This document shows, piece after piece, positions 1-64,000 of a stretch of 64,000 bases of DNA (position 1 is the stretch's first letter; each line of letters starts with the position of its first letter). Source of the DNA: Flavobacteriales bacterium (lineage in GTDB: Bacteria; Bacteroidota; Bacteroidia; Flavobacteriales; Flavobacteriaceae). The stretch is taken from positions 1-64,000 of the forward strand of contig JAMOUV010000033.1 in assembly GCA_027067965.1 (NCBI GenBank), in the 5' to 3' direction. The position numbers and the translations under genes were made by a program. Below the pieces are notes generated by a model. It made no database searches. It was not told the origin of the DNA and saw nothing but the letters and a program-made list of their open reading frames with translations.

Positions 1-488
1 GTCTCTTCATCGAGGAGAGATTTGAGGTGCTTCAAATCCATGGTGTATCCGCCTTGCGCATCTTTCTTAAGCGGATTTTCGACTAATCTTCTGTTATTTC
101 CTTTGACCACATCAAAAAAGGGATGATAAACGGGTGGTTGGATGATAATTTTATCATTTTCGTCGGTCAACGCCAAAATGGCAATGCCGATTCCCGCCAC
201 GACGCCCGGGCTGAAATCCGTCCATTCGGGTTGCACCTTCCAATCGTAACGTTTGGCGGCCCAGTTAATAAAACTTCGGTAAAATTTTTCGTCCCGGAAA
301 GTGTAGCCCAAAACAGGGTGGGACAAGCGTTTGGTGATATCATCCAATATAAAATCCGGGGTGGCAAAATCCATATCGGCTACCCATAGAGGTTGCAAAT
401 CGTTTCGACCGAAAAAGAATTCCATGCCGTCGTATTTGATGCTTTGGGTTCTCCGTCGGTCGATTATCCGGTCGAAATCGTAATTCAT
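1..488 (-). CDS. PatB/MalY-type PLP-dependent C-S lyase (cystathionine beta-lyase family), 3' end outside window
   Basis: Fold-type I PLP enzyme of the MalY/PatB subfamily, expected to cleave C-S bonds of cystathionine or related thiols in the cytoplasm. The visible N-terminal 162 residues begin MNYDFDRIIDRRRTQS and contain the subfamily signature PLWVADMDFATP, followed by GYTFRDEKF and the FSPGVVAGIG and QPPVYHPFF segments that shape the cofactor and substrate pocket. The catalytic lysine lies beyond the window edge, so activity cannot be confirmed. ATG at 488 is the natural start because the family begins with this FDxxIDRRxTxS block. It follows the outer-membrane protein gene by 11 bases on the same strand and probably shares its transcript with threonine synthase. 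An aminotransferase role is possible but less likely given the signature. Confidence 0.85.
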   Translation of the reverse strand, partial: MNYDFDRIIDRRRTQSIKYDGMEFFFGRNDLQPLWVADMDFATPDFILDDITKRLSHPVLGYTFRDEKFYRSFINWAAKRYDWKVQPEWTDFSPGVVAGIGIAILALTDENDKIIIQPPVYHPFFDVVKGNNRRLVENPLKKDAQGGYTMDLKHLKSLLDEE

Positions 489-499
489 GGCCCGGTGAA

Positions 500-1036
500 T
501 TAGAAATAAATTCGTATGAAGGGTTGAAGAGGCGTATGGTAGATGCTATTACCTTCTTTGTAAAGCAAATCGTAGCGCAAGCCGAAAACGGCATGGCGGG
601 TTCTGTAACCCGCACCGATATACAGGGCCGGCACTTCTTTGTGACTTTTTTGTTGCAGATACGAGGTATCCATAAAAAGGTATTGAAACTCCAAGGAAGT
701 TTCGATTTGTCGAATAGGCAAAAAAGCACCGTGTACACTGCCGCCGTAAATATGACTTTTGGAAGTGCCTTGAAGCCGTTTGTAGGAGTAATAGGAATAA
801 TATATTCCGCTACCTGCATGAAATTTGGGACTAAACTGATATATAAATCCCGGTTGCATTTGAATCAGGAAAATTTGATTTCCGAAGGCCAGTCCGAATC
901 CGCCGTAGAAACGTGTTTTTTTGTTTACATGCTCTTTTTTTCGGTCTGATTTCGGGATGGATGAATCAAGCGATTGCGCTTGACTGAGATGACTTAATGT
1001 CAGAAAAAGAAATAATATGAATGCTAATTTTTTCAT
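500..1036 (-). CDS. predicted outer-membrane beta-barrel protein of unknown function
   Basis: A 178-residue protein with a clear Sec signal peptide (MKKLAFILFLFLTLSHLSQA, cleavage near residue 20) and a body rich in alternating aromatic and small residues. It ends in FIRIYF, a terminal phenylalanine as in many barrel proteins. Segments such as YGGFGLAFGN, FIYQFSPKFHAGSGIYYSY and YIGAGYRTRHAVFGLRYDLLY look like amphipathic beta strands, consistent with a small 8-stranded barrel. No specific family is recognised. The start overlaps the end of threonine synthase by 4 bases (ATGA) and the stop lies 11 bases before the PatB-like gene, so the three genes probably form an operon. The metabolic reason for this pairing is not evident. 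Confidence 0.75.
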   Translation of the reverse strand: MKKLAFILFLFLTLSHLSQAQSLDSSIPKSDRKKEHVNKKTRFYGGFGLAFGNQIFLIQMQPGFIYQFSPKFHAGSGIYYSYYSYKRLQGTSKSHIYGGSVHGAFLPIRQIETSLEFQYLFMDTSYLQQKSHKEVPALYIGAGYRTRHAVFGLRYDLLYKEGNSIYHTPLQPFIRIYF

Positions 1037-2358
1037 GTATAATGTTCATAAAACGGTTTCCAAACAAAATCTTTGTATTTGCAACGGTCAAATCGTTTCA
1101 GATCGGTAATATCGGTTACTTGTTCGGTGGTGTAAGAAACTTCTTCGAGGAAAGTAATGGCGCGTCTGACACCTTCGCCCATATTGATAAATACCGATTC
1201 ATTATCTTTTATAGCATTGTTTTTGAGCGCTTCGAAGAATCCCAAAATACCGATAGCCGATGCCGGCCCCACTTTGACGGCAACTTCGTATGCGACAAGC
1301 CGGCTGGTATCCACGGCCATTTCTTCATTTACCGAAAAATATTCACCTCCGGTGCGTTTGACCAATTTGGCCAATCTGGGATAGAGAACCGGGTTTCCCG
1401 TGGCCAAAGTAGGCACAAGGGTTTTGGGATTTTCTATAACCGGATAATCATGCTCCCAACCTTCCGGAAATCCGGCCGCTTTGGCTTTTTTCCATGCTTG
1501 AACTTGCGGGTCGCACCGGTCGCCTTGAATAAAAATCATGCGGGGTTTTTCTCCCAATATATCGAGATTTTGAAAATCATGGAAGGCCTTTTCCAATGCA
1601 AGCGGCGAGGTACCGCCACTAATGGCTTGAATATATACATCGGGCATCTTGCCCAATTGTCTGATGATTTCGAATGCCGTTGTTTTTTTTGCTTCCAACC
1701 GGAGGGGATCCATATTGCCGATGGAAATTAACAAACCGTTTTTCTCCGCGTATTCTTTTGCCAATTTTTTTGCGTAAGCATAATCGCCTTTGACAATATA
1801 TACCTTTTGTCCGAGTGAACCGATATGAACGAAATTTTCCCGCAGGGAATCTTGGGGGACAAAAATACTGGCCGAAATACCCGCTTTGGCCAAATATTGG
1901 GCAAATGCATTGGCGGTATTGCCGGTGCTGGCTACTACATATTCCTTGATACCGTGTTCTTTCAACACGCTGGCGGCTACCGTAGCCCCTTTGTCTTTAA
2001 ACGTCCCCGTGGCCGGACTGTAATCGTTGCGATTGACATATACTTCCACATTCAATCCATAATGATTCCGGGCAAAATCTTCCAAGAATTTCCATCTTTG
2101 AATGGGCGAAATGCCCTCACCGTCAGATACGATATTTTCCTTTTTATTTAAAGGTAAAAAATCGAAATAATGCCAAAGACTGGAAATATGCTTGTCGGTT
2201 TTCAGCAGGTCGATTAAATTTTCTTTTAAAGTGGAATAAATCGTGTAAACTTGATTTGTTCCGCATTTGGGGCATGATTGATTGTTACCGAACCATTCTT
2301 CAAAACCATCGATTTCATGACCACATGTCAAACATTGAAAATGAAATTTCTTTCTCAT
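1033..2358 (-). CDS. thrC: threonine synthase with N-terminal zinc ribbon
   Basis: PLP-dependent fold-type II enzyme, expected to convert O-phosphohomoserine to threonine. The protein has 441 residues. It opens with a zinc-ribbon-like C9-x2-C12 ... C29-x2-C32. The PLP lysine lies in TGTFKDKGA (K121), followed by VVASTGNTANAF (phosphate/substrate contacts), the long AISGGTSPLALEKAF loop and a glycine-rich MGEGVRRA near the C-terminus. Length and zinc ribbon fit the longer threonine synthase class rather than threonine dehydratase or cysteine synthase. A divergent family member acting on another phosphorylated amino acid cannot be excluded. It is the first gene of a minus-strand run followed by an outer-membrane protein and a PatB-like lyase. 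Upstream on its strand there is only a weak TAnnTTT-like box. Confidence 0.85.
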   Translation of the reverse strand: MRKKFHFQCLTCGHEIDGFEEWFGNNQSCPKCGTNQVYTIYSTLKENLIDLLKTDKHISSLWHYFDFLPLNKKENIVSDGEGISPIQRWKFLEDFARNHYGLNVEVYVNRNDYSPATGTFKDKGATVAASVLKEHGIKEYVVASTGNTANAFAQYLAKAGISASIFVPQDSLRENFVHIGSLGQKVYIVKGDYAYAKKLAKEYAEKNGLLISIGNMDPLRLEAKKTTAFEIIRQLGKMPDVYIQAISGGTSPLALEKAFHDFQNLDILGEKPRMIFIQGDRCDPQVQAWKKAKAAGFPEGWEHDYPVIENPKTLVPTLATGNPVLYPRLAKLVKRTGGEYFSVNEEMAVDTSRLVAYEVAVKVGPASAIGILGFFEALKNNAIKDNESVFINMGEGVRRAITFLEEVSYTTEQVTDITDLKRFDRCKYKDFVWKPFYEHYT

Positions 2359-2504
2359 CGGTTTGAGGTATATTTTTCCGTAAAACTAATAAATAAAATT
2401 GAAAATAAAACAAGTTTTTATGGCTTTGAAACCTATGAGAATGAAAATGAAGAGGATAGCGGTAGTTTTAGTTCATTAAAAAAAATGGCAAGGTAATTGC
2501 AATA

Positions 2505-2535
2505 TTTGTTTTGATTGTAAAAATTGTTATATTTG
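2505..2535 (+). promoter_or_regulatory. Bacteroidota-type promoter for the 2552 gene
   Basis: TTTG at 2505-2508 and TATATTTG at 2528-2535 with a 19-base spacer, matching the -33/-7 consensus of the primary Bacteroidota sigma factor. The ATG at 2552 lies 17 bases downstream of the -7 box. Confidence 0.75.
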
Positions 2536-2551
2536 TGTAAAATTATTAAAA

Positions 2552-3076
2552 ATGAAAACTTTTGTTAATTTTCAAATGAAAACATTGTTGGTTCTGGTAG
2601 CCGTAATGTTTCAGTTTCACCTGGTATGGGGAAAACCGCACGTTAACTTTCATGTGAAAGGAAATAATTTAATTGTGGCTGTCAATGAAGCACGGGACGG
2701 TACGTTTACCGATTTTTATGTCGTAAAATTGATAAGTCCCTTAAGTTCAAGTTTGTTTACGGACGGAAAATATAAAATCATGCTCAAAAAAGGCGTATTG
2801 GTATTGGTAGGTAAGAAGAATACTTTGATTTTATCGCCGGATAAGTCCGTGCTTCAAACGGCATTCAAGCAACGCAGAACTTATTATATCTTAGTCAATG
2901 GTATTGCCAAAGGGAATGCTCCAAATCCGATTACTGCGGAAGATGTATTTAATTCCATGGAGACAAATAAACCCTTTGAAAAAGATATGAATTTTATCGA
3001 TTTGGGAATATTTAAATTGCATATCGTATCCAAAAACAAAAATTATTTTGAAAATTTGGAATTAGGTCTCTTTTAG
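2552..3076 (+). CDS. exported protein of unknown function
   Basis: Encodes 174 residues beginning with a hydrophobic leader (MKTLLVLVAVMFQFHLVWG from the second ATG at 2576), with likely signal peptidase cleavage after LVWG. The mature part is hydrophilic with short beta-prone stretches (HVNFHVKGNNLIVAV, YKIMLKKGVLVLVGKKNTLIL) and no recognised domain. Either ATG (2552 or 2576) could be used; the promoter at 2505-2535 allows both. The gene is monocistronic and its stop overlaps the end of a convergent small membrane-protein gene by 4 bases. No function is proposed. Confidence 0.6.
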   Translation: MKTFVNFQMKTLLVLVAVMFQFHLVWGKPHVNFHVKGNNLIVAVNEARDGTFTDFYVVKLISPLSSSLFTDGKYKIMLKKGVLVLVGKKNTLILSPDKSVLQTAFKQRRTYYILVNGIAKGNAPNPITAEDVFNSMETNKPFEKDMNFIDLGIFKLHIVSKNKNYFENLELGLF

Positions 3077-3297
3077 TTTTTCCCGCTCATTTGGAGTATA
3101 TAATATAGATTCAAGGCCACTATAATAAGGTTCGTCAAAGTAACCGGGGTGGCCTTTTTTAGTATGCCGTAGGCCACAAATAAGAGACCGCCTATGGAAT
3201 TGACTATCCGGAACATTAAAAAATCATTGATGGCAAACGATGCCACTAAAACCGCCGTAGCCAAATAGCCGATCATTTCAATTTTTTTTTCGCTCAT
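3073..3297 (-). CDS. small YgjV-like inner-membrane protein
   Basis: A 74-residue protein starting MSEKKIEMIGYLATAVL with three hydrophobic segments separated by short polar loops. The sequence IVNSIGGLLFVAYGILK followed by NLIIVALNLYYIL resembles the repeat unit of YgjV/SWEET-like inner-membrane proteins, where R-x-x-N and N-x-x-x-x-x-N-x-Y patterns recur. A start upstream at 3336 is open but would add a polar extension and overlap the preceding gene, so ATG 3297 is preferred. It lies 4 bases after another small membrane-protein gene on the same strand. The function in Bacteroidota is not known. Confidence 0.65.
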   Translation of the reverse strand: MSEKKIEMIGYLATAVLVASFAINDFLMFRIVNSIGGLLFVAYGILKKATPVTLTNLIIVALNLYYILQMSGKN

Positions 3298-3301
3298 TGT
3301 T

Positions 3302-3478
3302 TCAATTTTTTTTTGCTGTAAATTTATGATATGCATACAACATGATGACCGCCAGAGCGGGAACCGCCAGATTTAACGGATCGGTAATATGAGGCGAGCC
3401 CGTTAGCAGATAAATAAAATACATGCTACCCAATATGGGAAAATACCAAGCCAGAAAGAATTTAGCGAATCTTTTCAT
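3302..3478 (-). CDS. small two-helix membrane protein, unknown
   Basis: Predicted 58 residues from ATG 3478 (MKRFAKFFLAWYFPILGSM) with two hydrophobic helices, a basic N-terminus and a lysine-rich tail ending FTAKKN. It is the first gene of a two-gene minus-strand unit with the YgjV-like protein; the intergenic gap is 4 bases. No family is recognised. The start at 3478 is chosen over an in-frame ATG at 3499 because it puts the positive charges directly ahead of the first helix. Support is mainly the compact gene arrangement and the membrane pattern. Confidence 0.5.
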   Translation of the reverse strand: MKRFAKFFLAWYFPILGSMYFIYLLTGSPHITDPLNLAVPALAVIMLYAYHKFTAKKN

Positions 3479-3589
3479 TAGCAAGCAAAATGCCGGCAAA
3501 TTTAATTTATTTTATTTTAAAATGCCTCATTCCGCTTGGAAAAATATCTGCCGGGTAAAATAAAAAAGCGTATTTTTGAAAAAAAAATA

Positions 3590-3865
3590 ATGGTGAAAAG
3601 GAAAAAAAATCCCAAAAGAATCACCAAACAGGATACGGGAGCCATCCTATTATTCGGAAAAGAAAATTATAAATGGATGCTTATAGGGCTTGTGGTAATT
3701 ATAATAGGTTTTGTATTGATGGCCGGCGGAGGAAGTAAAGACCCTCAGGTATTTAATCCCGCTATTTTTAGTTTCAGAAGGATACGATTGGCCCCTTTCT
3801 TGGTTTTGGTCGGTTTTGCAATTGAAATTTATGCCGTTTTAAAGGCGCCCGGATCAAAAAAATAA
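3590..3865 (+). CDS. DUF3098 family membrane protein
   Basis: A 91-residue protein with a lysine-rich cytoplasmic start (MVKRKKNPKR), a short LLFGKENYKWMLIGL segment and two transmembrane helices (about residues 29-47 and 64-83) flanking a loop with SKDPQVFNPAIFSFRRI. The FGKENYKWM ... GGGSKDPQVFN pattern is that of DUF3098. It lies 8 bases ahead of uppP, the usual Bacteroidota order (ftsX, DUF3098, uppP, truB), which suggests a cell-envelope or division-linked role, but the function is unknown. The start at 3590 is used because the upstream in-frame extension is very lysine-rich and unlike the family. Confidence 0.8.
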   Translation: MVKRKKNPKRITKQDTGAILLFGKENYKWMLIGLVVIIIGFVLMAGGGSKDPQVFNPAIFSFRRIRLAPFLVLVGFAIEIYAVLKAPGSKK

Positions 3866-3873
3866 GGTAGCGG

Positions 3874-4650
3874 ATGGATGTTTTGAAAGCGATTATCTTA
3901 GCGATAGTGGAAGGTATTACGGAATTTTTGCCCATTTCTTCTACGGGACATATGATTTTGGTGGCCGATTGGTTGAATATTCAGGACGATGATTTTACCA
4001 AATTATACATAGTGGTCATTCAGTTGGGAGCGATTCTATCGGTAGTGGTTTTATACTGGAAACGCTTTTTCAAATCCTTGGATTTTTATTACAAACTCTT
4101 GGTGGCGTTTCTTCCCGCCGTGGTATTGGGATTACTTTTTAATGATGTGATAGACCGTTTGTTAGGTTCGTCTTTGGTGGTGGTTACCAGTTTGATAATC
4201 GGCGGAATCATTTTGCTGAAAATCGACGATTGGGCCGGCCATTTTACCCGCACGGAAATCGATTACAAAACCGCTTTCAAAATCGGTTTGTTCCAGACCT
4301 TGGCTATGATACCGGGTGTATCGCGAAGCGGGGCTACCATCGTGGGCGGAATGCTGCAAAAATTGGACAGGAAAACCGCCACCGAATTTTCTTTTTTTCT
4401 GGCCGTACCCACCATGCTCGGGGCCACGGTGAAGAAAACATGGGATTTTTATGAAAAAGGATTAAGATTGAGTTCCGATCAAATGCAACTTATTCTTTTG
4501 GGAAATCTGATTGCGTTTATAGTGGCTATGTTGGCCATCAAGTCGTTTATCAATTATGTGTCGAAAAAAGGATTCCGGGTTTTCGGCATATACCGCATTA
4601 TTTTGGGATTAATAGTATTGGCCGTTATCTTGATAAAGCATGATTTATGA
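3874..4650 (+). CDS. uppP: undecaprenyl-diphosphatase UppP/BacA
   Basis: Integral membrane phosphatase that recycles undecaprenyl pyrophosphate, the lipid carrier for peptidoglycan and other surface polymers, acting at the outer face of the cytoplasmic membrane. The 258-residue protein has the two family motifs: EGITEFLPISSTGH near residue 13 (acidic plus SSTGH) and PGVSRSGATI near residue 145 (phosphate-binding SRSG). It contains about eight hydrophobic segments and has normal family length. It sits between DUF3098 and truB, with a 4-base ATGA overlap to truB, so translation is probably coupled. It functionally complements the dcw cluster elsewhere in this window. Confidence 0.95.
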   Translation: MDVLKAIILAIVEGITEFLPISSTGHMILVADWLNIQDDDFTKLYIVVIQLGAILSVVVLYWKRFFKSLDFYYKLLVAFLPAVVLGLLFNDVIDRLLGSSLVVVTSLIIGGIILLKIDDWAGHFTRTEIDYKTAFKIGLFQTLAMIPGVSRSGATIVGGMLQKLDRKTATEFSFFLAVPTMLGATVKKTWDFYEKGLRLSSDQMQLILLGNLIAFIVAMLAIKSFINYVSKKGFRVFGIYRIILGLIVLAVILIKHDL

Positions 4651-5348
4651 ACCGGTTACGCGTTACATTACAGGATTTGCGTCAGGGGAAGATTATAGTG
4701 GTGGATAAACCCTTGGATTGGACCTCGTTTGACGTGGTAAACAAAATCCGGTCGGTTTTACGCAAGCGGTTCGATTTAAAAAAAATTAAAGTAGGACATG
4801 CAGGCACGCTCGATCCTAAAGCCACAGGCGTATTGGTTATCGGTATCGGACCGGCCACCAAACTCTTAGGAAAATTCCAAGCGGACGATAAAGTTTATGA
4901 AGGACTCATGCGACTGGGAGCCACCACACCTTCTTATGATACCGAAACGGACATCGACAAAGAATTTCCCCTCGATGGCATTACGGAAGAGATGATCCGG
5001 CGTGCCGCACAAAGTTTTATAGGCGATATAGAACAATTGCCGCCGCCGTATTCGGCCGTCAAACAAAAGGGAAAAAAATTGTATGAATTGGCGCGTGAAG
5101 GAAAAGAGGTGGAACTCAAACCGCGTAGAGTCAAAATTTATGATTTTGAAATAAAAAATATTCAATTGCCCGATATTCAATTTGCGCTCCATGCCGGTAA
5201 AGGGACTTATGTAAGAAGTTTGGTACATGATTTCGGTAAAAAATTGAATAACGGCGCGTATTTAATAGCCCTGCGCCGAATCCGTTCCGGCAATTTTACC
5301 TTGGATCAAGCCGTTGATTTATTTGAATGGGTAGCACAAAATCAGTAA
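4647..5348 (+). CDS. truB: tRNA pseudouridine(55) synthase TruB
   Basis: Isomerises U55 to pseudouridine in the T-loop of tRNAs. The protein is 233 residues with the TruB order of motifs: IIVVDKPLDWTS (motif I), GHAGTLDPKATGVL with catalytic D56 (motif II), the YEGLMRLGATTPSYDTETD insert, PPPYSAVKQKGKKLYELAREG, and a C-terminal GTYVRSLVHDFG. It lacks a longer PUA extension, as is common in Bacteroidota TruB. ATG 4647 overlaps the uppP stop. The downstream gene starts 12 bases later and is likely cotranscribed. Confidence 0.95.
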   Translation: MNRLRVTLQDLRQGKIIVVDKPLDWTSFDVVNKIRSVLRKRFDLKKIKVGHAGTLDPKATGVLVIGIGPATKLLGKFQADDKVYEGLMRLGATTPSYDTETDIDKEFPLDGITEEMIRRAAQSFIGDIEQLPPPYSAVKQKGKKLYELAREGKEVELKPRRVKIYDFEIKNIQLPDIQFALHAGKGTYVRSLVHDFGKKLNNGAYLIALRRIRSGNFTLDQAVDLFEWVAQNQ

Positions 5349-5360
5349 AATCCGATTTCC

Positions 5361-6086
5361 TTGAATCGTTTAAGTCAAATATTATCGCACTTTGACCATA
5401 AACAAAAGGCATTAATTGCTACGATTGTTGTGGAAATTATCCTTTTAATACTGCTCTTTCAAATCCGGTTTCCCCAACCTCCGGTAGAAGAAGAACTCAG
5501 CATTAATTTTATGCCGGAAGAAGATTTTGATTTCGAGCAATTAAAACAGGAAGAAAAAATTGAAATTCCCGATATTACGGAATATTTGAATAATACGCAT
5601 TTGTCTTCTTTGGCTTCCAACGAATGGCAGGAAGAAGCATCCGAAACCGAAGAGAACGATTCGGAAGAAGGCGGCGACGAAAGCGAATCGGAAGAAGATG
5701 CCGAACCGGTTTTTGAAAAATTGTCCCGCGAGAAGCCCGATTATAAAATGGAAGAAGAAAAAAACAAACCCAAGCAAAAGAAAGATGCGTTGGGCAAAAG
5801 TTTCCATGGCAACAGTAACATTAAATATTTTGTGCCCGGAAGATATAAGACGCGACTCGTCAATCCGGTTTATACATGTCCTTCTTACATGCACGGTAAA
5901 ATAAGAATCCGGATAGGGGTGGATCGTTCGGGTAAGGTGGTGAAGGCAGAATATGATGCGGCCAATTCGACTTCGCGATACGACTGCTTGGTTCGAACCG
6001 CATTGAAATATTCTTGGAAAGCACGTTTTAATAAATCGAACACGGCTCCCGAATTACAAACGGGCTATATCGATTATTTTTTCTAA
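5361..6086 (+). CDS. TonB-like energy transducer/envelope protein with acidic linker
   Basis: Predicted 241 residues: a short cytoplasmic N-terminus, one transmembrane helix at about 18-34 (ALIATIVVEIILLILLF), a long highly acidic periplasmic linker (residues 40-135, many Glu/Asp and then Lys/Pro), and a C-terminal domain with GKIRIRIGVDRSGKVVKAEYD ... CLVRTALKYSWKARF. The C-terminal pattern is TonB-C-like, as in Bacteroidota energy transducers. The start is a TTG at 5361, because no ATG precedes the membrane helix; ATT at 5355 is an alternative. The gene follows truB and converges with lysA, overlapping its 3' end by 4 bases. TonB function is an inference from architecture. Confidence 0.7.
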   Translation: MNRLSQILSHFDHKQKALIATIVVEIILLILLFQIRFPQPPVEEELSINFMPEEDFDFEQLKQEEKIEIPDITEYLNNTHLSSLASNEWQEEASETEENDSEEGGDESESEEDAEPVFEKLSREKPDYKMEEEKNKPKQKKDALGKSFHGNSNIKYFVPGRYKTRLVNPVYTCPSYMHGKIRIRIGVDRSGKVVKAEYDAANSTSRYDCLVRTALKYSWKARFNKSNTAPELQTGYIDYFF

Positions 6087-7222
6087 ACTTCGTATATCTT
6101 ATTCCCGTCCACTATAATTTCTTTGGGTAATTTGCGCAAATTATAGTGTGAGGCCATCACATAACCGTAAGCCCCCGTATTGTTGATAGACAAAATATCT
6201 CCTTCATGCACTTGCGGTATGGGACGGTCGTAAGCAAAGGTGTCTTCTTCGCATAAATTACCCACGACATCATAAATTTGCGGCTTGGCTCCGGGGTTAG
6301 AGATGTTTTCTATTTCATGATAAGCCCCGTAATACATGGGACGAATAAAATGATTAAATCCCGTATTGACACAAACAAAGTTTTTGCCCGGTGTTTTCTT
6401 TATCAAATTAACGCGGGTAAGTAATTTTCCCGCCTCCGCTACCAAAAATTTGCCCGGTTCAATTTTAATTTTCAATTTCCTCCCGCTTTCCTCGAGTACT
6501 TTTTTTATAAATTGTGCCAGTTCGTTCATATCGGTTTCCCGGTCTTCTTCTTTATATTTTATCTTGAATCCGCCACCGATGTCAAGATATTCCAGGTCGG
6601 GAAAATATTGTTGGATGTCCGCAAGAAAAACGATACTTTCTTTCATCATTTGGGTAAATCCGATATCCGAACCCAAATGCACATGCAAGCCCGTAATTTT
6701 TAATTGACGGCTACGGATGATGTTTAACAATTCATCGTGATAGGCCCACGGAATACCGAATTTGGAATGCGCGTGAGCGGTTGCTATTTTTTTGTTACCG
6801 CCGATATCCAAGCCCGGATTGATGCGCAGTCCGAAAGCACGACCCGGGAATTCCTTTGCAATCCATTCCAAATATTCCATCGAACCGATATGGATTTTGA
6901 TGCCGGCTGTAAATGCTTTCTTTAATTCTTCTTTCGAAGGACAACTGGGGGTAAATAAAATATCGTCTTTCGGAATGCCCAATTCCATGAGATGAAGGAC
7001 TTCTTCGAGCGACACCGTGTCGAATTGCCCACCTTCTTCATGAATGGTTTTTATAATGGCGGGATTGTGATTGGATTTTACGGCAAAATGAATATCGGTG
7101 TCCAATTGAGAAAAGGCCCCCGATAATTTTCGATATTGTTCTCTAATTTTTTCCAAATCATATACATAAACCGGCGTCCCGAAATGACCGGCTATCTGTA
7201 ACAGTAATTCTTTGTTTATCAC
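6083..7222 (-). CDS. lysA: diaminopimelate decarboxylase family protein LysA
   Basis: Fold-type III PLP decarboxylase, expected to convert meso-diaminopimelate to L-lysine. The 379-residue protein shows the PLP lysine in HFAVKSNHN (K49), the HSKFG motif, GLHVHLGSDI, the glycine-rich IGGGFKIKY, EPGKFLVAEAG and the substrate-site GNLCEEDTFA with the active-site cysteine contributed to the neighbouring subunit. Some family members act on carboxynorspermidine or related substrates; the CEEDTFA segment slightly deviates from the classical CESGDxxA of LysA, so substrate identity is likely but not certain. It is monocistronic on the minus strand and ends against the TonB-like gene. Confidence 0.8.
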   Translation of the reverse strand: MINKELLLQIAGHFGTPVYVYDLEKIREQYRKLSGAFSQLDTDIHFAVKSNHNPAIIKTIHEEGGQFDTVSLEEVLHLMELGIPKDDILFTPSCPSKEELKKAFTAGIKIHIGSMEYLEWIAKEFPGRAFGLRINPGLDIGGNKKIATAHAHSKFGIPWAYHDELLNIIRSRQLKITGLHVHLGSDIGFTQMMKESIVFLADIQQYFPDLEYLDIGGGFKIKYKEEDRETDMNELAQFIKKVLEESGRKLKIKIEPGKFLVAEAGKLLTRVNLIKKTPGKNFVCVNTGFNHFIRPMYYGAYHEIENISNPGAKPQIYDVVGNLCEEDTFAYDRPIPQVHEGDILSINNTGAYGYVMASHYNLRKLPKEIIVDGNKIYEV

Positions 7223-7379
7223 CTTTATTTTTTAGCGAAATATATGAAAGATTTGCCGAAAAAAGTATGTATGAACTCATTTTAACAATTTCATTTTAAT
7301 AATATTTCCGATTTGAATTCTTTTTAGATTAATGAAAAAGCAGTAGGGGAGAAAAATTTTTATATGATTTAAAATATAA

Positions 7380-7411
7380 TTTGGTTTATAACGTAAATTA
7401 ATTTATATTTG
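7380..7411 (+). promoter_or_regulatory. Bacteroidota-type promoter for 7436-8312 operon
   Basis: TTTG 7380-7383 and TATATTTG 7404-7411 with a 20-base spacer. The -7 box position fixes the start of the first gene at ATG 7436 rather than an open upstream codon at 7409, which lies inside the box. Confidence 0.75.
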
Positions 7412-7435
7412 TATTATAATTTTAAACTTATTATC

Positions 7436-8020
7436 ATGACATCACAATCATTTACACCTAAGCAAAGTTTGGAAATCATTTCTCAAGTGATTAGCGAAGC
7501 ACGTCACCGGTTTGACGAAAACGGTTTTATTTACATTTTTTGGGGTATTTTAATTGCCTTGGCCTCTTTCGGGCAATTTTTTCTATTACAAAACGGCCGG
7601 TATGATATTCATTGGTATCCGTATTTGTTGATGCCTTTGGGCGCTGTGTTCACCATGGTATATTATATAAGGAAGAAATCTCATAGGAAAATGAATATCA
7701 TCGACAGGATTATTGCCGTTTTGTGGAATACTTTGTCCTTTTATATGTTGATTCTGGGATTTGTTTTTGCCGGGCATTTAAAGGAAAATTTATTGCCTGT
7801 TATATTAATCTTACTTTCCGTCGGCAGTATTGTATCCGGTGTAACGATTAAAAGCAAAATCTTATTATTTGCCGGTATTTTTATCGGACTCACGGCATTA
7901 TTTACATTTTATGTGGATTTGCTTTATCAACCTTTGGTGGCCGGCATCACCGCGATAGTGGCTTTATTGGTGCCGGGATTCTTTATGATGCATCAACATA
8001 AGCAGAGAAATCATGTATAA
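7436..8020 (+). CDS. multi-spanning membrane protein of unknown function paired with a regulator
   Basis: A 194-residue protein with a polar N-terminal helix (residues 1-28) and about six hydrophobic segments (IFWGILIALASFGQFFLL, LLMPLGAVFTMVYYI, LSFYMLILGFVFAG, VILILLSVGSIVSG, LLFAGIFIGLTALF, AGITAIVALLVPGF), ending in a basic HQHKQRNHV tail. No enzymatic motif is seen. The stop overlaps the ATG of a winged-helix regulator by 8 bases, so the two are cotranslated. Such pairs of a small transcription regulator with a membrane protein are frequent in Bacteroidota; a sensing or partner role is inferred only from this coupling. Confidence 0.7.
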   Translation: MTSQSFTPKQSLEIISQVISEARHRFDENGFIYIFWGILIALASFGQFFLLQNGRYDIHWYPYLLMPLGAVFTMVYYIRKKSHRKMNIIDRIIAVLWNTLSFYMLILGFVFAGHLKENLLPVILILLSVGSIVSGVTIKSKILLFAGIFIGLTALFTFYVDLLYQPLVAGITAIVALLVPGFFMMHQHKQRNHV

Positions 8021-8312
8021 AGATCTCAATCCGTTATTACATTCTCCGTTGCGCTTGGCCGTCATTTCGTTTTTGGTATCGCATTCGAGTTCGGATTTCA
8101 ACGAATTGAAAGATATCACGAAAGCCACTTCGGGCAATTTGAGCGTACAATTAAAAAAATTGGAACAAGCCGGATATATTAAAATTGTCAAGGGATTTAA
8201 AAATAATTATCCGCACACGAGTGTGGAAATTACACCGAAAGGTTTGGATGCTTTCGAAGAGTACGTGGAGGCAATAAAAAAATATATTGAAAAGGACGCG
8301 AAAGACGAATGA
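8013..8312 (+). CDS. winged-helix transcriptional regulator (MarR/ArsR-like, single domain)
   Basis: A 99-residue DNA-binding protein. It opens with LNPLLHSPLRLAVISFLV, a winged-helix N-terminal helix, then DFNELKDITKATSGNLSVQLKKLEQAGYIKIVKGF (helix-turn-helix with recognition helix about residues 40-55) and a beta-wing NNYPHTSVEITPKGLDAFEEYV. The layout matches the stand-alone winged-helix DNA-binding family related to MarR/PadR. There is no effector domain, so activity is probably set by dimerisation or by the overlapping membrane-protein partner upstream. It may autoregulate the operon from the 7380-7411 promoter; no clear operator is visible. Confidence 0.8.
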   Translation: MYKDLNPLLHSPLRLAVISFLVSHSSSDFNELKDITKATSGNLSVQLKKLEQAGYIKIVKGFKNNYPHTSVEITPKGLDAFEEYVEAIKKYIEKDAKDE

Positions 8313-8393
8313 GAGGCAATGATTTTATCGCATAGAATTGGAAACGCTTATTCTCATTAGTTATATCGGGATTTTGGTTTTCTATCATTATAC

Positions 8394-8425
8394 TTGTTCA
8401 AAGTCCGGGATTTGAAGTATTTTTG
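8394..8425 (+). promoter_or_regulatory. Bacteroidota-type promoter for surE
   Basis: TTG 8394-8396, 21-base spacer, TATTTTTG 8418-8425, 18 bases before the surE ATG at 8444. Confidence 0.65.
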
Positions 8426-8443
8426 TTTAAATTCTATGAGATA

Positions 8444-9229
8444 ATGAGCAATAACAGACCTTTGATTTTGGTAACCAATGACGACGGTATCACGGCGCCG
8501 GGTATCCGTAATTTGATTTCCGTGATGAACGAATTGGGCGAAGTGGTGGTAGTGGCCCCCGAAGGAGCCATGTCCGGTCAGGGGCATGCCATCACTATTA
8601 ACAATACGCTCTATTGCGACCCCGTGGTGATCGACGACGGACCACAAAAAGAATATAAATCCAACGGTACACCGGTGGATTGCGTTAAATTGGCAATGGA
8701 CCAAATTCTCCACCGCAAGCCCGATTTACTGGTTTCCGGTATTAATCACGGTTCGAACAGCTCCATCAATATTATTTACAGCGGCACGATGTCTGCGGCG
8801 GTTGAAGGCGGAATCGAAGGCATTCCTTCCATCGGTTTTTCATTGACTTCTTACAAGTGGGATGCGGATTTTACGGCAGCCCGCCATTATGCCAAATTAA
8901 TTGCCTCGAAAGTGTTGGCGGCCAACGGGAATTTGCCCGCCCCCTTTATTTTAAATGTCAATATTCCATACTTTGCTTTGGAGGAAATAAAAGGCATTAA
9001 AATTGCCCGTCAAGCCAAAGCCAAATGGGTGGAATCTTACGACAAACGGGTCAATCCGCAGGGCAGGGAATATTGTTGGCTTACGGGTGAGTTTGTCAAT
9101 ATGGATCAAGGGACCGATACGGACGAATATGCGCTCAAAAATGCTTATGTGTCCGTGGTGCCGGTCAGTATTGATTTGACCCATTACGAATTAATGAATA
9201 ATCTCAAAGGGTGGCTTGATAAAAAATAA
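8444..9229 (+). CDS. surE: 5'/3'-nucleotidase SurE
   Basis: Divalent-metal-dependent nucleoside monophosphatase of the SurE family. The 261-residue protein begins MSNNRPLILVTNDDGITAPGI, where the NDDG aspartates coordinate the metal, followed by VVAPEGAMSGQGHAIT, NGTPVDCVKLA and LLVSGINHGSNSSINIIYSGTMSAA, the conserved active-site blocks. ATG 8444 is chosen because the family starts a few residues before the ILVTNDDG strand. It is 4 bases upstream of a small membrane-protein gene and is probably cotranscribed with it. surE and lpxB lie close together in many Bacteroidota; here a peroxiredoxin gene sits between them. Confidence 0.95.
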   Translation: MSNNRPLILVTNDDGITAPGIRNLISVMNELGEVVVVAPEGAMSGQGHAITINNTLYCDPVVIDDGPQKEYKSNGTPVDCVKLAMDQILHRKPDLLVSGINHGSNSSINIIYSGTMSAAVEGGIEGIPSIGFSLTSYKWDADFTAARHYAKLIASKVLAANGNLPAPFILNVNIPYFALEEIKGIKIARQAKAKWVESYDKRVNPQGREYCWLTGEFVNMDQGTDTDEYALKNAYVSVVPVSIDLTHYELMNNLKGWLDKK

Positions 9230-9233
9230 TGCG

Positions 9234-9518
9234 ATGAATCAAAGGGGCTTTTCCGCCGGTATTTTCCTGATGACATTTATCTTTATAGCAATCTTGTTAG
9301 TCGCTTACGGCTTAATAATGGGCATGCCGGCTACGAAAATGTGGAAATATTGGGTTTCCGAAGGAAATTTTCCGCAAGTGGTAGCCATTTCCGGTATAGC
9401 AGGATATTTGATTTACAAATTTTTCGATATGAAAGATGATTTTATCGCTTCCAAATCCGCCGTATGGGCCATGATTATATGGTTTCTGATTTTGTTGGCC
9501 ATAAAATTTCTGTTATAA
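9234..9518 (+). CDS. small membrane protein, unknown function
   Basis: A 94-residue protein with three hydrophobic segments (AGIFLMTFIFIAILLVAYGLI, FPQVVAISGIAGYLIYKFF, AVWAMIIWFLILLAIKFLL) and short polar loops. It starts at ATG 9234, 4 bases after the surE stop, so it is likely translated from the same mRNA. No family is recognised and no catalytic residues are evident. Confidence 0.6.
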   Translation: MNQRGFSAGIFLMTFIFIAILLVAYGLIMGMPATKMWKYWVSEGNFPQVVAISGIAGYLIYKFFDMKDDFIASKSAVWAMIIWFLILLAIKFLL

Positions 9519-9588
9519 GTCGAATCTCTATTTTGCTTCTCCGAATTATAATGCCGGTTAATAAAGCCATTTGAAATCATTATGGTGT

Positions 9589-9623
9589 TTTGTAATAATT
9601 GTTTCAAAGTCGGTATATCTTTG
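9589..9623 (+). promoter_or_regulatory. Bacteroidota-type promoter for peroxiredoxin
   Basis: TTTG 9589-9592 and TATCTTTG 9616-9623 with a 23-base spacer; ATG 9645 lies 22 bases after the -7 box. Confidence 0.65.
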
Positions 9624-9644
9624 CTGTAAACATAATATAAACGA

Positions 9645-10277
9645 ATGATGAAAAATTTAATTGGAAAACCCGCTCCCGATTTTAAGGCAGTGGCTGTTAT
9701 AAACGGAAAAGAAATCAGTGAAGATTTTAATCTGGCTGATTTCAAAGGAAAGAAAATAGTCTTATTTTTTTATCCGTTGGATTTTACTTTTGTCTGTCCT
9801 ACTGAAATTATTGCCTTTCAAGACAAAATGGAAGAGTTTGAAAAACGAAATACAGTGGTTATCGGTTGTTCGGTCGATTCGGCATATAGTCATTGGGCAT
9901 GGCTAAATACGCCACGTGATAAGGGTGGAATTGAAGGAGTGAATTATCCGCTTGTCTCCGATTTGGATAAGACAATCAGCATGAAATACGGGGTTTTGGG
10001 TGGATCATACCATATTGCCGAATCCGGTGAAATTTCCTTTGAAGGAGAACCGGTGGCATTACGCGGATTATTTTTGGTCGATGAAGATGGAATTATTCAA
10101 CATCAAGTGATAAACAATTTGGGACTCGGACGAAGTGTGAAAGAAGTTTTGCGTATGATCGATGCCCTTACACATTTGCAAAAGTTCGGTGAAGTTTGTC
10201 CCGCCGATTGGGAAGAAGGTCAAGAAGCCCTGACTCCCACGTTTGAAGGAGTGGCTGCTTATTTATCCAAACATTAA
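9645..10277 (+). CDS. typical 2-Cys peroxiredoxin (AhpC/Prx1 class)
   Basis: Thiol peroxidase reducing H2O2 and organic hydroperoxides with electrons from thioredoxin or AhpF. It is 210 residues long with the peroxidatic cysteine in FYPLDFTFVCPTE (C51) and the resolving cysteine near the C-terminus in FGEVCPADWEEG (C185), the arrangement of dimeric typical 2-Cys enzymes. The YLSKH tail is the eukaryote-type C-terminal helix that confers sensitivity to overoxidation in related proteins. ATG 9645 or the adjacent ATG 9648 may be used. It has its own promoter and a terminator-like hairpin downstream, so it is monocistronic between surE and lpxB. Confidence 0.93.
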   Translation: MMKNLIGKPAPDFKAVAVINGKEISEDFNLADFKGKKIVLFFYPLDFTFVCPTEIIAFQDKMEEFEKRNTVVIGCSVDSAYSHWAWLNTPRDKGGIEGVNYPLVSDLDKTISMKYGVLGGSYHIAESGEISFEGEPVALRGLFLVDEDGIIQHQVINNLGLGRSVKEVLRMIDALTHLQKFGEVCPADWEEGQEALTPTFEGVAAYLSKH

Positions 10278-10285
10278 AAAGTTAT

Positions 10286-10315
10286 TGCCGAATCCGCCTT
10301 ATGCCGGATTTTTTT
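10286..10315 (+). terminator. intrinsic terminator after peroxiredoxin
   Basis: The inverted repeat AATCCG/CGGATT (10291-10296 with 10305-10310) encloses an 8-base loop and is followed by a run of T to 10315. It lies 14 bases after the peroxiredoxin stop. Confidence 0.6.
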
Positions 10316-10367
10316 GTCGAGGTCCGGTACCGTCCCGGGCGCATTATCGGCTTCCGGGGTTTTCCCT

Positions 10368-10375
10368 TATCTTTG
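10368..10375 (+). promoter_or_regulatory. -7 box for lpxB
   Basis: TATCTTTG at 10368-10375, 22 bases before the lpxB ATG 10397. No clean -33 TTG is seen. Its position argues against the longer reading from 10301 being the true start. Confidence 0.6.
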
Positions 10376-10396
10376 CTTCGAATTCAGTTTGATTTC

Positions 10397-11530
10397 ATGA
10401 AATATTTTGTAATTGCCGGTGAGCCCTCGGGGGATTTGCATGCTTCCAACCTGATTAAAGGTCTGAAACGCCATGATCCGGAAGCGAGTTTTCGTTTTGC
10501 CGGGGGCGATTTGATGCAAGCGGCGGCCGGTGTGGAACCGGTGGTTCATTACAAGGACATGGCCTTTATGGGACTTTGGGACGTATTGACCCATTTGCGT
10601 ACCATTAATCGTAATTTTAACAGGATAAAGCGGGATATCAAGGCATTTGCACCCGATGCGGTAATATTGGTGGATTATCCGGGTTTTAATCTTCGCATGG
10701 CCAAATGGGCCAAGAAACAAGGTTTAAAGGTTTTTTATTACATCTCGCCCAAATTATGGGCTTGGAAAGAGGGTAGGGTGGAAATTATTCGTCGCTATGT
10801 GGATCGCATGTTGGTCATTTTGCCTTTTGAAACGGATTATTACAAAAAACACGGCATTGAAGTAACTTATGTGGGCAATCCCGTAAAGGAATCGGTAGAA
10901 AATTTTAATCCTTCGCCCGAAAAGGTATTTCGTAGCTCTCATCGTTTGAGTGACAAGCCGCTTATTGCTTTGTTGCCCGGCAGCAGAAAAACCGAAATAA
11001 AAATGATGCTGCCGGTTATGAAAGAATTGGCTGCGTATTATCCTGCTTATGAATTTGTTATAGCGGGGGCGCCTTCATTAACCCGGACCGATTATGAACC
11101 TTACTTACAAAATTCCGGTATTAAAATCCTTTGGAATGCCACTTATGATTTGCTGTCTCATGCTCATGCGGCAGTGGTCACGTCGGGTACGGCTACATTG
11201 GAAACGGCTTTGTTTCGCGTGCCGCAAGTAGTGGGGTATCGCACTTATAAATGGCAATATGAACTCGGAAAATTATTTGTAAAAATAGATTATTTTTCCT
11301 TGGTTAATTTGATTTTAAACCGGCCTGCGGTTCCGGAACTCTTACAAGATGAATTTAATCCCGATAAAATTCGCCGGGAACTGGATGCTGTTTTGGCGGG
11401 GCCAAATCGGAATGAAATGCTGAAAAATTACGAAGCATTACGCGAAAAACTCGGTCCGCTCAGCCCTTCGGACAGGGCTGCGGAAGAAATTATCGGCCGG
11501 TTGACCGGCTCATTAAAAACCATCGAATAA
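10397..11530 (+). CDS. lpxB: lipid-A-disaccharide synthase LpxB
   Basis: GT19 glycosyltransferase that joins UDP-2,3-diacylglucosamine and lipid X to make the lipid A disaccharide at the inner face of the cytoplasmic membrane. The 377-residue protein begins MKYFVIAGEPSGDLHASNL, the diagnostic N-terminal motif, then MGLWDVL, VDYPGFNLRMAKWAK, YYISPKLWAWKEGR, VGNPVKESV, LLPGSRKTEIKMMLP and TSGTATLETAL in the C-terminal nucleotide-sugar domain. An in-frame extension to 10301 is open but spans the terminator of the preceding gene and the promoter, so ATG 10397 is preferred. This shows that the cell makes lipid A and so has a Gram-negative outer membrane. Confidence 0.95.
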   Translation: MKYFVIAGEPSGDLHASNLIKGLKRHDPEASFRFAGGDLMQAAAGVEPVVHYKDMAFMGLWDVLTHLRTINRNFNRIKRDIKAFAPDAVILVDYPGFNLRMAKWAKKQGLKVFYYISPKLWAWKEGRVEIIRRYVDRMLVILPFETDYYKKHGIEVTYVGNPVKESVENFNPSPEKVFRSSHRLSDKPLIALLPGSRKTEIKMMLPVMKELAAYYPAYEFVIAGAPSLTRTDYEPYLQNSGIKILWNATYDLLSHAHAAVVTSGTATLETALFRVPQVVGYRTYKWQYELGKLFVKIDYFSLVNLILNRPAVPELLQDEFNPDKIRRELDAVLAGPNRNEMLKNYEALREKLGPLSPSDRAAEEIIGRLTGSLKTIE

Positions 11531-11540
11531 AAATAAATCC

Positions 11541-11548
11541 TATCTTTG
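11541..11548 (+). promoter_or_regulatory. -7 box for DUF4230 gene
   Basis: TATCTTTG 11541-11548, 19 bases ahead of ATG 11568. There is no clear -33 element, so the gene may also be read from lpxB. Confidence 0.5.
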
Positions 11549-11567
11549 TAAATAATAGGATCTATAT

Positions 11568-12188
11568 ATGGACTTTCTTGCCGGCATATTTATCGGAGCG
11601 GTTTTATTAGCCGTAGGTTTATATTTTTCAAAATCCTACTTCATCCGTGAAAAAACTCAGGAACAATCATCCGTTTTGCTTGAAAAAATTCGTAATGTAG
11701 CCAAATTAATTACCGTTGAAAGTGATTTTTCGGAAATACTTCATTATTCCGATACACGGGATTTGCTACTTAATTTATTGAAGAGCAGAAAAAAAGCCAT
11801 TGTTTTGGCACATTCGAGGGTCATGGTGGGTTTTGATATGCGAAAAATGAAATTGGAAACCGATCCCAAGCGAAAAATTCTGACTATCACCCATTTTCCC
11901 GAACCCGAAATTTTGAGTATAGAAACCGAGGTGGAATATTATGATGTGAGTAACGGTTTGTTCAATAAATTCGCTGCCGAAGATTTAACCAAATTAAACA
12001 AGCGCATCAACGAAAACATCAGGGAGAAAATTCCCGGTAGCGGCATTTTGGAAAATGCCCGGAACAAGGCATTTAATAGCATTAAAATGATTGAACAAAT
12101 TGTGGATGCATTCGGATGGAAATTGGAATACAAACAATTGCCCGCTCCGCCTGCCGAAATGAAAAAATTACCCGAAAACAAATCCTAA
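11568..12188 (+). CDS. DUF4230 family membrane-anchored protein
   Basis: A 206-residue protein with one N-terminal transmembrane helix (LAGIFIGAVLLAVGLYF) followed by a soluble domain of the DUF4230 type: LEKIRNVAKLITVESDFSEI, a central KAIVLAHSRVMVGFDMRKM strand pair, then VEYYDVSNGLFNKFAAEDLTKLNKRI and a C-terminal helix. The family is widespread in Bacteroidota and Firmicutes; its function is unknown. The domain probably faces the periplasm. It follows lpxB by 37 bases and converges with a small membrane-protein gene, overlapping its end by 4 bases. Confidence 0.75.
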   Translation: MDFLAGIFIGAVLLAVGLYFSKSYFIREKTQEQSSVLLEKIRNVAKLITVESDFSEILHYSDTRDLLLNLLKSRKKAIVLAHSRVMVGFDMRKMKLETDPKRKILTITHFPEPEILSIETEVEYYDVSNGLFNKFAAEDLTKLNKRINENIREKIPGSGILENARNKAFNSIKMIEQIVDAFGWKLEYKQLPAPPAEMKKLPENKS

Positions 12189-12739
12189 TCTGCTTGCGTG
12201 AGCATTTTTTCCAACTTCATAAGGTCTAAATAATTCTTACCCGAATCATAATATAAAAATGACTGAGCTTCCGGCTCAACAGTAAGTTCGTATATATAGT
12301 AATCTGCGGTTTTCTCGAGTAAACGAATGACAAATATTATGGGAATTGGCGATAACCCTCTATATTTTTTGATTATTATTTTTTCATCTAACAACAATAT
12401 TTTTTCATCGGAAAAATCAGGATGATTTTTTAATCTATCATAAATTTCAATCAAATTGTATTTGGACTTTATTATTCTTTTATGCGTAGCCGATAAAATT
12501 TCTTCGGTAATTTCTTTTACACCGGCTTTTTTCAAATTTCTTAACGTGAAATAAATCACCAATGCCGCTTGAATGATTCCGGCTAAAACGAAGGCAATAA
12601 ATGTAAACAAAACGATATAAAAATTAATTTTTTCTCCGGTAATTATTTTAAAAAGAATAAGAAGTAATTCAATAGACAAATAATAGAGGGTAAAATTCCG
12701 TGCGTATTTGAAAAAGAATTTCTTCACATAGGGATTCAT
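12185..12739 (-). CDS. two-helix membrane protein of unknown function (related to neighbour at 12777)
   Basis: A 184-residue protein with two transmembrane helices at about residues 15-35 and 42-68, then a soluble C-terminal region containing ILSATHKRIIKSKYN, IYDRLKNHPDF and, at the end, YDSGKNYLDLMKLEKML. The same spacing of motifs occurs in the adjacent 173-residue protein (ILKIKHHKIIESDLN, IKERLKSNPF, IDYGKNLENVKKIEDII), so the two look like diverged tandem duplicates. No known family is recognised. The genes are on the same strand, 37 bases apart, and are likely cotranscribed. Confidence 0.6.
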   Translation of the reverse strand: MNPYVKKFFFKYARNFTLYYLSIELLLILFKIITGEKINFYIVLFTFIAFVLAGIIQAALVIYFTLRNLKKAGVKEITEEILSATHKRIIKSKYNLIEIYDRLKNHPDFSDEKILLLDEKIIIKKYRGLSPIPIIFVIRLLEKTADYYIYELTVEPEAQSFLYYDSGKNYLDLMKLEKMLTQAD

Positions 12740-12776
12740 GAAAGATTCTTTTCGTAACTTCTTTATTTTCAGTAAT

Positions 12777-13298
12777 TTATTTCTTGATTATGTCTTCTAT
12801 TTTTTTGACGTTTTCCAAATTTTTTCCATAATCTATCAAAGTGGTTTTCAGTAGCGGGCGACTGGAAACCTCATATTTTTGTTTATTTCCCTCCGAAGCC
12901 ACCGGTTTGATGCGGATTTTTTCCCCGTAGGACCAGATCGAAAGTCCCGAAGTCAATTCCAATCCTTCGTCGGTTTGGTTAAACCGCATTTTGGCGGTAA
13001 ATGGATTGGATTTTAATCTTTCCTTAATTTGATTGATATTCAAATCCGATTCGATGATTTTATGATGTTTAATTTTCAAAATATCTTCATTGATTTTTAT
13101 TCCGGATCTCTTTAATCGATGAATATGCAACCAATAAATTATTCCGGTTAATCCTAAAGAAAAAATAAAATTCAGTGCGGTTAAATGAAGAAAATGACTT
13201 TTTTCACCCAAAACAAAATAGGGTAAAGTCATAATTATCATAAAAAATATAAAAATACCGATGAACAAGCGAATAAATAATTTAATTTGAGGTTTCAT
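12777..13298 (-). CDS. two-helix membrane protein of unknown function (related to neighbour at 12185)
   Basis: A 173-residue protein with two transmembrane helices (about 8-32 and 39-60), a predicted amphipathic linker with ILKIKHHKIIESDLNINQIKE, and a beta-rich C-terminal domain (GLELTSGLSIWSYGEKIRIKPV) ending in KIEDIIKK. It shares motif order and spacing with the 184-residue neighbour downstream. Codon use and base composition match surrounding genes. It is the first gene of the pair and starts 59 bases after the stop of the MauE/DoxX-like gene. No function is proposed. Confidence 0.6.
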   Translation of the reverse strand: MKPQIKLFIRLFIGIFIFFMIIMTLPYFVLGEKSHFLHLTALNFIFSLGLTGIIYWLHIHRLKRSGIKINEDILKIKHHKIIESDLNINQIKERLKSNPFTAKMRFNQTDEGLELTSGLSIWSYGEKIRIKPVASEGNKQKYEVSSRPLLKTTLIDYGKNLENVKKIEDIIKK

Positions 13299-13357
13299 CG
13301 TATTTATTTTTCATTTAAAATTAATAAAAAAAATTCATTTGAAGGACAGGAAAAATT

Positions 13358-14446
13358 TTATAAATCTTTGGATATAAAATCCTTCAAGGTCCATTTTCCA
13401 TTTACGGTTGCCTTTTTTAGATGCATGACACCTGCACGACTTCTTATCATGGTTTTCAATGTAGTCCGGTCCAAATAATTGACAGGGGTATCCACTGCCC
13501 GGGACCATCGTTCCAATTTGGGAGTAAGTTCGGCGGTAATCAAATAATAATTTGCTTTATTTTCCTTGAGTTTACGCATGGTTTTCATTAAATCCTTGTA
13601 GTCTTCGTCATCCAATTTCTCAGGGTCGGGAATTAATATCAAATAAACCGAATCGGCATTTAAAACCTTCTCCGTAATATCGCCCCAATCGCCTTCGATA
13701 ATAAAATCATGAATGGGCGGATCGTATCCTTTTTGAATTTCAACGGTTTCACGTTTGACGAATTCGGCGCCGGGAATGTCCCACGGTTTATCTTCGGACG
13801 AGAATTTTTTTATTTCGCCGTTTACTTTGTAATACCAAATTTCTTTGAACTTGTACGGCTTGGCACCGGGAGGTATTTCCATGCCTTTTCGGATGTTTTT
13901 TCCGACGGCATAGGGCCTGAAATCAATCAAAGGAAGATGCTTAACCGTCCATAGCGCTAAAATTAAGGCCGCTACTGGAAATAAATAAGCAATGATAAAT
14001 TTTCCCGCTGTCCGGCCGGTTGTATTTTCATATTTTAAATGACGAATGAGCCATAGCAAACCGGCCAAATAAACGATATTCTTGAAAAAAGTTTCCCATG
14101 GGGTTAATTTAATGGCATCGCCGAAGCAACCGCAGTCTGTAACACGGCCGGTGACGGCAGAATAGCCGGTCAGGAAAAGAAAAAAAACGGTCAATAAAGT
14201 TAAGCCGTAAACGGTGGTTTGCAGACGAAATTTCAGGAGCAACCACCATCCGAGCGTCCATTCGGTGACGATGAGAAAAATCGAAAAAGCCAAGGCATAC
14301 GGCGTTAGAAAAGACAAATGCAACACGTCGAAATATTCTTCCATTTTGATTTGCGTCCCTACGGGGTCAATGAGTTTGACAAAACCCGAAAAGATAAAAT
14401 TCAGTGCAATAAAAATTCGAATAATTTCGGTAAATATTTTTCTCAT
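13358..14446 (-). CDS. BT_3928-type MauE/DoxX-like membrane protein with C-terminal thioredoxin-like domain
   Basis: A 362-residue protein in two parts. Residues 1-180 form a DoxX/MauE-like four- to five-helix domain with FIFSGFVKLIDPVGT near the start and the CxC-containing TDCGCFGDAIKLTPWETFFKN signature, associated with redox-linked membrane proteins. Residues 230-360 are soluble, with thioredoxin-like strand order (HDFIIEGDWGDIT, VYLILIPDPEKL, YYLITAELTP) but no CxxC. This is the arrangement of the BT_3928 family conserved in Bacteroidota. A role in envelope redox or quinone chemistry is suggested by MauE/DoxX relatives but is not shown. It is divergent from pabA. Confidence 0.75.
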   Translation of the reverse strand: MRKIFTEIIRIFIALNFIFSGFVKLIDPVGTQIKMEEYFDVLHLSFLTPYALAFSIFLIVTEWTLGWWLLLKFRLQTTVYGLTLLTVFFLFLTGYSAVTGRVTDCGCFGDAIKLTPWETFFKNIVYLAGLLWLIRHLKYENTTGRTAGKFIIAYLFPVAALILALWTVKHLPLIDFRPYAVGKNIRKGMEIPPGAKPYKFKEIWYYKVNGEIKKFSSEDKPWDIPGAEFVKRETVEIQKGYDPPIHDFIIEGDWGDITEKVLNADSVYLILIPDPEKLDDEDYKDLMKTMRKLKENKANYYLITAELTPKLERWSRAVDTPVNYLDRTTLKTMIRSRAGVMHLKKATVNGKWTLKDFISKDL

Positions 14447-14498
14447 TCCGGCATCATTTATGTGATAAATATACGAAATGAATCATTATTTCATTTAT

Positions 14499-14506
14499 TA
14501 TTTTTG
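14499..14506 (+). promoter_or_regulatory. -7 box for the pabABC operon
   Basis: TATTTTTG 14499-14506, 18 bases before the pabA ATG, in an AT-rich divergent intergenic region. No strong -33 TTG is visible. Confidence 0.55.
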
Positions 14507-14524
14507 CAAACCAATTAATATTTC

Positions 14525-15091
14525 ATGACCGAAGTCCGTCCATTAATTATCGATCACCGCGATTCGTTTACCTATAATTTGGCGGAATTGGTGCGAAAAA
14601 TAACGGGAAAATTTCCCGTTGTAATTGATTTTCAACAATTGCATTCCTACGAGATGGACGGACATACGCATATTTTCTTGTCGCCCGGTCCCGGCCTGCC
14701 GGAAGAATTTTCCACTATTCCTTTTTTATTAAAAAAATATGCCGGTAGAACAAAAATTTTAGGTGTTTGTTTGGGTCATCAGGCCATAGCCGAATTTTTC
14801 GGAGGCAAATTGAAACAATTGGATTTTCCCGTTCACGGTCAAGCCCTGAAAATCCGCCGTACGGCCGAAAGTGCTTTATGGGAAGGTTTGCCGTCGGAAT
14901 TTCGGGCCGGATTTTATCATTCATGGACGGTGGATGAATTACCTGCCGATTTATCCGTGATTGCAGTGGATGAGGCGAATCGTTTAGCCGCTTTTGAACA
15001 TCGAAACGGGAAAATTTTCGGCGTGCAATTTCATCCCGAATCTTTCCTGACACCGCTAGGTGAAAAAATCATTCAAAATTTTTTGCGATGA
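14525..15091 (+). CDS. pabA: aminodeoxychorismate/anthranilate synthase glutamine amidotransferase subunit
   Basis: Class I glutamine amidotransferase supplying ammonia to the chorismate-amination subunit. The 188-residue protein has LIIDHRDSFTYNL, the oxyanion-hole LSPGPGLPE, the nucleophile ILGVCLGHQAIAEFFGG (C82) and the catalytic pair VQFHPES (H170, E172). It overlaps pabB by 4 bases (ATGA) and is followed by pabC, so it belongs to p-aminobenzoate synthesis for folate rather than to tryptophan synthesis. Dual use with anthranilate synthase is possible, as this subunit is amphibolic in some bacteria. Confidence 0.9.
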   Translation: MTEVRPLIIDHRDSFTYNLAELVRKITGKFPVVIDFQQLHSYEMDGHTHIFLSPGPGLPEEFSTIPFLLKKYAGRTKILGVCLGHQAIAEFFGGKLKQLDFPVHGQALKIRRTAESALWEGLPSEFRAGFYHSWTVDELPADLSVIAVDEANRLAAFEHRNGKIFGVQFHPESFLTPLGEKIIQNFLR

Positions 15092-16059
15092 ACAGGGATG
15101 AGTTCATAATGGGCTTTAATGCGCGCTACCGTCAGCGGAAACCCTTTGTTTTTCTTATAGATTTTGAACGCGAACAATTTATTTTATTCGACGAAAACGA
15201 AGCGGTGAAAAACCGTTTTTGGCTTGCATTCGGACAAAGAGGTTTATTTCCCGCATACGTATCCGTAAAACGGCCGTCTCTGTTGCGGATTCATCCGGTT
15301 TCTTACGATGAATTTAAAGAAAAATTCGACCGGGTTATTTATCATTTGCGTCGGGGCGATACCTATTTGTTGAATTTGACATTTTCAACGCCGGTGGAAT
15401 TAAAAGGAAGTTTGCAAGATGTGTTTTATGCCGTTTCGGCACCGTTTAAAGCATATTTCGATGACCGGTTCGTATTTTTTTCGCCCGAGAAATTCGTTAT
15501 CATTGACGAACATACCATCCGGACTTTTCCCATGAAAGGAACGGCCGATGCGTCCAAACCCGGTGCGCGTAAACAATTATTGGAAAATAAAAAAGAACAG
15601 TTCGAACACAATACCGTAGTGGATTTATTGCGCAATGACATTTCCCTTGTTTCCATCGATGTGGAAGTAAGAAAATACCGCTATATTGACGAAATAACCA
15701 CTACCAAGGGCAAAATTCTGCAAGTCAGTTCCGAAATTGCCGGCCGGTTGGATTCTCGATGGTTTGCCGGTCCGGCCGAAAGTTTTTTGCGAATGTTGCC
15801 CGCCGGATCCGTGAGTGGGGCACCGAAGCCCAAAACATTGGAAATCATTCGCCGGGTCGAAGGAGAAAAACGCGGATTTTATACGGGAATCACCGGATGG
15901 TTTGACGGTCAAAAACTTGTATCGGCAGTCAATATTCGTTATATTGAACGGCAAAACGGAAAATTATTTTATCGCAGTGGTGGGGGCATCACCGCCTTGA
16001 GTAATCTGCAAGACGAATATGAAGAATACATCCGAAAAATATACCTTCCCCTTGCTTGA
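15088..16059 (+). CDS. pabB: aminodeoxychorismate synthase component I
   Basis: Chorismate-binding subunit that aminates chorismate to 4-amino-4-deoxychorismate. At 323 residues it lacks the larger N-terminal TrpE-like domain, as is usual for Bacteroidota PabB. Signature blocks include VIYHLRRGDTYLLNLTFSTP, HTIRTFPMKGTA, QFEHNTVVDLLRNDISLVS, ILQVSSEIAG, LPAGSVSGAPKPKTLEIIRR and GFYTGITGWFDG, i.e. the chorismate and Mg2+ binding motifs. It overlaps pabA by 4 bases and pabC by 41 bases, giving a tightly coupled operon. Confidence 0.92.
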   Translation: MNRDEFIMGFNARYRQRKPFVFLIDFEREQFILFDENEAVKNRFWLAFGQRGLFPAYVSVKRPSLLRIHPVSYDEFKEKFDRVIYHLRRGDTYLLNLTFSTPVELKGSLQDVFYAVSAPFKAYFDDRFVFFSPEKFVIIDEHTIRTFPMKGTADASKPGARKQLLENKKEQFEHNTVVDLLRNDISLVSIDVEVRKYRYIDEITTTKGKILQVSSEIAGRLDSRWFAGPAESFLRMLPAGSVSGAPKPKTLEIIRRVEGEKRGFYTGITGWFDGQKLVSAVNIRYIERQNGKLFYRSGGGITALSNLQDEYEEYIRKIYLPLA

Positions 16060-16642
16060 GACCATCCGGTTGCAGGATGGAAAAATTTATAATCTTCCTT
16101 TTCATCAACGGCGAATGAATAAATCTTTTCGGCTCCTGTTCGGTGGAGATTCTCCCTTCGATTTGAAAGAAATATTGAACCGTAAAAAATGGCCGGAAGA
16201 CGGACTTTATAAAATCCGTTTTCTTTACGGTCAATCTTCGTTCCGGTTGGAATACTCGGCCTATAAACCGAAAATAATACGGACCCTACGTATTGTTCAA
16301 GCGGACGATGTAGCATATCATTTGAAATTTACCGACCGAAGCGCCATAAACCGGCTTGTAAAGAAAAGGGGAAATGCCGATGATATTCTTATGCTCAAAG
16401 AGGGCCGGATCACGGACACTTCGTTTGCCAATATTGCTTTTTTTGACGGAAAGGATTGGTGGACTCCGGAAAATCCGCTGCTCGAAGGAACAATGCGCGA
16501 ATGGCTTCTTCGAAGAGGAACACTTAAAACCGCTCCCATCACACCTGCCGATTTGAAAAAATATACTCATTTCAAAATTTTAAATGCCATGTTGGACTTC
16601 GACAGGCAAATTCCCCTTCCCGTGACATATATTTTACATTGA
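16019..16642 (+). CDS. pabC: aminodeoxychorismate lyase (class IV aminotransferase fold)
   Basis: Fold-type IV PLP enzyme, expected to release pyruvate from aminodeoxychorismate to give p-aminobenzoate. The protein is short, 207 residues. Recognisable pieces are LLETIRLQDGKIYNLPFHQRR, a candidate PLP lysine in HLKFTDRSAINRL, the DDILMLKEGRITDTSFANIAFF block (the E-x-x-x-T-S/N cofactor region) and LLEGTMREWLL. It begins inside pabB with a 41-base overlap at ATG 16019, the only start that retains the N-terminal block. Position after pabA-pabB gives the assignment; by sequence alone it could be a branched-chain or D-amino-acid transaminase relative. Confidence 0.85.
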   Translation: MKNTSEKYTFPLLETIRLQDGKIYNLPFHQRRMNKSFRLLFGGDSPFDLKEILNRKKWPEDGLYKIRFLYGQSSFRLEYSAYKPKIIRTLRIVQADDVAYHLKFTDRSAINRLVKKRGNADDILMLKEGRITDTSFANIAFFDGKDWWTPENPLLEGTMREWLLRRGTLKTAPITPADLKKYTHFKILNAMLDFDRQIPLPVTYILH

Positions 16643-16667
16643 ATTTAGCGGAAAACCATTAGATTTG
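16639..16667 (+). promoter_or_regulatory. Bacteroidota-type promoter for the acyltransferase gene
   Basis: TTG 16639-16641 and TAGATTTG 16660-16667 with an 18-base spacer. It lies over the pabC stop and 19 bases ahead of GTG 16686. Confidence 0.65.
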
Positions 16668-16685
16668 TAGAAATGTAAAACTATC

Positions 16686-17522
16686 GTGGAAACAAATGAG
16701 GTGTTTCAAATCGACTTAAAACAAATTATCCGGTCGCGTCCCGAGTGGTATTTGCGGTACATGCCGGGATTTATGATTAAATTCTTAAAATGGCTCATCA
16801 AAGAAGATGAACTCAATGAGGGGCTTAGGGAAATAGGTCATTTGAAAAATTATGAATTTATAGATGGCGTCATACGTTTATTGGATTTGAAATTCAAGGT
16901 CCGAGGCGAAGAAAACATCCCTTCGCATCCCAATGTGATTTTTGTAGGAAATCATGCATTGGGTGGGCCCGATTTTTTTGCACTGATGCATGTGTTAAAA
17001 AAATATTACCCGGGCGTAAATCACCTGACCAATGATGTATTGATGACTTTCAGGCAACTTTCCGATTTTTTTATTCCGGTAAATGTATTTGGAAAAAATC
17101 CCGAAAAATATAGAAAGATATTGAAAGAAAAATTGGAAAATTCCAAATTTCCGGTAACTATTTTTCCGTCCGGGGAAGTGGCCCGCTATCGTAACGGAGT
17201 TTGGGATGATGGGAAATGGCGAAGCGGTTTTGTTCGTTTTGCAAAAAAATACCGTAAAACAGTAGTGCCTTTTTTTATTCCCACTAAAAATTCCAAAACA
17301 TTCTATCGCGTTCATAAAATTCGTTCCATGTTGGGTATAAAAGCAAACTTGGAATTATTTTTATTGTCACGTGAATTAATCAACAAAAGAGGACAAACCA
17401 TTGAAATTATTTTTGGCAAGCCCATTCCCCCCGAGTTTTTTACCGATGATAAAAGTGTGCATGAATGGAGCGAAATTGTAAAAAAGATGACCTATGCATT
17501 AGGAGAAAATAAAACCGGTTAA
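16686..17522 (+). CDS. lysophospholipid/1-acylglycerol-3-phosphate acyltransferase family protein
   Basis: A 278-residue PlsC-superfamily acyltransferase. The active-site histidine/aspartate motif reads GNHALGGPDFF, an H-x5-D spacing like the NHPxGGxDG of the hemolysin/ornithine-lipid acyltransferase subgroup rather than classical H-x4-D of PlsC. It is followed by IPVNVFGKNP and IFPSGEVARY (the second, glycerol-phosphate-like binding block) and VVPFFIP. The start is GTG 16686, because the only nearby ATG is immediately followed by a stop; the promoter box position supports this. The acyl acceptor (lysophosphatidate, lyso-ornithine lipid or other) cannot be told from sequence. Confidence 0.8.
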   Translation: METNEVFQIDLKQIIRSRPEWYLRYMPGFMIKFLKWLIKEDELNEGLREIGHLKNYEFIDGVIRLLDLKFKVRGEENIPSHPNVIFVGNHALGGPDFFALMHVLKKYYPGVNHLTNDVLMTFRQLSDFFIPVNVFGKNPEKYRKILKEKLENSKFPVTIFPSGEVARYRNGVWDDGKWRSGFVRFAKKYRKTVVPFFIPTKNSKTFYRVHKIRSMLGIKANLELFLLSRELINKRGQTIEIIFGKPIPPEFFTDDKSVHEWSEIVKKMTYALGENKTG

Positions 17523-17584
17523 TATTATCGTGAATCCCTCTTCTTCTTTTTTAATTTATAAATGAAACAAAAAGAATTTTCAAT

Positions 17585-17592
17585 TAACTTTG
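17585..17592 (+). promoter_or_regulatory. -7 box for yqeY
   Basis: TAACTTTG 17585-17592, 13 bases before ATG 17606. Confidence 0.55.
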
Positions 17593-17605
17593 AAAAAAAA
17601 TCACC

Positions 17606-18052
17606 ATGACACTCGAACAAAAAGTTATGCAAGCCCTCAAAGAGGCAATGAAAGAGAAAAATAAAGACAAATTGGATGCATTGCGTGCCATTAAATCCGC
17701 CATTTTATTGGAAAAAACCAAGGGAAGTTCCAAAGAATTGACCGAAGCCGACGAAATGAAAATACTTCAACGCTTGGTCAAACAACGAAAAGAAAGTGCG
17801 GAAATCTATCAACAACAAAACCGGGAAGATTTGGCACAAGTGGAACTTAACCAGATCAAAGTGATTGAAAGTTTCTTACCCGAACAAATGAACGAGGCGG
17901 AAATTGAAGCGGAGGTAAAAAAAATTATTATGGAAACCGGTGCTACCTCCATGCGCGATATGGGTAAAGTGATGGGCATCGCCACAAAAAAAATGGCCGG
18001 ACGCGCGGATGGAAAAAGCATTTCTCAAATCGTGAAAAAACTTTTGAGTTAG
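17606..18052 (+). CDS. yqeY: GatB/YqeY domain protein
   Basis: A 148-residue all-helical protein of the YqeY family. It starts MTLEQKVMQALKEAMKEKNK, then DKLDALRAIKSAILLEKTKG, LVKQRKESAEIYQQQNREDL, ESFLPEQMNEAEI and the C-terminal MGKVMGIATKKMAGRADGKSISQIVKKLL, which matches the tail domain shared with GatB. The family may act in tRNA-dependent amidation quality control, but its role is unproven. In many Bacteroidota this gene follows ftsZ; here it sits far from the dcw cluster, next to tRNA-Arg. Confidence 0.9.
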   Translation: MTLEQKVMQALKEAMKEKNKDKLDALRAIKSAILLEKTKGSSKELTEADEMKILQRLVKQRKESAEIYQQQNREDLAQVELNQIKVIESFLPEQMNEAEIEAEVKKIIMETGATSMRDMGKVMGIATKKMAGRADGKSISQIVKKLLS

Positions 18053-18073
18053 CTAAAGAATTTTGTATTTTTG
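18042..18073 (+). promoter_or_regulatory. Bacteroidota-type promoter for tRNA-Arg
   Basis: TTTTG 18042-18046 (inside the yqeY 3' end) and TATTTTTG 18066-18073, spacer 19, with the tRNA starting 12 bases later. Confidence 0.7.
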
Positions 18074-18084
18074 CATCCACAAAT

Positions 18085-18158
18085 GCCCGCGTAGCTCAAC
18101 TGGATAGAGCATCTGACTTCGGATCAGAGGGTTGAGGGTTCGAGTCCTTCCGCGGGTA
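18085..18158 (+). tRNA. tRNA-Arg (anticodon TCG)
   Basis: The 74-base cloverleaf has a 7-bp acceptor stem GCCCGCG/CGCGGGT with a G-T pair at the first position. The D-arm is GCTC...GAGC, the anticodon stem TCTGA/TCAGA and the 7-base loop CTTCGGA with anticodon TCG at 18119-18121, reading CGA. The T-arm contains the canonical TTCGAGT loop. The discriminator base is A. CCA is not encoded, so it must be added after transcription. Confidence 0.95.
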
Positions 18159-18270
18159 CTTTTTATTTTCATACTATAAGACATTTTTATTCAATAATCT
18201 AAGCTTTCTATATTAAACCGTCTTTTTCGAACAAGTAAAATCCCGAATTTTGCATCAAAATAATAAAACC

Positions 18271-19017
18271 ATGATTGCTATTCTTTCGCCTGCCAAGAAA
18301 TTGAACGAGAAAGTGAGTTTTCCGGAGCATTTGGATTATACCGAACCCGTTTTTAAAGAAAAAGCCGAAAAATTAGTCGCTTACTTGCGCCAACTCACCC
18401 CGGAGGAAATTGCCGTTTTAATGGGCATATCCGATAAATTGGCCCGGTTGAATTACGAACGTTTTCAGCAGTGGACCGCCGAAGGACGCTATCCGGCCGT
18501 TTATTTGTATGCGGGCGATACATACCGCGGCTTGGATATCGCCTCTTTTCCGTTGGAAAAAATAAATAATCTGCAGAAAAAAGTTCGTATTATTTCCGGT
18601 TTATATGGCATTTTGCGTCCTTTGGATTTGATTATGCCTTACCGTTTGGAAATGAAAACGCCTCTAAAAATAAACGGTTACGAAGATTTAAAGGGCTATT
18701 GGAAGGATGATGTAACCGCATTTCTTCGAAACGAACTCAAAGGCAAACCCTTGGTCAATTTGGCCAGTAAAGAATATGCCGAAGTCATTGATAAAGAAAA
18801 ATTGGACGCACCGTTCATTCAAGTGGATTTCAAGGAATATAAGGACGGAAAATATAAAATCATCGGACTTTTGGCCAAACGTGCCCGGGGCGCCATGGCC
18901 CGCTGGATGGCGGAAAATGATGTGGAAAATCCGGAGGATTTGAAAGCATTTAATTTGGGCGGTTATCGTTTTGCACCCGAAATGTCCACGGAAAATCATT
19001 TGGTTTTCATCAGGTAA
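18271..19017 (+). CDS. yaaA: peroxide stress protein YaaA (DUF328)
   Basis: A 248-residue protein of the YaaA family, which in E. coli limits intracellular iron and DNA damage under H2O2 stress. It begins MIAILSPAKKLNEKVSFPE, the family's N-terminal signature, and contains AVYLYAGDTYRGLDI, RIISGLYGILRPLDLIMPYRLEM, LVNLASKEYAEVID and YKIIGLLAKRARGAMARWM, then FNLGGYRFAPEMS. ATG 18271 is used; an in-frame TTG at 18250 is not needed. Nearby thioredoxin and, further upstream, peroxiredoxin fit a general oxidative-defence theme, though each is separately transcribed. Confidence 0.93.
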   Translation: MIAILSPAKKLNEKVSFPEHLDYTEPVFKEKAEKLVAYLRQLTPEEIAVLMGISDKLARLNYERFQQWTAEGRYPAVYLYAGDTYRGLDIASFPLEKINNLQKKVRIISGLYGILRPLDLIMPYRLEMKTPLKINGYEDLKGYWKDDVTAFLRNELKGKPLVNLASKEYAEVIDKEKLDAPFIQVDFKEYKDGKYKIIGLLAKRARGAMARWMAENDVENPEDLKAFNLGGYRFAPEMSTENHLVFIR

Positions 19018-19025
19018 TAGCCCTA

Positions 19026-19056
19026 TTGACAAGCGGTGAAAAATATCGTATCTTTG
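19026..19056 (+). promoter_or_regulatory. Bacteroidota-type promoter for thioredoxin
   Basis: TTG 19026-19028 and TATCTTTG 19049-19056, spacer 20, with ATG 19081 24 bases downstream of the box. Confidence 0.75.
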
Positions 19057-19080
19057 CAAAACTTTTAAACAACATAAAAA

Positions 19081-19509
19081 ATGGCAGTAGAACACTTAAC
19101 ATTACAAAAATTCAAAGAACAAATCTTTGACTACGAGAACGAAAAAGAATGGAAATATAAAGGTAAAGTTCCGGCAGTAGTTGATTTTTATGCCGACTGG
19201 TGCCAACCTTGTAAGATTATTGCACCCATCATGGAAAAATTGTCCGAAAAGTATGATGGAAAAGTGAAAATATGGAAATTGGATACCGAAGCCGAACGCG
19301 AATTGGCCGCTATGTTCGGTATTCGTAACATTCCTTCGGTATTATTTATTCCCATGGAAGGTACACCAATGATGCAAGTAGGTGCATTGCCGGAACACTT
19401 ATATATTGAAATTATAGAAAAAGAATTGTTGAAAAACCAAGGAGAAGAGAAAAAAGACGAAACACCGGGAAATAACGGTGAAGCGAAAGAAGTAAAAGAC
19501 AAAGAATAA
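19081..19509 (+). CDS. thioredoxin
   Basis: A 142-residue cytoplasmic thioredoxin with the redox motif YADWCQPCKIIAP (C41 and C44), the VKIWKLDTEAERELAAMFGIRNIPSVLFIP core with the cis-proline, and a highly charged, Glu/Lys-rich C-terminal tail of about 25 residues (EEKKDETPGNNGEAKEVKDKE region) beyond the normal fold. Active-site QP in place of GP is common in Bacteroidota thioredoxins. It has its own promoter and a strong terminator immediately before folB. It is the likely electron donor for the peroxiredoxin. Confidence 0.9.
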   Translation: MAVEHLTLQKFKEQIFDYENEKEWKYKGKVPAVVDFYADWCQPCKIIAPIMEKLSEKYDGKVKIWKLDTEAERELAAMFGIRNIPSVLFIPMEGTPMMQVGALPEHLYIEIIEKELLKNQGEEKKDETPGNNGEAKEVKDKE

Positions 19510-19564
19510 GCGGCCATACCGCAGGAAAAAATTCTTTTCCGTTTCAACAAAGCGAAAAAATCGT

Positions 19565-19595
19565 AAATTGCCCCGAATTTCGGGGCAATTTTTTT
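19565..19595 (+). terminator. intrinsic terminator after thioredoxin
   Basis: CCCCGAA/TTCGGGG (19571-19577 with 19579-19585), extended by the flanking ATTG/CAAT, followed by seven T residues at 19589-19595. The T-tract ends four bases before the folB ATG at 19600. Confidence 0.85.
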
Positions 19596-19599
19596 GTAT

Positions 19600-19962
19600 A
19601 TGGACTACATTATTCTGAAAAATATTAAAATTCACGCCCGTCACGGTTGCCTGAAAGAGGAAGCCATATTGGGTACCGATTTTCTCATTACCGTAAAAAT
19701 GGGATTGGATTTATCCGTTGCAGGCCGTAGCAAACGTATCGAAGATACGGTAAATTACGCCGAAGTATATGAACTGATTCGCAAAGAAATGCAAAAGCCG
19801 GAAAAAATTCTTGAAGCGGTGGCCTACCGGATTGTAGAGCATATCATGAGTAAATTTCCGCTAATTCGAGAAATAGAATTTCAATTGGCCAAACAAAATC
19901 CTCCACTCCCCGGCGAATTGGAACAAAGCATGATTATCCTCCATAGAAAAAGAGAAGAATAA
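19600..19962 (+). CDS. folB: dihydroneopterin aldolase FolB
   Basis: Folate-pathway enzyme that cleaves 7,8-dihydroneopterin. The 120-residue protein starts MDYIILKNIKIHARHGCLKEE, where the ARHGCxxEE block holds the pterin-binding glutamate, and continues TDFLITVKMGLDL, RIEDTVNYAEVYELI, KPEKILEAVAYRIVEHIM (with the catalytic-region lysine) and FQLAKQNPPLPGELEQSMI. Length is normal. It complements the pabABC operon at 14.5-16.6 kb. It begins four bases after the thioredoxin terminator T-tract, so its expression depends on read-through or an unseen promoter. Confidence 0.93.
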   Translation: MDYIILKNIKIHARHGCLKEEAILGTDFLITVKMGLDLSVAGRSKRIEDTVNYAEVYELIRKEMQKPEKILEAVAYRIVEHIMSKFPLIREIEFQLAKQNPPLPGELEQSMIILHRKREE

Positions 19963-20213
19963 TTTACATTCTTTATGAGCCCGGAAAGAGTGAGGATTAA
20001 GTTACTTTAGACTTTATTATCTATGGTAAGAGAATCCTTACGCCTTATGTTCCTCCTTGTTTAGGAATTATCGGAATCGATAGCAATGGAATATTTTTCC
20101 GCTCATTTCTCCGGCCGGAAGATACCACGAGAATTTCATTAATGAGATGGTATCATTCCAAAATTAAAGGGATCACATGAAAAAACCTGTTTCTTCAAAA
20201 CATGAAAATTTCT

Positions 20214-20221
20214 TATATTTG
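20214..20221 (+). promoter_or_regulatory. -7 box for tRNA-Cys
   Basis: TATATTTG 20214-20221, 14 bases before the tRNA. The 273-base interval 19963-20235 holds no gene; apart from this box nothing else is recognised in it. Confidence 0.65.
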
Positions 20222-20235
20222 CATGCTTCATTCAA

Positions 20236-20306
20236 GGCACCTTGGCCGAGTGGCTAGGCAGAGGTCTGCAAAACCTTTTACAGCGGTTCGAATCCGCTAG
20301 GTGCCT
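20236..20306 (+). tRNA. tRNA-Cys (anticodon GCA)
   Basis: A 71-base tRNA with acceptor stem GGCACCT/AGGTGCC, D-arm GGCC...GGC, anticodon stem GAGGT/ACCTT with loop CTGCAAA (anticodon GCA at 20268-20270), and T-arm with GTTCGAATC. The discriminator is T (U73), the CysRS identity base. CCA is not encoded. The next base (20307) is the end of the stop codon of the opposite-strand LysE-type gene. Confidence 0.95.
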
Positions 20307-21023
20307 CTACTTTTTGACCTCGTCGATTTTATCATTAAAATGTTCAATCGTTTGAATGGTATCTTTTAAATGGGCATTATCTCCCGTTCCTTCATAAATA
20401 ATGTATAATCCGCCGAGAAAAATGATAACACCAATAACTTTTTTGATTTTATGAATATGCGTTTGGGTTAATTTGGATTTCAATTGCTTGGCTAAAAGAA
20501 TTTTCAATAAATCCACCATAAAGTAAGAAAGCAACACGGAGCCGAAAAATATACTAATGCGGACCGGATTCATTTGAAATTGCGGGCTAAATAAAACAAT
20601 TAAAGCCAACCAAAATGCCAATACCCCGATATTGATAAAATTCAAGAAAAACCCTTTTAAAAAAAGATTTAAATAATTGTTTTTGGGCAATTCAATTTCC
20701 GTCTGATTCTCCAATTCTTCTTTTTTCGGTTTTCTGATAATCGTAACCAGCCCGTAAAAAGCCATAATAACACCTCCGAAAAGGTATAAAGCCGGTTTAT
20801 GGGTCAATTCATTAAGAAGTTTATAACTACTTAAATAGGCGATTAATATAAAAACCGCATCCGCCAATAAAACACCCAAATCAAGCACGATGGCAGCCCT
20901 TCCACCTTTGGTAGCACTCGTTTCCAGTAAAACAAAAAATACCGGACCAATCAGGAAACTTAACAAAATGCCTACGGGTATGGCTTTTAATATATCGGAT
21001 AATAAAATATGAACTTCGTTCAT
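20307..21023 (-). CDS. LysE/RhtB family amino-acid exporter
   Basis: A 238-residue membrane protein with six hydrophobic segments. The N-terminal AIPVGILLSFLIGPVFFVLLETSATKGGRAAIVLDLGVLLADAVF is the LysE-family signature (G-P-x-x-x, G-x-x-x-A ... D), followed by a charged central loop (RKPKKEELENQTEIE) and FLNFINIGVLAFWLALI, the paired signature in the second half. A C-terminal cytoplasmic helix of about 30 polar residues is additional. It exports an amino acid or analogue by proton-motive force; the substrate is not predictable. Its stop codon abuts the end of tRNA-Cys on the other strand. Confidence 0.85.
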   Translation of the reverse strand: MNEVHILLSDILKAIPVGILLSFLIGPVFFVLLETSATKGGRAAIVLDLGVLLADAVFILIAYLSSYKLLNELTHKPALYLFGGVIMAFYGLVTIIRKPKKEELENQTEIELPKNNYLNLFLKGFFLNFINIGVLAFWLALIVLFSPQFQMNPVRISIFFGSVLLSYFMVDLLKILLAKQLKSKLTQTHIHKIKKVIGVIIFLGGLYIIYEGTGDNAHLKDTIQTIEHFNDKIDEVKK

Positions 21024-21112
21024 CTACACGAAATTTAAATGTAAAAATAATCATTTATGTAAAATAATCGAATTATAGATGGGAATCTTTCCCGATTAAA
21101 CATTTGCTTTTG

Positions 21113-21120
21113 TATATTTG
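21113..21120 (+). promoter_or_regulatory. -7 box for serS
   Basis: TATATTTG 21113-21120, 20 bases upstream of ATG 21141, which supports that start over an open GTG codon at 21120. Confidence 0.6.
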
Positions 21121-21140
21121 TGCAAAGAAATTCAAGGAAG

Positions 21141-22412
21141 ATGTTACAAGTAAATTTCATAAGAGAAAATTTTGACTCGGTAGTAGAACGATTGAAAAAA
21201 CGCAATAAAGATTTCGAACCATTGCTCAAGAAAGTATTGGAACTGGATGAAAAAAGACGCCAACTAAAGACCGATTCGGATCAAATTCAAGCCCGGTTAA
21301 ACAAACTTTCCAAGGAAATAGGCAATTTGTTTAAACAAGGCGAAAGAAAAAAAGCCGAAATATTAAAGGTAAAAACCGGCGAATTGAAAAATAAAACCAA
21401 AGAACTTTCTGCCGAACTGGAAAAGGTAACCAAGGAATTAACCGAAATTTTATGGCAAATTCCCAACGTGCCCCACGAAAGCGTTCCAACCGGGAAATCG
21501 GAAGAAGATAATGAAGTGGTATATCAATGGGGCGAAATTCCCCGGTTGGATAATAAAGCGCTCCCGCATTGGGATTTGGCCAAGAAATATGACATCATCG
21601 ACTTTGAACTCGGTACCAAAATCACCGGCGCCGGATTCCCCGTATATAAAAACCAAGGTGCACGTTTGCAGCGGGCATTGATTAATTTTTTCCTCGACCG
21701 CAATACAAGAGCCGGTTATTCGGAAGTTCAACCGCCTCATCTGATTAACGAAGCATCCGGGTTCGGCACGGGACAATTGCCCGACAAGGAAGGACAAATG
21801 TATCATATCGAAAAAGATAATCTCTACCTCATTCCCACCGCCGAAGTGCCGGTAACCAATTTTTACCGCGATGTAATTCTCGACGAAAAAGACTTCCCGG
21901 TAAAAAACACGGCCTATACGCCTTGTTTTCGTCGCGAAGCCGGAAGCTGGGGCGCTCATGTACGCGGTTTAAACCGGCTCCATCAGTTTGATAAAGTGGA
22001 AATTGTTCGCATCGAACATCCGGACAAATCTTACGAAGCCCTGGACGAAATGGTGGAGCATGTAAAAACTCTCTTGCAGGATTTGGAACTTCCTTTTCGC
22101 ATCGTACGATTGTGCGGCGGCGATTTGGGATTTACTTCGGCGCTTACCTACGATTTCGAAGTGTGGTCGGCAGCCCAAAAACGTTGGTTGGAAGTTAGTT
22201 CCGTATCCAATTTCGAAACCTTTCAAGCCAACCGGCTCAAACTCCGGTTTCGCGATAAACATAATAAAAAACGCTTGGCCCATACCCTCAACGGAAGTGC
22301 TTTGGCATTGCCCCGGGTAGTGGCTGCATTGCTGGAAAATAATCAAACTCCCGAAGGGATTGTCATGCCGGAAAAATTGCGAACCTATACGGGTTTTGAG
22401 AAAATTCAATAG
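21141..22412 (+). CDS. serS: seryl-tRNA synthetase
   Basis: Class II aminoacyl-tRNA synthetase charging tRNA-Ser. The 423-residue protein starts MLQVNFIRENFDSVVERLKKR and has the long N-terminal coiled-coil arm (residues about 25-105) that contacts the tRNA-Ser variable arm. The catalytic core includes QPPHLINEASGFGTGQLP, LIPTAEVPVTNFYRD, the motif 2 segment TPCFRREAGSWGAHVRGLNRLHQFDKVE, and motif 3 LNGSALALPRVVAALLEN. Start chosen at 21141. The 214-base gap to the next gene contains TTAA-rich repeats (22422-22442) but no convincing gene. Confidence 0.97.
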   Translation: MLQVNFIRENFDSVVERLKKRNKDFEPLLKKVLELDEKRRQLKTDSDQIQARLNKLSKEIGNLFKQGERKKAEILKVKTGELKNKTKELSAELEKVTKELTEILWQIPNVPHESVPTGKSEEDNEVVYQWGEIPRLDNKALPHWDLAKKYDIIDFELGTKITGAGFPVYKNQGARLQRALINFFLDRNTRAGYSEVQPPHLINEASGFGTGQLPDKEGQMYHIEKDNLYLIPTAEVPVTNFYRDVILDEKDFPVKNTAYTPCFRREAGSWGAHVRGLNRLHQFDKVEIVRIEHPDKSYEALDEMVEHVKTLLQDLELPFRIVRLCGGDLGFTSALTYDFEVWSAAQKRWLEVSSVSNFETFQANRLKLRFRDKHNKKRLAHTLNGSALALPRVVAALLENNQTPEGIVMPEKLRTYTGFEKIQ

Positions 22413-22626
22413 TTTTTTTGGACTTTAACGTTAACTTTAACTATTTTAAAATCAGCAATCTCAAATCGCTTTCCTCCAAGGAATCTTAATCTTTCCGATT
22501 CATTAAAATATAATTCCGAAATTATTAATTTAAAAGCAGCATCGCTTATAGTTTTAGAAAAAAATAAAATTATATATTCGTTTTTTTTCTTAACTTTAAA
22601 GTTTAAATAAACCGGAACCAATTTGT

Positions 22627-24861
22627 ATGGAAAAAATTCGTCCATATACCGCCGAGGAAGAAAAATTAATGAAGGAAAAACTGGATAATATTTTAAAATC
22701 CAGTTACCAAAAACTCGACCGTAAGGATAAAGCCCTTATAAAAAAGGCGTTTCTTACGGCCAAGGAAGCGCATGCGCAGCAAAGACGTAAATCCGGTGAG
22801 CCGTATATATTTCATCCCATTGAAGTAGCCCGTATTGTGGCCCAGGATATCGGTTTGGATGCCATTTCCATTGCGTCGGCATTGCTTCATGACACCATTG
22901 AAGATACCGACATCACGGCGGATTATTTGCGGCGTGAATTCGGCGAAAAAATCACGCAAATCGTTGAAGGACTAACCAAAATTCGTAAACTTCCCAAGGA
23001 TAAGGATTTTTCCATTCAAGCGGAGAATTTCCGTAAATTAATACTTACGCTAAATGAAGATGTGCGGGTGATTCTCATTAAAATCGCCGACCGTTTGCAT
23101 AATATGCAAACCATGGACAGCATGCCGCGCTACAAGCAGGAGAAGATTGCATCGGAAACGCTTTATATTTATGCGCCGCTTGCCCACCGCTTAGGGCTTT
23201 ATGCCATTAAAACCGAACTCGAAGATTTGTCTTTGAAATATATCGATCCGGACGCCTATCATGAAATTAAACGCAAATTAGCGGAAACCGAAGAAGAACG
23301 GCGGGAGTATATCAAAAAATTTACCGAAATTGTTCAGGAAAAATTAAAAAATTTAGACCTTGAATTTACCATCACCGCCCGGGCTAAATCAATTTATTCC
23401 ATCTACAGGAAAATGAAGGAAAAGGATGTGGATTTCGATCAGATTTATGACAAATTCGCCATCCGGATTATTTATAAAGCCCCGCCCGAAAAAGAAAAGC
23501 AATTGGCATGGAGTATTTTTTCGGTGATTACCGACCATTTCAAATATAATCATGACCGGGTGCGTAACTGGCTCGACAGGCCGCGATCCACGGGCTATCA
23601 AGCGCTCCATGTTACAGTTTTGGGTCCGGATAACAAATGGGTGGAAGTGCAAATACGTTCCGAACGTATGAATGAAATTGCCGAAAAAGGTTATGCCGCG
23701 CATTATAAATATAAACAGGGTGCCGACGAAGCCACGGAAATAGGAATTGATAAATGGCTCACACAATTGCAGGAAATTCTATCCAATCCCGAAGGCGATG
23801 CTTTGGATTTCTTGGATGACATCCGATTAAGTTTGTACAGCGACGAAATTCATGTGCTCACACCCAAGGGCGATGTCATATCTCTGCCCAAGGGGGCAAC
23901 GGTATTGGATTTTGCTTTTCATATTCATACCGAAGTAGGCATGCATACCCGGGCCGCCGAAGTCAATAACCGGATTGTTCCGCTCAATTATGTGTTGAAC
24001 AGTGGCGACATGGTCCATATTATCACTTCGCCCAATCAAAAACCCAAACAGGCCTGGTTGAACATAACGGTAACGGGCCGGGCTCGTTCGAAAATCAAAT
24101 CTTTTCTCCGTCAGGAAGAAAAGGAAATTACCGAAGAAGGTAAGGAAATATTACGCCGAAAACTCCGCCAACTCAAACTTAAAAATGACGAAAAAACAAT
24201 AGGCGAACTCCAAAAATATTTCAAACTGCGAACCAGCAAAGACTTGTTTTATAAAATAGGAACAGGCGAAATCGGCAATAAGGAATTGAAATCATTTGTA
24301 AATGCCAAGAATAATTTTTTCCTCAAAATTTTTCAAACTCCTTGGAAAAAGGTTCATAAGGAAAAAAAAGAAAAGAAAGAGGAAAAGCAATTAAGTCCGG
24401 CCGAGATAGAAAATTATGATATCATCGTATTCGGTCAAGACGATCAACATTTGGATTATACCTTGGCCAATTGTTGCAATCCCCTGCCCGGCGACGATAT
24501 ATTCGGTTTTGTAACCATTAATGAAGGGGTCAAGGTGCATAAAAAAACATGTCCCAACGCCATTTATCTGCAGTCGAGATATGCCCATAGAATCATCCCC
24601 GCCCGGTGGACCGATTCCAGCAAACAAAGTTTCAAGGTTAAACTTAAAATTATCGGGGCCGACCGGCAAGGAATTGTGGCCGATATTACCAAATTGGTCA
24701 GTGTGGATATGGGATTTCGTTTGGTTCATGTGGAATTCGACGACAAAAGCGGACTTTTCGAAGGAATGATTATTGTCGAACTGCAAAATACGGCTCAACT
24801 TAAAGAATTAATGCTTCGTCTGAAAGAGATTGAAGGCGTAAACAAAATAGAGAAAATTTAA
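22627..24861 (+). CDS. bifunctional (p)ppGpp synthetase/hydrolase (Rel/SpoT)
   Basis: Stringent-response enzyme, 744 residues, of the long RSH class. Domains in order: HD hydrolase (about 50-205) with YIFHPIEVARIV and ALLHDTIEDTD, the HD residues; RelA/SpoT synthetase (about 240-380) with RAKSIYSIYRKMKEK, IYDKFAIRIIY, NWLDRPRSTGYQALHVTV and VEVQIRSERM; TGS (about 400-465, DEIHVLTPKGDVISLPKGAT); a helical and zinc-finger-like region with LANCCNPLPGDDIFGFV; and a C-terminal ACT domain (KLKIIGADRQGIVADITKLV). Intact HD residues suggest both hydrolysis and synthesis. The gene begins at ATG 22627 and is followed 2 bases later by a small membrane-protein gene. Confidence 0.95.
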   Translation: MEKIRPYTAEEEKLMKEKLDNILKSSYQKLDRKDKALIKKAFLTAKEAHAQQRRKSGEPYIFHPIEVARIVAQDIGLDAISIASALLHDTIEDTDITADYLRREFGEKITQIVEGLTKIRKLPKDKDFSIQAENFRKLILTLNEDVRVILIKIADRLHNMQTMDSMPRYKQEKIASETLYIYAPLAHRLGLYAIKTELEDLSLKYIDPDAYHEIKRKLAETEEERREYIKKFTEIVQEKLKNLDLEFTITARAKSIYSIYRKMKEKDVDFDQIYDKFAIRIIYKAPPEKEKQLAWSIFSVITDHFKYNHDRVRNWLDRPRSTGYQALHVTVLGPDNKWVEVQIRSERMNEIAEKGYAAHYKYKQGADEATEIGIDKWLTQLQEILSNPEGDALDFLDDIRLSLYSDEIHVLTPKGDVISLPKGATVLDFAFHIHTEVGMHTRAAEVNNRIVPLNYVLNSGDMVHIITSPNQKPKQAWLNITVTGRARSKIKSFLRQEEKEITEEGKEILRRKLRQLKLKNDEKTIGELQKYFKLRTSKDLFYKIGTGEIGNKELKSFVNAKNNFFLKIFQTPWKKVHKEKKEKKEEKQLSPAEIENYDIIVFGQDDQHLDYTLANCCNPLPGDDIFGFVTINEGVKVHKKTCPNAIYLQSRYAHRIIPARWTDSSKQSFKVKLKIIGADRQGIVADITKLVSVDMGFRLVHVEFDDKSGLFEGMIIVELQNTAQLKELMLRLKEIEGVNKIEKI

Positions 24862-24863
24862 TC

Positions 24864-25385
24864 ATGCGTTCGTCCAAATTTACCTTCATCCTGATAGGGC
24901 TTCTTATTTTATTGGGAGTTTATGCCTTCTATACCACTTATCAAATGAAAAAAATGTTTTGCCGAAAGAACGATTTGAACAAAGAAAATCAAATTTTGGC
25001 CGATTCTTTACACTTATTAAAAAAACAAATCGATAGTTTGCATGACGAGATTTACGATATGGGATTATTCCGCTTGAAATTCGATGCCGAAGGACTTGAT
25101 TATTTGGACGAAAACTACGGCGAACGAGCGGACTGGGAAAAATATATTACGGACAAACTAATGGAAAGCAACCTCACCAAAGGAGATAATCCATTGATAC
25201 CTCATGCAGGCATGTATGGCGACATGAAAATAAATTCCGTACGCGTGTTAAATCAAAAATGGCTTATTGTCAATTTTTCCGACGGAAAAATTTGGGGTGA
25301 AGCCCTATTCGAATACGAACCCGTTTCGAAAGACAGCATTCGATTTAAAAAAATCCGATCATTGTTATATCCTTTTTCCCCATAA
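24864..25385 (+). CDS. membrane-anchored coiled-coil protein of unknown function
   Basis: A 173-residue protein with a single N-terminal transmembrane helix (FTFILIGLLILLGVYAFYTTY), a short coiled coil (about 35-65, KNDLNKENQILADSLHLLKKQIDS) and a soluble domain with ADWEKYITDKLMESNLTKGDN, PHAGMYGDMKINSVRVLNQKWLIVNFSDGKIWGEAL. It starts 2 bases after the rel stop, so it is translationally linked to it; similar small proteins follow rel in other Bacteroidota, from memory of gene order. Topology suggests a periplasmic C-terminal domain. No function is assigned. Confidence 0.65.
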   Translation: MRSSKFTFILIGLLILLGVYAFYTTYQMKKMFCRKNDLNKENQILADSLHLLKKQIDSLHDEIYDMGLFRLKFDAEGLDYLDENYGERADWEKYITDKLMESNLTKGDNPLIPHAGMYGDMKINSVRVLNQKWLIVNFSDGKIWGEALFEYEPVSKDSIRFKKIRSLLYPFSP

Positions 25386-25418
25386 TTTTGTAAATTTTAT
25401 TTACAAAAACCTGCAGTC

Positions 25419-26903
25419 ATGAAACCTAAAAAACGTTTCATCCCGGCATTTTTTATCGGGTTGACTATTTTCTTATTTACTTCTTTTAATGTGGCAGAAC
25501 AATTTCTGAAAATCCGTTATCCGGATGCGCAAAAAAACTCTTTTAATGAAGAGCGAAATGATCTTTTGCCAAGCTGGCTCATGTCAGAAAAAATGGAAAT
25601 CAAACATTACCGTGACAAAATTTTTTATGTGTTTCCACGGCTGGGTGAAAAAGTAGAAAAGAATAATACGCTCATTATACAAACGGAAATTCCGGCCAAT
25701 CATGCCGTGATATTAAATAATGGAAAAATTATTGTACAACATCATAGAAAAATAAGTTTGTATGCCCCGGATTTATCACTTATTAAAGAAATAAACCTCG
25801 ATTTATTTCCGTCCGATTTTTCTCCCTCTTATATCATTGCCGACCCGGAAGGAAAATTTTTAATTGTAGGCAAGCCCGATCGTCGCCAGAAAACCTATAC
25901 TTTATATAAAGTGGATTTGTTGTCCAATAACATCTCACCATTAATAAATTTGGATAAATGGCATTTTCCCGGTATTGCGCCCATTAAGCGAGCCGAAAAA
26001 ATCATCAAGGAAAACCCGGAATTTGCCGCCGATTATTTTTCACTGATTTATCAATTTGAAGATTTTGAGGGAGGTTTTATTCGGGACGGAAAACTTTATA
26101 TATGGTTCAAGCCCGATTACGGCTCGTACAAAGGACGCCTTTACGTGATTTCTTTGGATAATCCTCGTATTATTTCTCAAATTAATGATTTTAATTTGCT
26201 TACCGGACTTTCATCCCGAAATTTTGTTTATACCAAAACGGCGGATGATGATGCCTCCGAATTAGATAAGGCGGTTTATGTAAACAATAAGGGAAAAGAA
26301 AAAAAATATAATTTGTCCTTTATAACCAATAATATGAAATACGGAAACAATCATATTTTCGCGATTCGCGATGAATCATTGCGGGTAATAAATTTGAAAT
26401 CAAAAGAGTCGAAAGAAGTTCTTGTGCCAAAAAATGCGGAGATATTATTTGCAACGCCTTCCGGGAATAGGGCATTTATCTACAAACCAGGTCAAGGGAC
26501 CTTCATCATGCTTTATGATGTCAGAACCGGCACGTTAACGGAATTATTATCCGGAGAAGTCAAAGGTTTTCCGCATTCTTTCACATCCACTTATGACGGA
26601 GAATCCTTTGTGTTTGTAGTGGAAAATCGATTGATGTTGGGCTATATCAATGATTTAAGTCGCCCCGTAATTTCCGTTCGTTTGCCCGACACGGTGGACG
26701 TCCGGACAATCGAATTTAGCGTAAATGCCTATGATAGGGCTTTTGTTTCCGGGCTTAAAAATTTGGAATTGAATGGCAAACCGGTTTCGAATCATTCGGA
26801 GCAAAGTCTCTCGCTTAATAAAGGAGTCAATCGGCTAACTTTTAGAGCATCTGACAGAGCGGGAAATATTACAACAATCCGGAAGCAAATATTTGCCAAG
26901 TAA
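25419..26903 (+). CDS. exported protein with beta-propeller-like body and C-terminal Ig-like domain
   Basis: A 494-residue protein with an N-terminal signal/anchor (FIPAFFIGLTIFLFTSFNVA). The central region (about 80-410) is made of repeated short beta strands with tyrosine and aspartate turns (GKIIVQHHRKISLYAPDLSL, SPSYIIADPEGKFLIVGKPDR, GKLYIWFKPDYGSYKGRLYVISL, GNRAFIYKPGQGTFIMLYDV), suggesting a beta-propeller. The last 70 residues read as an Ig/cadherin-like domain (KNLELNGKPVSN ... NKGVNRLTFRASDRAGNITTIRKQIF). It is 33 bases after the preceding gene. Surface or periplasmic binding is plausible; no family was recognised. Confidence 0.6.
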   Translation: MKPKKRFIPAFFIGLTIFLFTSFNVAEQFLKIRYPDAQKNSFNEERNDLLPSWLMSEKMEIKHYRDKIFYVFPRLGEKVEKNNTLIIQTEIPANHAVILNNGKIIVQHHRKISLYAPDLSLIKEINLDLFPSDFSPSYIIADPEGKFLIVGKPDRRQKTYTLYKVDLLSNNISPLINLDKWHFPGIAPIKRAEKIIKENPEFAADYFSLIYQFEDFEGGFIRDGKLYIWFKPDYGSYKGRLYVISLDNPRIISQINDFNLLTGLSSRNFVYTKTADDDASELDKAVYVNNKGKEKKYNLSFITNNMKYGNNHIFAIRDESLRVINLKSKESKEVLVPKNAEILFATPSGNRAFIYKPGQGTFIMLYDVRTGTLTELLSGEVKGFPHSFTSTYDGESFVFVVENRLMLGYINDLSRPVISVRLPDTVDVRTIEFSVNAYDRAFVSGLKNLELNGKPVSNHSEQSLSLNKGVNRLTFRASDRAGNITTIRKQIFAK

Positions 26904-27096
26904 AAATATTCATATTATTTCGCTTAATTTTATTCGTTCTGCTCCGGATATTTTTGCCGGAATAATAAATTTTGTTTCTACATTTATTCTTGAACAATGC
27001 ATGCTTTTGGAAAGCCGCATTAATTAATCTGAAAATTGAAAGAATTTAATCATATTAAGTCAAGTATCACATAATTTACAAATCGCTTACTTTACC

Positions 27097-27104
27097 TATA
27101 TTTG
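27097..27104 (+). promoter_or_regulatory. -7 box for the M1 peptidase
   Basis: TATATTTG 27097-27104, 19 bases before ATG 27124. The 220-base gap 26904-27123 contains this box and no gene. Confidence 0.6.
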
Positions 27105-27123
27105 AAAAAAAAGCAAGCGAATA

Positions 27124-29331
27124 ATGAAAAGGTTTTTATATTTATTCATAGGATTTATTTTTCTGCATAATGCAATAGCCCAAAACTTTGATATCAGCCA
27201 TGCGAATTTCGATCTGAAAATCGATCCTTACCGGCAATATGTCGAAGGAATTAATACTTTTGAAATGAAGATTTTACATCCGGCTGATTCCATTGTTTTT
27301 GATGCCCGGTCCAAGGTGGCAATCACGAATGTGCGGATCAATAAGCGAAAAGCCGACTTCAAGCAAAAAGAGAATAAAGCGATTATATACGGAAAATTTC
27401 GATCGAACAAAAGATACCGGATTACATTGGGCTATCATGTCACATCACCCGCTCAAGCCCTATATTTTACCGGCTGGAATAATCGTAACAAAAATCAGGT
27501 TTGGACCCAAGGACAAGGAAAAAATCATAGCCATTGGATGCCTTTTATTGATGATGTAAACGAGCGCTTTACTTGGCAAACGACCATTGAATTTCCGGCC
27601 GGTTATGAAGTGATTTCCAACGGCCGGTTAATTTCACGCGACACCCTTTCGAATGGCAGCGTCCGGCATCTGTATCAAATAGAGCGGCCGGCGGCCGGTT
27701 ATTTATTTTTCGTGGGAGTGGGGGAGTACCTAGTCGAAAAAGATACCGTTTCGGGGATTCCGCATTCAAAATATCATTATCCGGACGCACCGAAACCCGA
27801 TAAAACTTTTTACTTTTCCAATCGTATTTTCAAATTGATGCCCGAATTAATCGGCATGGCATTTCCTTGGTCGAACTACCGGGAAATTCCGCTGCGGGAT
27901 TTTATTTACGGCGGAATGGAAAATGTAACCGCTACCGTTTTTTCGGACGATTATGTGGTTAACGATACCTCATGGAACGATAAAAATCCGGTTTATATAT
28001 TGGCCCATGAGTTGGCTCATCAATGGTTTGGCGACTATGTGACCGAAACTTCGTCCCGGCATCATTGGATCCACGAAAGTTTTGCCACCTATTACGGCCG
28101 TGAAGCCGAAAAGGAAATATTCGGAAAGAATCATTATGAATTCGGTAATTATTTCGAATGGGAACAAATCGTTAAAAAATATCACGAAGGCGATACCGTA
28201 CCGCTATTCAACGGCAAAGCCACATCGCTTACCTTCTATCAGAAAGGCGCTTTTGTGCTCCGGATGATGCGTAACCGGCTCGGCCGGGAAAAATTCCGGG
28301 AAGTAATCATACATTTCTTGAAAAATCACCCTTATCAAAATGTAAGCACTTCCGATTTCAAACGAAGTTTGTACGCCGTAACCGGCGACAGTTTGAATGA
28401 TTTTTTCGAACGTTGGTTCGAAAGTGCGGAAATTCCGCACTACGAATTTGCCTTGCGGCAAGATTCGTTAATCATTCAAACCGAATCGGAAGTGCTTATT
28501 CCGGTCCGGCTATTTTACCGCAACGGAACCTACCGGGATATTAAAACCAATCATTCCGTGGCCATTCCGGATTTTGACAACTTTACTTTTTACCTTCCCG
28601 ACCCGGGGCGTCAATTTTTAGTGGAAACCCGGTGGCAATTGGATTCTTCCAAAATGTTTTATGCATTACGGGCTCCGCTTTCGGATTTGGATTTTTTCAG
28701 GGTTTTGAAGAAGATGCGTCCGGTTCCTTTAAAAGAAAAGATGCGTATTTTTATGGATATTGCCGCTTGGGATTATTATTATCCCGTTCACCGTGAAATT
28801 CTTTATCAAACCGCCGCTGCCGATGATTCCGTTCGTGCCCGTATTGGTCGGTTGATATTAAAGCACGGCGTTCAGAACCGGAAAACCGTAGCCATGTCTT
28901 TTGCTAAAGTTCCCCGCGATTTGCAGGAAGAATTCGAGGGATTATTGCATGATGCATCCTACGAAACCCGCGAGCATGCGCTTTATGCCCTGTGGAATTC
29001 ATTTCCGGAAAAAAGAAAAGTTTATCTCGACCGGACAAAAAATACTTACGGCGATCAAAGCCGGTCTTTCCGAATGCTTTGGATTATGTTGGCATTAAAT
29101 ACGCCGGAATATCTCTCCCATGAGTCGGCGCGAAAATACTTGAACGAATTGGTGGATTATGCTTCTCCCGATTGGCCCGTATCCACTCGTCTGACCGCTT
29201 TGGAATATATAGATATGCTGCGCTTAATCGACAAAAAAACGGCGGCTTACATCAAGCAAGCCGCCTCCTATTTCCATCCGGCACTCCGAAACAAAGCCCG
29301 GAAAATATCAAAGAAATATCATCTCGATTAA
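27124..29331 (+). CDS. exported M1-family metallopeptidase (aminopeptidase N-like)
   Basis: Zinc aminopeptidase of family M1, 735 residues. It has a signal peptide (MKRFLYLFIGFIFLHNAIA) with predicted cleavage before QNFD, an N-terminal beta domain, the substrate exopeptidase motif GGMEN (near residue 262), and the zinc site HELAHQWFG with H295, H299 and E318 in the HESFATYYG helix. The C-terminal half is an alpha-helical HEAT-like domain. It probably trims peptides in the periplasm or at the surface. Its 3' end overlaps the convergent OmpP1-type gene by 4 bases. Confidence 0.9.
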   Translation: MKRFLYLFIGFIFLHNAIAQNFDISHANFDLKIDPYRQYVEGINTFEMKILHPADSIVFDARSKVAITNVRINKRKADFKQKENKAIIYGKFRSNKRYRITLGYHVTSPAQALYFTGWNNRNKNQVWTQGQGKNHSHWMPFIDDVNERFTWQTTIEFPAGYEVISNGRLISRDTLSNGSVRHLYQIERPAAGYLFFVGVGEYLVEKDTVSGIPHSKYHYPDAPKPDKTFYFSNRIFKLMPELIGMAFPWSNYREIPLRDFIYGGMENVTATVFSDDYVVNDTSWNDKNPVYILAHELAHQWFGDYVTETSSRHHWIHESFATYYGREAEKEIFGKNHYEFGNYFEWEQIVKKYHEGDTVPLFNGKATSLTFYQKGAFVLRMMRNRLGREKFREVIIHFLKNHPYQNVSTSDFKRSLYAVTGDSLNDFFERWFESAEIPHYEFALRQDSLIIQTESEVLIPVRLFYRNGTYRDIKTNHSVAIPDFDNFTFYLPDPGRQFLVETRWQLDSSKMFYALRAPLSDLDFFRVLKKMRPVPLKEKMRIFMDIAAWDYYYPVHREILYQTAAADDSVRARIGRLILKHGVQNRKTVAMSFAKVPRDLQEEFEGLLHDASYETREHALYALWNSFPEKRKVYLDRTKNTYGDQSRSFRMLWIMLALNTPEYLSHESARKYLNELVDYASPDWPVSTRLTALEYIDMLRLIDKKTAAYIKQAASYFHPALRNKARKISKKYHLD

Positions 29332-30905
29332 AAATTAAACCGCAGCGTCAAAGAATGCGTATTCGAGACAGTGTTTATATCATATTTTTGAGTTAGTCCG
29401 ACCGGAAACAGTTGCTCGGTATAAGATTGATTTGAATATCTAATACCATAATCTAATTCGAAATTGCCGAAATCATATCCGATTCCGAATCCGTAACCGG
29501 TAGTTTTTGCAGCGGCAGTTTGCTTGAAAGGAGAGGTTTTCATAAAATACCCCGCCCGAACGGACCATTCTTGTAACTTCAATTCGCCGCCAATATTAAA
29601 ATGATGCGATACGGTAAATGTTTGGTTAATCTCATCATTGAGATATTCATAATATTTATTGGATTCCGGATCACCGTTTATGGAAGAAAATCTCGTCATA
29701 CTCCAATTTTTTTGACCGTAATTCAAAGCAAGGAATCCTATTTTTCCTACTACATAAGATAAGCCGATTTGCCAACTTCCCGGTGAAATGTATTTGTATG
29801 ATTCATACACATTCAAGGTTCCGGGAAAGAATTCGAATGTATTTACTTCGGCCGTGTTACCGTCGCCGTCCAAATCGTCCACATCCAAAGCGGTGGTTTT
29901 TATGCCTTCTTGTGTGCTTTCTTCGATTTCCCACCATACGGGTGTATGATAAGCCAAAGAAATTTTAAGATTTTTATCGATTTGATACATCATGCCGAAT
30001 TTCATTTGAAAACCTTCTGCTTCTGTCATTAATTTATTGTAGTAATTAACGGATTGTAATATGGAATGCGTGTCGTAACCCGATTCTGCAAAGTCATTTT
30101 CACGGCTATAATTCAATGTTTTTAATGTCATACTCACTCCCAAAGATAGTTTTTTGTCCATTTGAGCGGCAAAGAATATATCGGTTGAATATTTTTTTCC
30201 CTGGGTTTCTTGGGTTAATTTATGATATAAAGGAGAGGAATAAAGGGCATTGCTTACATAGACGGTATTCAAACTGTCAAATGAAAGCGGGTCGATTACA
30301 TAGGCCTGATAAGCCAAAAAGGCGTGTTGGGCATAGGAACCGTAACTGCTTCCCAACCAATCGTAAACACTTTCCATGCTCTCGCCTTCATAAATATTCA
30401 AATCACCGGTAGGGACACCTTCGGCTTGTGCAACAAAATAATCGGCAACGGATTGCATAGCACCCGATTCACCTTTCATTCTGATGCCGTTGTGATAATC
30501 ATATTCTTTGTTTCCGGTAATACCGAATACAATTTTATTCCATTTGTTTTTTTTGGAAACAAACGGAAATACCATTCCCCATTGATTGGTAAAGAATGGA
30601 CGATAATAAAAACTTTTAACGGAATAAAATTCCGATTGATTATTGTAAACCGTGGAGTTATTCCTACCGAAAAATCCCGGCGACCAACTAATTCGATTGG
30701 ATACAAAAGCCGTGGCTCCTGCTGGATTTGCTGCTACGGCCGACAAGTCCGCTCCAATGGCTGAAATGGTACCGACTGTTCCCAAATATCTGGCCGTTCC
30801 GTTTAATTCACTACGGTTGTAATGAAACACATCGTTCATATTTTGTGCATTCAGTCCTAGAAAAACGAATGCAAAAAAGGATACGAGTATATGATTTATT
30901 CGCAT
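29328..30905 (-). CDS. OmpP1/FadL-family outer-membrane transport protein
   Basis: A 525-residue outer-membrane beta-barrel with a signal peptide (MRINHILVSFFAFVFLGLNA). After it comes the N-terminal hatch region with YNRSELNGTARYLGTVGTIS and AIGADLSAVAANPAGATAF, typical of OmpP1/FadL (the NPAGxA motif). Strands follow to a C-terminal SLTLRFNF ending in phenylalanine. A DLDGDGNTAEVN calcium-type loop is present mid-sequence. Members import hydrophobic compounds, often annotated as hemin or fatty-acid porins in Bacteroidota; the substrate here is unknown. It shares an operon with the upstream lipoprotein gene, 31 bases away. Confidence 0.85.
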   Translation of the reverse strand: MRINHILVSFFAFVFLGLNAQNMNDVFHYNRSELNGTARYLGTVGTISAIGADLSAVAANPAGATAFVSNRISWSPGFFGRNNSTVYNNQSEFYSVKSFYYRPFFTNQWGMVFPFVSKKNKWNKIVFGITGNKEYDYHNGIRMKGESGAMQSVADYFVAQAEGVPTGDLNIYEGESMESVYDWLGSSYGSYAQHAFLAYQAYVIDPLSFDSLNTVYVSNALYSSPLYHKLTQETQGKKYSTDIFFAAQMDKKLSLGVSMTLKTLNYSRENDFAESGYDTHSILQSVNYYNKLMTEAEGFQMKFGMMYQIDKNLKISLAYHTPVWWEIEESTQEGIKTTALDVDDLDGDGNTAEVNTFEFFPGTLNVYESYKYISPGSWQIGLSYVVGKIGFLALNYGQKNWSMTRFSSINGDPESNKYYEYLNDEINQTFTVSHHFNIGGELKLQEWSVRAGYFMKTSPFKQTAAAKTTGYGFGIGYDFGNFELDYGIRYSNQSYTEQLFPVGLTQKYDINTVSNTHSLTLRFNF

Positions 30906-30936
30906 AAGATATTATTTTAATGTTAAATGATAATTT

Positions 30937-32313
30937 TTATCTTCTTCCTCTTGATCCCGAAGAACTTCTACCGCCAAATCCACTTGAACGTCCGCTACTG
31001 CTGCTTCGACCCGAACCGAAAGATGACGTACGTCCGCTTCGGGATGATGTGCCGAATGAAGAACGGGACGAACGGCTTCTTCCGTAATGATGCGAAGAAT
31101 TACTCCTGCTTGAAGAAGAGGCACGCGAATGTCGTTGGCTTCTCCTGGAATTTATGATACGGGATGTGTGACTTCTCGATGATGACCTTCTGATTTTTCT
31201 GGAATGTCTGGGTGTATAAGAAGCCGGATTGCGGTAATTTCCTCGTGATGTTCGGACAGGATTATCGCGATGAGAGCGATTTATAGGCGTTCGATGATCG
31301 GTTGGTTGATGCCGATTGGTACGGGTAGAATGATTTCTGCCGGATCTTTTGGTTCCTCCTCTGGAATTTCTAATATGACGATCACCGGAAGTTGTTCTGA
31401 TACGGTCATGATCTCTTCGATCGTTTATTCTGATTCCTTCGCGAGATGTTCTTCCGCGACCGTTTCGAGTTCCTCTGATATTTTGGCGAACACCGTTATG
31501 GCGGTTATTCCCTTGACGACCGTTTTCAATAGAGCGGGTATGTCTGCCGGTATTCGAAAGTCCGTTTCGGGGATTTCTTAAATTTCGCAAGGTGCTTAAT
31601 CTGGCCACTCGTCCGATTCGACCGGTGGATGAGGTGTTATATCCGCTAGGGATTCTTCCTCTCGGTCCTCTCACCGTGGCGGTTCTTACATGGCCGTAAT
31701 ATCCGCCGGGATAACCGTTGTTGTATAAATAATATGGATAACCGGGATAATAATAAGGATCACCGTAATAATTATAGAAATTATAAGTATAAAAGCCCGT
31801 GTATCCCCAACTCCAATACGGCGAATACCATGAATCATAACACCAAGGATCATAAGGCCCGTAATAATAACTTACGTAAACGAAGGAAGGATGATGAAAT
31901 CTCCAATACCATCGCGGTCTATACCAATACCAAAAATTATCGTAGTGAATGTATACATGCACGTCGTCGTCATCATCATCGTAATAATATTTATTGACTA
32001 CCAATTCATCCGGGTCGTCAGTGATGTAATAATTATTGTAAGTGATGTTTTGTTTGTCTTGATAATTTTCTTCCGCTTGCAAAGAATCGGATGAAGTCTC
32101 ATAAGATTCGTCATAGTTCTGCTTATCGTTTTTCTGAAAAGCATACTTGCGTTCCGTTTTAACCTTGTGTTTCGGTTGAACCACTTCGGTATAATATTCT
32201 TCGTCCGAATAATATACTCCGTCGTCAACCGATGCATTGCGATAACTGTCGCATGAAGAAATGCTAATCAAGAGTATCGCACTTATAAGCGTATAAAATA
32301 GTTTGTTTTTCAT
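30937..32313 (-). CDS. lipoprotein with Tyr-rich middle and Arg/Ser-rich C-terminus
   Basis: A 458-residue predicted lipoprotein. ATG 32313 gives MKNKLFYTLISAILLISISSC, a lipobox with the lipidated cysteine at 21; an upstream in-frame start would lengthen the leader. The body has three blocks: an acidic part (to about 120) ending in a run of six aspartates, an aromatic block (about 130-215) made mostly of Tyr, Trp, Phe, Pro and Gly, and a strongly basic, Arg/Ser/Gly/Asn-rich tail (about 230-458). Similar tyrosine-rich exported proteins exist in flavobacteria, sometimes labelled vitellogenin II precursor, with no known function. It precedes the OmpP1-type gene in an operon. Confidence 0.75.
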   Translation of the reverse strand: MKNKLFYTLISAILLISISSCDSYRNASVDDGVYYSDEEYYTEVVQPKHKVKTERKYAFQKNDKQNYDESYETSSDSLQAEENYQDKQNITYNNYYITDDPDELVVNKYYYDDDDDDVHVYIHYDNFWYWYRPRWYWRFHHPSFVYVSYYYGPYDPWCYDSWYSPYWSWGYTGFYTYNFYNYYGDPYYYPGYPYYLYNNGYPGGYYGHVRTATVRGPRGRIPSGYNTSSTGRIGRVARLSTLRNLRNPRNGLSNTGRHTRSIENGRQGNNRHNGVRQNIRGTRNGRGRTSREGIRINDRRDHDRIRTTSGDRHIRNSRGGTKRSGRNHSTRTNRHQPTDHRTPINRSHRDNPVRTSRGNYRNPASYTPRHSRKIRRSSSRSHTSRIINSRRSQRHSRASSSSRSNSSHHYGRSRSSRSSFGTSSRSGRTSSFGSGRSSSSGRSSGFGGRSSSGSRGRR

Positions 32314-32391
32314 CGGGATGGTTTTGAAGGTTTCAATTTTAATGTTTAGTTTTGCTGTCAATATGTTTCAATCAATAATTATACCAAAGTT

Positions 32392-33870
32392 ATGCCAAAG
32401 AACTTAACGAAACGTGCTGAAGATTACTCGAAATGGTACAATGAAATCGTTCTGCGAGCCGGATTAGCCGAAAATTCGGGCGTGCGCGGCATGATGGTGA
32501 TTAAGCCCTACGGATTTGCCATTTGGGAAAAAATTCAAGCCCAATTAGATAAAATGTTTAAGGAAACCGGTCATCAAAATGCCTATTTCCCCTTATTAAT
32601 ACCCAAAAGTTATTTCGCCAAAGAAGCCCAGCATGTCGAGGGTTTTGCCAAGGAAGCGGCGGTGGTAACTCATTATCGCTTGCGTACCACACCTGACGGA
32701 AAAGGTATTGAAGTGGACCCGGATGCCAAACTGGAAGAGGAATTGATTATCCGGCCTACTTCCGAAACCATTATTTGGGATACTTACCGCCGTTGGATTC
32801 AGTCCTATCGCGACTTGCCTTTGCTCATTAATCAATGGGCCAATGTGATGCGATGGGAAATGCGAACCCGCCTATTTCTTCGCACGGCCGAATTTCTATG
32901 GCAAGAAGGTCATACGGCTCATGAAACCAAAGAAGAAGCCATTGAAGAAGCCGAAAAAATCTTGGATATATATGCTGAATTTGCCCGCGATTATATGGCC
33001 ATGCCGGTAATTAAAGGAGTCAAAACCCCTTCCGAACGCTTTGCAGGTGCCGAAGAAACTTATACCATCGAAGCGCTCATGCAAGACGGAAAGGCATTGC
33101 AATCGGGGACTTCACATTTTCTGGGTCAAAATTTTGCCAAGGCATTCGATGTGAAATATTTATCGCGCCAAGGAAAATTGGAATATGTATGGGCTACTTC
33201 CTGGGGCGTTTCGACAAGACTCATGGGCGCCTTGATCATGACCCATTCCGACGATTACGGTTTGGTTTTGCCTCCCAAATTGGCTCCTATTCAGGTGGTG
33301 GTTATTCCTATTTTTAGGAAAAAGGAACAATTGGAACTTATCGATAAGAAAGTAAAAGAACTCACCGACGCGTTGAAGCAAAAAGGCATTAGCGTTAAAT
33401 ATGATAACAGTGATAATTATAAACCCGGATGGAAATTCAACGAATACGAACTCAAAGGAGTGCCCGTAAGAATTGCCATCGGGCCGCGTGACTTGGAAAA
33501 CAATACGGCCGAAGTGGCCCGGCGCGATACTTTAACCAAAGAAATTGTGTCGATGGATAATTTACCCGCTTATGTGGAAAATCTATTGTCTGAAATTCAA
33601 GATAACCTGTATAATCGCGCGCTGAAGTATCGCGACGCACATATTACTAAGGCCGATACTTTCGATGAATTTAAAGAAATCTTGGAAAATAAAGGCGGTT
33701 TTGTATTGGCCCATTGGGACGGCACGCCCGAAACCGAAGAAAAAATAAAAGAACTTACCAAAGCTACCATCCGGTGCATTCCCTTGGATATGGACACTAC
33801 CGAAGAAGGCGTCGATCCGTTGAGCGGCAAACCTTCCAAGCGGCGCGTGCTTTATGCCAAGGCATATTAA
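32392..33870 (+). CDS. proS: prolyl-tRNA synthetase, eukaryote/archaeal-like type
   Basis: Class II synthetase charging tRNA-Pro. At 492 residues, without the bacterial editing insertion and with a C-terminal extension ending in VLYAKAY, it belongs to the ProS type 3 (eukaryote-like) class common in Bacteroidota. Motifs: [57 protein letters not shown] (motif 2 start), [65 protein letters not shown], and the anticodon domain beginning QVVVIPIF. It is divergent from the lipoprotein gene; no strong -7 box was found in the 78-base gap. Confidence 0.95.
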
Positions 33871-34051
33871 AGGAACTACTCTCATGTAACCGTTCTCTAT
33901 ATCCGGATGATTTATTCTTCCCGGAAAGTTTTCTTTTACCGCATTTTTTTTGGAAAATTTTTATTCACATGAATGAATAACAAAAATTGCCCATGCAACC
34001 TATTGATTATAAGAAGTTTACATATCTAAAATCGAGTTTTCAACAATTTGA

Positions 34052-34076
34052 TGGTAAAAAATGGTAAAAAACGGGA
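34052..34076 (+). promoter_or_regulatory. putative MraZ operator upstream of mraZ
   Basis: TGGTA at 34052-34056, TGGTA at 34062-34066 and CGGGA at 34072-34076: three similar 5-mers at exactly 10-base intervals. The first two, with their A-rich spacers, form a perfect tandem. MraZ of other bacteria binds three TGGGN-type repeats spaced by 5 bases, so this fits an autoregulatory operator. It lies just upstream of the mraZ -7 box, over the -33 region. There is no gene in 33871-34121. Confidence 0.6.
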
Positions 34077-34084
34077 TTATTTTA

Positions 34085-34092
34085 TATCTTTG
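34085..34092 (+). promoter_or_regulatory. -7 box for the dcw operon
   Basis: TATCTTTG 34085-34092, 29 bases upstream of the mraZ GTG start, directly downstream of the 10-bp-periodic repeats. Confidence 0.65.
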
Positions 34093-34121
34093 GATGTAAT
34101 AAAACACGCAATCCCCGGCTT

Positions 34122-34595
34122 GTGAAAATTTTAATCGGCACATATTATTCCAAATTGGACGGTCACGGTCGTGTACTGTTACCCAAAGGTTTGCGAGAGC
34201 AACTCAAGGATATGGAACACGAAGGATTTGTGCTTCGCCGGGCTACCTTCTTCGATAATCTGGAATTGCATCCCCGAAAAGAATGGGAACGCTGGATGAA
34301 AAAATTGCTTAAAGTAAATAAAACTTCGCGAAAAAAAGTACAACTCATTTCATTGATCAATGCCGGGGCGCGCTTAGTCCATTTGGATAGTCACGGCCGA
34401 TTGCAAATTCCCAAGGACCTGATCAAATTGATGGGACTGAAAAAAGAAGTAGTTATTGCCTCGGAAGGCAATATTCTGCAAATATGGGACAAGGACCGGT
34501 ACGAGCGTTTCTGGGAAGAACACAGAGAAAGTTTCCCTGATTTGATGGAAGAACTTTTAGACCACACGGATTTTGACGATGATGACGACGAATAA
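34122..34595 (+). CDS. mraZ: transcriptional regulator MraZ
   Basis: First gene of the dcw cluster, a DNA-binding protein that represses its own cluster in E. coli. The 157-residue protein has two AbrB-like halves: YYSKLDGHGRVLLPKGLREQL near the start and ARLVHLDSHGRLQIPKDLIKLMGL in the second half, with the paired D-x-x-G-R-x-x-x-P motif. The start is GTG 34122 (MKILIGTYYSKLD). The C-terminus is acidic (DHTDFDDDDDE). The protein overlaps rsmH by 14-17 bases. Candidate binding repeats lie at 34052-34076. Confidence 0.93.
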   Translation: MKILIGTYYSKLDGHGRVLLPKGLREQLKDMEHEGFVLRRATFFDNLELHPRKEWERWMKKLLKVNKTSRKKVQLISLINAGARLVHLDSHGRLQIPKDLIKLMGLKKEVVIASEGNILQIWDKDRYERFWEEHRESFPDLMEELLDHTDFDDDDDE

Positions 34596-35511
34596 AGAAA
34601 CATATCATGTGCCCGTTTTGCTTAAGGAAAGCGTGGACGGTTTACGGATTAAGCCGGACGGTGTGTATGTAGATGCCACCTTCGGTGGCGGCGGTCACAG
34701 CCGGGAGATTCTGAAGCGATTGGGCAAGGAAGGAAAACTGTTTGCTTTCGACAAGGATGAAGATGCCCAAGCCAACCTCATCGACGACCCGCGTTTTACA
34801 TTTATTCGTTCGGATTATCGGTTTTTGAAAAACCATCTGCGGCTTTACGGCATAAAGCAAATCGACGGCTTATTGGCCGATTTGGGCATTTCTTCTCATC
34901 AAATAGATACACAAAACCGGGGCTTCAGCACCCGCTTCGATGCGGATTTGGATATGCGAATGGACCGGGAATCGGACTTCTCGGCCGCGGATGTTTTAAA
35001 CCGTTACGACGAAGATAAATTGACCGAAATTCTATGGCAATACGGTGAATTGAAGAATGCACGAAAAATTGCCAAAAGCATTATCAAATACAGGAATGAA
35101 AAGCCCTTAAAAACAACTTTCGATTTAATCGAAGCATTGCGCCCGCATATTCCTAAAAAAACGGAAAAGAAATTTTTAGCCAAAGTATTTCAGGCCATAC
35201 GAATTGAAGTAAATGGGGAATTGGAATCGCTCAAACGTATGTTAGAACAAGCAAAAGATTTGATTAAGCCGGGCGGGCGTTTGGCGGTAATCACTTATCA
35301 TTCCTTGGAAGACCGGCTTGTGAAGAGGTTTATTCAGTCGGGAAATTTCGAAGGTAAAATTGAAAAGGATTTTTACGGGAATTATTATGTGCCCTTCAAG
35401 AAAGTGGGAAAATTCATCACTCCTTCAAAGGAGGAAATTGAAAAAAATCCGCGTGCGCGGAGTGCCAAGTTACGAATTGCGGAACGAATAGCCGAAAATA
35501 ACCCCGAATGA
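34579..35511 (+). CDS. rsmH: 16S rRNA (cytosine(1402)-N4)-methyltransferase RsmH
   Basis: SAM-dependent methyltransferase modifying C1402 of 16S rRNA. About 310 residues with HVPVLLKESVDGL, the SAM-binding DATFGGGGHSREIL, FAFDKDEDA, LADLGISSHQID, RGFSTRFDADLDMRMD and the C-terminal ITYHSLEDRLVKRFI. ATG 34579 (or 34582) lies within the mraZ 3' end; a TTG three codons earlier is not needed. Downstream, ftsL starts in a 4-base overlap (ATGA). Confidence 0.95.
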   Translation: MMTTNKETYHVPVLLKESVDGLRIKPDGVYVDATFGGGGHSREILKRLGKEGKLFAFDKDEDAQANLIDDPRFTFIRSDYRFLKNHLRLYGIKQIDGLLADLGISSHQIDTQNRGFSTRFDADLDMRMDRESDFSAADVLNRYDEDKLTEILWQYGELKNARKIAKSIIKYRNEKPLKTTFDLIEALRPHIPKKTEKKFLAKVFQAIRIEVNGELESLKRMLEQAKDLIKPGGRLAVITYHSLEDRLVKRFIQSGNFEGKIEKDFYGNYYVPFKKVGKFITPSKEEIEKNPRARSAKLRIAERIAENNPE

Positions 35512-35813
35512 CACTAAAAGATATTTTGCGTTTGGAAATGCTGCGCGGCGAAAAGGCCACCCGCAATTGGCTTTTTCTCTTGGGCATACTGGTTTATATG
35601 TTTATCAGTATTTGGCTCAGTCATGTATCGGAAATCAAAGCCGTAAAAATGTCCAAACTAACGGCCGAAAACCGGCGTTTGCGGTCGGAATATGTGAGTT
35701 TAAAAAGCATGTTGATGCAACAACAATTGCGTTCGAATGTCTATGACAAACTCAAAAACGACGGATTTATCATTCCCAAGCGACCACCGGTTCAAATCGA
35801 ACTCGAAGAATGA
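35508..35813 (+). CDS. ftsL: FtsL-like cell division protein
   Basis: A 101-residue bitopic protein: cytoplasmic part (residues 1-20), one transmembrane helix (about 21-39, LFLLGILVYMFISIWLSH), and a leucine-zipper-like periplasmic coiled coil (about 45-80) with VKMSKLTAENRRLRSEYVSL. Its position between rsmH and the class B PBP gene ftsI and its size match FtsL. It overlaps ftsI by 4 bases. Sequence conservation of FtsL is low, so the call rests on topology and position. Confidence 0.8.
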   Translation: MTLKDILRLEMLRGEKATRNWLFLLGILVYMFISIWLSHVSEIKAVKMSKLTAENRRLRSEYVSLKSMLMQQQLRSNVYDKLKNDGFIIPKRPPVQIELEE

Positions 35814-37561
35814 AAGATTATTTGAAAATAGTAAATATCAGAAGTTTGTTTTTAGCCGCCATGATCTTGGCAGTGGCGGTGGGAATTGTTTATAAATTAT
35901 TTGTCATTGCATTTATCGACGGTCCGGCATATCGCGAATTGGCCAATAAATACACGATTAAAACTTTTAAGGTAAAAGCCGCCCGGGGAAATATTTTTAG
36001 CGAAGACGGTCAGGTATTGGCCGTGACCGTACCCTTATATACCGTACATTTCGATCCGATGGTGATACGGAGCGATAAGGATTATTATAAAAACTTAAAG
36101 AAATTATCCGCCGGATTGGCCGGCATTGTGGGCCATGATTACCGGTATTGGTATAATAAACTTTCCAAGGCGCGAAAAAGAAAAGACAGGTATGTATTTA
36201 TTGCCAAGAACTTGACATTCAAGCAATTCGAACAATTAAAAAAACTTCCTCTCTTGCGACGCGGGCGCATCAAAGGCGGATTGATTTATGAAATAAAATC
36301 GACGCGTAAATATCCTTTCGGCAATATGCTCAAACGCACTATCGGCATATCCACCCCGGCAGCCAAATACGGTTTGGAAGGGGCCTATGACAAAATTTTG
36401 AGCGGAACCGACGGTGAACGACTGAAGCATAAAATCCGGGCAAATGCTTGGAAACCCGTAAATAATTTTAATGAAAAAGAACCTGTGGACGGCCCGGATT
36501 TGATTACCACCATTAACATGCAAATGCAAGACATCGCCCATCAAACTTTATTAAATCAATTGAAAAAATATAAAGCCGACCACGGTATATTGGTGCTGAT
36601 GGAAGTCAAAACGGGTGCCGTCAAGGCCATGGTTAATTTGAAAAGAAATGCTTCGGGAAATTATAGCGAAACGTTAAACTACGCCATTTTCGAAAAATTT
36701 GAACCGGGTTCCTTGTTTAAAACCTTTACTTATTTGGCTTTATTGGAAGACAATAAAATAGATACCGGTTTAACTTTTGAATTGTTTTCTAACCGTTGGA
36801 AATACTACGACCGTCATATCACGGATTCGCATCATTATTCTCATAAAAAAATGACCGTAGCGGAAGCATTTTCCCAAAGTTCAAATATTGTAACGGCCAA
36901 AATGGTGGATAGTTTCTATCGCCGTTCGCCTTCGCAATTTACTAACCGGCTTATCACGGGATTCGGTTTGGGAAACAAATTAAACCTTTCCATTAAAGGC
37001 GAAGCCGACCCTTTGATTCCTACGCCCGGCAGTGACAAGTGGAAAGGATATAAATTAGGCATGATGTCATTCGGATATACCGTAGGGCTAACTCCCATTC
37101 AGATATTGACCTATTATAATGGCATTGCGAATGGCGGAAAAGTATTAAAACCATATTTCGTCAAAGAAATACGCAAGAACGGCCAAATTATTCAATCCAC
37201 CGATCCGCAGGTAATTAATAGTTCGATGGCGTCGAAAAAGAATATTGAAATCATGCAAAAACTCATGCGAAAAGTGGTGAGGGAAGGAACCGCCAGAAAT
37301 ATTAATTCACCTTACGTGCAAATTGCCGGAAAAACCGGTACCACACAAACGGATTATTGGACGGGCCACACACAGTATATCGCTTCGTTTGCCGGATTTT
37401 TCCCTTATGAAGATCCTACCTATTCCATGATAGTTGTTGTGCACAAGCCCGACCCCAAAACGGGTTATTACGGCAATGTGGTGGCCGGCAAGGTCTTTCA
37501 AGAAGTAGCCGAACAGGTATATGGCATCACACCAAGAAAACTTATTGTCAAAGCGGAATGA
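35810..37561 (+). CDS. ftsI: division-specific peptidoglycan transpeptidase (class B PBP, FtsI/PBP3)
   Basis: Membrane-anchored transpeptidase of the divisome, 583 residues. One N-terminal helix (residues about 8-30), a PBP dimerisation domain with KTFKVKAARGNIFSEDGQVLA, then the penicillin-binding domain with S301-L-F-K304 in FEPGSLFKTF, the S-x-N motif in FSQSSNIVTAKM, and K508-T-G in IAGKTGTTQTD. It ends soon after the transpeptidase domain ([16 protein letters not shown]), without the PASTA domain seen on many Bacteroidota FtsI proteins. It overlaps ftsL and murE by 4 bases each. Confidence 0.92.
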   Translation: MKDYLKIVNIRSLFLAAMILAVAVGIVYKLFVIAFIDGPAYRELANKYTIKTFKVKAARGNIFSEDGQVLAVTVPLYTVHFDPMVIRSDKDYYKNLKKLSAGLAGIVGHDYRYWYNKLSKARKRKDRYVFIAKNLTFKQFEQLKKLPLLRRGRIKGGLIYEIKSTRKYPFGNMLKRTIGISTPAAKYGLEGAYDKILSGTDGERLKHKIRANAWKPVNNFNEKEPVDGPDLITTINMQMQDIAHQTLLNQLKKYKADHGILVLMEVKTGAVKAMVNLKRNASGNYSETLNYAIFEKFEPGSLFKTFTYLALLEDNKIDTGLTFELFSNRWKYYDRHITDSHHYSHKKMTVAEAFSQSSNIVTAKMVDSFYRRSPSQFTNRLITGFGLGNKLNLSIKGEADPLIPTPGSDKWKGYKLGMMSFGYTVGLTPIQILTYYNGIANGGKVLKPYFVKEIRKNGQIIQSTDPQVINSSMASKKNIEIMQKLMRKVVREGTARNINSPYVQIAGKTGTTQTDYWTGHTQYIASFAGFFPYEDPTYSMIVVVHKPDPKTGYYGNVVAGKVFQEVAEQVYGITPRKLIVKAE

Positions 37562-39012
37562 AAAAATGGGATAGACATATTACCGATAAACTGAAAATCC
37601 GGAAAATATCCGGCACAATACCCGACGAAATTGCCGGACTTACCGATGATTCCCGCAAAGTGGTTCCCGGCGGCGTGTTTATTGCCGTAAAAGGACCCGT
37701 GGCCGACGGACATGATTATATCGAACAAGCGGTAAAAAAAGGCGCATCTGTTATTATAAGCGAAAGAGATGTAAATGTGCCGGATCATGTTTATTTAATA
37801 ACCGTTGAAGATTCTCGCAAGGCATTGGCCGAATTGGCCGGATGGTATTACGATTATCCGTCCCGCCGCTTAAAACTCACCGGCATTACGGGAACCAACG
37901 GCAAGACGAGTGTAGCCACTATGCTTTACAAACTCTTTCGTAGAGCGGGATTTATTTCGGGTTTGATTTCCACCATTGAAATCAAAATCGGAGACGAAAG
38001 TCTTCCTACAAGGAATACCACGCCGGGCATTTTGGAATTGAACCGGATTTTGGCCGAAATGGTTTCGCAAGGAGTAGAATATGCTTTTATGGAAGTCAGT
38101 TCGCATGGAATCGATCAAGGAAGAATCATGGGCATCACATTCAGCGGCGGCGTTTTTACCAATCTAACTCATGAACACTTGGATTATCACGGAGATTTTA
38201 TCACCTACCGGGATGTAAAGAAAAAATTCTTCGACCGCTTGCCCGAAACGGCATTTGCATTGACCAATAAAGACGATAAAAACGGATTGTTTATGCTGCA
38301 AAATACCCGGGCAAAAAAATATACCTACGGCATCAAGAATCCGGCTGATTTCAAAACCGAAGTCATGGAAATGGATTTTAGCGGCATGTTGCTGAAAATC
38401 AACGGCAAAGAAGTTTGGACCAAATTAACGGGAATTTTCAATGCTTATAATTTAACCGCTGTTTACGGCGCGTCGGTGCTTTTAGGCATTCCTTCGGACG
38501 ATGCCTTGGTTTATCTAAGCGAATTGGAAGGACCCGACGGGCGTTTTGAGCGTGTGACGGCTCCCGACGGACGCATTGCCATCATTGATTACGCCCATAC
38601 ACCGGATGCATTGGAAAACGTATTGAAAACCATTGCCGGTATCCGGAAAAAAAATCAACAAATTATTACCGTAGTAGGCGCAGGGGGCGATCGAGACAAG
38701 GAAAAGCGCCCTAAAATGGCTCGAACGGCGGCACGTTTGAGCGATTGGGTCATCCTGACGTCAGATAATCCGCGAACCGAAAATCCGGCAGCCATATTAC
38801 ATGATATGTTGCAAGGAATAGGTCCCGAAGACAATTATAAAACCTTGGTCATCGAAGACCGGAGTCAGGCCATCAAAGCCGCCGCCCGGTATGCAAGAGA
38901 AGGCGATATTATTTTGATTGCCGGAAAAGGACACGAAACCTATCAAATTATAGGTAAAGAGAAAAGATATTTCAACGACAAGGAAGAAATAATCAAATAT
39001 TTTAATTCGTAA
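37558..39012 (+). CDS. murE: UDP-MurNAc-tripeptide synthetase MurE (meso-DAP adding)
   Basis: Cytoplasmic ligase adding meso-diaminopimelate to UDP-MurNAc-L-Ala-D-Glu. All three Mur ligase domains are present in 484 residues: the N-terminal UDP-binding part with [19 protein letters not shown]; the central ATPase domain with [15 protein letters not shown] and [12 protein letters not shown]; and the C-terminal domain with [15 protein letters not shown]-type sequence and D403-N-P-R406 in [11 protein letters not shown], the signature for meso-DAP specificity. A full, normal MurE here contrasts with the reduced MurD-like protein downstream. It starts in a 4-base overlap with ftsI. Confidence 0.95.
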
Positions 39013-39016
39013 ATAT

Positions 39017-40243
39017 ATGTTATATCATTTATTTGACTTTCTGAATTCCCATTATGATATTCCCGGCGCCGGATTGTTTCAGTATATCAGTTTCCGGTCG
39101 GCAATGGCTTTTACCATCGCATTTTTAATCAGTTTGATTTACGGAAAAAAACTTATTGCTATTCTACGCAGGCAACAAATCGGCGAAAATGTGCGTGATT
39201 TGGGGCTCGACGGTCAAAAAGCCAAAGAAGGCACCCCAACTATGGGCGGGCTTATGATTATTATTTCCACATTGATTGCCGTATTGTTGCTCAACGATTT
39301 GACCAACCCTTATATTCAATTATTGATTTTGACTTTAATTTGGATGGGCACCATCGGTTTTATCGATGATTATATCAAAGTCATCAAAAAAGACAAAACG
39401 GGTTTACGCGGTAAATTCAAAATTTTCGGTCAGGTCGGTCTGGGTGTAATTATCGCATTGGCAGTGTATTTTCATCCGGAAATCAACATCAAGACAAAGA
39501 ATTATCAAGTAAGCATCGAAGAAAAATCAAGAAATATTTCCAAGGCCTTTAATCCGCCCGAAAAGAGTCTGAAAACCACCTTGCCGGGATTTAAACATAA
39601 CGAATTTAATTACGAATGGTTTCTCCCGAAAAGTTTGAGGGGAAATTTATGGATCAAACTTCTATTGTTTATTTTTGTGGTGACCTTCATTATTACGGCG
39701 GTTTCCAACGGAGTTAATCTCACGGACGGAATCGACGGCTTGGCGGCGGGGACTTCAGCCATCGCCATCGGTGCACTTGCCATCTTGGCTTGGATTTCGG
39801 GCAACTTGATTTTTGCCGATTATCTAAACATTATGTACATACCCGGCGTAGGCGAAATTTCCGTGTTTTTGGCCGGATTCATCGGGGCATTGCTCGGTTT
39901 CTTGTGGTATAATGCCTATCCCGCCTATATTTTTATGGGCGATACGGGAAGTCTTACCATCGGAGCCATTATTGCGGTTATTTCCATATTTATTCGAAAA
40001 GAATTATTACTTCCGCTCCTGGGCGGCGTATTTCTTATCGAGAATTTATCGGTTATTCTTCAAACCCGCTATTTTAAATATACCCGAAAAAAATACGGCG
40101 AAGGAAGAAGAATTTTTAAAATGGCACCCATTCATCATCATTTTCAGAAAATGGGTTTGCACGAAAATAAAATTGTAGTCAGATTTTGGATTGTGGCCAT
40201 GTTATTGGCGGTTTTGAGTATAGCATTATTAAAAGTCAGGTAA
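39017..40243 (+). CDS. mraY: phospho-N-acetylmuramoyl-pentapeptide-transferase MraY
   Basis: Integral membrane enzyme transferring phospho-MurNAc-pentapeptide to undecaprenyl phosphate (lipid I synthesis). It has 408 residues, about ten transmembrane helices, and the motifs [32 protein letters not shown] (the catalytic DD pair), [33 protein letters not shown] and [12 protein letters not shown] (the HHH motif). It includes the extra periplasmic stretch between helices typical of Bacteroidota MraY. It ends 2 bases before the MurD-like gene. Confidence 0.97.
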
Positions 40244-40245
40244 TT

Positions 40246-40782
40246 ATGAAAGAATTGATTATAAAATATCACGGTGATACGTTGGCAGCGAAAATCAAAT
40301 ACGGACTACCCGTAGGCGAAAAGGCCGTGAAGTATGCCAAATGTTTTGAAAATAAATATCCGCCTTACCGGATGAAAATGAGCGGAAAACATAATGGCGT
40401 GGTATTGATAAACGACAGTGGGGCTTCGGGTATTCATGCCACTTATTTCAGTTTGCAACAAATTAATGCGCCCGTCATTTGGATTGTTTGGAATGACGAA
40501 GCAGATGCAGCATTCGAGCAAATGGATTTGGCTTTGTTACACCGGGTCAAAAAGATTATCGTAATCGGCAAAGCATATTTAAAATTGGATTATTTGTTCG
40601 GACAAGAAACCTGTGTCGAAGAAGCCGGATATCTGGAAGATGCATTCCGGCGTGCTTTGAAAGATGCCCAAGCGGGAGATTATATTTTGTTTTCGCCCGC
40701 CACCAAAAAAATTGAAGGAATCGGTTCCAGCAAGGAACTTTATGAGCATACCGAAAAAGTATTAAAAAAATATATCAAATAA
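40246..40782 (+). CDS. stand-alone MurD C-terminal-domain-like protein at the murD position
   Basis: A 178-residue protein between mraY and ftsW, where Bacteroidota carry full murD (about 440-450 residues). It matches only the C-terminal Mur ligase domain: PPYRMKMSGKHNGVVLINDS (residues 39-58), then IHATYFSLQQINAPVIWIVW, VKKIIVIGK and the EDAFRRALKDAQAGDYILFSPA helix-strand. The N-terminal UDP-binding and central ATPase domains are absent. In the retained domain, the usual INDSKATN reads INDSGASG, the GG-x-DKG glutamate-binding loop reads VWNDEADA, and SPACASFD reads SPATKKIE, so the residues that contact D-Glu in MurD are lost. It can hardly ligate D-Glu alone. ATG 40246 follows mraY by 2 bases, and the stop shares a base with the ftsW start. 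Codon use matches neighbours, so it is maintained rather than decaying. Confidence 0.75.
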   Translation: MKELIIKYHGDTLAAKIKYGLPVGEKAVKYAKCFENKYPPYRMKMSGKHNGVVLINDSGASGIHATYFSLQQINAPVIWIVWNDEADAAFEQMDLALLHRVKKIIVIGKAYLKLDYLFGQETCVEEAGYLEDAFRRALKDAQAGDYILFSPATKKIEGIGSSKELYEHTEKVLKKYIK

Positions 40783-41954
40783 TGCCGGAAAGACTGAAAA
40801 ATTTGAAAATTTACATCAAGGGCGACCCCGCCTTGGCGGGAATCGGACTCTTATTGGTATTGATATCATTTGCGGTGGTTTTCAGTACCAGCAGTAATTT
40901 GGTGAACATTTATCAAACCCATTCGCATTGGTTTTATTTGCTCAAACATACCATCCTTATTGCTACCGCCATCTTTTTATTTATAGTTAGCATGCATCTC
41001 CCGGTGGAATATTTGCGAAAATCCATTCCCGTTTTGATGATATTGACCGTATTATTGCTTGTTTACACTTTATTTTTCGGCATTTCGGCTAACGGCGACA
41101 CGGCACGGCGATGGATTAAAATTCCTTTTGCCACCATTCAACCTTCGTTTATTGCCATGTATGTATTGATGATTTTTACCGCCGATTTTTTGGATAAAAT
41201 AAAAAATAAAAAAACCACCTTATTGGAGGATTTCAAAACCTATTGGGCTTGGGTCTTCCTTAGCATCGGCTTGATAATGCCGGCAAACAATTCGACGGCC
41301 GCTCTTATCTTGGGCATGATTTTCATTATTTTATTTGTCGGTGGATATTCGTTTGGAAAATTAACGGTAATTCTTCTTACGGGTATTGCCCTGATCGGTA
41401 TTTATTATGGATTGGCCAAGGCATTTCCCCGATATATACCCAACCGGTTCGAAACCGCCGAAAGCCGTATCAAAGAATTTCTGGGAATAGGAGACGATGA
41501 GAAGAAAGCAAAAAAAGTATTCGAATTGGACCAACCCACCCGTGCCAAAATGGCCATTGCTTCGGGCGGATTGATACGATGGGCACCGGGAAAAAGCGTA
41601 CAAAAAAATATGCTTTCGCAATCTTCGTCGGATTTTGTATATGCCGTCATTATTGAAGAATACGGGGTGTTGTTAGGCGGTATAGGGATTTTGTTTTTAT
41701 ATCTGTTTTTATTTGTCAGAATTTGGATTATCGCTTATAACTTGAAATCTTATTTCAAAAAAATACTGGTATTGGCCTTGGGCTTGCCCATTATCATTCA
41801 GGCCTTGATTAATATGAGTGTGGCCACGGGATTAATTCCCGTTACCGGCCAACCGCTGCCCTTGATTAGCATGGGAGGGACGAGCATCATGATGACGGGA
41901 TTGATACTGGGAATCATTGTGAAAATCAGTGAAGATATTTATGAAGATGAGTGA
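40782..41954 (+). CDS. ftsW: septal peptidoglycan polymerase FtsW (SEDS family)
   Basis: Lipid II glycosyltransferase of the divisome, 390 residues with about ten transmembrane helices. Recognisable SEDS motifs are GDTARRWIKIPFATIQPSFIAM, LIMPANNSTAALILGM, RAKMAIASGGLIRWAPGKSVQKN, LSQSSSDFVYAVIIEEYG with the essential acidic region, and the C-terminal VATGLIPVTGQPLPLISMGGTS. The A of its ATG is the last base of the upstream stop codon. It overlaps murG by 8-14 bases. Confidence 0.94.
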   Translation: MPERLKNLKIYIKGDPALAGIGLLLVLISFAVVFSTSSNLVNIYQTHSHWFYLLKHTILIATAIFLFIVSMHLPVEYLRKSIPVLMILTVLLLVYTLFFGISANGDTARRWIKIPFATIQPSFIAMYVLMIFTADFLDKIKNKKTTLLEDFKTYWAWVFLSIGLIMPANNSTAALILGMIFIILFVGGYSFGKLTVILLTGIALIGIYYGLAKAFPRYIPNRFETAESRIKEFLGIGDDEKKAKKVFELDQPTRAKMAIASGGLIRWAPGKSVQKNMLSQSSSDFVYAVIIEEYGVLLGGIGILFLYLFLFVRIWIIAYNLKSYFKKILVLALGLPIIIQALINMSVATGLIPVTGQPLPLISMGGTSIMMTGLILGIIVKISEDIYEDE

Positions 41955-43062
41955 CCGAAAGCATACATATAAATTCTTAATCAGCGGAGGTGGCACCGGA
42001 GGTCATATTTTTCCGGCTTTGAGCATTGCGGGCGAGATTAAAAAACGCTTGCCCGACGCGGAGATTTTATTTGCCGGAGCCGAAAATCGCATGGAAATGC
42101 AACGTGTGCCCCAAGCGGGTTATGAAATTGTCGGGCTTCCCATTGCCGGATTGCAACGAAAATTGACGCCCAAAAATCTCATGCTTCCGGTTAAAATCAT
42201 CAAAAGCATCATGAAAGCGAAGGATTTAATCAAATCCTTCCGGCCCGATGCGGTTATCGGAACGGGCGGCTATGCATCGGCACCGGTGGTTTGGATGGCT
42301 CAACAAATGAAAATTCCCACTTATATTCAGGAACAAAATTCCTATCCCGGCATCACCAACCGCTTTTTGGGAAAGAAAGCGAGAAAAATTTTTACGGCCT
42401 ATGACGAAGCCGCACAATATTTTCCTGCCGGTAAAGTCATTATGACGGGCAATCCGGTGCGGCCCGAAATCAAAGAAGTATCCCTGACCCCGAAAGATTA
42501 TCACGCTTTCGGATTGAAGGAAAATTTGCCCGTCGTATTGATATTGGGCGGAAGTTTGGGTTCGGCAATCATCAACCGGTATGTGGCGCAATGGGTTGAA
42601 AATTCTTCGGCCAAGCCCGGTTTTCAACTGCTGTGGCAAACCGGAAAACTCTACTACGACCGCTATAAAAATTTGGAAAACGAATACGTCAAAATCGTTC
42701 CCTTTATTAAAGAAATGAACAAGGCCTATAGTTTGGCGGATCTCATCGTTTCGCGTGCGGGCGCCGGCACGCTTTCGGAACTTGCCTTGGTAGGTAAACC
42801 CGTTATTTTAATTCCTTCGCGCAATGTGAGCGAAGACCATCAAACCAAAAATGCCAAAGCGCTTGAAAAAAGAAATGCCGCCATTTTGCTTCCCGAAGAA
42901 CAATTGGACGAGTTGTTTGAACGAATTGCCGGCCTACTCACGGATGAAAAACGACGAAAAGAATTATTGGAAAATATCATGCAAACGGCCAAGCCGGATG
43001 CTGTGGAAGAGATAGTCGATCATATATTGAAGGATATAGAAATAAATTCCAATCCGGATTAA
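41947..43062 (+). CDS. murG: UDP-GlcNAc--undecaprenyl-pyrophosphoryl-MurNAc-pentapeptide GlcNAc transferase MurG
   Basis: GT28 glycosyltransferase making lipid II at the inner membrane face. The 371-residue protein starts MSDRKHTYKFLISGGGTGGHIFPAL, the diagnostic glycine-rich loop, then GTGGYASAPVVWMAQQMKIPTYIQEQNSYPGITNRFL, TGNPVRPEI, LILGGSLGSAIINR and the C-domain SRAGAGTLSELALVGKPVILIPS. ATG 41947 is taken; ATG 41941 or GTG 41929 would add a few residues. In Bacteroidota murC normally follows; here ftsQ starts directly at the next base after the stop. Confidence 0.95.
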   Translation: MSDRKHTYKFLISGGGTGGHIFPALSIAGEIKKRLPDAEILFAGAENRMEMQRVPQAGYEIVGLPIAGLQRKLTPKNLMLPVKIIKSIMKAKDLIKSFRPDAVIGTGGYASAPVVWMAQQMKIPTYIQEQNSYPGITNRFLGKKARKIFTAYDEAAQYFPAGKVIMTGNPVRPEIKEVSLTPKDYHAFGLKENLPVVLILGGSLGSAIINRYVAQWVENSSAKPGFQLLWQTGKLYYDRYKNLENEYVKIVPFIKEMNKAYSLADLIVSRAGAGTLSELALVGKPVILIPSRNVSEDHQTKNAKALEKRNAAILLPEEQLDELFERIAGLLTDEKRRKELLENIMQTAKPDAVEEIVDHILKDIEINSNPD

Positions 43063-43782
43063 ATGAAGAAAAAATTCGTACATATCGGCATCGTAAGTTT
43101 TTGGATTATAATTTTCATGGGAATTGTCTCGTGGGCATGGATAGCCAATGCCAAATTCGCACTAAAAAAGCCGGAAAATTACGAAGTGCATATTTATCCG
43201 CAAGACAAATCCTATATCACCGAAAAAGAAGTGGTCGAATTAATAAAAAAATATGATATCAAAGATACGAACGATGTAGTCCGGAGCCGAATAGTGGAAT
43301 CCCGATTGGAACAACATCCTTTTATCGATAATGCCGAAGCATATATCAATACGAAAGGCAAGCTGGCGGTAGAGATTACTCAATTCGAACCCTGGGCTTA
43401 TGTGGATTTCGGTTCCTACCGGAAAATGATGGATAAGAAGGGTTATATTAAACCCGTACCTGCCCGGGAAAAACCCGAATTACCGGTGATTTTCGGCATT
43501 TATTCCGACCGGGATATCAGGGAACTCTATCCGTTGATCAAAGATTTGAAACAAGATAGTTTTTATCACCATAGAATCAAATCGATTGCATTGCGTCGAA
43601 ATGGTATTTATTTGAAACTCAACGACTTTGCGCCGGAAATTAATCTGGGCGGAATGGATGCTTACCGGACAAAACTCGGCAAAGCCAAGGATATGATCCG
43701 CGTATTAAATCAACAAAAAAAGACCCGTTTATACAAACAGGTAGATGTAAGTTATCAAGGTCAAATTATTTGTAAAAAATAA
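43063..43782 (+). CDS. ftsQ: cell division protein FtsQ
   Basis: Bitopic divisome protein of 239 residues. It has a short lysine-rich N-terminus, a transmembrane helix (about 8-30, IGIVSFWIIIFMGIVSWAW), a POTRA-like domain (residues about 45-115: EVHIYPQDKSYITEKEVVELI, VVRSRIVESRLEQHPFIDNAEAYI) and the beta domain with LAVEITQFEPWAYVDF, DKKGYIKPVPAREKPELPVI and VSYQGQIICKK at the end. The ATG directly follows the murG stop. Size and domains are normal for Bacteroidota FtsQ. Confidence 0.88.
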   Translation: MKKKFVHIGIVSFWIIIFMGIVSWAWIANAKFALKKPENYEVHIYPQDKSYITEKEVVELIKKYDIKDTNDVVRSRIVESRLEQHPFIDNAEAYINTKGKLAVEITQFEPWAYVDFGSYRKMMDKKGYIKPVPAREKPELPVIFGIYSDRDIRELYPLIKDLKQDSFYHHRIKSIALRRNGIYLKLNDFAPEINLGGMDAYRTKLGKAKDMIRVLNQQKKTRLYKQVDVSYQGQIICKK

Positions 43783-43793
43783 GCACATCACAT

Positions 43794-45194
43794 ATGGAAC
43801 AACAAAATCAACAACCAAGACCGTTCAAGGTAGCATTGGACATTGGAACCACCAAAGTGGTAGCCGTAGCCGGACGTAAAAATGCACACGGAAAAATTGA
43901 AATAGTGGGCTATTCGTCTTTATTCAATACCGGCGTGCAACAAGGAGAAATTTTCAATCTGTTTTCCGTTAAAGATGCCATTGAGCATGTAATGGAAGAT
44001 ATGAAGAAGAAATTCGATATTGATATCGAGGAGGTTAGTGTCGGCTTATCGGGCGATCATATTAAGGTGATGACCGTCACGGAAAATATTCTCAGGGATA
44101 ATCATAAAGAAATTATTACGGAGAAAGATTTGATTGAATTGATTACAAAAACCAAGAATTCCATCTTGAAAGAAAATCATGAAGAAGTTATAGCCGTCTA
44201 TCCGCAATACTATAGTGTGGATCAGTATTATAAAGTAAAACAACCCGTTGGAATGACAGGATATCGTTTGGAAGGAACTTTTGTAATAGTGAAAGCCGAC
44301 TTGCGAAAGATTCAGAAAATCGAGGAAAGTTTGGATTTGGCCCAATTGAAAATCGATGAGATTTTTTTACAATCGGTGGCATCGGCGGAGGCGGTATTAA
44401 ATTCGCGTCAAAAAGAAGCCGGATGTATGTTGGTGGACATTGGAGGAGGTACGTCGGATGTGCTTATTATTAAAGAAGGTATTATTCGCTATACGGATGT
44501 CATTCCCTACGGTGGAGATGCCATTACGGCCGATATTGAAAATAAATTCAGTTTGCTTCCCAAGGAAGCCGAACATATCAAAAAGGAATTCGGAACGGCT
44601 TATTCAAAAAGTTTTTCGGATAATTTGATTTTGGAAATCGATACGGGATGGAACCGAAAACGCCAAATTTCAAGGCGGCAATTATCGGCTGTTATCGAAC
44701 AAAAATTGGAATACATTTCCAATTTCTTCAGAGAAATATTATGGAAATACCAACGGCGCTTCCCGGCCGAAAATTTAATGGCGGGCATGGTATTGACCGG
44801 TGGAGGTTCGCAAATTAAGGATATCAAACAATTTATGGAAATGAAAATGGGAATGGATGTCGAAATCGGATCACCCAATACGCATTTGGCTTCAGGAAAA
44901 TTTTCTTCGGAATTATCCGGTTCAAAATACGCCACGGTTATCGGATTATTAAAATTGGCCTTGGAAGAATCCGAGCATATGAATAATTCGGAATTGAACA
45001 CACCGGAAGATTATTATTCGATGACCCGGGCAGGGCGTAATGAGGAAACAAATGAATCGCCCGCGGATTTGTTTTCTCAAGAAGGAATGATGTACGAAGA
45101 AGATGATTTACAAGAAAACGAGAAAAAGACAAACAAGGGCATATTAGATAAATTAATAAAAACATTCGGAAAATTAGCTTACGAAAATAAATAA
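43794..45194 (+). CDS. ftsA: cell division protein FtsA
   Basis: Actin-like membrane tether of FtsZ, 466 residues. ATPase signatures are KVALDIGTTKVVAVAG (phosphate 1), MLVDIGGGTSDVLIIKEGII (phosphate 2) and NLMAGMVLTGGGSQIKDIKQF (adenosine loop). The 1C domain region is IEEVSVGLSGDHIKVM. The C-terminal 60 residues form an acidic linker followed by a basic amphipathic helix (NKGILDKLIKTFGKLAYENK), the presumed membrane-targeting sequence. The 15 bases at its end, including the stop, are exactly duplicated before ftsZ. Confidence 0.95.
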   Translation: MEQQNQQPRPFKVALDIGTTKVVAVAGRKNAHGKIEIVGYSSLFNTGVQQGEIFNLFSVKDAIEHVMEDMKKKFDIDIEEVSVGLSGDHIKVMTVTENILRDNHKEIITEKDLIELITKTKNSILKENHEEVIAVYPQYYSVDQYYKVKQPVGMTGYRLEGTFVIVKADLRKIQKIEESLDLAQLKIDEIFLQSVASAEAVLNSRQKEAGCMLVDIGGGTSDVLIIKEGIIRYTDVIPYGGDAITADIENKFSLLPKEAEHIKKEFGTAYSKSFSDNLILEIDTGWNRKRQISRRQLSAVIEQKLEYISNFFREILWKYQRRFPAENLMAGMVLTGGGSQIKDIKQFMEMKMGMDVEIGSPNTHLASGKFSSELSGSKYATVIGLLKLALEESEHMNNSELNTPEDYYSMTRAGRNEETNESPADLFSQEGMMYEEDDLQENEKKTNKGILDKLIKTFGKLAYENK

Positions 45195-45210
45195 TACGAA
45201 AATAAATAAT
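45181..45210 (+). repeat. 15-bp perfect tandem duplication at the ftsA-ftsZ junction
   Basis: The block ACGAAAATAAATAAT occurs at 45181-45195 and again at 45196-45210. The first copy contains the ftsA stop codon and the second forms most of the 22-base intergenic spacer before the ftsZ ATG. Confidence 0.9.
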
Positions 45211-45216
45211 ACGATC

Positions 45217-46800
45217 ATGGAAAAAAATGTCATCGCATTTCCCGATTTAAAGAAAAAAATATCACAACTCATCAAGGTTATTGGCGTGGGAGGAGCAGGA
45301 TCCAATGCCGTCAATTATATGTTCGAACAGGAAACCTTAAAACATGTGGATTATATTGTTTGCAATACGGATTTGCAAGCATTAAATGATAGTCCGGTAC
45401 CTTTAAAGATTCAAATAGGCAAGGAATTGACAGGTGGTTTGGGTGCCGGAAGTAAACCCGAAACGGGAAAGCATGCGGCGGAAGAAAATATTAAAGAAAT
45501 AGAGGAGATTTTGAAAGACAAAACCAAAATGCTTTTCATAACCGCGGGTATGGGAGGTGGAACCGGTACGGGAGCGGCCCCCGAAATAGCCAAATTGGCC
45601 AAAAAATTAGGCATCCTTACCGTGGCTATCGTTACCATGCCTTTTCGTTATGAAGGCCCCTTGCGATTAAAATCGGCGCAGGAAGGTATCCGGGAATTAC
45701 GCGATCACGTGGATTCTCTTTTAATAGTGGATAACGAAAAATTAATAGGCGTATATGGCGATTTACCCATCACCGAAGCATTTCATAAATCGGATGAAGT
45801 TTTAGCCAATGCCGTAAAAAGTGTAAGTCAAGTTATCGTATCGAATTATCATATCAACGTGGATTTTAACGATGTGGAAACCATCTTGAGAGGGAGCGGA
45901 ACGGCTCTCATAGGAACAGCCACGGCAAGTGGTAAAGGCCGGGCAGAAAAGGTAATCGAAAAGGCATTGGATTCGCCTTTACTCAATGATAATAATATTG
46001 AAGGAGCTAAAAACGTATTGCTTCTGATTATTTCAGGAACCCAGGAGGCCACCGTAAAAGAAATCGAATTTATTAATCGATACATTCAACAAAAAGCAGG
46101 AAAAAATGTGAATATAATTATGGGACTTGGCAAGGAACCTGCTCTTGAAAAAAATATTAGAGTTACCTTGATTGCTACGGGTTTTCCTATAGAAAAACAG
46201 AAAGAAATTGAAGAATCCACGCCGGAATTGATTATTTCGGTCAAAACTTCGAAAGATGATGAAATTGATGAGAATTTTCTTGAAATACACGAAAATATTC
46301 CGGATGATACCATGACTTCGGTACGCGAAGATGTTTCGAATGAAACCGAAACTAAAGCCATCGTAGAGGAAATTAATTTAACGGACCAATCAAACGGTAC
46401 GGGAAATACGGAAAATGATAATAACCCGGAAATGAATGCGAAAGAAGACCGGGAATTGGATTTGTTTTCCGGTATGTGGGAAAAAGAAAAACCGGCATCA
46501 AAACAGCATGCCAAAAAAGTAAATATTAAAGTAACGGAGCCCGAATCTCCCGCACATCTAACCCAAACTAATGAAGAAAAAAAATATACGGGGAGAAATT
46601 TGAAAAATGCCATTCAAACTTCCGTGGCCCGAAAACAAACTTCCGCTAAAAGGAATCATCCTCGACCGGTAAGAAAAAAATTGAATAAATCCGACTTGAG
46701 TTCCGATATTTTAAGCAAATTGGATAAATATACCTATAAGTTTATACATGGAAATAATTTGCCCCCGGAAGAAAAACCAAAAAATGAGGAAAATTCTTAA
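45217..46800 (+). CDS. ftsZ: cell division GTPase FtsZ
   Basis: Tubulin-like GTPase that forms the division ring. The 527-residue protein has the GTP-binding motifs IKVIGVGGAGSNAVNYM, VCNTDLQALNDS, the tubulin signature GMGGGTGTGAAPEIAKLAK and the T7 loop NVDFNDVETILRGSG. The core ends around residue 320; the remaining 200 residues are a long, charged, probably disordered linker, longer than in most bacteria but common in Bacteroidota. The C-terminus (KYTYKFIHGNNLPPEEKPKNEENS) does not show an obvious canonical FtsA-binding peptide. It is the last gene of the dcw cluster. Confidence 0.95.
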   Translation: MEKNVIAFPDLKKKISQLIKVIGVGGAGSNAVNYMFEQETLKHVDYIVCNTDLQALNDSPVPLKIQIGKELTGGLGAGSKPETGKHAAEENIKEIEEILKDKTKMLFITAGMGGGTGTGAAPEIAKLAKKLGILTVAIVTMPFRYEGPLRLKSAQEGIRELRDHVDSLLIVDNEKLIGVYGDLPITEAFHKSDEVLANAVKSVSQVIVSNYHINVDFNDVETILRGSGTALIGTATASGKGRAEKVIEKALDSPLLNDNNIEGAKNVLLLIISGTQEATVKEIEFINRYIQQKAGKNVNIIMGLGKEPALEKNIRVTLIATGFPIEKQKEIEESTPELIISVKTSKDDEIDENFLEIHENIPDDTMTSVREDVSNETETKAIVEEINLTDQSNGTGNTENDNNPEMNAKEDRELDLFSGMWEKEKPASKQHAKKVNIKVTEPESPAHLTQTNEEKKYTGRNLKNAIQTSVARKQTSAKRNHPRPVRKKLNKSDLSSDILSKLDKYTYKFIHGNNLPPEEKPKNEENS

Positions 46801-46964
46801 AGGGTGAAGTTTTATCGTATCCGGCTCACATTACCATAAAAACTAAAATGGACGAATGAAATTTTAAATTACTGTCATATCGTCTTATGTCAGGTTTTTT
46901 TTGAAAGGCGAATCACTGCGCCTACATGTCCGTCTTGTATGCCAAAACGACTGTTCGGAAGTGG

Positions 46965-46987
46965 TTTTGCGACGTTTTGTCGTAAAA
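46965..46987. promoter_or_regulatory. near-perfect inverted repeat upstream of clpB
   Basis: TTTTGCGAC (46965-46973) and GTCGTAAAA (46979-46987) form 9-base arms with one G-T pair and a 5-base spacer, 54 bases before the clpB ATG in the 240-base gap 46801-47040. It could be an operator or an mRNA hairpin; no clear TAnnTTTG box was found in the gap. Confidence 0.4.
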
Positions 46988-47040
46988 TACATATAGGAAT
47001 ATTTTTTGATGGTTTAGGGTGAACAAAAATATTATTGCAT

Positions 47041-49674
47041 ATGAATTTTGATAAGTTTACCATAAAATCGCAGGAAGCTATACAAAAAGCCATACAGATA
47101 GCTCAAGTCATGCAACACCCCCAAATCGAAAATGTTCATTTATTGAAAGCGATATTGGAGGTGGATGAAAATGTAACGCCTCACCTGTTGCGTAAAGCGG
47201 GAGCCGATCCGTCCGTCATTAAACAACGGGTCGAAAAATTGCTCCAATCCATGGCAAAGGTGCAAGGCGGAGAAGTAAACCTCTCGCGTACGGCTTCGCA
47301 AACGCTGAGCAAAGCCCAGCATCTGGCCGAGCAAATGAAGGACGAATACGTATCCATCGAACACTTGCTCCTGGCCATCATGGATGCAGGCGATGACGCC
47401 TCGCGTATCCTCAAAGAAGCCGGCGTGACCAAAGACGCCTTGCAAAAGGCCATTCAAGACCTGCGCAAAGGCCAACGCGTAACCTCTCAAAGCCAGGAAG
47501 ACACCTATCAGGCTTTGGAAAAATACGCCGTAAACCTGACGCGCCTGGCCCGCGAAGGCAAATTGGATCCGGTAATCGGCCGTGACGAGGAAATTCGCCG
47601 CGTGTTGCAAATCCTCTCGCGCCGTACCAAAAACAATCCCATCCTGGTGGGTGAGCCCGGAACCGGTAAAACGGCCATCGTGGAAGGCTTGGCACACCGT
47701 ATCGCCAAAGGCGACGTGCCCGAAAACCTCAAAGACAAGGAAATCTACGCCCTCGACATGGGTGCCTTGATGGCCGGCGCCAAATACAAAGGCGAATTCG
47801 AGGAACGCCTCAAATCCGTCATCAACGAAGTGAAAAATTCCGACGGACGTATCATCCTCTTTATCGACGAAATCCACACCTTGGTGGGTGCCGGCGGCGG
47901 ACAAGGCGCCATGGATGCGGCCAACCTGTTGAAACCGGCTTTGGCCCGCGGCGAACTGCGTACCATCGGTGCCACCACGCTGGACGAATACCAAAAACAC
48001 TTCGAGAAAGACAAAGCCCTCGAACGCCGTTTCCAAAAAGTGATGGTGGACGAACCGGACCAAGAATCGGCTATCTCCATCTTGCGCGGTATCAAGGACA
48101 AATACGAACAACACCACAAAGTGCGTATCCTGGACGATGCCGTGATTAGCGCCGTGGAATTGTCGTCGCGCTACATTACCGACCGTTTCCTTCCGGACAA
48201 AGCCATCGACCTCATGGACGAAGCGGCTTCCAAGCTCCGTATGGAAATCAACTCCAAGCCGGAAGAACTGGATAAGCTGGACCGCCAAATCCTGCAATTG
48301 GAAATCGAATTGGCCGCCATCAAACGCGAAGGCGACAAAAAGAAAATCGAAGAGCTGGAAAAAGAACTCCGTGAGCTGAAAGAAAAACGCAAAGAGATTT
48401 ACGCCAAGTGGAAAGAAGAAAAAGACTTGGTGGACAAGATCAACGAGATCAAAAAGCAAATGGAGGAAGTCAAATTCCAAGCCGAACAAGCCGAACGCGA
48501 AGGCGACTACGGCAAAGTGGCCGAATTGCGCTACGGTAAGATGAAAGAGCTGGAAAAAGAATTGGAAAACGCCCAAAAAGAATTGCAGGAAAAACAAAAA
48601 GAAAGCTCGCTCATCAAGGAAGAAGTAACCGCCGAAGACGTGGCCGAAGTAGTGGCCAAATGGACGGGCATTCCGGTGCAAAAAATGCTGCAAAGCGAAC
48701 GCGAAAAACTCCTCAAATTGGAGGATGAACTCCACAAACGCGTGGTAGGCCAGGAAGAAGCCATCCAAGCCGTGGCCGACGCCGTTCGCCGAAGCCGTGC
48801 CGGATTGAAAGATCCCAAAAAGCCCATCGGTTCGTTCCTGTTCCTCGGTACCACGGGGGTAGGTAAAACCGAATTGGCTAAGGCTTTGGCCGAATACCTC
48901 TTCAACGACGAAAAGGCCATGACGCGTATCGACATGAGCGAGTATCAGGAGAAACACGCGGTTAGCCGCCTCGTTGGTGCGCCTCCTGGATACGTGGGTT
49001 ACGAAGAAGGAGGCCAGCTCACCGAAGCCGTACGCCGCAAGCCCTATTCCGTAATCCTTTTGGACGAAATCGAAAAGGCGCATCCCGATACCTTCAATAT
49101 CCTCTTGCAAATGCTCGACGAAGGCCGCCTGACCGACAACAAAGGCCGCACCGCCGACTTCAAGAACACCATTATCATCATGACGTCCAACATGGGTGCG
49201 GACAAAATCCAAGAGGCCTTCGAAAACGCCAAAACGCCCGAAGAGCGTAAGCAGGCCGCCGAAAAGGCCAAGGACCAAGTGGTTCAGGAATTGAAAAAAC
49301 GGGTACGTCCCGAGTTCCTCAACCGTATTGACGAAATCGTGATGTTCGAACCGCTGACGGAAGAAAACATCCGCGAAATTGTCAAAATCCAGTTGGACAA
49401 CGTGGCCAAAATCCTCAAAGAACAAAACATCGACGTGGAATACACCGACCGTGTGGTGGATTACTTGGCCCAAAAAGGTTTCGATCCGGAATTCGGCGCC
49501 CGTCCCGTGAAACGCGTCATCCAACGCGACATCCTCAACGAATTGTCCAAGAAAATCCTTAGCGGCGACGTCCGCTCCGACAGCACCATCATCATCGACG
49601 TGCAAGACGGTAAAATCGTTTTCCGCAACAAGGAGCAAAAGGATAATCAGGAGGAAAACAAGGAAAACGCCTAG
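47041..49674 (+). CDS. clpB: ATP-dependent disaggregase ClpB
   Basis: Hexameric AAA+ chaperone that, with DnaK, pulls proteins out of aggregates. The 877-residue protein has an N-terminal Clp-N double repeat (residues 1-145), AAA1 with [15 protein letters not shown] and [15 protein letters not shown], the ClpB-specific coiled-coil middle domain (about 410-525, highly charged Glu/Lys helices), AAA2 with [19 protein letters not shown] and [15 protein letters not shown], and a D2-small domain ending in [18 protein letters not shown] 47041 is used. After the first 130 bases the gene becomes markedly richer in G/C at third codon positions than its neighbours, which also leaves a long antisense frame open. 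Confidence 0.97.
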
Positions 49675-49696
49675 CGGAAACGCTTAACGCTTAAAG

Positions 49697-49728
49697 AAAA
49701 ACCACCTCCTTTTTGGGGGTGGTTTTTT
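49697..49728 (+). terminator. intrinsic terminator after clpB
   Basis: The 8-bp stem CCACCTCC/GGGGGTGG (one T-G pair) is flanked by AAAAA and TTTTTT, with a TTTTT loop, 22 bases after the clpB stop. It isolates clpB from the helicase gene. Confidence 0.85.
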
Positions 49729-49740
49729 GTTTGTGAACTT

Positions 49741-49773
49741 TTTGTCGGAATGGAAAGTTTTTATTTAATTTTG
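49741..49773 (+). promoter_or_regulatory. Bacteroidota-type promoter for the helicase gene
   Basis: TTTG 49741-49744 and TAATTTTG 49766-49773, spacer 21, 13 bases before ATG 49787. Confidence 0.7.
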
Positions 49774-49786
49774 ATAAAAAAATATC

Positions 49787-52700
49787 ATGACTTTCCAAGA
49801 ATATTATCTCCAAAAGTATTATGACAAGATACAAGAAATTATTAATGAAAAGCCGAACGCCATTTTTGTTATTTTAGGTCAACCGGAATTATTATTATCA
49901 AGTGATGAACGTTCCTTGGAGTTGCAAAAGCATATTGCAGATACGGATACGTTTTTGAAGCATGGAAATGAGGAATTGTTTGATGAAGATTGGCGCGAAA
50001 CTTTATATGAAACTTTTCTCGGCAGAAAAAAAGATTATTTAATTATATCCTATCCACAGTATTTTTATTTTATTAAAAGCTATTCCTCCACTACACAAGC
50101 TAAAAGGATAAAAATTTTAAATGATAATCTGAGAAATTTATTTCCTTTGGATAGTGAGTATTATATTCCACCAATTGAAGATGAAGAAGGCGAAATAATA
50201 GAAAAAAGACCGGAAAATTTACCTGATTATCAAGCAGAACAGGTTGAAGTAAATGGAAAATATTTTTATTCTATTGTTGCTCCTCTCCAAAAAGACAATG
50301 TCGTTAATGTTTTTAATGAAAAGAAAGAATTACAAACAATTGAAGATGATGACCAATTTGACGTGCTGACTATTTCGTCTGATGATTATTCATTAGATAT
50401 TATTGTGAATGATTTGATAGAAAATAACAATTTTTCACAACAATATATAGTAAAACATTTTTTAAAAGAGAATGAAATTGATTTTGAAGAAAGGCTGAGA
50501 ACTTTAAACTACATTTTCAATAATTTCAATGGATCTCTATATCAAACTAAAAAAGATACAAAAGCACCTGTGGATTATGTCCCTAATGAGGAATATCTAT
50601 CTTTATTAAGAAGATATTGGGGTGAAAATGCTAATTTTAGAACGTTCAAGGTATATAAAAATCCGGGATTTAATAAAGAAATTGTTGAGATATCTCAAGA
50701 AGTTATTATTAGTAAAATTATTAACGAGTATAATAATTCCATTGAAAATCAATTCACAAGGGATTTATTTTTAACAGCACCAACAGGATCTGGAAAATCC
50801 TTACTATTTCAATTACCTGCTTTTTATATTTCTGAAAGAGGTGATGTTACGATAGTAGTTACACCTTTAATTTCATTAATGAAAGATCAAGTCCACGCAA
50901 TAAAGGAAAGAGGGTTTGAAAAAGTAGAGTATTTAAATAGCGAACTTTCATTAATTGAGAGGGAAAGAATTATTAATTCTTGTAAAAATGGAGAAACAGA
51001 TATTTTATACATGTCTCCTGAATTATTATTATCGTATGATATAACTTATTTTATTGGAGAAAGAAATTTAGGCTTACTAGTTATTGATGAAGCACATTTG
51101 GTTACTACCTGGGGACGTGATTTTCGAGTAGATTATTGGTTTTTGGGTAACTACATTAAAAAAACTCGAAAATACCATGGAATGGCTTTTCCTTTAGTTG
51201 CATTGACGGCAACAGCAGTTTATGACGGACCAAATGATATGGTTTTTGATACCATTGATAGTTTAGGAATGCGAAATCCTTATATCTATATAGGACAACT
51301 TAAAAGAGATGATATAACTTTTGTTATTAATAATGAAGAAATAGAAAGTAATTATGAAGAAAATAAAATTAGGCAAACAGTAGATTTTATAAAGGGAGTA
51401 AATGATTTATGCTTAAAAACTCTTGTGTACGCTCCTTATACTTCGCATGTAGAAAAAATTTTTAGGACTGATTTTCAGACAATGCAGGAAATAGCAGTTA
51501 AATACCATGGTAAATTAAATCCCGATGAAAAAGAAATGGCATTTTATAAATTTAAAACAGGTGAAAAACGGATCATGATTGCTACCAAAGCATTTGGTAT
51601 GGGAGTAGATATTCCTGATATTCAAGTTGTATATCATCATGCTCCATCGGGATTATTACCTGATTATGTTCAAGAAATCGGAAGGGTGGCAAGAAAAAGC
51701 GATATTAAAGGGTATGCCACTTTAAATTATTCCACCAAAGATCAAAGATATTCAAAGGCATTGCATGGTATGTCATCTATCAAGCAATATCAATTAAGAG
51801 AAGTTTTAAAGAAAATATATAATTTATATCAAAAAAATGATCGTAAACGAAACCTTTTAATTTCATCCGATGATTTTTCATATATATTTTCCATTTTGCC
51901 TGATGCGGTTGATCAAAAGGTGTTAACTTCCTTGATGATGCTAGAAAAAGATTACTTACAAAAAACAAGATTTAATGTATTAATAGTTCGGCCTAAAAAA
52001 TTATTTGTAACCGTTTATGCTAGAATACAAAATCGGGACTATGAAAAATTAATAGAGAAGTTTGGAAATAATAATTATTTTCAAGTTATAAGAAATAGAA
52101 ATGATTATAAGTATATAACCATTCATTTGGATAAATTATGGAAAGATCATTTTTCAGAGCAAAGTTTTCCTGTCATTAAAAGGAAATTTTACGAAAAGAA
52201 CTTATTTTCCGATGAAAATATTGAAATCAAACCTTTATTAAAATTGTCTTATTCTTTAAATAAGGACGCTCAAAATGCTGAAGTATATTTGAAATCTGTC
52301 CTAAATAGTTTAAATAATTCCCTTGCTCTTTTGCAAAATGAAGGATTTTTTAACAAGAAAGAACTGACCAATCGAATAAATTTATTTACAGGGGATATAG
52401 ATGTAGCTAGAAAATTAGCAGATTTTATAATAAGTGCTTATGCTGATCAAGTAAATGGTTTTTTACAGCAAAGAAGAATTTTCAACAATGAAGAAAATAG
52501 AATGGAGTATAGATATCGTATTATTAATAATTTTTATTTGAGATATTTTGAAAGTCTCTTACGATTATTTAGAAAATTATTTATCAATCAAAATTTAACT
52601 TCTGCTGTAAGATATATTGAGAATTTAGAAAGTAGTTTAGCCAAATATATTCGTTTAGGACACATATTAGAGATTTTAGATATTGGAACTTTTGATGTAA

Positions 52701-53551
52701 AAGGTGGGGATAAACCGATGATTTTTATACGTATAAATGATCCGGCAAGGATTTTACGTGATGCTCAAAATAAGTCATATAATAATAAAATTTTATCCAA
52801 AACACTTGAAAAACATTATATAAGTAATGAAATCTTTGATCACTTCTTTTTGAGAAAATTTTCGAATGAAGAAAGATGGAATTTTATTGAAGATTTCTTT
52901 TTGGGGATGGATATGGAGGATTTGATAGAACAATATCCCGGAGAAGAGCAAGCTAATAATATTGATATAATAGAATTTTTACGAGAAAATGAAAATATTG
53001 AGGAAAATTGTAATAGATTTAATTTGAATAAGATAAATGATAGTGAAAACAACACATCAAATGGAGAAAATTCAACTGAACGACTTATAAATAATATGCC
53101 GGAATTTTTACCGCAAGAAGGAGCGAAATATTATGGAAGAAATTACTTAACACTTTCTACTAAGAATGGCAGCCAAACCAAAACAGTAAATAAATGGATT
53201 GAGCAAGATCCAGTGCGTTTATATAAGAATATGAAAGAATTTAATTTTAGACTTGGAAGAAATGAGTTTGAAATTATGAGGAGTAAAATAAAAAATAAAT
53301 ATCCTGAAGATTACAAAAAAATCAAGGAATTAAAATTATGGATAGAATTCCCTGGATATGATAGAAAAGTTCAAGCCTCAATCCCTTTTGATTATGATCC
53401 GGTAAAATTTTATAAATGGTGGTTGAGAAATAATAATATAGTTTATTTAAGCAAGGTAAATAAGATTAGGCTTTTTAATAAAGTGAATGAAATTTCTCCT
53501 GAAACATTAAGAAAAAAAGACAGGGATTTTCTTAATAATCCAAATAACTAA
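49787..53551 (+). CDS. large RecQ-like DEAH helicase of unknown function, AT-rich
   Basis: A 1254-residue superfamily 2 helicase. Residues 1-310 show no recognised domain. Then come TAPTGSGKSLLFQLPA (Walker A, K337), VVTPLISLMKDQ (motif Ia), DEAH at 434-437, VALTATA (motif III), and a helicase C domain with TLVYAPYTSHVEKIF, KRIMIATKAFGMGVDIPDI and LPDYVQEIGRVARKSD (motif VI, about 618-634). These resemble RecQ, but no zinc-binding cysteines of the RQC region follow. Residues 640-1254 are long, helix-rich and unassigned. The gene is much more AT-rich than its neighbours (AGA, ATA and TTA codons are frequent) and stands alone between clpB and a degraded region, as expected for transferred DNA. 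A defence or DNA-repair role is possible but unproven. Confidence 0.75.
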   Translation: MTFQEYYLQKYYDKIQEIINEKPNAIFVILGQPELLLSSDERSLELQKHIADTDTFLKHGNEELFDEDWRETLYETFLGRKKDYLIISYPQYFYFIKSYSSTTQAKRIKILNDNLRNLFPLDSEYYIPPIEDEEGEIIEKRPENLPDYQAEQVEVNGKYFYSIVAPLQKDNVVNVFNEKKELQTIEDDDQFDVLTISSDDYSLDIIVNDLIENNNFSQQYIVKHFLKENEIDFEERLRTLNYIFNNFNGSLYQTKKDTKAPVDYVPNEEYLSLLRRYWGENANFRTFKVYKNPGFNKEIVEISQEVIISKIINEYNNSIENQFTRDLFLTAPTGSGKSLLFQLPAFYISERGDVTIVVTPLISLMKDQVHAIKERGFEKVEYLNSELSLIERERIINSCKNGETDILYMSPELLLSYDITYFIGERNLGLLVIDEAHLVTTWGRDFRVDYWFLGNYIKKTRKYHGMAFPLVALTATAVYDGPNDMVFDTIDSLGMRNPYIYIGQLKRDDITFVINNEEIESNYEENKIRQTVDFIKGVNDLCLKTLVYAPYTSHVEKIFRTDFQTMQEIAVKYHGKLNPDEKEMAFYKFKTGEKRIMIATKAFGMGVDIPDIQVVYHHAPSGLLPDYVQEIGRVARKSDIKGYATLNYSTKDQRYSKALHGMSSIKQYQLREVLKKIYNLYQKNDRKRNLLISSDDFSYIFSILPDAVDQKVLTSLMMLEKDYLQKTRFNVLIVRPKKLFVTVYARIQNRDYEKLIEKFGNNNYFQVIRNRNDYKYITIHLDKLWKDHFSEQSFPVIKRKFYEKNLFSDENIEIKPLLKLSYSLNKDAQNAEVYLKSVLNSLNNSLALLQNEGFFNKKELTNRINLFTGDIDVARKLADFIISAYADQVNGFLQQRRIFNNEENRMEYRYRIINNFYLRYFESLLRLFRKLFINQNLTSAVRYIENLESSLAKYIRLGHILEILDIGTFDVKGGDKPMIFIRINDPARILRDAQNKSYNNKILSKTLEKHYISNEIFDHFFLRKFSNEERWNFIEDFFLGMDMEDLIEQYPGEEQANNIDIIEFLRENENIEENCNRFNLNKINDSENNTSNGENSTERLINNMPEFLPQEGAKYYGRNYLTLSTKNGSQTKTVNKWIEQDPVRLYKNMKEFNFRLGRNEFEIMRSKIKNKYPEDYKKIKELKLWIEFPGYDRKVQASIPFDYDPVKFYKWWLRNNNIVYLSKVNKIRLFNKVNEISPETLRKKDRDFLNNPNN

Positions 53552-53564
53552 AAATTTGAAGCTA

Positions 53565-53783
53565 TTATGGATAGAGATTTTTATTTTGATATTGCTCAAA
53601 ATTATCGGATATTGTGGCAGAGTGAGTGGATGCATTAAAGATTAAATGAAAGAAGGAATGTCCTTTCAAGAAACAAAAGATTATTGTGAAGATGCCGCAT
53701 ATGATAGCCAAATACAACGAGATTAATAGAAAAATAGGGGCTACATAATTTGTGACTTCGGCATAACTCATGAGAAATGCCAT
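53565..53783 (-). CDS. doubtful small membrane ORF in a degraded AT-rich stretch
   Basis: A 72-residue frame from ATG 53783 with one long hydrophobic stretch (YVAPIFLLISLYLAIICGIFTIIFCFL). The opposite strand holds two short fragments, MDRDFYFDIAQNYRILWQSE at about 53567 and MKEGMSFQETKDYCEDAA at about 53646, that read equally like coding sequence broken by stops. I cannot decide whether this is a small gene, remnants of a gene, or neither. Apart from these the 366-base gap to satD holds only the TTATAA repeats and the satD promoter. Confidence 0.2.
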   Translation of the reverse strand: MAFLMSYAEVTNYVAPIFLLISLYLAIICGIFTIIFCFLKGHSFFHLIFNASTHSATISDNFEQYQNKNLYP

Positions 53784-53784
53784 T

Positions 53785-53872
53785 TTATAATTTTATAAGA
53801 AATATGTCTAATACGCTCCCATTATAAACAAAAACACTTATAAACACACATTATAAGTATTTTCCGTTATAA
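53785..53872. promoter_or_regulatory. array of TTATAA palindromes upstream of satD
   Basis: Six TTATAA sites at 53785, 53793, 53822, 53838, 53851 and 53867. Two of them form a perfect inverted repeat, ACTTATAA (53836-53843) and TTATAAGT (53851-53858), separated by 7 bases. The array ends 4 bases before the -33 box of satD, so it is a good candidate for an operator, possibly bound by the helix-turn-helix domain of SatD itself. Confidence 0.45.
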
Positions 53873-53876
53873 AATT

Positions 53877-53908
53877 TTTGGTTATTTGCTTGTCTGTTTG
53901 TATCTTTG
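53877..53908 (+). promoter_or_regulatory. Bacteroidota-type promoter for satD
   Basis: TTTG 53877-53880 and TATCTTTG 53901-53908 with a 20-base spacer. ATG 53918 lies 9 bases after the box, so the leader is very short; an in-frame codon at 53906 would lie in the box and is rejected. Confidence 0.7.
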
Positions 53909-53917
53909 GAAGAGAAT

Positions 53918-54556
53918 ATGAAAAACCGGACAACATACGCCGTCATTACCGGCGATATAGTGGGCTCGCAAAAGGTACGGGATAAGGCTCTATTGGTCAA
54001 GCGTTTGGAAGAGGTATTGAAAGAGGTGGCTGGCGTTTATCCGCAAGTGAAGGCCTTTGAAATTTTCCGTGGCGACAGTTTTCAATGTTTGATCGAACGG
54101 CCGGCTTTGAGTTTGCGCATAGCCCTGTTAATCCGCTTGGGATTATATCGTCTGGCGCCGGAAGGCGAAAAATGGGAAGTACGGCAGGGAATAGGCATCG
54201 GTGAAGTGGAATTTTTGGATGCGCGGCTTTCGGTTTCGCAAGGCGAAGCATACGTGTTGGCCGGTAAGGCTTTGGAAAGCATGGAAAAATCCCAACGGCT
54301 TAAAATTCTTACGCCGGACGCGAAAACAAACGACCAATTGGACGTAAGCAACCGCCTGACGGACGCCGTAGTGGAACGGTGGCGCAAGAAACAAGCCGAA
54401 GCTGCTTATTACGCCTTACTGAAAGATGCCACGCAAGAAGAAATTGCCCGCCGGTTGGGGATTACACAGGCGGCCGTACAACAACGCTTGGCCCATGCCC
54501 GTTTTGATGCCGTAAGGCATTATGTGCGATATTTTGAAGAAAAATTATTTGCCTAA
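53918..54556 (+). CDS. SatD family protein with C-terminal helix-turn-helix
   Basis: A 212-residue protein. The N-terminal SatD domain begins TTYAVITGDIVGSQKVRDKA and contains KAFEIFRGDSFQCLIERP and RQGIGIGEVEFLDARLSVSQGEAYVLAGKALE, with a fold reminiscent of nucleotide cyclases. The C-terminal 60 residues hold a sigma-factor-like helix-turn-helix (ATQEEIARRLGITQAAVQQRLAHARF). Members were first noted in streptococcal acid response, but the molecular role is unknown. It is followed 3 bases later by a DUF3307 gene, a conserved Bacteroidota pair, and preceded by an array of TTATAA palindromes. GC content returns to the genome norm here. Confidence 0.8.
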   Translation: MKNRTTYAVITGDIVGSQKVRDKALLVKRLEEVLKEVAGVYPQVKAFEIFRGDSFQCLIERPALSLRIALLIRLGLYRLAPEGEKWEVRQGIGIGEVEFLDARLSVSQGEAYVLAGKALESMEKSQRLKILTPDAKTNDQLDVSNRLTDAVVERWRKKQAEAAYYALLKDATQEEIARRLGITQAAVQQRLAHARFDAVRHYVRYFEEKLFA

Positions 54557-54559
54557 ACC

Positions 54560-55291
54560 ATGTGGCATATTTTCATCCGCTTACTGGTAGCCCACCTGCT
54601 CGGCGATTTTCTTTTTCAGCCGGATAAATGGGTGGCGGATAAGGCCGGCACGGACCGAAAGAAAAAATTTATCGCCCTGTTCAAACATTCCTTGGTGCAT
54701 GCCGCTTTGGCTTATGTGCTGGTGGCGGATTGGAAAAATGTGTGGTTACCGGTGGCGGTGTTTTTCATCCACGACCTTATCGATTGGATTTCAAGCTATT
54801 GGAAAGGCACTTGGAGGTTTGTGTGGGACCAAATCCTTCATGTGGTGAATTTATTGGTGCTGGCTACGCTGTTTTACGGTGAATGGAGCGGTCTATGGCA
54901 AGCGTGGTTAAAGATTTGGCATAACGAAAAACTATGGTGGATCCTGGCCGCTTACTTGGCGGTGTTGCATCCGGCCGGCTATTTTATCAAATATTTTACG
55001 GAAGACTGGCGCCGGGACATTGCCGAAAACGATGATGAACAAAGTCTGGAAAAAGCCGGCATGTATATCGGTTTTTTGGAGCGCATCCTGACGCTGACCT
55101 TTGTGCTTGCCGGTCAATATACGGCCATCGGCTTCCTGATTGCCGCCAAATCCGTCTTCCGTTTCGGCGACCTCACCGGCGCCGGCCAACGCAAACGGAC
55201 GGAATACATCCTCATCGGCACCTTGATGAGTATGGCGGTGGCGATTGGGGTGGGGATTTTGATCCATGCTTTTACGAATATAAAATCGTAG
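54560..55291 (+). CDS. DUF3307 membrane protein
   Basis: A 243-residue membrane protein of the DUF3307 family. It starts MWHIFIRLLVAHLLGDFLFQPDKWVADKAG (the LLAHLxGDFxLQ-type signature) and contains HSLVHAALAYVLV, FFIHDLIDWISSYWK (HxLID motif), a central RFVWDQILHVVNLLVLATLF, and a C-terminal half with four more helices. The histidine and aspartate residues of the first half could bind metal. It starts 3 bases after satD and is likely cotranscribed, so the two proteins probably act together. Function unknown. Confidence 0.8.
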   Translation: MWHIFIRLLVAHLLGDFLFQPDKWVADKAGTDRKKKFIALFKHSLVHAALAYVLVADWKNVWLPVAVFFIHDLIDWISSYWKGTWRFVWDQILHVVNLLVLATLFYGEWSGLWQAWLKIWHNEKLWWILAAYLAVLHPAGYFIKYFTEDWRRDIAENDDEQSLEKAGMYIGFLERILTLTFVLAGQYTAIGFLIAAKSVFRFGDLTGAGQRKRTEYILIGTLMSMAVAIGVGILIHAFTNIKS

Positions 55292-55341
55292 TGTTTTAAC
55301 GGCCGCGCATTCAATGGAAAGGCGCAAAGGCAATCAAGATT

Positions 55342-55920
55342 TTATTTCAGAACATCTCTCACCTCCCGCTCAAAAGCCCGCAAAATCTTTCTAATCTCCG
55401 GAGAAAGGCCGGGATAGCTTTGGGTGTCGAAAACGGCGCCTAGGAAAATACCGAGGTCTTGGCCGGGGAATTTCTTTTCAAAATCGCTTTTTAATGGCCG
55501 GATATCCCACCGGTGAAGGTCATACAAAAAAGCAATGTCGAAAGGATCTTTGGGGTCGATGCGACGGCCGGCTACATAAATTTTATTCAAAAACAAATCA
55601 TAATCCGAAGCAATGGGAATGCCCTCGAATTTTTCCAAAGGCCGGATGTTTTTAAAAGGAAAATAAACCAAGGAAATCTTATGTCCGTCTATAATCAAAT
55701 CCGTATTATCGGTAAAATGGCGAACCTGTGATACGGGAAATTCCTCCGTGAGTTTGCGGACGTAATAACGGGATGAAAAAGATTTTTCGCTAAAAAAATC
55801 CAAGTCCACACTTTCGCGGTGGTGGTGCTTAAACATAATGGACGTGCCGCCGGCCAAATAGAATTTTCTAAGCCGGGGACTTATGGTCTTGGCTAATTTT
55901 AATAATTCATCTCTCGTCAT
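55342..55920 (-). CDS. AbiEii/AbiGii-type nucleotidyltransferase toxin-like protein
   Basis: About 192 residues with the nucleotidyltransferase core of AbiEii (MenT-like) toxins: RKFYLAGGTSIMFKHHHRESVDLDFFSEKSF, where GG-x6-H-R-x-S-x-D-x-D is the nucleotide and metal-binding block, followed by ISLVYFPFKN and ASDYDLFLNKIYVAGRRIDPKDPFDIAFLYDL, typical of the second half. It is shorter than full AbiEii (about 300 residues). ATG 55920 is used, with ATG 55929 as an alternative; both overlap the upstream DUF6922-like gene. A toxin-antitoxin function is inferred from this pair. Confidence 0.75.
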   Translation of the reverse strand: MTRDELLKLAKTISPRLRKFYLAGGTSIMFKHHHRESVDLDFFSEKSFSSRYYVRKLTEEFPVSQVRHFTDNTDLIIDGHKISLVYFPFKNIRPLEKFEGIPIASDYDLFLNKIYVAGRRIDPKDPFDIAFLYDLHRWDIRPLKSDFEKKFPGQDLGIFLGAVFDTQSYPGLSPEIRKILRAFEREVRDVLK

Positions 55921-56176
55921 ACCAAACATTTATCCAATACCGTACGCCGCGGTGCAGGTCGGGGTAGGTGTTGGCTACATAGTGTGCGGCTTCGGGGTAG
56001 CGGTGGAATAGCGTTTTGATGTCCGGGAAATTGCCGTAGGCAAGGACGCGGTACACGTATTTTTCCAAGGGGGCGGTGTCTTTTTCGTCCCAAAGGAAGG
56101 ATTGGTGTTCCGGCGGAATGGGAACGCGGCGGGTATAGCGCGGTTTTATTCGCTTGGCGGGGCCGGTGATTTGCAT
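55907..56176 (-). CDS. DUF6922-like protein, probable partner (antitoxin) of the AbiEii-type protein
   Basis: An 89-residue protein with IPPEHQSFLWDEKDTAPLEKYVYRVLAYGNFPDIKTLFHRYP, the H-x-S-F-L-W-D ... R-V-L-x-x-G pattern of DUF6922, followed by VRYWINVWYDER. Such proteins often precede AbiEii-type genes. ATG 56176 is preferred over a TTG at 56194 because the latter lies in the -7 box. The 3' end overlaps the toxin-like gene by 14-23 bases, a typical antitoxin-first arrangement. The antitoxin role is inferred, not shown. Confidence 0.65.
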   Translation of the reverse strand: MQITGPAKRIKPRYTRRVPIPPEHQSFLWDEKDTAPLEKYVYRVLAYGNFPDIKTLFHRYPEAAHYVANTYPDLHRGVRYWINVWYDER

Positions 56177-56191
56177 AATAAATGCTTTATT

Positions 56192-56199
56192 CAAAGATA
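56192..56199 (-). promoter_or_regulatory. -7 box for the DUF6922/AbiEii pair
   Basis: TATCTTTG on the minus strand, at 56192-56199, 15 bases before the ATG at 56176. The 232-base gap 56177-56408 otherwise holds no recognisable gene. Confidence 0.65.
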
Positions 56200-56408
56200 C
56201 TAAAATTCCGGGGCTTATACAATTAATCTTTCGTTAAATAAACCGCCCATTTGGCTTAGTGATGTTTTTTTAATATATCCGAATCCTATCCGTATTTTAT
56301 TCGAAAAAATGATTGGGCGTGATTTGTATGGAGAATTACGGGGTATTTGGCTATACAAAATTCTTTCATTGGCTTGTTACGCGAGCGCGCGGTTTTCAGC
56401 TCCCGAAT

Positions 56409-57023
56409 TTATTTTTTAATAATTACCGAATCGGTGGTGATTTCAAAAATCCGGTTTTCGCGTCCGGCGGTATATAATTTAAAGGTAAAAGAAAAATATT
56501 GCGAACTGTCGGGTGGGGAAGTCAGGACGAAATGCAGCCCATTGGGAAAAACCGGGCGATTCGTTATAAATTCGGTCAGGGTCATACGCTGATTGCCTTG
56601 GGAACTGTGTAAATAAAATATGACGGCATCGAAAACATCTTTCAAATCGCTTCCGGCCGGATGAGAAGCATCGTAATTTTTATTCGTATAAATGTATAAA
56701 CTGTCAATTGTATCCTTCATCACCGGAGGGGCGGGTGAACATGCATAAGCCGGACGGGTAAGAACGGATTGACGCAAACGGCTTCCGAAATAATAGTTTA
56801 TTTCCGGTTCTATGCTGATAGCAAAACGATCGAAAGCCACCGAATCTATGATTTCAAAACAACTGAAATAATTTTCATTGTCATTGTATTCCATATCACA
56901 TAATGAAACATTAATATCGACTACTTCGCTGCTATTGGGAAAATCTCCGCAATCACACATGGTGGCCGTAGTAAGAAGAAAAATGACGTATAGCGCCACG
57001 GCAAGGGGAAATTTATTTTTCAT
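56409..57023 (-). CDS. exported DUF5034-like protein of unknown function
   Basis: A 204-residue protein with a signal peptide (MKNKFPLAVALYVIFLLTTA), then TMCDCGDFPNSSEVVDINVSL, cysteine-containing FSCFEIIDSVAFDRFAI, TRPAYACSPAPPVMKDTIDSLYI and a beta-rich C-terminal half. The CxC near the mature N-terminus and the AYACSPAPP motif resemble DUF5034 proteins of Bacteroidota; the assignment is from memory and moderate. ATG 57023 is chosen because it directly begins the signal peptide. It is divergent from the TonB-dependent receptor gene. Confidence 0.5.
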   Translation of the reverse strand: MKNKFPLAVALYVIFLLTTATMCDCGDFPNSSEVVDINVSLCDMEYNDNENYFSCFEIIDSVAFDRFAISIEPEINYYFGSRLRQSVLTRPAYACSPAPPVMKDTIDSLYIYTNKNYDASHPAGSDLKDVFDAVIFYLHSSQGNQRMTLTEFITNRPVFPNGLHFVLTSPPDSSQYFSFTFKLYTAGRENRIFEITTDSVIIKK

Positions 57024-57216
57024 AAGAGGATGTTTAAGAGAAATAATCAAAAATCAAGCCAATAATTATTTATCTTGACGGGCTTATCATATTTGTAAAA
57101 ATTATTTTGTCTTCAGGTATGAAATTGTAATTGATGTAAAATGTTTATTATCAACACCCAAATATTTTAGCTAATAAAAATTAGGACGGTATTATTTTAG
57201 TTATTTGGAAATAATC

Positions 57217-57224
57217 TAAATTTG
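57217..57224 (+). promoter_or_regulatory. -7 box for the TonB-dependent receptor
   Basis: TAAATTTG 57217-57224, 20 bases before ATG 57245. No clean -33 TTG at the expected spacing. Confidence 0.55.
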
Positions 57225-57244
57225 CATTCAAAATTTGAAATCTA

Positions 57245-59434
57245 ATGCGGAAATATGCATGGTTAATTTTGTGGTTTACCGGGTTGGTGCAGTATGTTCA
57301 TGCACAATATCTTATAAAAGGGCGGGTAACGGATTCGATTACCGGTAAACCTTTGACCGGAGTTGCGATATACATTCCCGCACAAAATAAGGGTACGGTA
57401 TCCGATTCTGCAGGGTATTATCAAATAAGCAGCCGTTATGATACATTAACAATAACGGCAACAGCAATGGGTTATAGGGATTATGTAAAATATCTCCGCT
57501 TAACAAAGAAATTAACCGAGTTGCCTATCAAAATGCGTGAACAAGTTTTTAATTTATCCGAAGTATTAATTTCAACTCCCTACGCCCGTTTGCAAAAAGA
57601 TAATGTAGTTAAAGTAAGTGTGCGACTTTTGTCGGATATGCAAAAGCGTGGAATAACCGGTCTTTCTGAGGGATTGGGACAAATTCCGGGGGTTCGCTTG
57701 CTCAATGGTTCCACTCCGTTTGCCAAACCGGTGATACGTGGATTAACGGGTAACCGGATTTTGATTTATAATAATAATATTCGTTATGAAAATTATCAAT
57801 TCGGGGCCAAGCACGGCATGGACCTTTCCGGAGAAGGAATCCGGTCAGTGGAAGTCATTAAAGGGCCTGCTTCCTTACTTTACGGTTCCGATGCATTGGG
57901 CGGAATTTTATATTTGGTACCGGAAAAATTTGCTCCGTCCAATCGATTTTATGGAGGAATAAATACTTATTATGCGGTTAATAATCAAAAATTTCATTGG
58001 AGTGCTTTTTGGAAACACAGCGGCAACCGCTGGAAATATATCTTACGATACACAAGAAACAAGGCATCGGACTATCAAGTGCCCGGCGGAAAATTCGTAT
58101 TGAATTCGCGATATGAAAATACGGATATTAAAGTTGCCGCGGGATATGCTCATCGTATGCATAACATGGAAATAAGATATAATTATCATCGTGCTTTAAA
58201 CGGAATTTACAAAACCGTTTCGGATACCATGTCTTCCGGCTTTCTTTCACCTTACCAATATACGGATTTACACATGATTTCCGCTCAAGACAAATGGGGT
58301 CGTGGAAAGTCCTATTGGGATTTTAAGGCGGGATATAGCCGGTTTGTTCGTGCTTTGATTCGACATCAAACGCCGTTTATTCAAATGCATTTACATAGTT
58401 TGAGCGTAGATGTAAAAAGACATTTGGATAGGAAAAATATGCATTGGATTGTCGGAACGCAATTAGGGCGAAAACAAAATATAAATTACGGCCGGCATTA
58501 TTTGTTGCCTAATGCAACTGAGCACAGTGGGGGATTGTTTGTTACCTTGCAGGCAAAGCAGCCCCATGATTGGATTTTTCAAGGAGGATTACGAGGTGAT
58601 ATTAATAAGATTGACACCCATGTCGATACAGAACATCCGGTGGCATTGCATAAAAATTTATTCAGTGTAACGGGTTCGGTGGGTATGAAAAAGTCATGGT
58701 ATGACCGGATATTCTTGCGCTTAAACGGCGCCAAGGGTTTCAGGGCACCCAATTTGGCAGAATTGACTTCAGCAGGACCGCATGCAGGAAGGATTGAAAA
58801 GGGCAATCCCAATCTTAAAAACGAAGAAAATTATCAAATCGATATGAATTGGGAATGGAAGTCGGACCATATGGAGATATATTCCGATTTTTATTACAAT
58901 TCCATAAAAAACTACATTTTTTTGAAGCCCACGGGCCGGATGCAAGGAAATTATCCCGTGTATAAATACGATCAAACCCATGCATATTTATACGGCAATG
59001 AAACGGCCCTTCATTTTCATCCGCATCCTTGGGATTTTGTACATTTGGAGGCCACCTACGAAACTTCCCGCGGTTTTAATAAGCGGGGTGTTTCCTTACC
59101 CTTGATGCCGCCCGATAAATGGAGTTTGCACCTACGTATAAGCATCAACCGAAAGAAACCCGAAACTCGGCCGCATTGGAACTTGGGTCTGAAAAATGAA
59201 TTTTATGACGCCTATGTACGGCATTCGTCCGATGAACCGGATTATCCGTCTTATTCACTCTGGCATGCTTATGTCAATATGCAGATTATCAACGGCTCGT
59301 TTCAATGGTTTGTTTATTTGAACCTTCGTAATTTAACAAATGTTTATTATATCCCGCCCCTTTCCGCTTATCGCGAACAAAACATTCCCGCTCCGGGACG
59401 TTATATAACGCTCGGTTTAAGCTGTGGGTTTTAA
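57245..59434 (+). CDS. TonB-dependent outer-membrane receptor with carboxypeptidase-like domain
   Basis: A 729-residue receptor with a signal peptide ending VQYVHAQ. An N-terminal carboxypeptidase-regulatory-like domain follows (about 22-100: YLIKGRVTDSITGKPLTGVAIYIP ... GTVSDSAGYYQI), then the plug (about 120-230) with GLSEGLGQIPGVRLLNGS, KPVIRGLTGNRILIYNN and VEVIKGPASLLYGSDALGGILYLV, and a 22-stranded barrel ending in YITLGLSCGF. No SusD-like partner is adjacent, which argues for metal, siderophore or cobalamin uptake rather than polysaccharide import; the substrate is not predictable. It is monocistronic. Confidence 0.88.
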   Translation: MRKYAWLILWFTGLVQYVHAQYLIKGRVTDSITGKPLTGVAIYIPAQNKGTVSDSAGYYQISSRYDTLTITATAMGYRDYVKYLRLTKKLTELPIKMREQVFNLSEVLISTPYARLQKDNVVKVSVRLLSDMQKRGITGLSEGLGQIPGVRLLNGSTPFAKPVIRGLTGNRILIYNNNIRYENYQFGAKHGMDLSGEGIRSVEVIKGPASLLYGSDALGGILYLVPEKFAPSNRFYGGINTYYAVNNQKFHWSAFWKHSGNRWKYILRYTRNKASDYQVPGGKFVLNSRYENTDIKVAAGYAHRMHNMEIRYNYHRALNGIYKTVSDTMSSGFLSPYQYTDLHMISAQDKWGRGKSYWDFKAGYSRFVRALIRHQTPFIQMHLHSLSVDVKRHLDRKNMHWIVGTQLGRKQNINYGRHYLLPNATEHSGGLFVTLQAKQPHDWIFQGGLRGDINKIDTHVDTEHPVALHKNLFSVTGSVGMKKSWYDRIFLRLNGAKGFRAPNLAELTSAGPHAGRIEKGNPNLKNEENYQIDMNWEWKSDHMEIYSDFYYNSIKNYIFLKPTGRMQGNYPVYKYDQTHAYLYGNETALHFHPHPWDFVHLEATYETSRGFNKRGVSLPLMPPDKWSLHLRISINRKKPETRPHWNLGLKNEFYDAYVRHSSDEPDYPSYSLWHAYVNMQIINGSFQWFVYLNLRNLTNVYYIPPLSAYREQNIPAPGRYITLGLSCGF

Positions 59435-59704
59435 TGGATAATATCTTCGTGTAATCCGGGTATATTTTTATAGAAAATAAAATCGGCTAAAAAACGGATG
59501 ATTTTCATTTATATTCTAAATTCAATCAATTAAAATGATTCTTTTAATGTAAAATTCTTCAATAAATTTAGAAAAGAAGATCATCTGGCAATCAAAAACA
59601 AATAAATTTTGGTAATTCGTATGTTGAATGAATTGTCATTATGTTCAATTATATTATTATAAAAAATCTTTATTTAGAATAATTTTAAATAAGAAAAATT
59701 TTTG

Positions 59705-59712
59705 TAATTTTG
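59705..59712 (+). promoter_or_regulatory. -7 box for the suf operon
   Basis: TAATTTTG 59705-59712, 18 bases before ATG 59731. The AT-rich gap 59435-59730 (296 bases) shows no gene and no other recognised site. Confidence 0.6.
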
Positions 59713-59730
59713 TCTAGTAAAACAAGGAGC

Positions 59731-61188
59731 ATGAGCCAAGAATTGCGCGATGACGAAAAGTTGATTGACGAAATTACGTCGAAGGAATATGAATACGGCT
59801 TTGAGACCGAAATCGAAATGGAATATTTTCCCAAGGGTCTCAACGAGGAGATTATTCGCAAAATTTCGGAAATCCGGAACGAGCCGGAATGGGTGCTGGA
59901 ATTTCGCTTGAAAAGCTACCGCATTTGGAAAAAAATGAAACCGCCGAAATGGCCGCATTTGCAATTGCCGGAAATCGATTTTCAAGATTTGATTTATTAT
60001 GCGCGCCCGAAAAATATGCCCAAGTACAAGAGTTTGGACGAAGTGCCGGAAGAGATTCTGGAAACCTATCGCAAGTTGGGCATTCCGCTGGAAGAACAAA
60101 AAGCACTGGCGGGTGTGGCGGTGGATGCGGTCTTTGATTCCGTGTCGGTGAAAACCACCTTTGAAGAGGAATTGAAGAAGCACGGCATCATTTTTTGTCC
60201 CATCAGCGAGGCCATTCGCGATTACCCGGATTTGGTAAAAAAATATTTGGGTACGGTGGTGCCGCCGGGCGATAATTATTATGCGGCTTTGAATTCGGCC
60301 GTGTTTACCGACGGTTCGTTTGTATATATTCCCAAAGGGGTGCGTGCACCCATGGAATTGTCGAGTTATTTCCGCATCAATGCCCGCGGTACGGGTCAAT
60401 TCGAGCGGACGCTCATCATAGCGGAAGAAGGAAGTTACGTGAGTTACTTGGAAGGATGCACGGCGCCCCAACGTGATGAAAATCAATTGCATGCGGCGGT
60501 GGTGGAATTGATTGCCAAAACCGATGCGGAGATTAAGTATTCCACGGTGCAAAACTGGTATCCCGGCGACAGCGAAGGCAAGGGCGGTATATTCAATTTC
60601 GTGACCAAACGCGGCTTGTGCCAAGGCGACCGCTCCAAAATCAGCTGGACGCAAGTGGAAACGGGCTCGGCCATCACGTGGAAATATCCGTCCACCGTCT
60701 TGAAGGGCGACGACTCGCAAGGGGAATTTTATTCCGTGGCTTTGACCAACAATTTCCAACAAGCCGATACGGGCACCAAAATGATTCATATCGGGAAGAA
60801 TACCAAGAGTTTGATTATTTCCAAAGGAATTTCGGCCGGCCGGAGCAACAATACGTATCGCGGATTGGTGGAAGTGAAACCCGGCGCCGAAAATGCGCGC
60901 AATTTTTCCCAGTGTGATTCCATGCTGATCGGTGACCGGTGCGGGGCACATACGTTCCCTTATATCGAAGTGGCCAACCCGACGGCCATTGTGGAACATG
61001 AAGCCACCACGAGCAAAATTTCCGATGAGCAATTGTTCTATTTGCAACAGCGCGGCATCGATGAAGAAACCGCCGTAGGCATGATTGTAAACGGCTACGC
61101 CAAAGACGTGTTGACCAAATTGCCCATGGAATTCGCCGCCGAAGCACGGAAATTGTTGGCCATCAGTTTGGAAGGAAGCGTGGGGTGA
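59731..61188 (+). CDS. sufB: Fe-S cluster assembly scaffold protein SufB
   Basis: Core scaffold of the SUF system, 485 residues. It contains [112 protein letters not shown] and the C-terminal [25 protein letters not shown] shared with SufD. ATG 59731 is preferred over an in-frame TTG at 59710 that lies in the promoter box. It is followed by sufC, sufD and sufE; the 202-base gap to sufC holds repeats rather than a gene. Confidence 0.95.
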
Positions 61189-61200
61189 TTGTGGGGGTAG

Positions 61201-61235
61201 AATGTGTAATGTGTAATGTGTAATGTGTAATGTGT
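61201..61235. repeat. five tandem 7-bp repeats AATGTGT downstream of sufB
   Basis: AATGTGT is repeated exactly five times from 61201 to 61235, starting 12 bases after the sufB stop, followed by AATGG. The tract is non-coding and looks like slippage expansion. Confidence 0.9.
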
Positions 61236-61243
61236 AATGGAGG

Positions 61244-61376
61244 ATTTTTCGTAGAGGCGCAATGCCTTGCGCCTATTGTAACGTCGCGATTCAACGCGCC
61301 ATTATTACGGAATGTAGAAACGTCCGATTCGGGCGTTTCAAATAAAAACAGTAAAAGTAAAAGTTAACGTTAAAGA
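61244..61376. repeat. interspersed hairpin repeat element, copy 1 (sufB-sufC gap)
   Basis: About 130 bases sharing order and most of its sequence with 62282-62412. It contains hairpin A, AGGCGCAA/TTGCGCCT (61255-61262 with 61267-61274, 4-base loop), the shared GCGCCATTATTACGG block, and hairpin B, GAAACGTCCG/CGGGCGTTTC (61317-61326 with 61330-61339, loop ATT). It ends in AAGTTAACGTTAAAG. Confidence 0.85.
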
Positions 61377-61390
61377 CAAAGTACAAAAAA

Positions 61391-62158
61391 ATGAAACCCA
61401 TATTGGAAATTAAAAATTTACACGCCAAGGTAGGCGACAAGGAGATTTTGAAAGGAATAAACCTGACCGTTTATCCCGGAGAGATTCATGCCATAATGGG
61501 CCCCAACGGGGCCGGAAAAAGTACGCTGGCCAATGTATTGGCCGGAAAGCCGGGCTATGAAGTTACCGAAGGAGAAATCCTTTTCAAAGGTAAAAATCTT
61601 TTGGAGATGGAACCCCACGAGCGTGCTCAAGCGGGCTTGTTTTTGGGCTTTCAGTATCCGGTGGAAATTCCGGGCGTCAGTATGATAAATTTCATGAAAG
61701 CGGCCGTGGATGCCAAGCGTCAGGCCGAGGGGAAAGAACCTATGAGTCCGGGGGAATTTTTGAAATTTTACCGGGAAAAAATGAAGGAAACGGGCTTGCC
61801 CGAAAAATTGCAAAAGCGCAATGTGAACGAGGGCTTTTCGGGCGGAGAAAAGAAGCGAAACGAAATATTTCAAATGGCCTTGCTTCAGCCGGATTTGGCC
61901 GTATTGGACGAAACCGATTCCGGCTTGGATATCGACGCTTTGAAAGCCGTGGCCGAAGGCGTGCGTAAGTTGCACACACCTGAAAATGCCCAATTGATCA
62001 TTACCCATTACCAACGCTTGCTCGACTACATCAAACCCGATTACGTGCATGTGATGTACGACGGCAAAATCGTTAAATCCGGCGGTCCGGAATTGGCCGA
62101 AAAATTAGAAAAAGAAGGATACAAATGGTTAATGGAAATTTCAATGAATAATGAATAA
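61391..62158 (+). CDS. sufC: Fe-S assembly ATPase SufC
   Basis: ABC-type ATPase of the SufBCD complex, 255 residues, soluble. Walker A is [16 protein letters not shown], the Q-loop region is [15 protein letters not shown], the ABC signature reads [14 protein letters not shown], Walker B and D-loop [18 protein letters not shown], and the H-switch is [11 protein letters not shown]. These match SufC specifically. The gene ends SMNNE; the last codons belong to an expanded AATGAAT tract that continues past the stop. Confidence 0.97.
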
Positions 62159-62166
62159 TGAATAAT
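62143..62166. repeat. AATGAAT tandem tract across the sufC stop
   Basis: Three copies of AATGAAT plus AAT from 62143 to 62166 span the last codons of sufC (MNNE), its stop and the start of the gap. The following 100 bases contain further degenerate TAGTGAA-type units. Confidence 0.85.
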
Positions 62167-62281
62167 TTGTTTGAGTGGATTAGTGGGTTAGTGAATAGTG
62201 AAGGAATGAAATAGTGAAATAGTGAAGTAGTGTTTTAGTGAATAATTTTTTCAATAAATAATGAATTAATGTATAATCAGC

Positions 62282-62412
62282 AATTTTTCGTAGAGGCGCA
62301 AGGCCTTGCGCCTAATGAGACGATTCGATTTCGCGCCATTATTACGGGAATATAGAAATGTCCGATCCGGGCATTTCATATTAAAACAGTTAAAGTTAAC
62401 GTTAAGGTTAAA
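62282..62412. repeat. interspersed hairpin repeat element, copy 2 (sufC-sufD gap)
   Basis: The second copy of the element at 61244-61376. Hairpin A is a perfect 20-base palindrome at 62294-62313 (AGGCGCAAGG/CCTTGCGCCT). Hairpin B is GAAATGTCCG/CGGGCATTTC (62355-62364 with 62368-62377, loop ATC). Relative to copy 1 the fifth pair changes from C-G to T-A, preserving the stem. It ends in GTTAAAGTTAACGTTAAGG. Confidence 0.85.
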
Positions 62413-62421
62413 GCACAAAAA

Positions 62422-63714
62422 ATGAAAAACGAAATAACCCAATTATACAACCGAAAAAAAACCGAGTGGATGAAAATTTTTCCTTCTTCCATTATGAAAA
62501 TTAAGGAAGAAGCGTTTTCCCGGTTTCAAAAGGAAGGATTGCCGGGAAGAAAAGACGAATATTGGCGAAAAACCGATTGGCATACTTATTTGGAAAAACG
62601 TCTCGTTTTGGGCCGGGCGGATGATTTTCAGTTGCCCGCCGGTGCTTCGGACTATGATTTTTACTTGACCGGCGGCCGCTTGCATGGCAAACGTAAACTC
62701 ATCCGCATGGAAAACGGCATCATCGCCGGAAGTTTACTTGAAGCCGCCCGGCAATATCCCGCCCTTATGGAGAAGTATTTCCATCGCATTATCAAGCCGA
62801 AATTTAAAAATTTGTCCGGTCTGAATACCATACTGTTTCAAGACGGATTTTTCCTGTATGTGCCCGCGGGCGTGAGGGCTGAAGATTCTTTTCGTTTGTT
62901 TTATTTGGTCTCGGACGCCCAAAAGAAAACCCAATTTCACCACCGGAATCTAATCATCATCGAAGACAAGGCATCGGTAAATCTCGAGGTGTATGACAGC
63001 GCTTCGGCTGAAGCGGATGCTTTTGTCACGGATTTGACCGAAATACACGCCGGAAAAGAAAGCGTTTTGAACCTATACAGGCGCCAGGATTTGCCCGAAA
63101 GCGTCAGTTTGGTTGCCATGTATTTTTCCGTCCATCAAGAACGCTCCGCTTCGGACGCCAACTTGCTGACATTCAACGGTGAATATGTGCGCAACGAAGT
63201 GTTTTCCTTCTTGAAAGGAGAAGAATCCGGCGTCACTTGGCGCGGCATTTATTTGCCCGGCGCGGAACAAAAAACCGACAACCGTATTTTTATGATTCAC
63301 GATGCTGAAAATACCCGGAGCAATCAGCAATTCAAAGGTATTTTGCAAGATGCATCCCGCAGTTTTTTCAACGGCTATATTTTGGTGAAACGCGGCGCGC
63401 AAAAAACCGATGCTTATCAGCAGAACGCCAATATCTTATTGAGTCGCCGGGCCAAGGTTTATTCCTATCCCTTTTTGGAAATTTATGCCGATGACGTTTC
63501 ATGCAGCCACGGTTCCACCACCGGGCAATTGGACGATGAAGCATTGTTTTATTTACAACAACGCGGCATTGACGAAACCACCGCCCGCAAGATGATTTTA
63601 CGCTCCTTTGTGGCCGAAGTGATTGATGCATTACCGGAATCCGGATGGCGCGAAGATGCCGAAAAAAATTTGGACCGCACTTGGAGTAGCCGTTCCGTAG
63701 TAGAAACCGTCTAA
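62422..63714 (+). CDS. sufD: Fe-S assembly protein SufD
   Basis: Paralogue of SufB forming the SufBC2D complex. The 430-residue protein has an N-terminal helical part (residues 1-70 with RFQKEGLPGRKDEYWRKTDW) and the SufB/D beta-helix core: ILFQDGFFLYVPAGVRAEDS, RNLIIIEDKASVNLEVYD, DANLLTFNGEYVRNEVFSFL, then [40 protein letters not shown], which contains the conserved cysteine-histidine of the cluster assembly interface. It starts after the repeat-containing gap; sufE follows 10 bases after its stop. Confidence 0.94.
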   Translation: MKNEITQLYNRKKTEWMKIFPSSIMKIKEEAFSRFQKEGLPGRKDEYWRKTDWHTYLEKRLVLGRADDFQLPAGASDYDFYLTGGRLHGKRKLIRMENGIIAGSLLEAARQYPALMEKYFHRIIKPKFKNLSGLNTILFQDGFFLYVPAGVRAEDSFRLFYLVSDAQKKTQFHHRNLIIIEDKASVNLEVYDSASAEADAFVTDLTEIHAGKESVLNLYRRQDLPESVSLVAMYFSVHQERSASDANLLTFNGEYVRNEVFSFLKGEESGVTWRGIYLPGAEQKTDNRIFMIHDAENTRSNQQFKGILQDASRSFFNGYILVKRGAQKTDAYQQNANILLSRRAKVYSYPFLEIYADDVSCSHGSTTGQLDDEALFYLQQRGIDETTARKMILRSFVAEVIDALPESGWREDAEKNLDRTWSSRSVVETV

Positions 63715-63724
63715 ATATCACATT

Positions 63725-64000
63725 ATGAGCATAAAAGAACGAGAAAACCGCTATTTGGAAGACTTGGAAATGTTTGATTCATGGGACGACCGGTATGATT
63801 ACATTATGTCGCTTGGCAGAGATTTGCCTTTGATTCCCCGGGAGAAAAAGAATGAAAAAACCCGTGTGGCCGGATGTCAATCCGCATCATGGTTGGATGC
63901 TCGCCTTAAAGACGGAAAATTGTATTTTACGGGCGACAGCGAAGCCATTCTGGGCAAAGGAGTTATTTCCCTGTTGCTCAACGTGATCAACGGCGCAACC
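63725..64000 (+). CDS. sufE: SufE family sulfur-transfer protein, 3' end outside window
   Basis: Starts MSIKERENRYLEDLEMFDSW and continues YDYIMSLGRDLPLIPREKKN and KTRVAGCQSASWLDARLKDG, where the cysteine in GCQSxxW is the sulfur acceptor of SufE, then GKGVISLLLNVINGAT to the window edge (92 residues visible of about 140). SufE takes sulfur from the cysteine desulfurase SufS. It directly follows sufD by 10 bases; sufS, often located between them in Bacteroidota, is not here and must be downstream or elsewhere. Confidence 0.92.
   Translation, partial: MSIKERENRYLEDLEMFDSWDDRYDYIMSLGRDLPLIPREKKNEKTRVAGCQSASWLDARLKDGKLYFTGDSEAILGKGVISLLLNVINGAT

Follow-up and report, generated by a model that had tools for sequence, protein, structure and literature searches.

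In the bacterial genus studied here, all that remains of MurD is the C-terminal domain, the last third of the enzyme. This stand-alone domain (MurD-C) occupies the murD slot of the dcw cluster and is under purifying selection, and its sequence indicates that it is no longer able to carry out MurD chemistry. Several Bacteroidota genomes jointly lack MurC and MurD, and mostly also MurI. The best explanation overall, which we judge to be evenly balanced between right and wrong, combines entry of a preformed peptide via an Mpl-type ligase with a second task for the MurD tail.

The short gene in the murD slot

The window, the whole 64,000-nucleotide stretch of DNA analysed, carries a dcw cluster on the forward strand that starts with mraZ (34122..34595) and ends with ftsZ (45217..46800). 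These two genes, ftsI (35810..37561, the division transpeptidase of the cluster), mraY (39017..40243) and ftsW (40782..41954) are named from their sequence and position. An intact murE (37558..39012; NF001126, 598.6 bits), with a DNPR motif, lies between ftsI and mraY. Directly downstream of mraY and directly upstream of ftsW is a gene encoding a protein of 178 residues (40246..40782). Its ATG follows the mraY stop codon after a gap of 2 nt and its own stop codon overlaps the ftsW ATG by 1 nt, in agreement with the tight junctions described in the initial annotation. Behind ftsW, murG (41929..43062; TIGR01133, 309.6 bits) is followed directly by an ftsQ-like gene (43063..43782), so called from its position and with no family match in Pfam or NCBIfam. 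This gene occupies the place where relatives have murC, and no murC lies between it and murG. Elsewhere in the window, an unusually long open reading frame (1254 aa, 49787-53551), judged by eye to encode a RecQ-like helicase, lies downstream of a gene likewise judged by eye to be clpB-like.

Only the third Mur ligase domain is present in the 178-residue protein. Its sole NCBIfam match at E<=0.001 is to the MurD model TIGR01087, covering model positions 304-419 of 441 with 57.7 bits (E 1.1e-15) against a cut-off of 211.95 for a whole MurD. In the Pfam scan it scored 24.5 bits with Mur_ligase_C, just under the cut-off of 28.4, and contained neither the N-terminal nor the middle Mur domain (PF01225, PF08245). 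MurD ligase requires a UDP-binding, an ATPase and a C-terminal domain, and the short protein falls short of this architecture. A profile of 18 stand-alone tails, searched against the PDB, matched 11 distinct sequences at E<=0.01, all 11 of them MurD. The AlphaFold2 model of MurD-C, built from the same number of aligned rows (18), has a mean pLDDT of 85; averaged over stretches of ten residues, pLDDT is 85-98 from residue 41 onwards and 34-64 before it. In a Foldseek search of the PDB with this model, MurD chains take the first 33 places (E 9.6e-10 to 2.4e-7), and FolC, Mpl, MurF and others follow only from E 2.6e-5 on; the predicted fold is that of a MurD C-terminal domain. Together, the NCBIfam, PDB profile and fold matches to MurD rule out an unrelated protein family.

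The three altered motifs reported initially are as written: INDSGASG, VWNDEADA and SPATKKIE stand in the positions of MurD INDSKATN, GG-x-DKG and SPACASFD. In MurD, SKATN, GGxDKG and CASFD serve in D-Glu binding and catalysis, and the D-Glu-binding and catalytic residues of the C-domain are not retained in MurD-C. Across all 81 full Bacteroidota MurDs the N-D-S-K, T-N, GG, D-K-G-N, C and S-F-D columns are identical; the lysine of GGxDKG, present in 81/81 of these, is found in 0/18 stand-alone proteins, and the threonine of SKATN and the phenylalanine of SFD are kept in 5/18 and 2/18, respectively. Asp317, the DKG lysine, the SKATN threonine and the SFD phenylalanine all have functional roles in MurD.

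A different set of residues has been held constant. Nine are invariant in the eight sequences from the genus, among them R42, D57, W79, D84, S150 and P151, and the S150-P151 pair is also retained in 18/18 stand-alone tails. R42 aligns with E. coli Arg302 and, counting from Arg302, D57 aligns with Asp317. R42 is found in each of the 14 tails that replace MurD and is absent from all four tails in tandem with it, and D57 is retained in the same 14. The position of W79 is Trp in 72/81 full MurDs. D84 is a new residue, since it is invariant in the genus and the same position is Val in 64/81 full MurDs. In closed E. coli MurD, Arg302 touches the alpha-phosphate of ADP (PMC4816537). As far as sequence can tell, D-Glu chemistry is gone from the tail, whereas constraint persists on part of the surface that faces ATP. 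The loss of R42 in all four tandem tails suggests that tandem and replacement tails may differ in task.

Selection on the tail and the missing Mur enzymes

The short gene is present in eight of the nine genus genomes, its own included (seven of the other eight, found at 29-53% identity). In all seven other carriers it was found behind mraY, either in the mraY-ftsW slot or, in G004, at a contig end. This recurrence rules out an assembly loss of about 800 bases in the window. The remaining genome, G003 (88% complete), gave no match to the short gene, and its dcw region was not located. Compared within the genus, the proteins are 28-54% identical to the window protein. Nei-Gojobori dN/dS is 0.26 for G006/G008 (dS 0.40) and 0.23 for L087/L088 (dS 1.08), the two least saturated pairs; values of 0.18 for the own genome and G001 and 0.07 for L143/L148 come from pairs in which dS is saturated. 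For MraY, three of the same four pairs gave 0.06-0.09. With dN/dS above that of MraY and below 1, MurD-C evolves faster than mraY yet remains constrained. The earlier view of a non-catalytic MurD C-domain kept in the division cluster is supported.

These values also bear on a rival account, in which a decaying murD has left only its end behind, retained for no more than translational coupling between mraY and ftsW. The tight junctions with both neighbours and the fast divergence within the genus speak for it, as does the clean deletion of the tail in the family of G044 and G057. However, a dN/dS well under 1, nine invariant residues in eight diverged genomes, a confidently predicted fold and the carriage of the tail by several lineages, in some of them in tandem with an intact MurD, leave this account improbable.

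In the genome from which the window comes, which is 98.3% complete, a Mur middle domain is present at E<=0.001 in four proteins, namely MurE, MurF and an Mpl-type ligase, assigned by family scans, and FolC, named from its sequence. A second MurD elsewhere was sought and rejected, with none over cut-off and no further Mur middle domain. Across all nine genus genomes no full MurD scored over cut-off, the MurL model gave no match (it matches 2/23 of all genomes searched), and neither MurC nor MurI was found. The initial annotation had assigned D-Glu ligation to another protein. That another MurD does so is improbable in the genus, and with full MurD, MurL, MurC and MurI all missing from the nine genomes the wall route itself has probably changed. 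That an overlooked MurD2/MurL system or other Glu ligase does the ligation is extremely improbable: two genomes outside the genus (G063 and G064, below) seem to have adopted such a solution, but the MurL model drew a blank in all nine genus genomes, no spare middle domain exists in the own genome, and the absence of MurC would leave no acceptor UDP-MurNAc-L-Ala.

In a panel of 60 relatives, the own genome included, MurC and MurD were both over cut-off in 48 and both missing in the same 12; never was just one absent. The 12 comprise the nine genus genomes, G033, and G044 and G057, which belong to another family of the order. G033 is a single contig of 3.5 Mb from the same family as the genus, without MurC and MurD and with MurI. 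MurI is missing in 13 of the 60, that is, in 11/12 genomes without MurC and MurD and in 2/48 others (G028 and G051). As nine of the 12 belong to one genus, these counts are not independent and describe a pattern, not separate events. In G028, which has MurC and MurD and lacks MurI, an epimerase gene is followed by a gene for a 344-aa protein that looks by eye like DgcN (L084:8566-10642); this pair is perhaps another source of D-Glu.

Tails elsewhere in Bacteroidota

In a survey of 80 named dcw loci, 69 had a full MurD only (L135 being cut by a contig end), five had a tail where MurD would be (L087, L088, L120, L125, L157), and four had an intact full MurD followed by a tail in tandem (L119, L143, L148, L150; about 12600-13200). 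One locus, L146, had neither and also lacked murC in the cluster; L121 was cut off. MurI is present in the four tandem-tail genomes. Among the replacement loci, G060 and G061 (L087, L088) have the short gene, no full MurD and no MurI, together with an Mpl-type ligase and an epimerase at 53-55% identity. In G062 (L120; 1.2 Mb, possibly incomplete) no full MurD, MurL, MurI or epimerase was found. The remaining two, G063 and G064, lack MurI and keep the MurD tail in the dcw cluster. In G063 (L125) a MurD-family protein (328 bits) is encoded next to a MurL-like one outside the cluster, on L171, and G064 (L157) has an 891-aa MurL-like/MurD-like fusion at L172:1495-4170 on the reverse strand; the MurL matches score 263.5 and 238 bits against a model cut-off of 700. 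These genes suggest that G063 and G064 may use an L-Glu route of the MurD2/MurL type.

The tail can also be lost. In G044 and G057 (L180, L181) mraY is followed directly by ftsW, the dcw cluster having no MurD and no tail, and in the L180, L181 and L146 clusters there is no murC behind murG, a clean loss of murD, murC and tail. The tail is thus not universally needed and, as G044 and G057 lack both MurD and MurD-C in the cluster, it is not needed for a route without MurC and MurD as such.

The tails may have arisen once or several times. In the MraY tree the genus and L087/L088 are split from the other 81 rows by a branch with support of 100; G033 is nested within Flavobacteriaceae, close to Lutibacter, Polaribacter and Wenyingzhuangia (98). 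The C-domain tree rests on few columns, and its branches are long. In a reduced set, which kept 10 of 18 stand-alone rows once eight rows that were long or near-copies had been dropped along with one full MurD, a tree with the ten tails held together scored 33.7 log-likelihood units above the free quick tree (p-AU 0.88); this preference may mislead because of the long branches and the shared loss of the same residues. Two names are at odds with the MraY tree: L109, titled Chlorobiota, groups with Flavobacteriaceae, and L159, titled Chryseobacterium gleum, with Crocinitomicaceae, and both are probably misnamed MAGs.

The distribution of the tails also informs a proposal in which MurD-C would still take part in ligation, docking in trans on the Mpl-type ligase or MurE and giving its C-domain for addition of Glu. 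The ATP-facing R42 and D57 kept in 14 replacement tails, alongside changed Glu-binding residues, would be expected of such a split enzyme. However, the Mpl-type ligase, MurE and MurF each own a C-domain (Pfam), the DKG lysine has gone from every one of the 18 tails, and genomes with an intact MurD or a MurD/MurL-like pair can carry MurD-C as well, which makes the proposal very improbable.

Because the tail is kept by genomes with an intact MurD, by genomes with a MurD/MurL-like pair and by genomes with neither, we infer that it has a second role. Its job is probably separable from ligation and could be one of docking, scaffolding or sensing; the data are compatible with a role as scaffold or regulator. 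The tail would perform a non-catalytic task in the division and wall complex, by docking or regulation and perhaps by way of the surface that once faced ATP, and would so survive the loss or replacement of the ligase.

A candidate route and known systems

Cells of the genus probably start the wall peptide in an unusual way, and two of their enzymes are candidates for doing so. The first is the Mpl-type ligase, present in 10/12 genomes without MurC and MurD and in 44/48 others (once as a fragment); the two genomes in which it was not found, G001 and G004, are MAGs broken into 370 and 440 contigs. In the own genome it scores higher with the murC model (245 bits, cut-off 335) than with the mpl model (165 bits, cut-off 388.7), under both curated cut-offs. 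An Mpl-like insertion is present in 22/22 Mpl-type and 0/7 MurC sequences, and an MSSG end in all 21 Mpl-type sequences with letters there (that of G008 is cut) and again in 0/7 MurC. The residue after DFAH/DYAH (own genome C32), aligned with PaMpl His377, differs by MurD status. It is Ala in 11/12 sequences from genomes without a full MurD, the exception being Ser in G033, with G001 and G004 having no ligase to compare; it is Ser in 9/10 from MurD-bearing genomes, with Ala in G049, this side comprising 10 of the 44 ligases with kinship ignored. A tie between this split and the loss of MurD is suggestive only.

The second candidate is an L-Ala-D/L-Glu-epimerase-like protein of the enolase superfamily, found at E<1e-30 in 10/12 genomes without MurC and MurD and in 11/48 others. 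At this threshold it is missing in G003 and G057, and only pieces were seen in G004 and G006. The protein stays under every curated epimerase cut-off tried, with 217 bits for DgcA (cut-off 400) and 137 bits for the L-Ala-D/L-Glu epimerase model PRK15129 (cut-off 343). Among solved structures the nearest chain is 3iji, which was deposited as a muconate cycloisomerase and which we take to be a Bacteroides dipeptide epimerase. In G005 the gene adjoins one that looks NlpC/P60-like by eye, an arrangement known from wall-recycling loci. No ligase gene stood out beside the epimerase in 8/10 fetched neighbourhoods, G007, G060 and G061; seven of the eight neighbourhoods viewed are from genomes without MurC and MurD, and all neighbours were judged by eye alone. 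No L-Ala-Glu ligase or importer was identified, which counts against a preformed-peptide route.

Under the explanation we favour, a preformed Ala-Glu peptide, or a longer one, would be joined to UDP-MurNAc by the Mpl-type ligase, its D-Glu having been made on the free peptide by the epimerase-like enzyme, and MurE and then MurF would complete the stem. A characterised Mpl takes L-Ala-D-Glu slowly in vitro: the Psychrobacter enzyme has rates per min of 260 for tripeptide, 1.4 for L-Ala-D-Glu and 0.7 for L-Ala, so that tripeptide is used roughly 190 times better than dipeptide (PMC3060825). This preference would suit a rival scheme, rather unlikely in our view, in which foreign muropeptides are taken up and the tripeptide loaded by the Mpl-type ligase, leaving MurC, MurD and MurI dispensable. 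The NlpC/P60-like neighbour in G005 and the small genomes of the genus (1.6-2.3 Mb) would fit such scavenging. Against it, MurE would be needless with tripeptide loading, yet the own genome has an intact copy and the dcw clusters fetched carry it too, and G033, at 3.5 Mb, also lacks MurC and MurD. It is the retention of an intact MurE that favours loading of a dipeptide. In its fullest form the preferred explanation joins two statements: that the MurD C-domain has a non-catalytic second role in the division cluster of Bacteroidota, persisting on its own when MurD is lost, replaced by MurD2/MurL or duplicated, and that several lineages without MurC and MurD, mostly also without MurI, load Ala-Glu, epimerised as the free dipeptide, through an Mpl-type ligase. 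This conjunction is possible, and we advance it tentatively.

MurC, MurD and MurI are regarded as near-universal, essential antibiotic targets. The lineages described here seem to do without two or all three of them while keeping the later pathway steps examined; they are predicted to be insensitive to MurC and MurD inhibitors, and their alternative route is open to testing. A MurD tail without chemistry also provides a handle on the old question of structural roles for Mur ligases in the wall-synthesis complex. Among the matches listed from the open-licence literature, as represented by titles and the starts of abstracts, none described a stand-alone MurD C-domain or an Mpl route lacking MurC, MurD and MurI.

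MurD-C resembles MurD in predicted fold, motif order and slot in the dcw cluster, and differs from it in being free-standing, without UDP-binding and ATPase domains, and in having lost Glu-site residues including the DKG lysine. Mpl and the genus ligase share a P-loop, the insertion around SPLDPRPKF and the MSSG end, unlike MurC; the genus motifs DFAHxPSKV and ELHTYSSLN differ from both PaMpl and MurC, and the score lies under the mpl cut-off. Whereas Mpl is a recycling ligase, the genus enzyme would be the sole way onto UDP-MurNAc. The closest parallel to the proposed route is that of Xanthomonas, where MurD2 and MurL operate without MurI and Glu is epimerised after the peptide bond is formed (PMC8788868). 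The taxa given there are Proteobacteria and actinobacteria, the string 'bacteroid' occurring 0 times, and a second report lists the same taxa and adds weak relatives from a fungus, from cyanobacteria and from an amoeba (PMC5808125). The MurD/MurL-like pairs of the two tail-keeping Bacteroidota genomes G063 and G064 resemble this system. The route proposed for the genus would likewise dispense with MurI and epimerise Glu after bond formation, but the Xanthomonas route needs MurC, MurD2 and MurL. In the genus, none of these three was found, and the epimerase-like enzyme belongs instead to the enolase superfamily.
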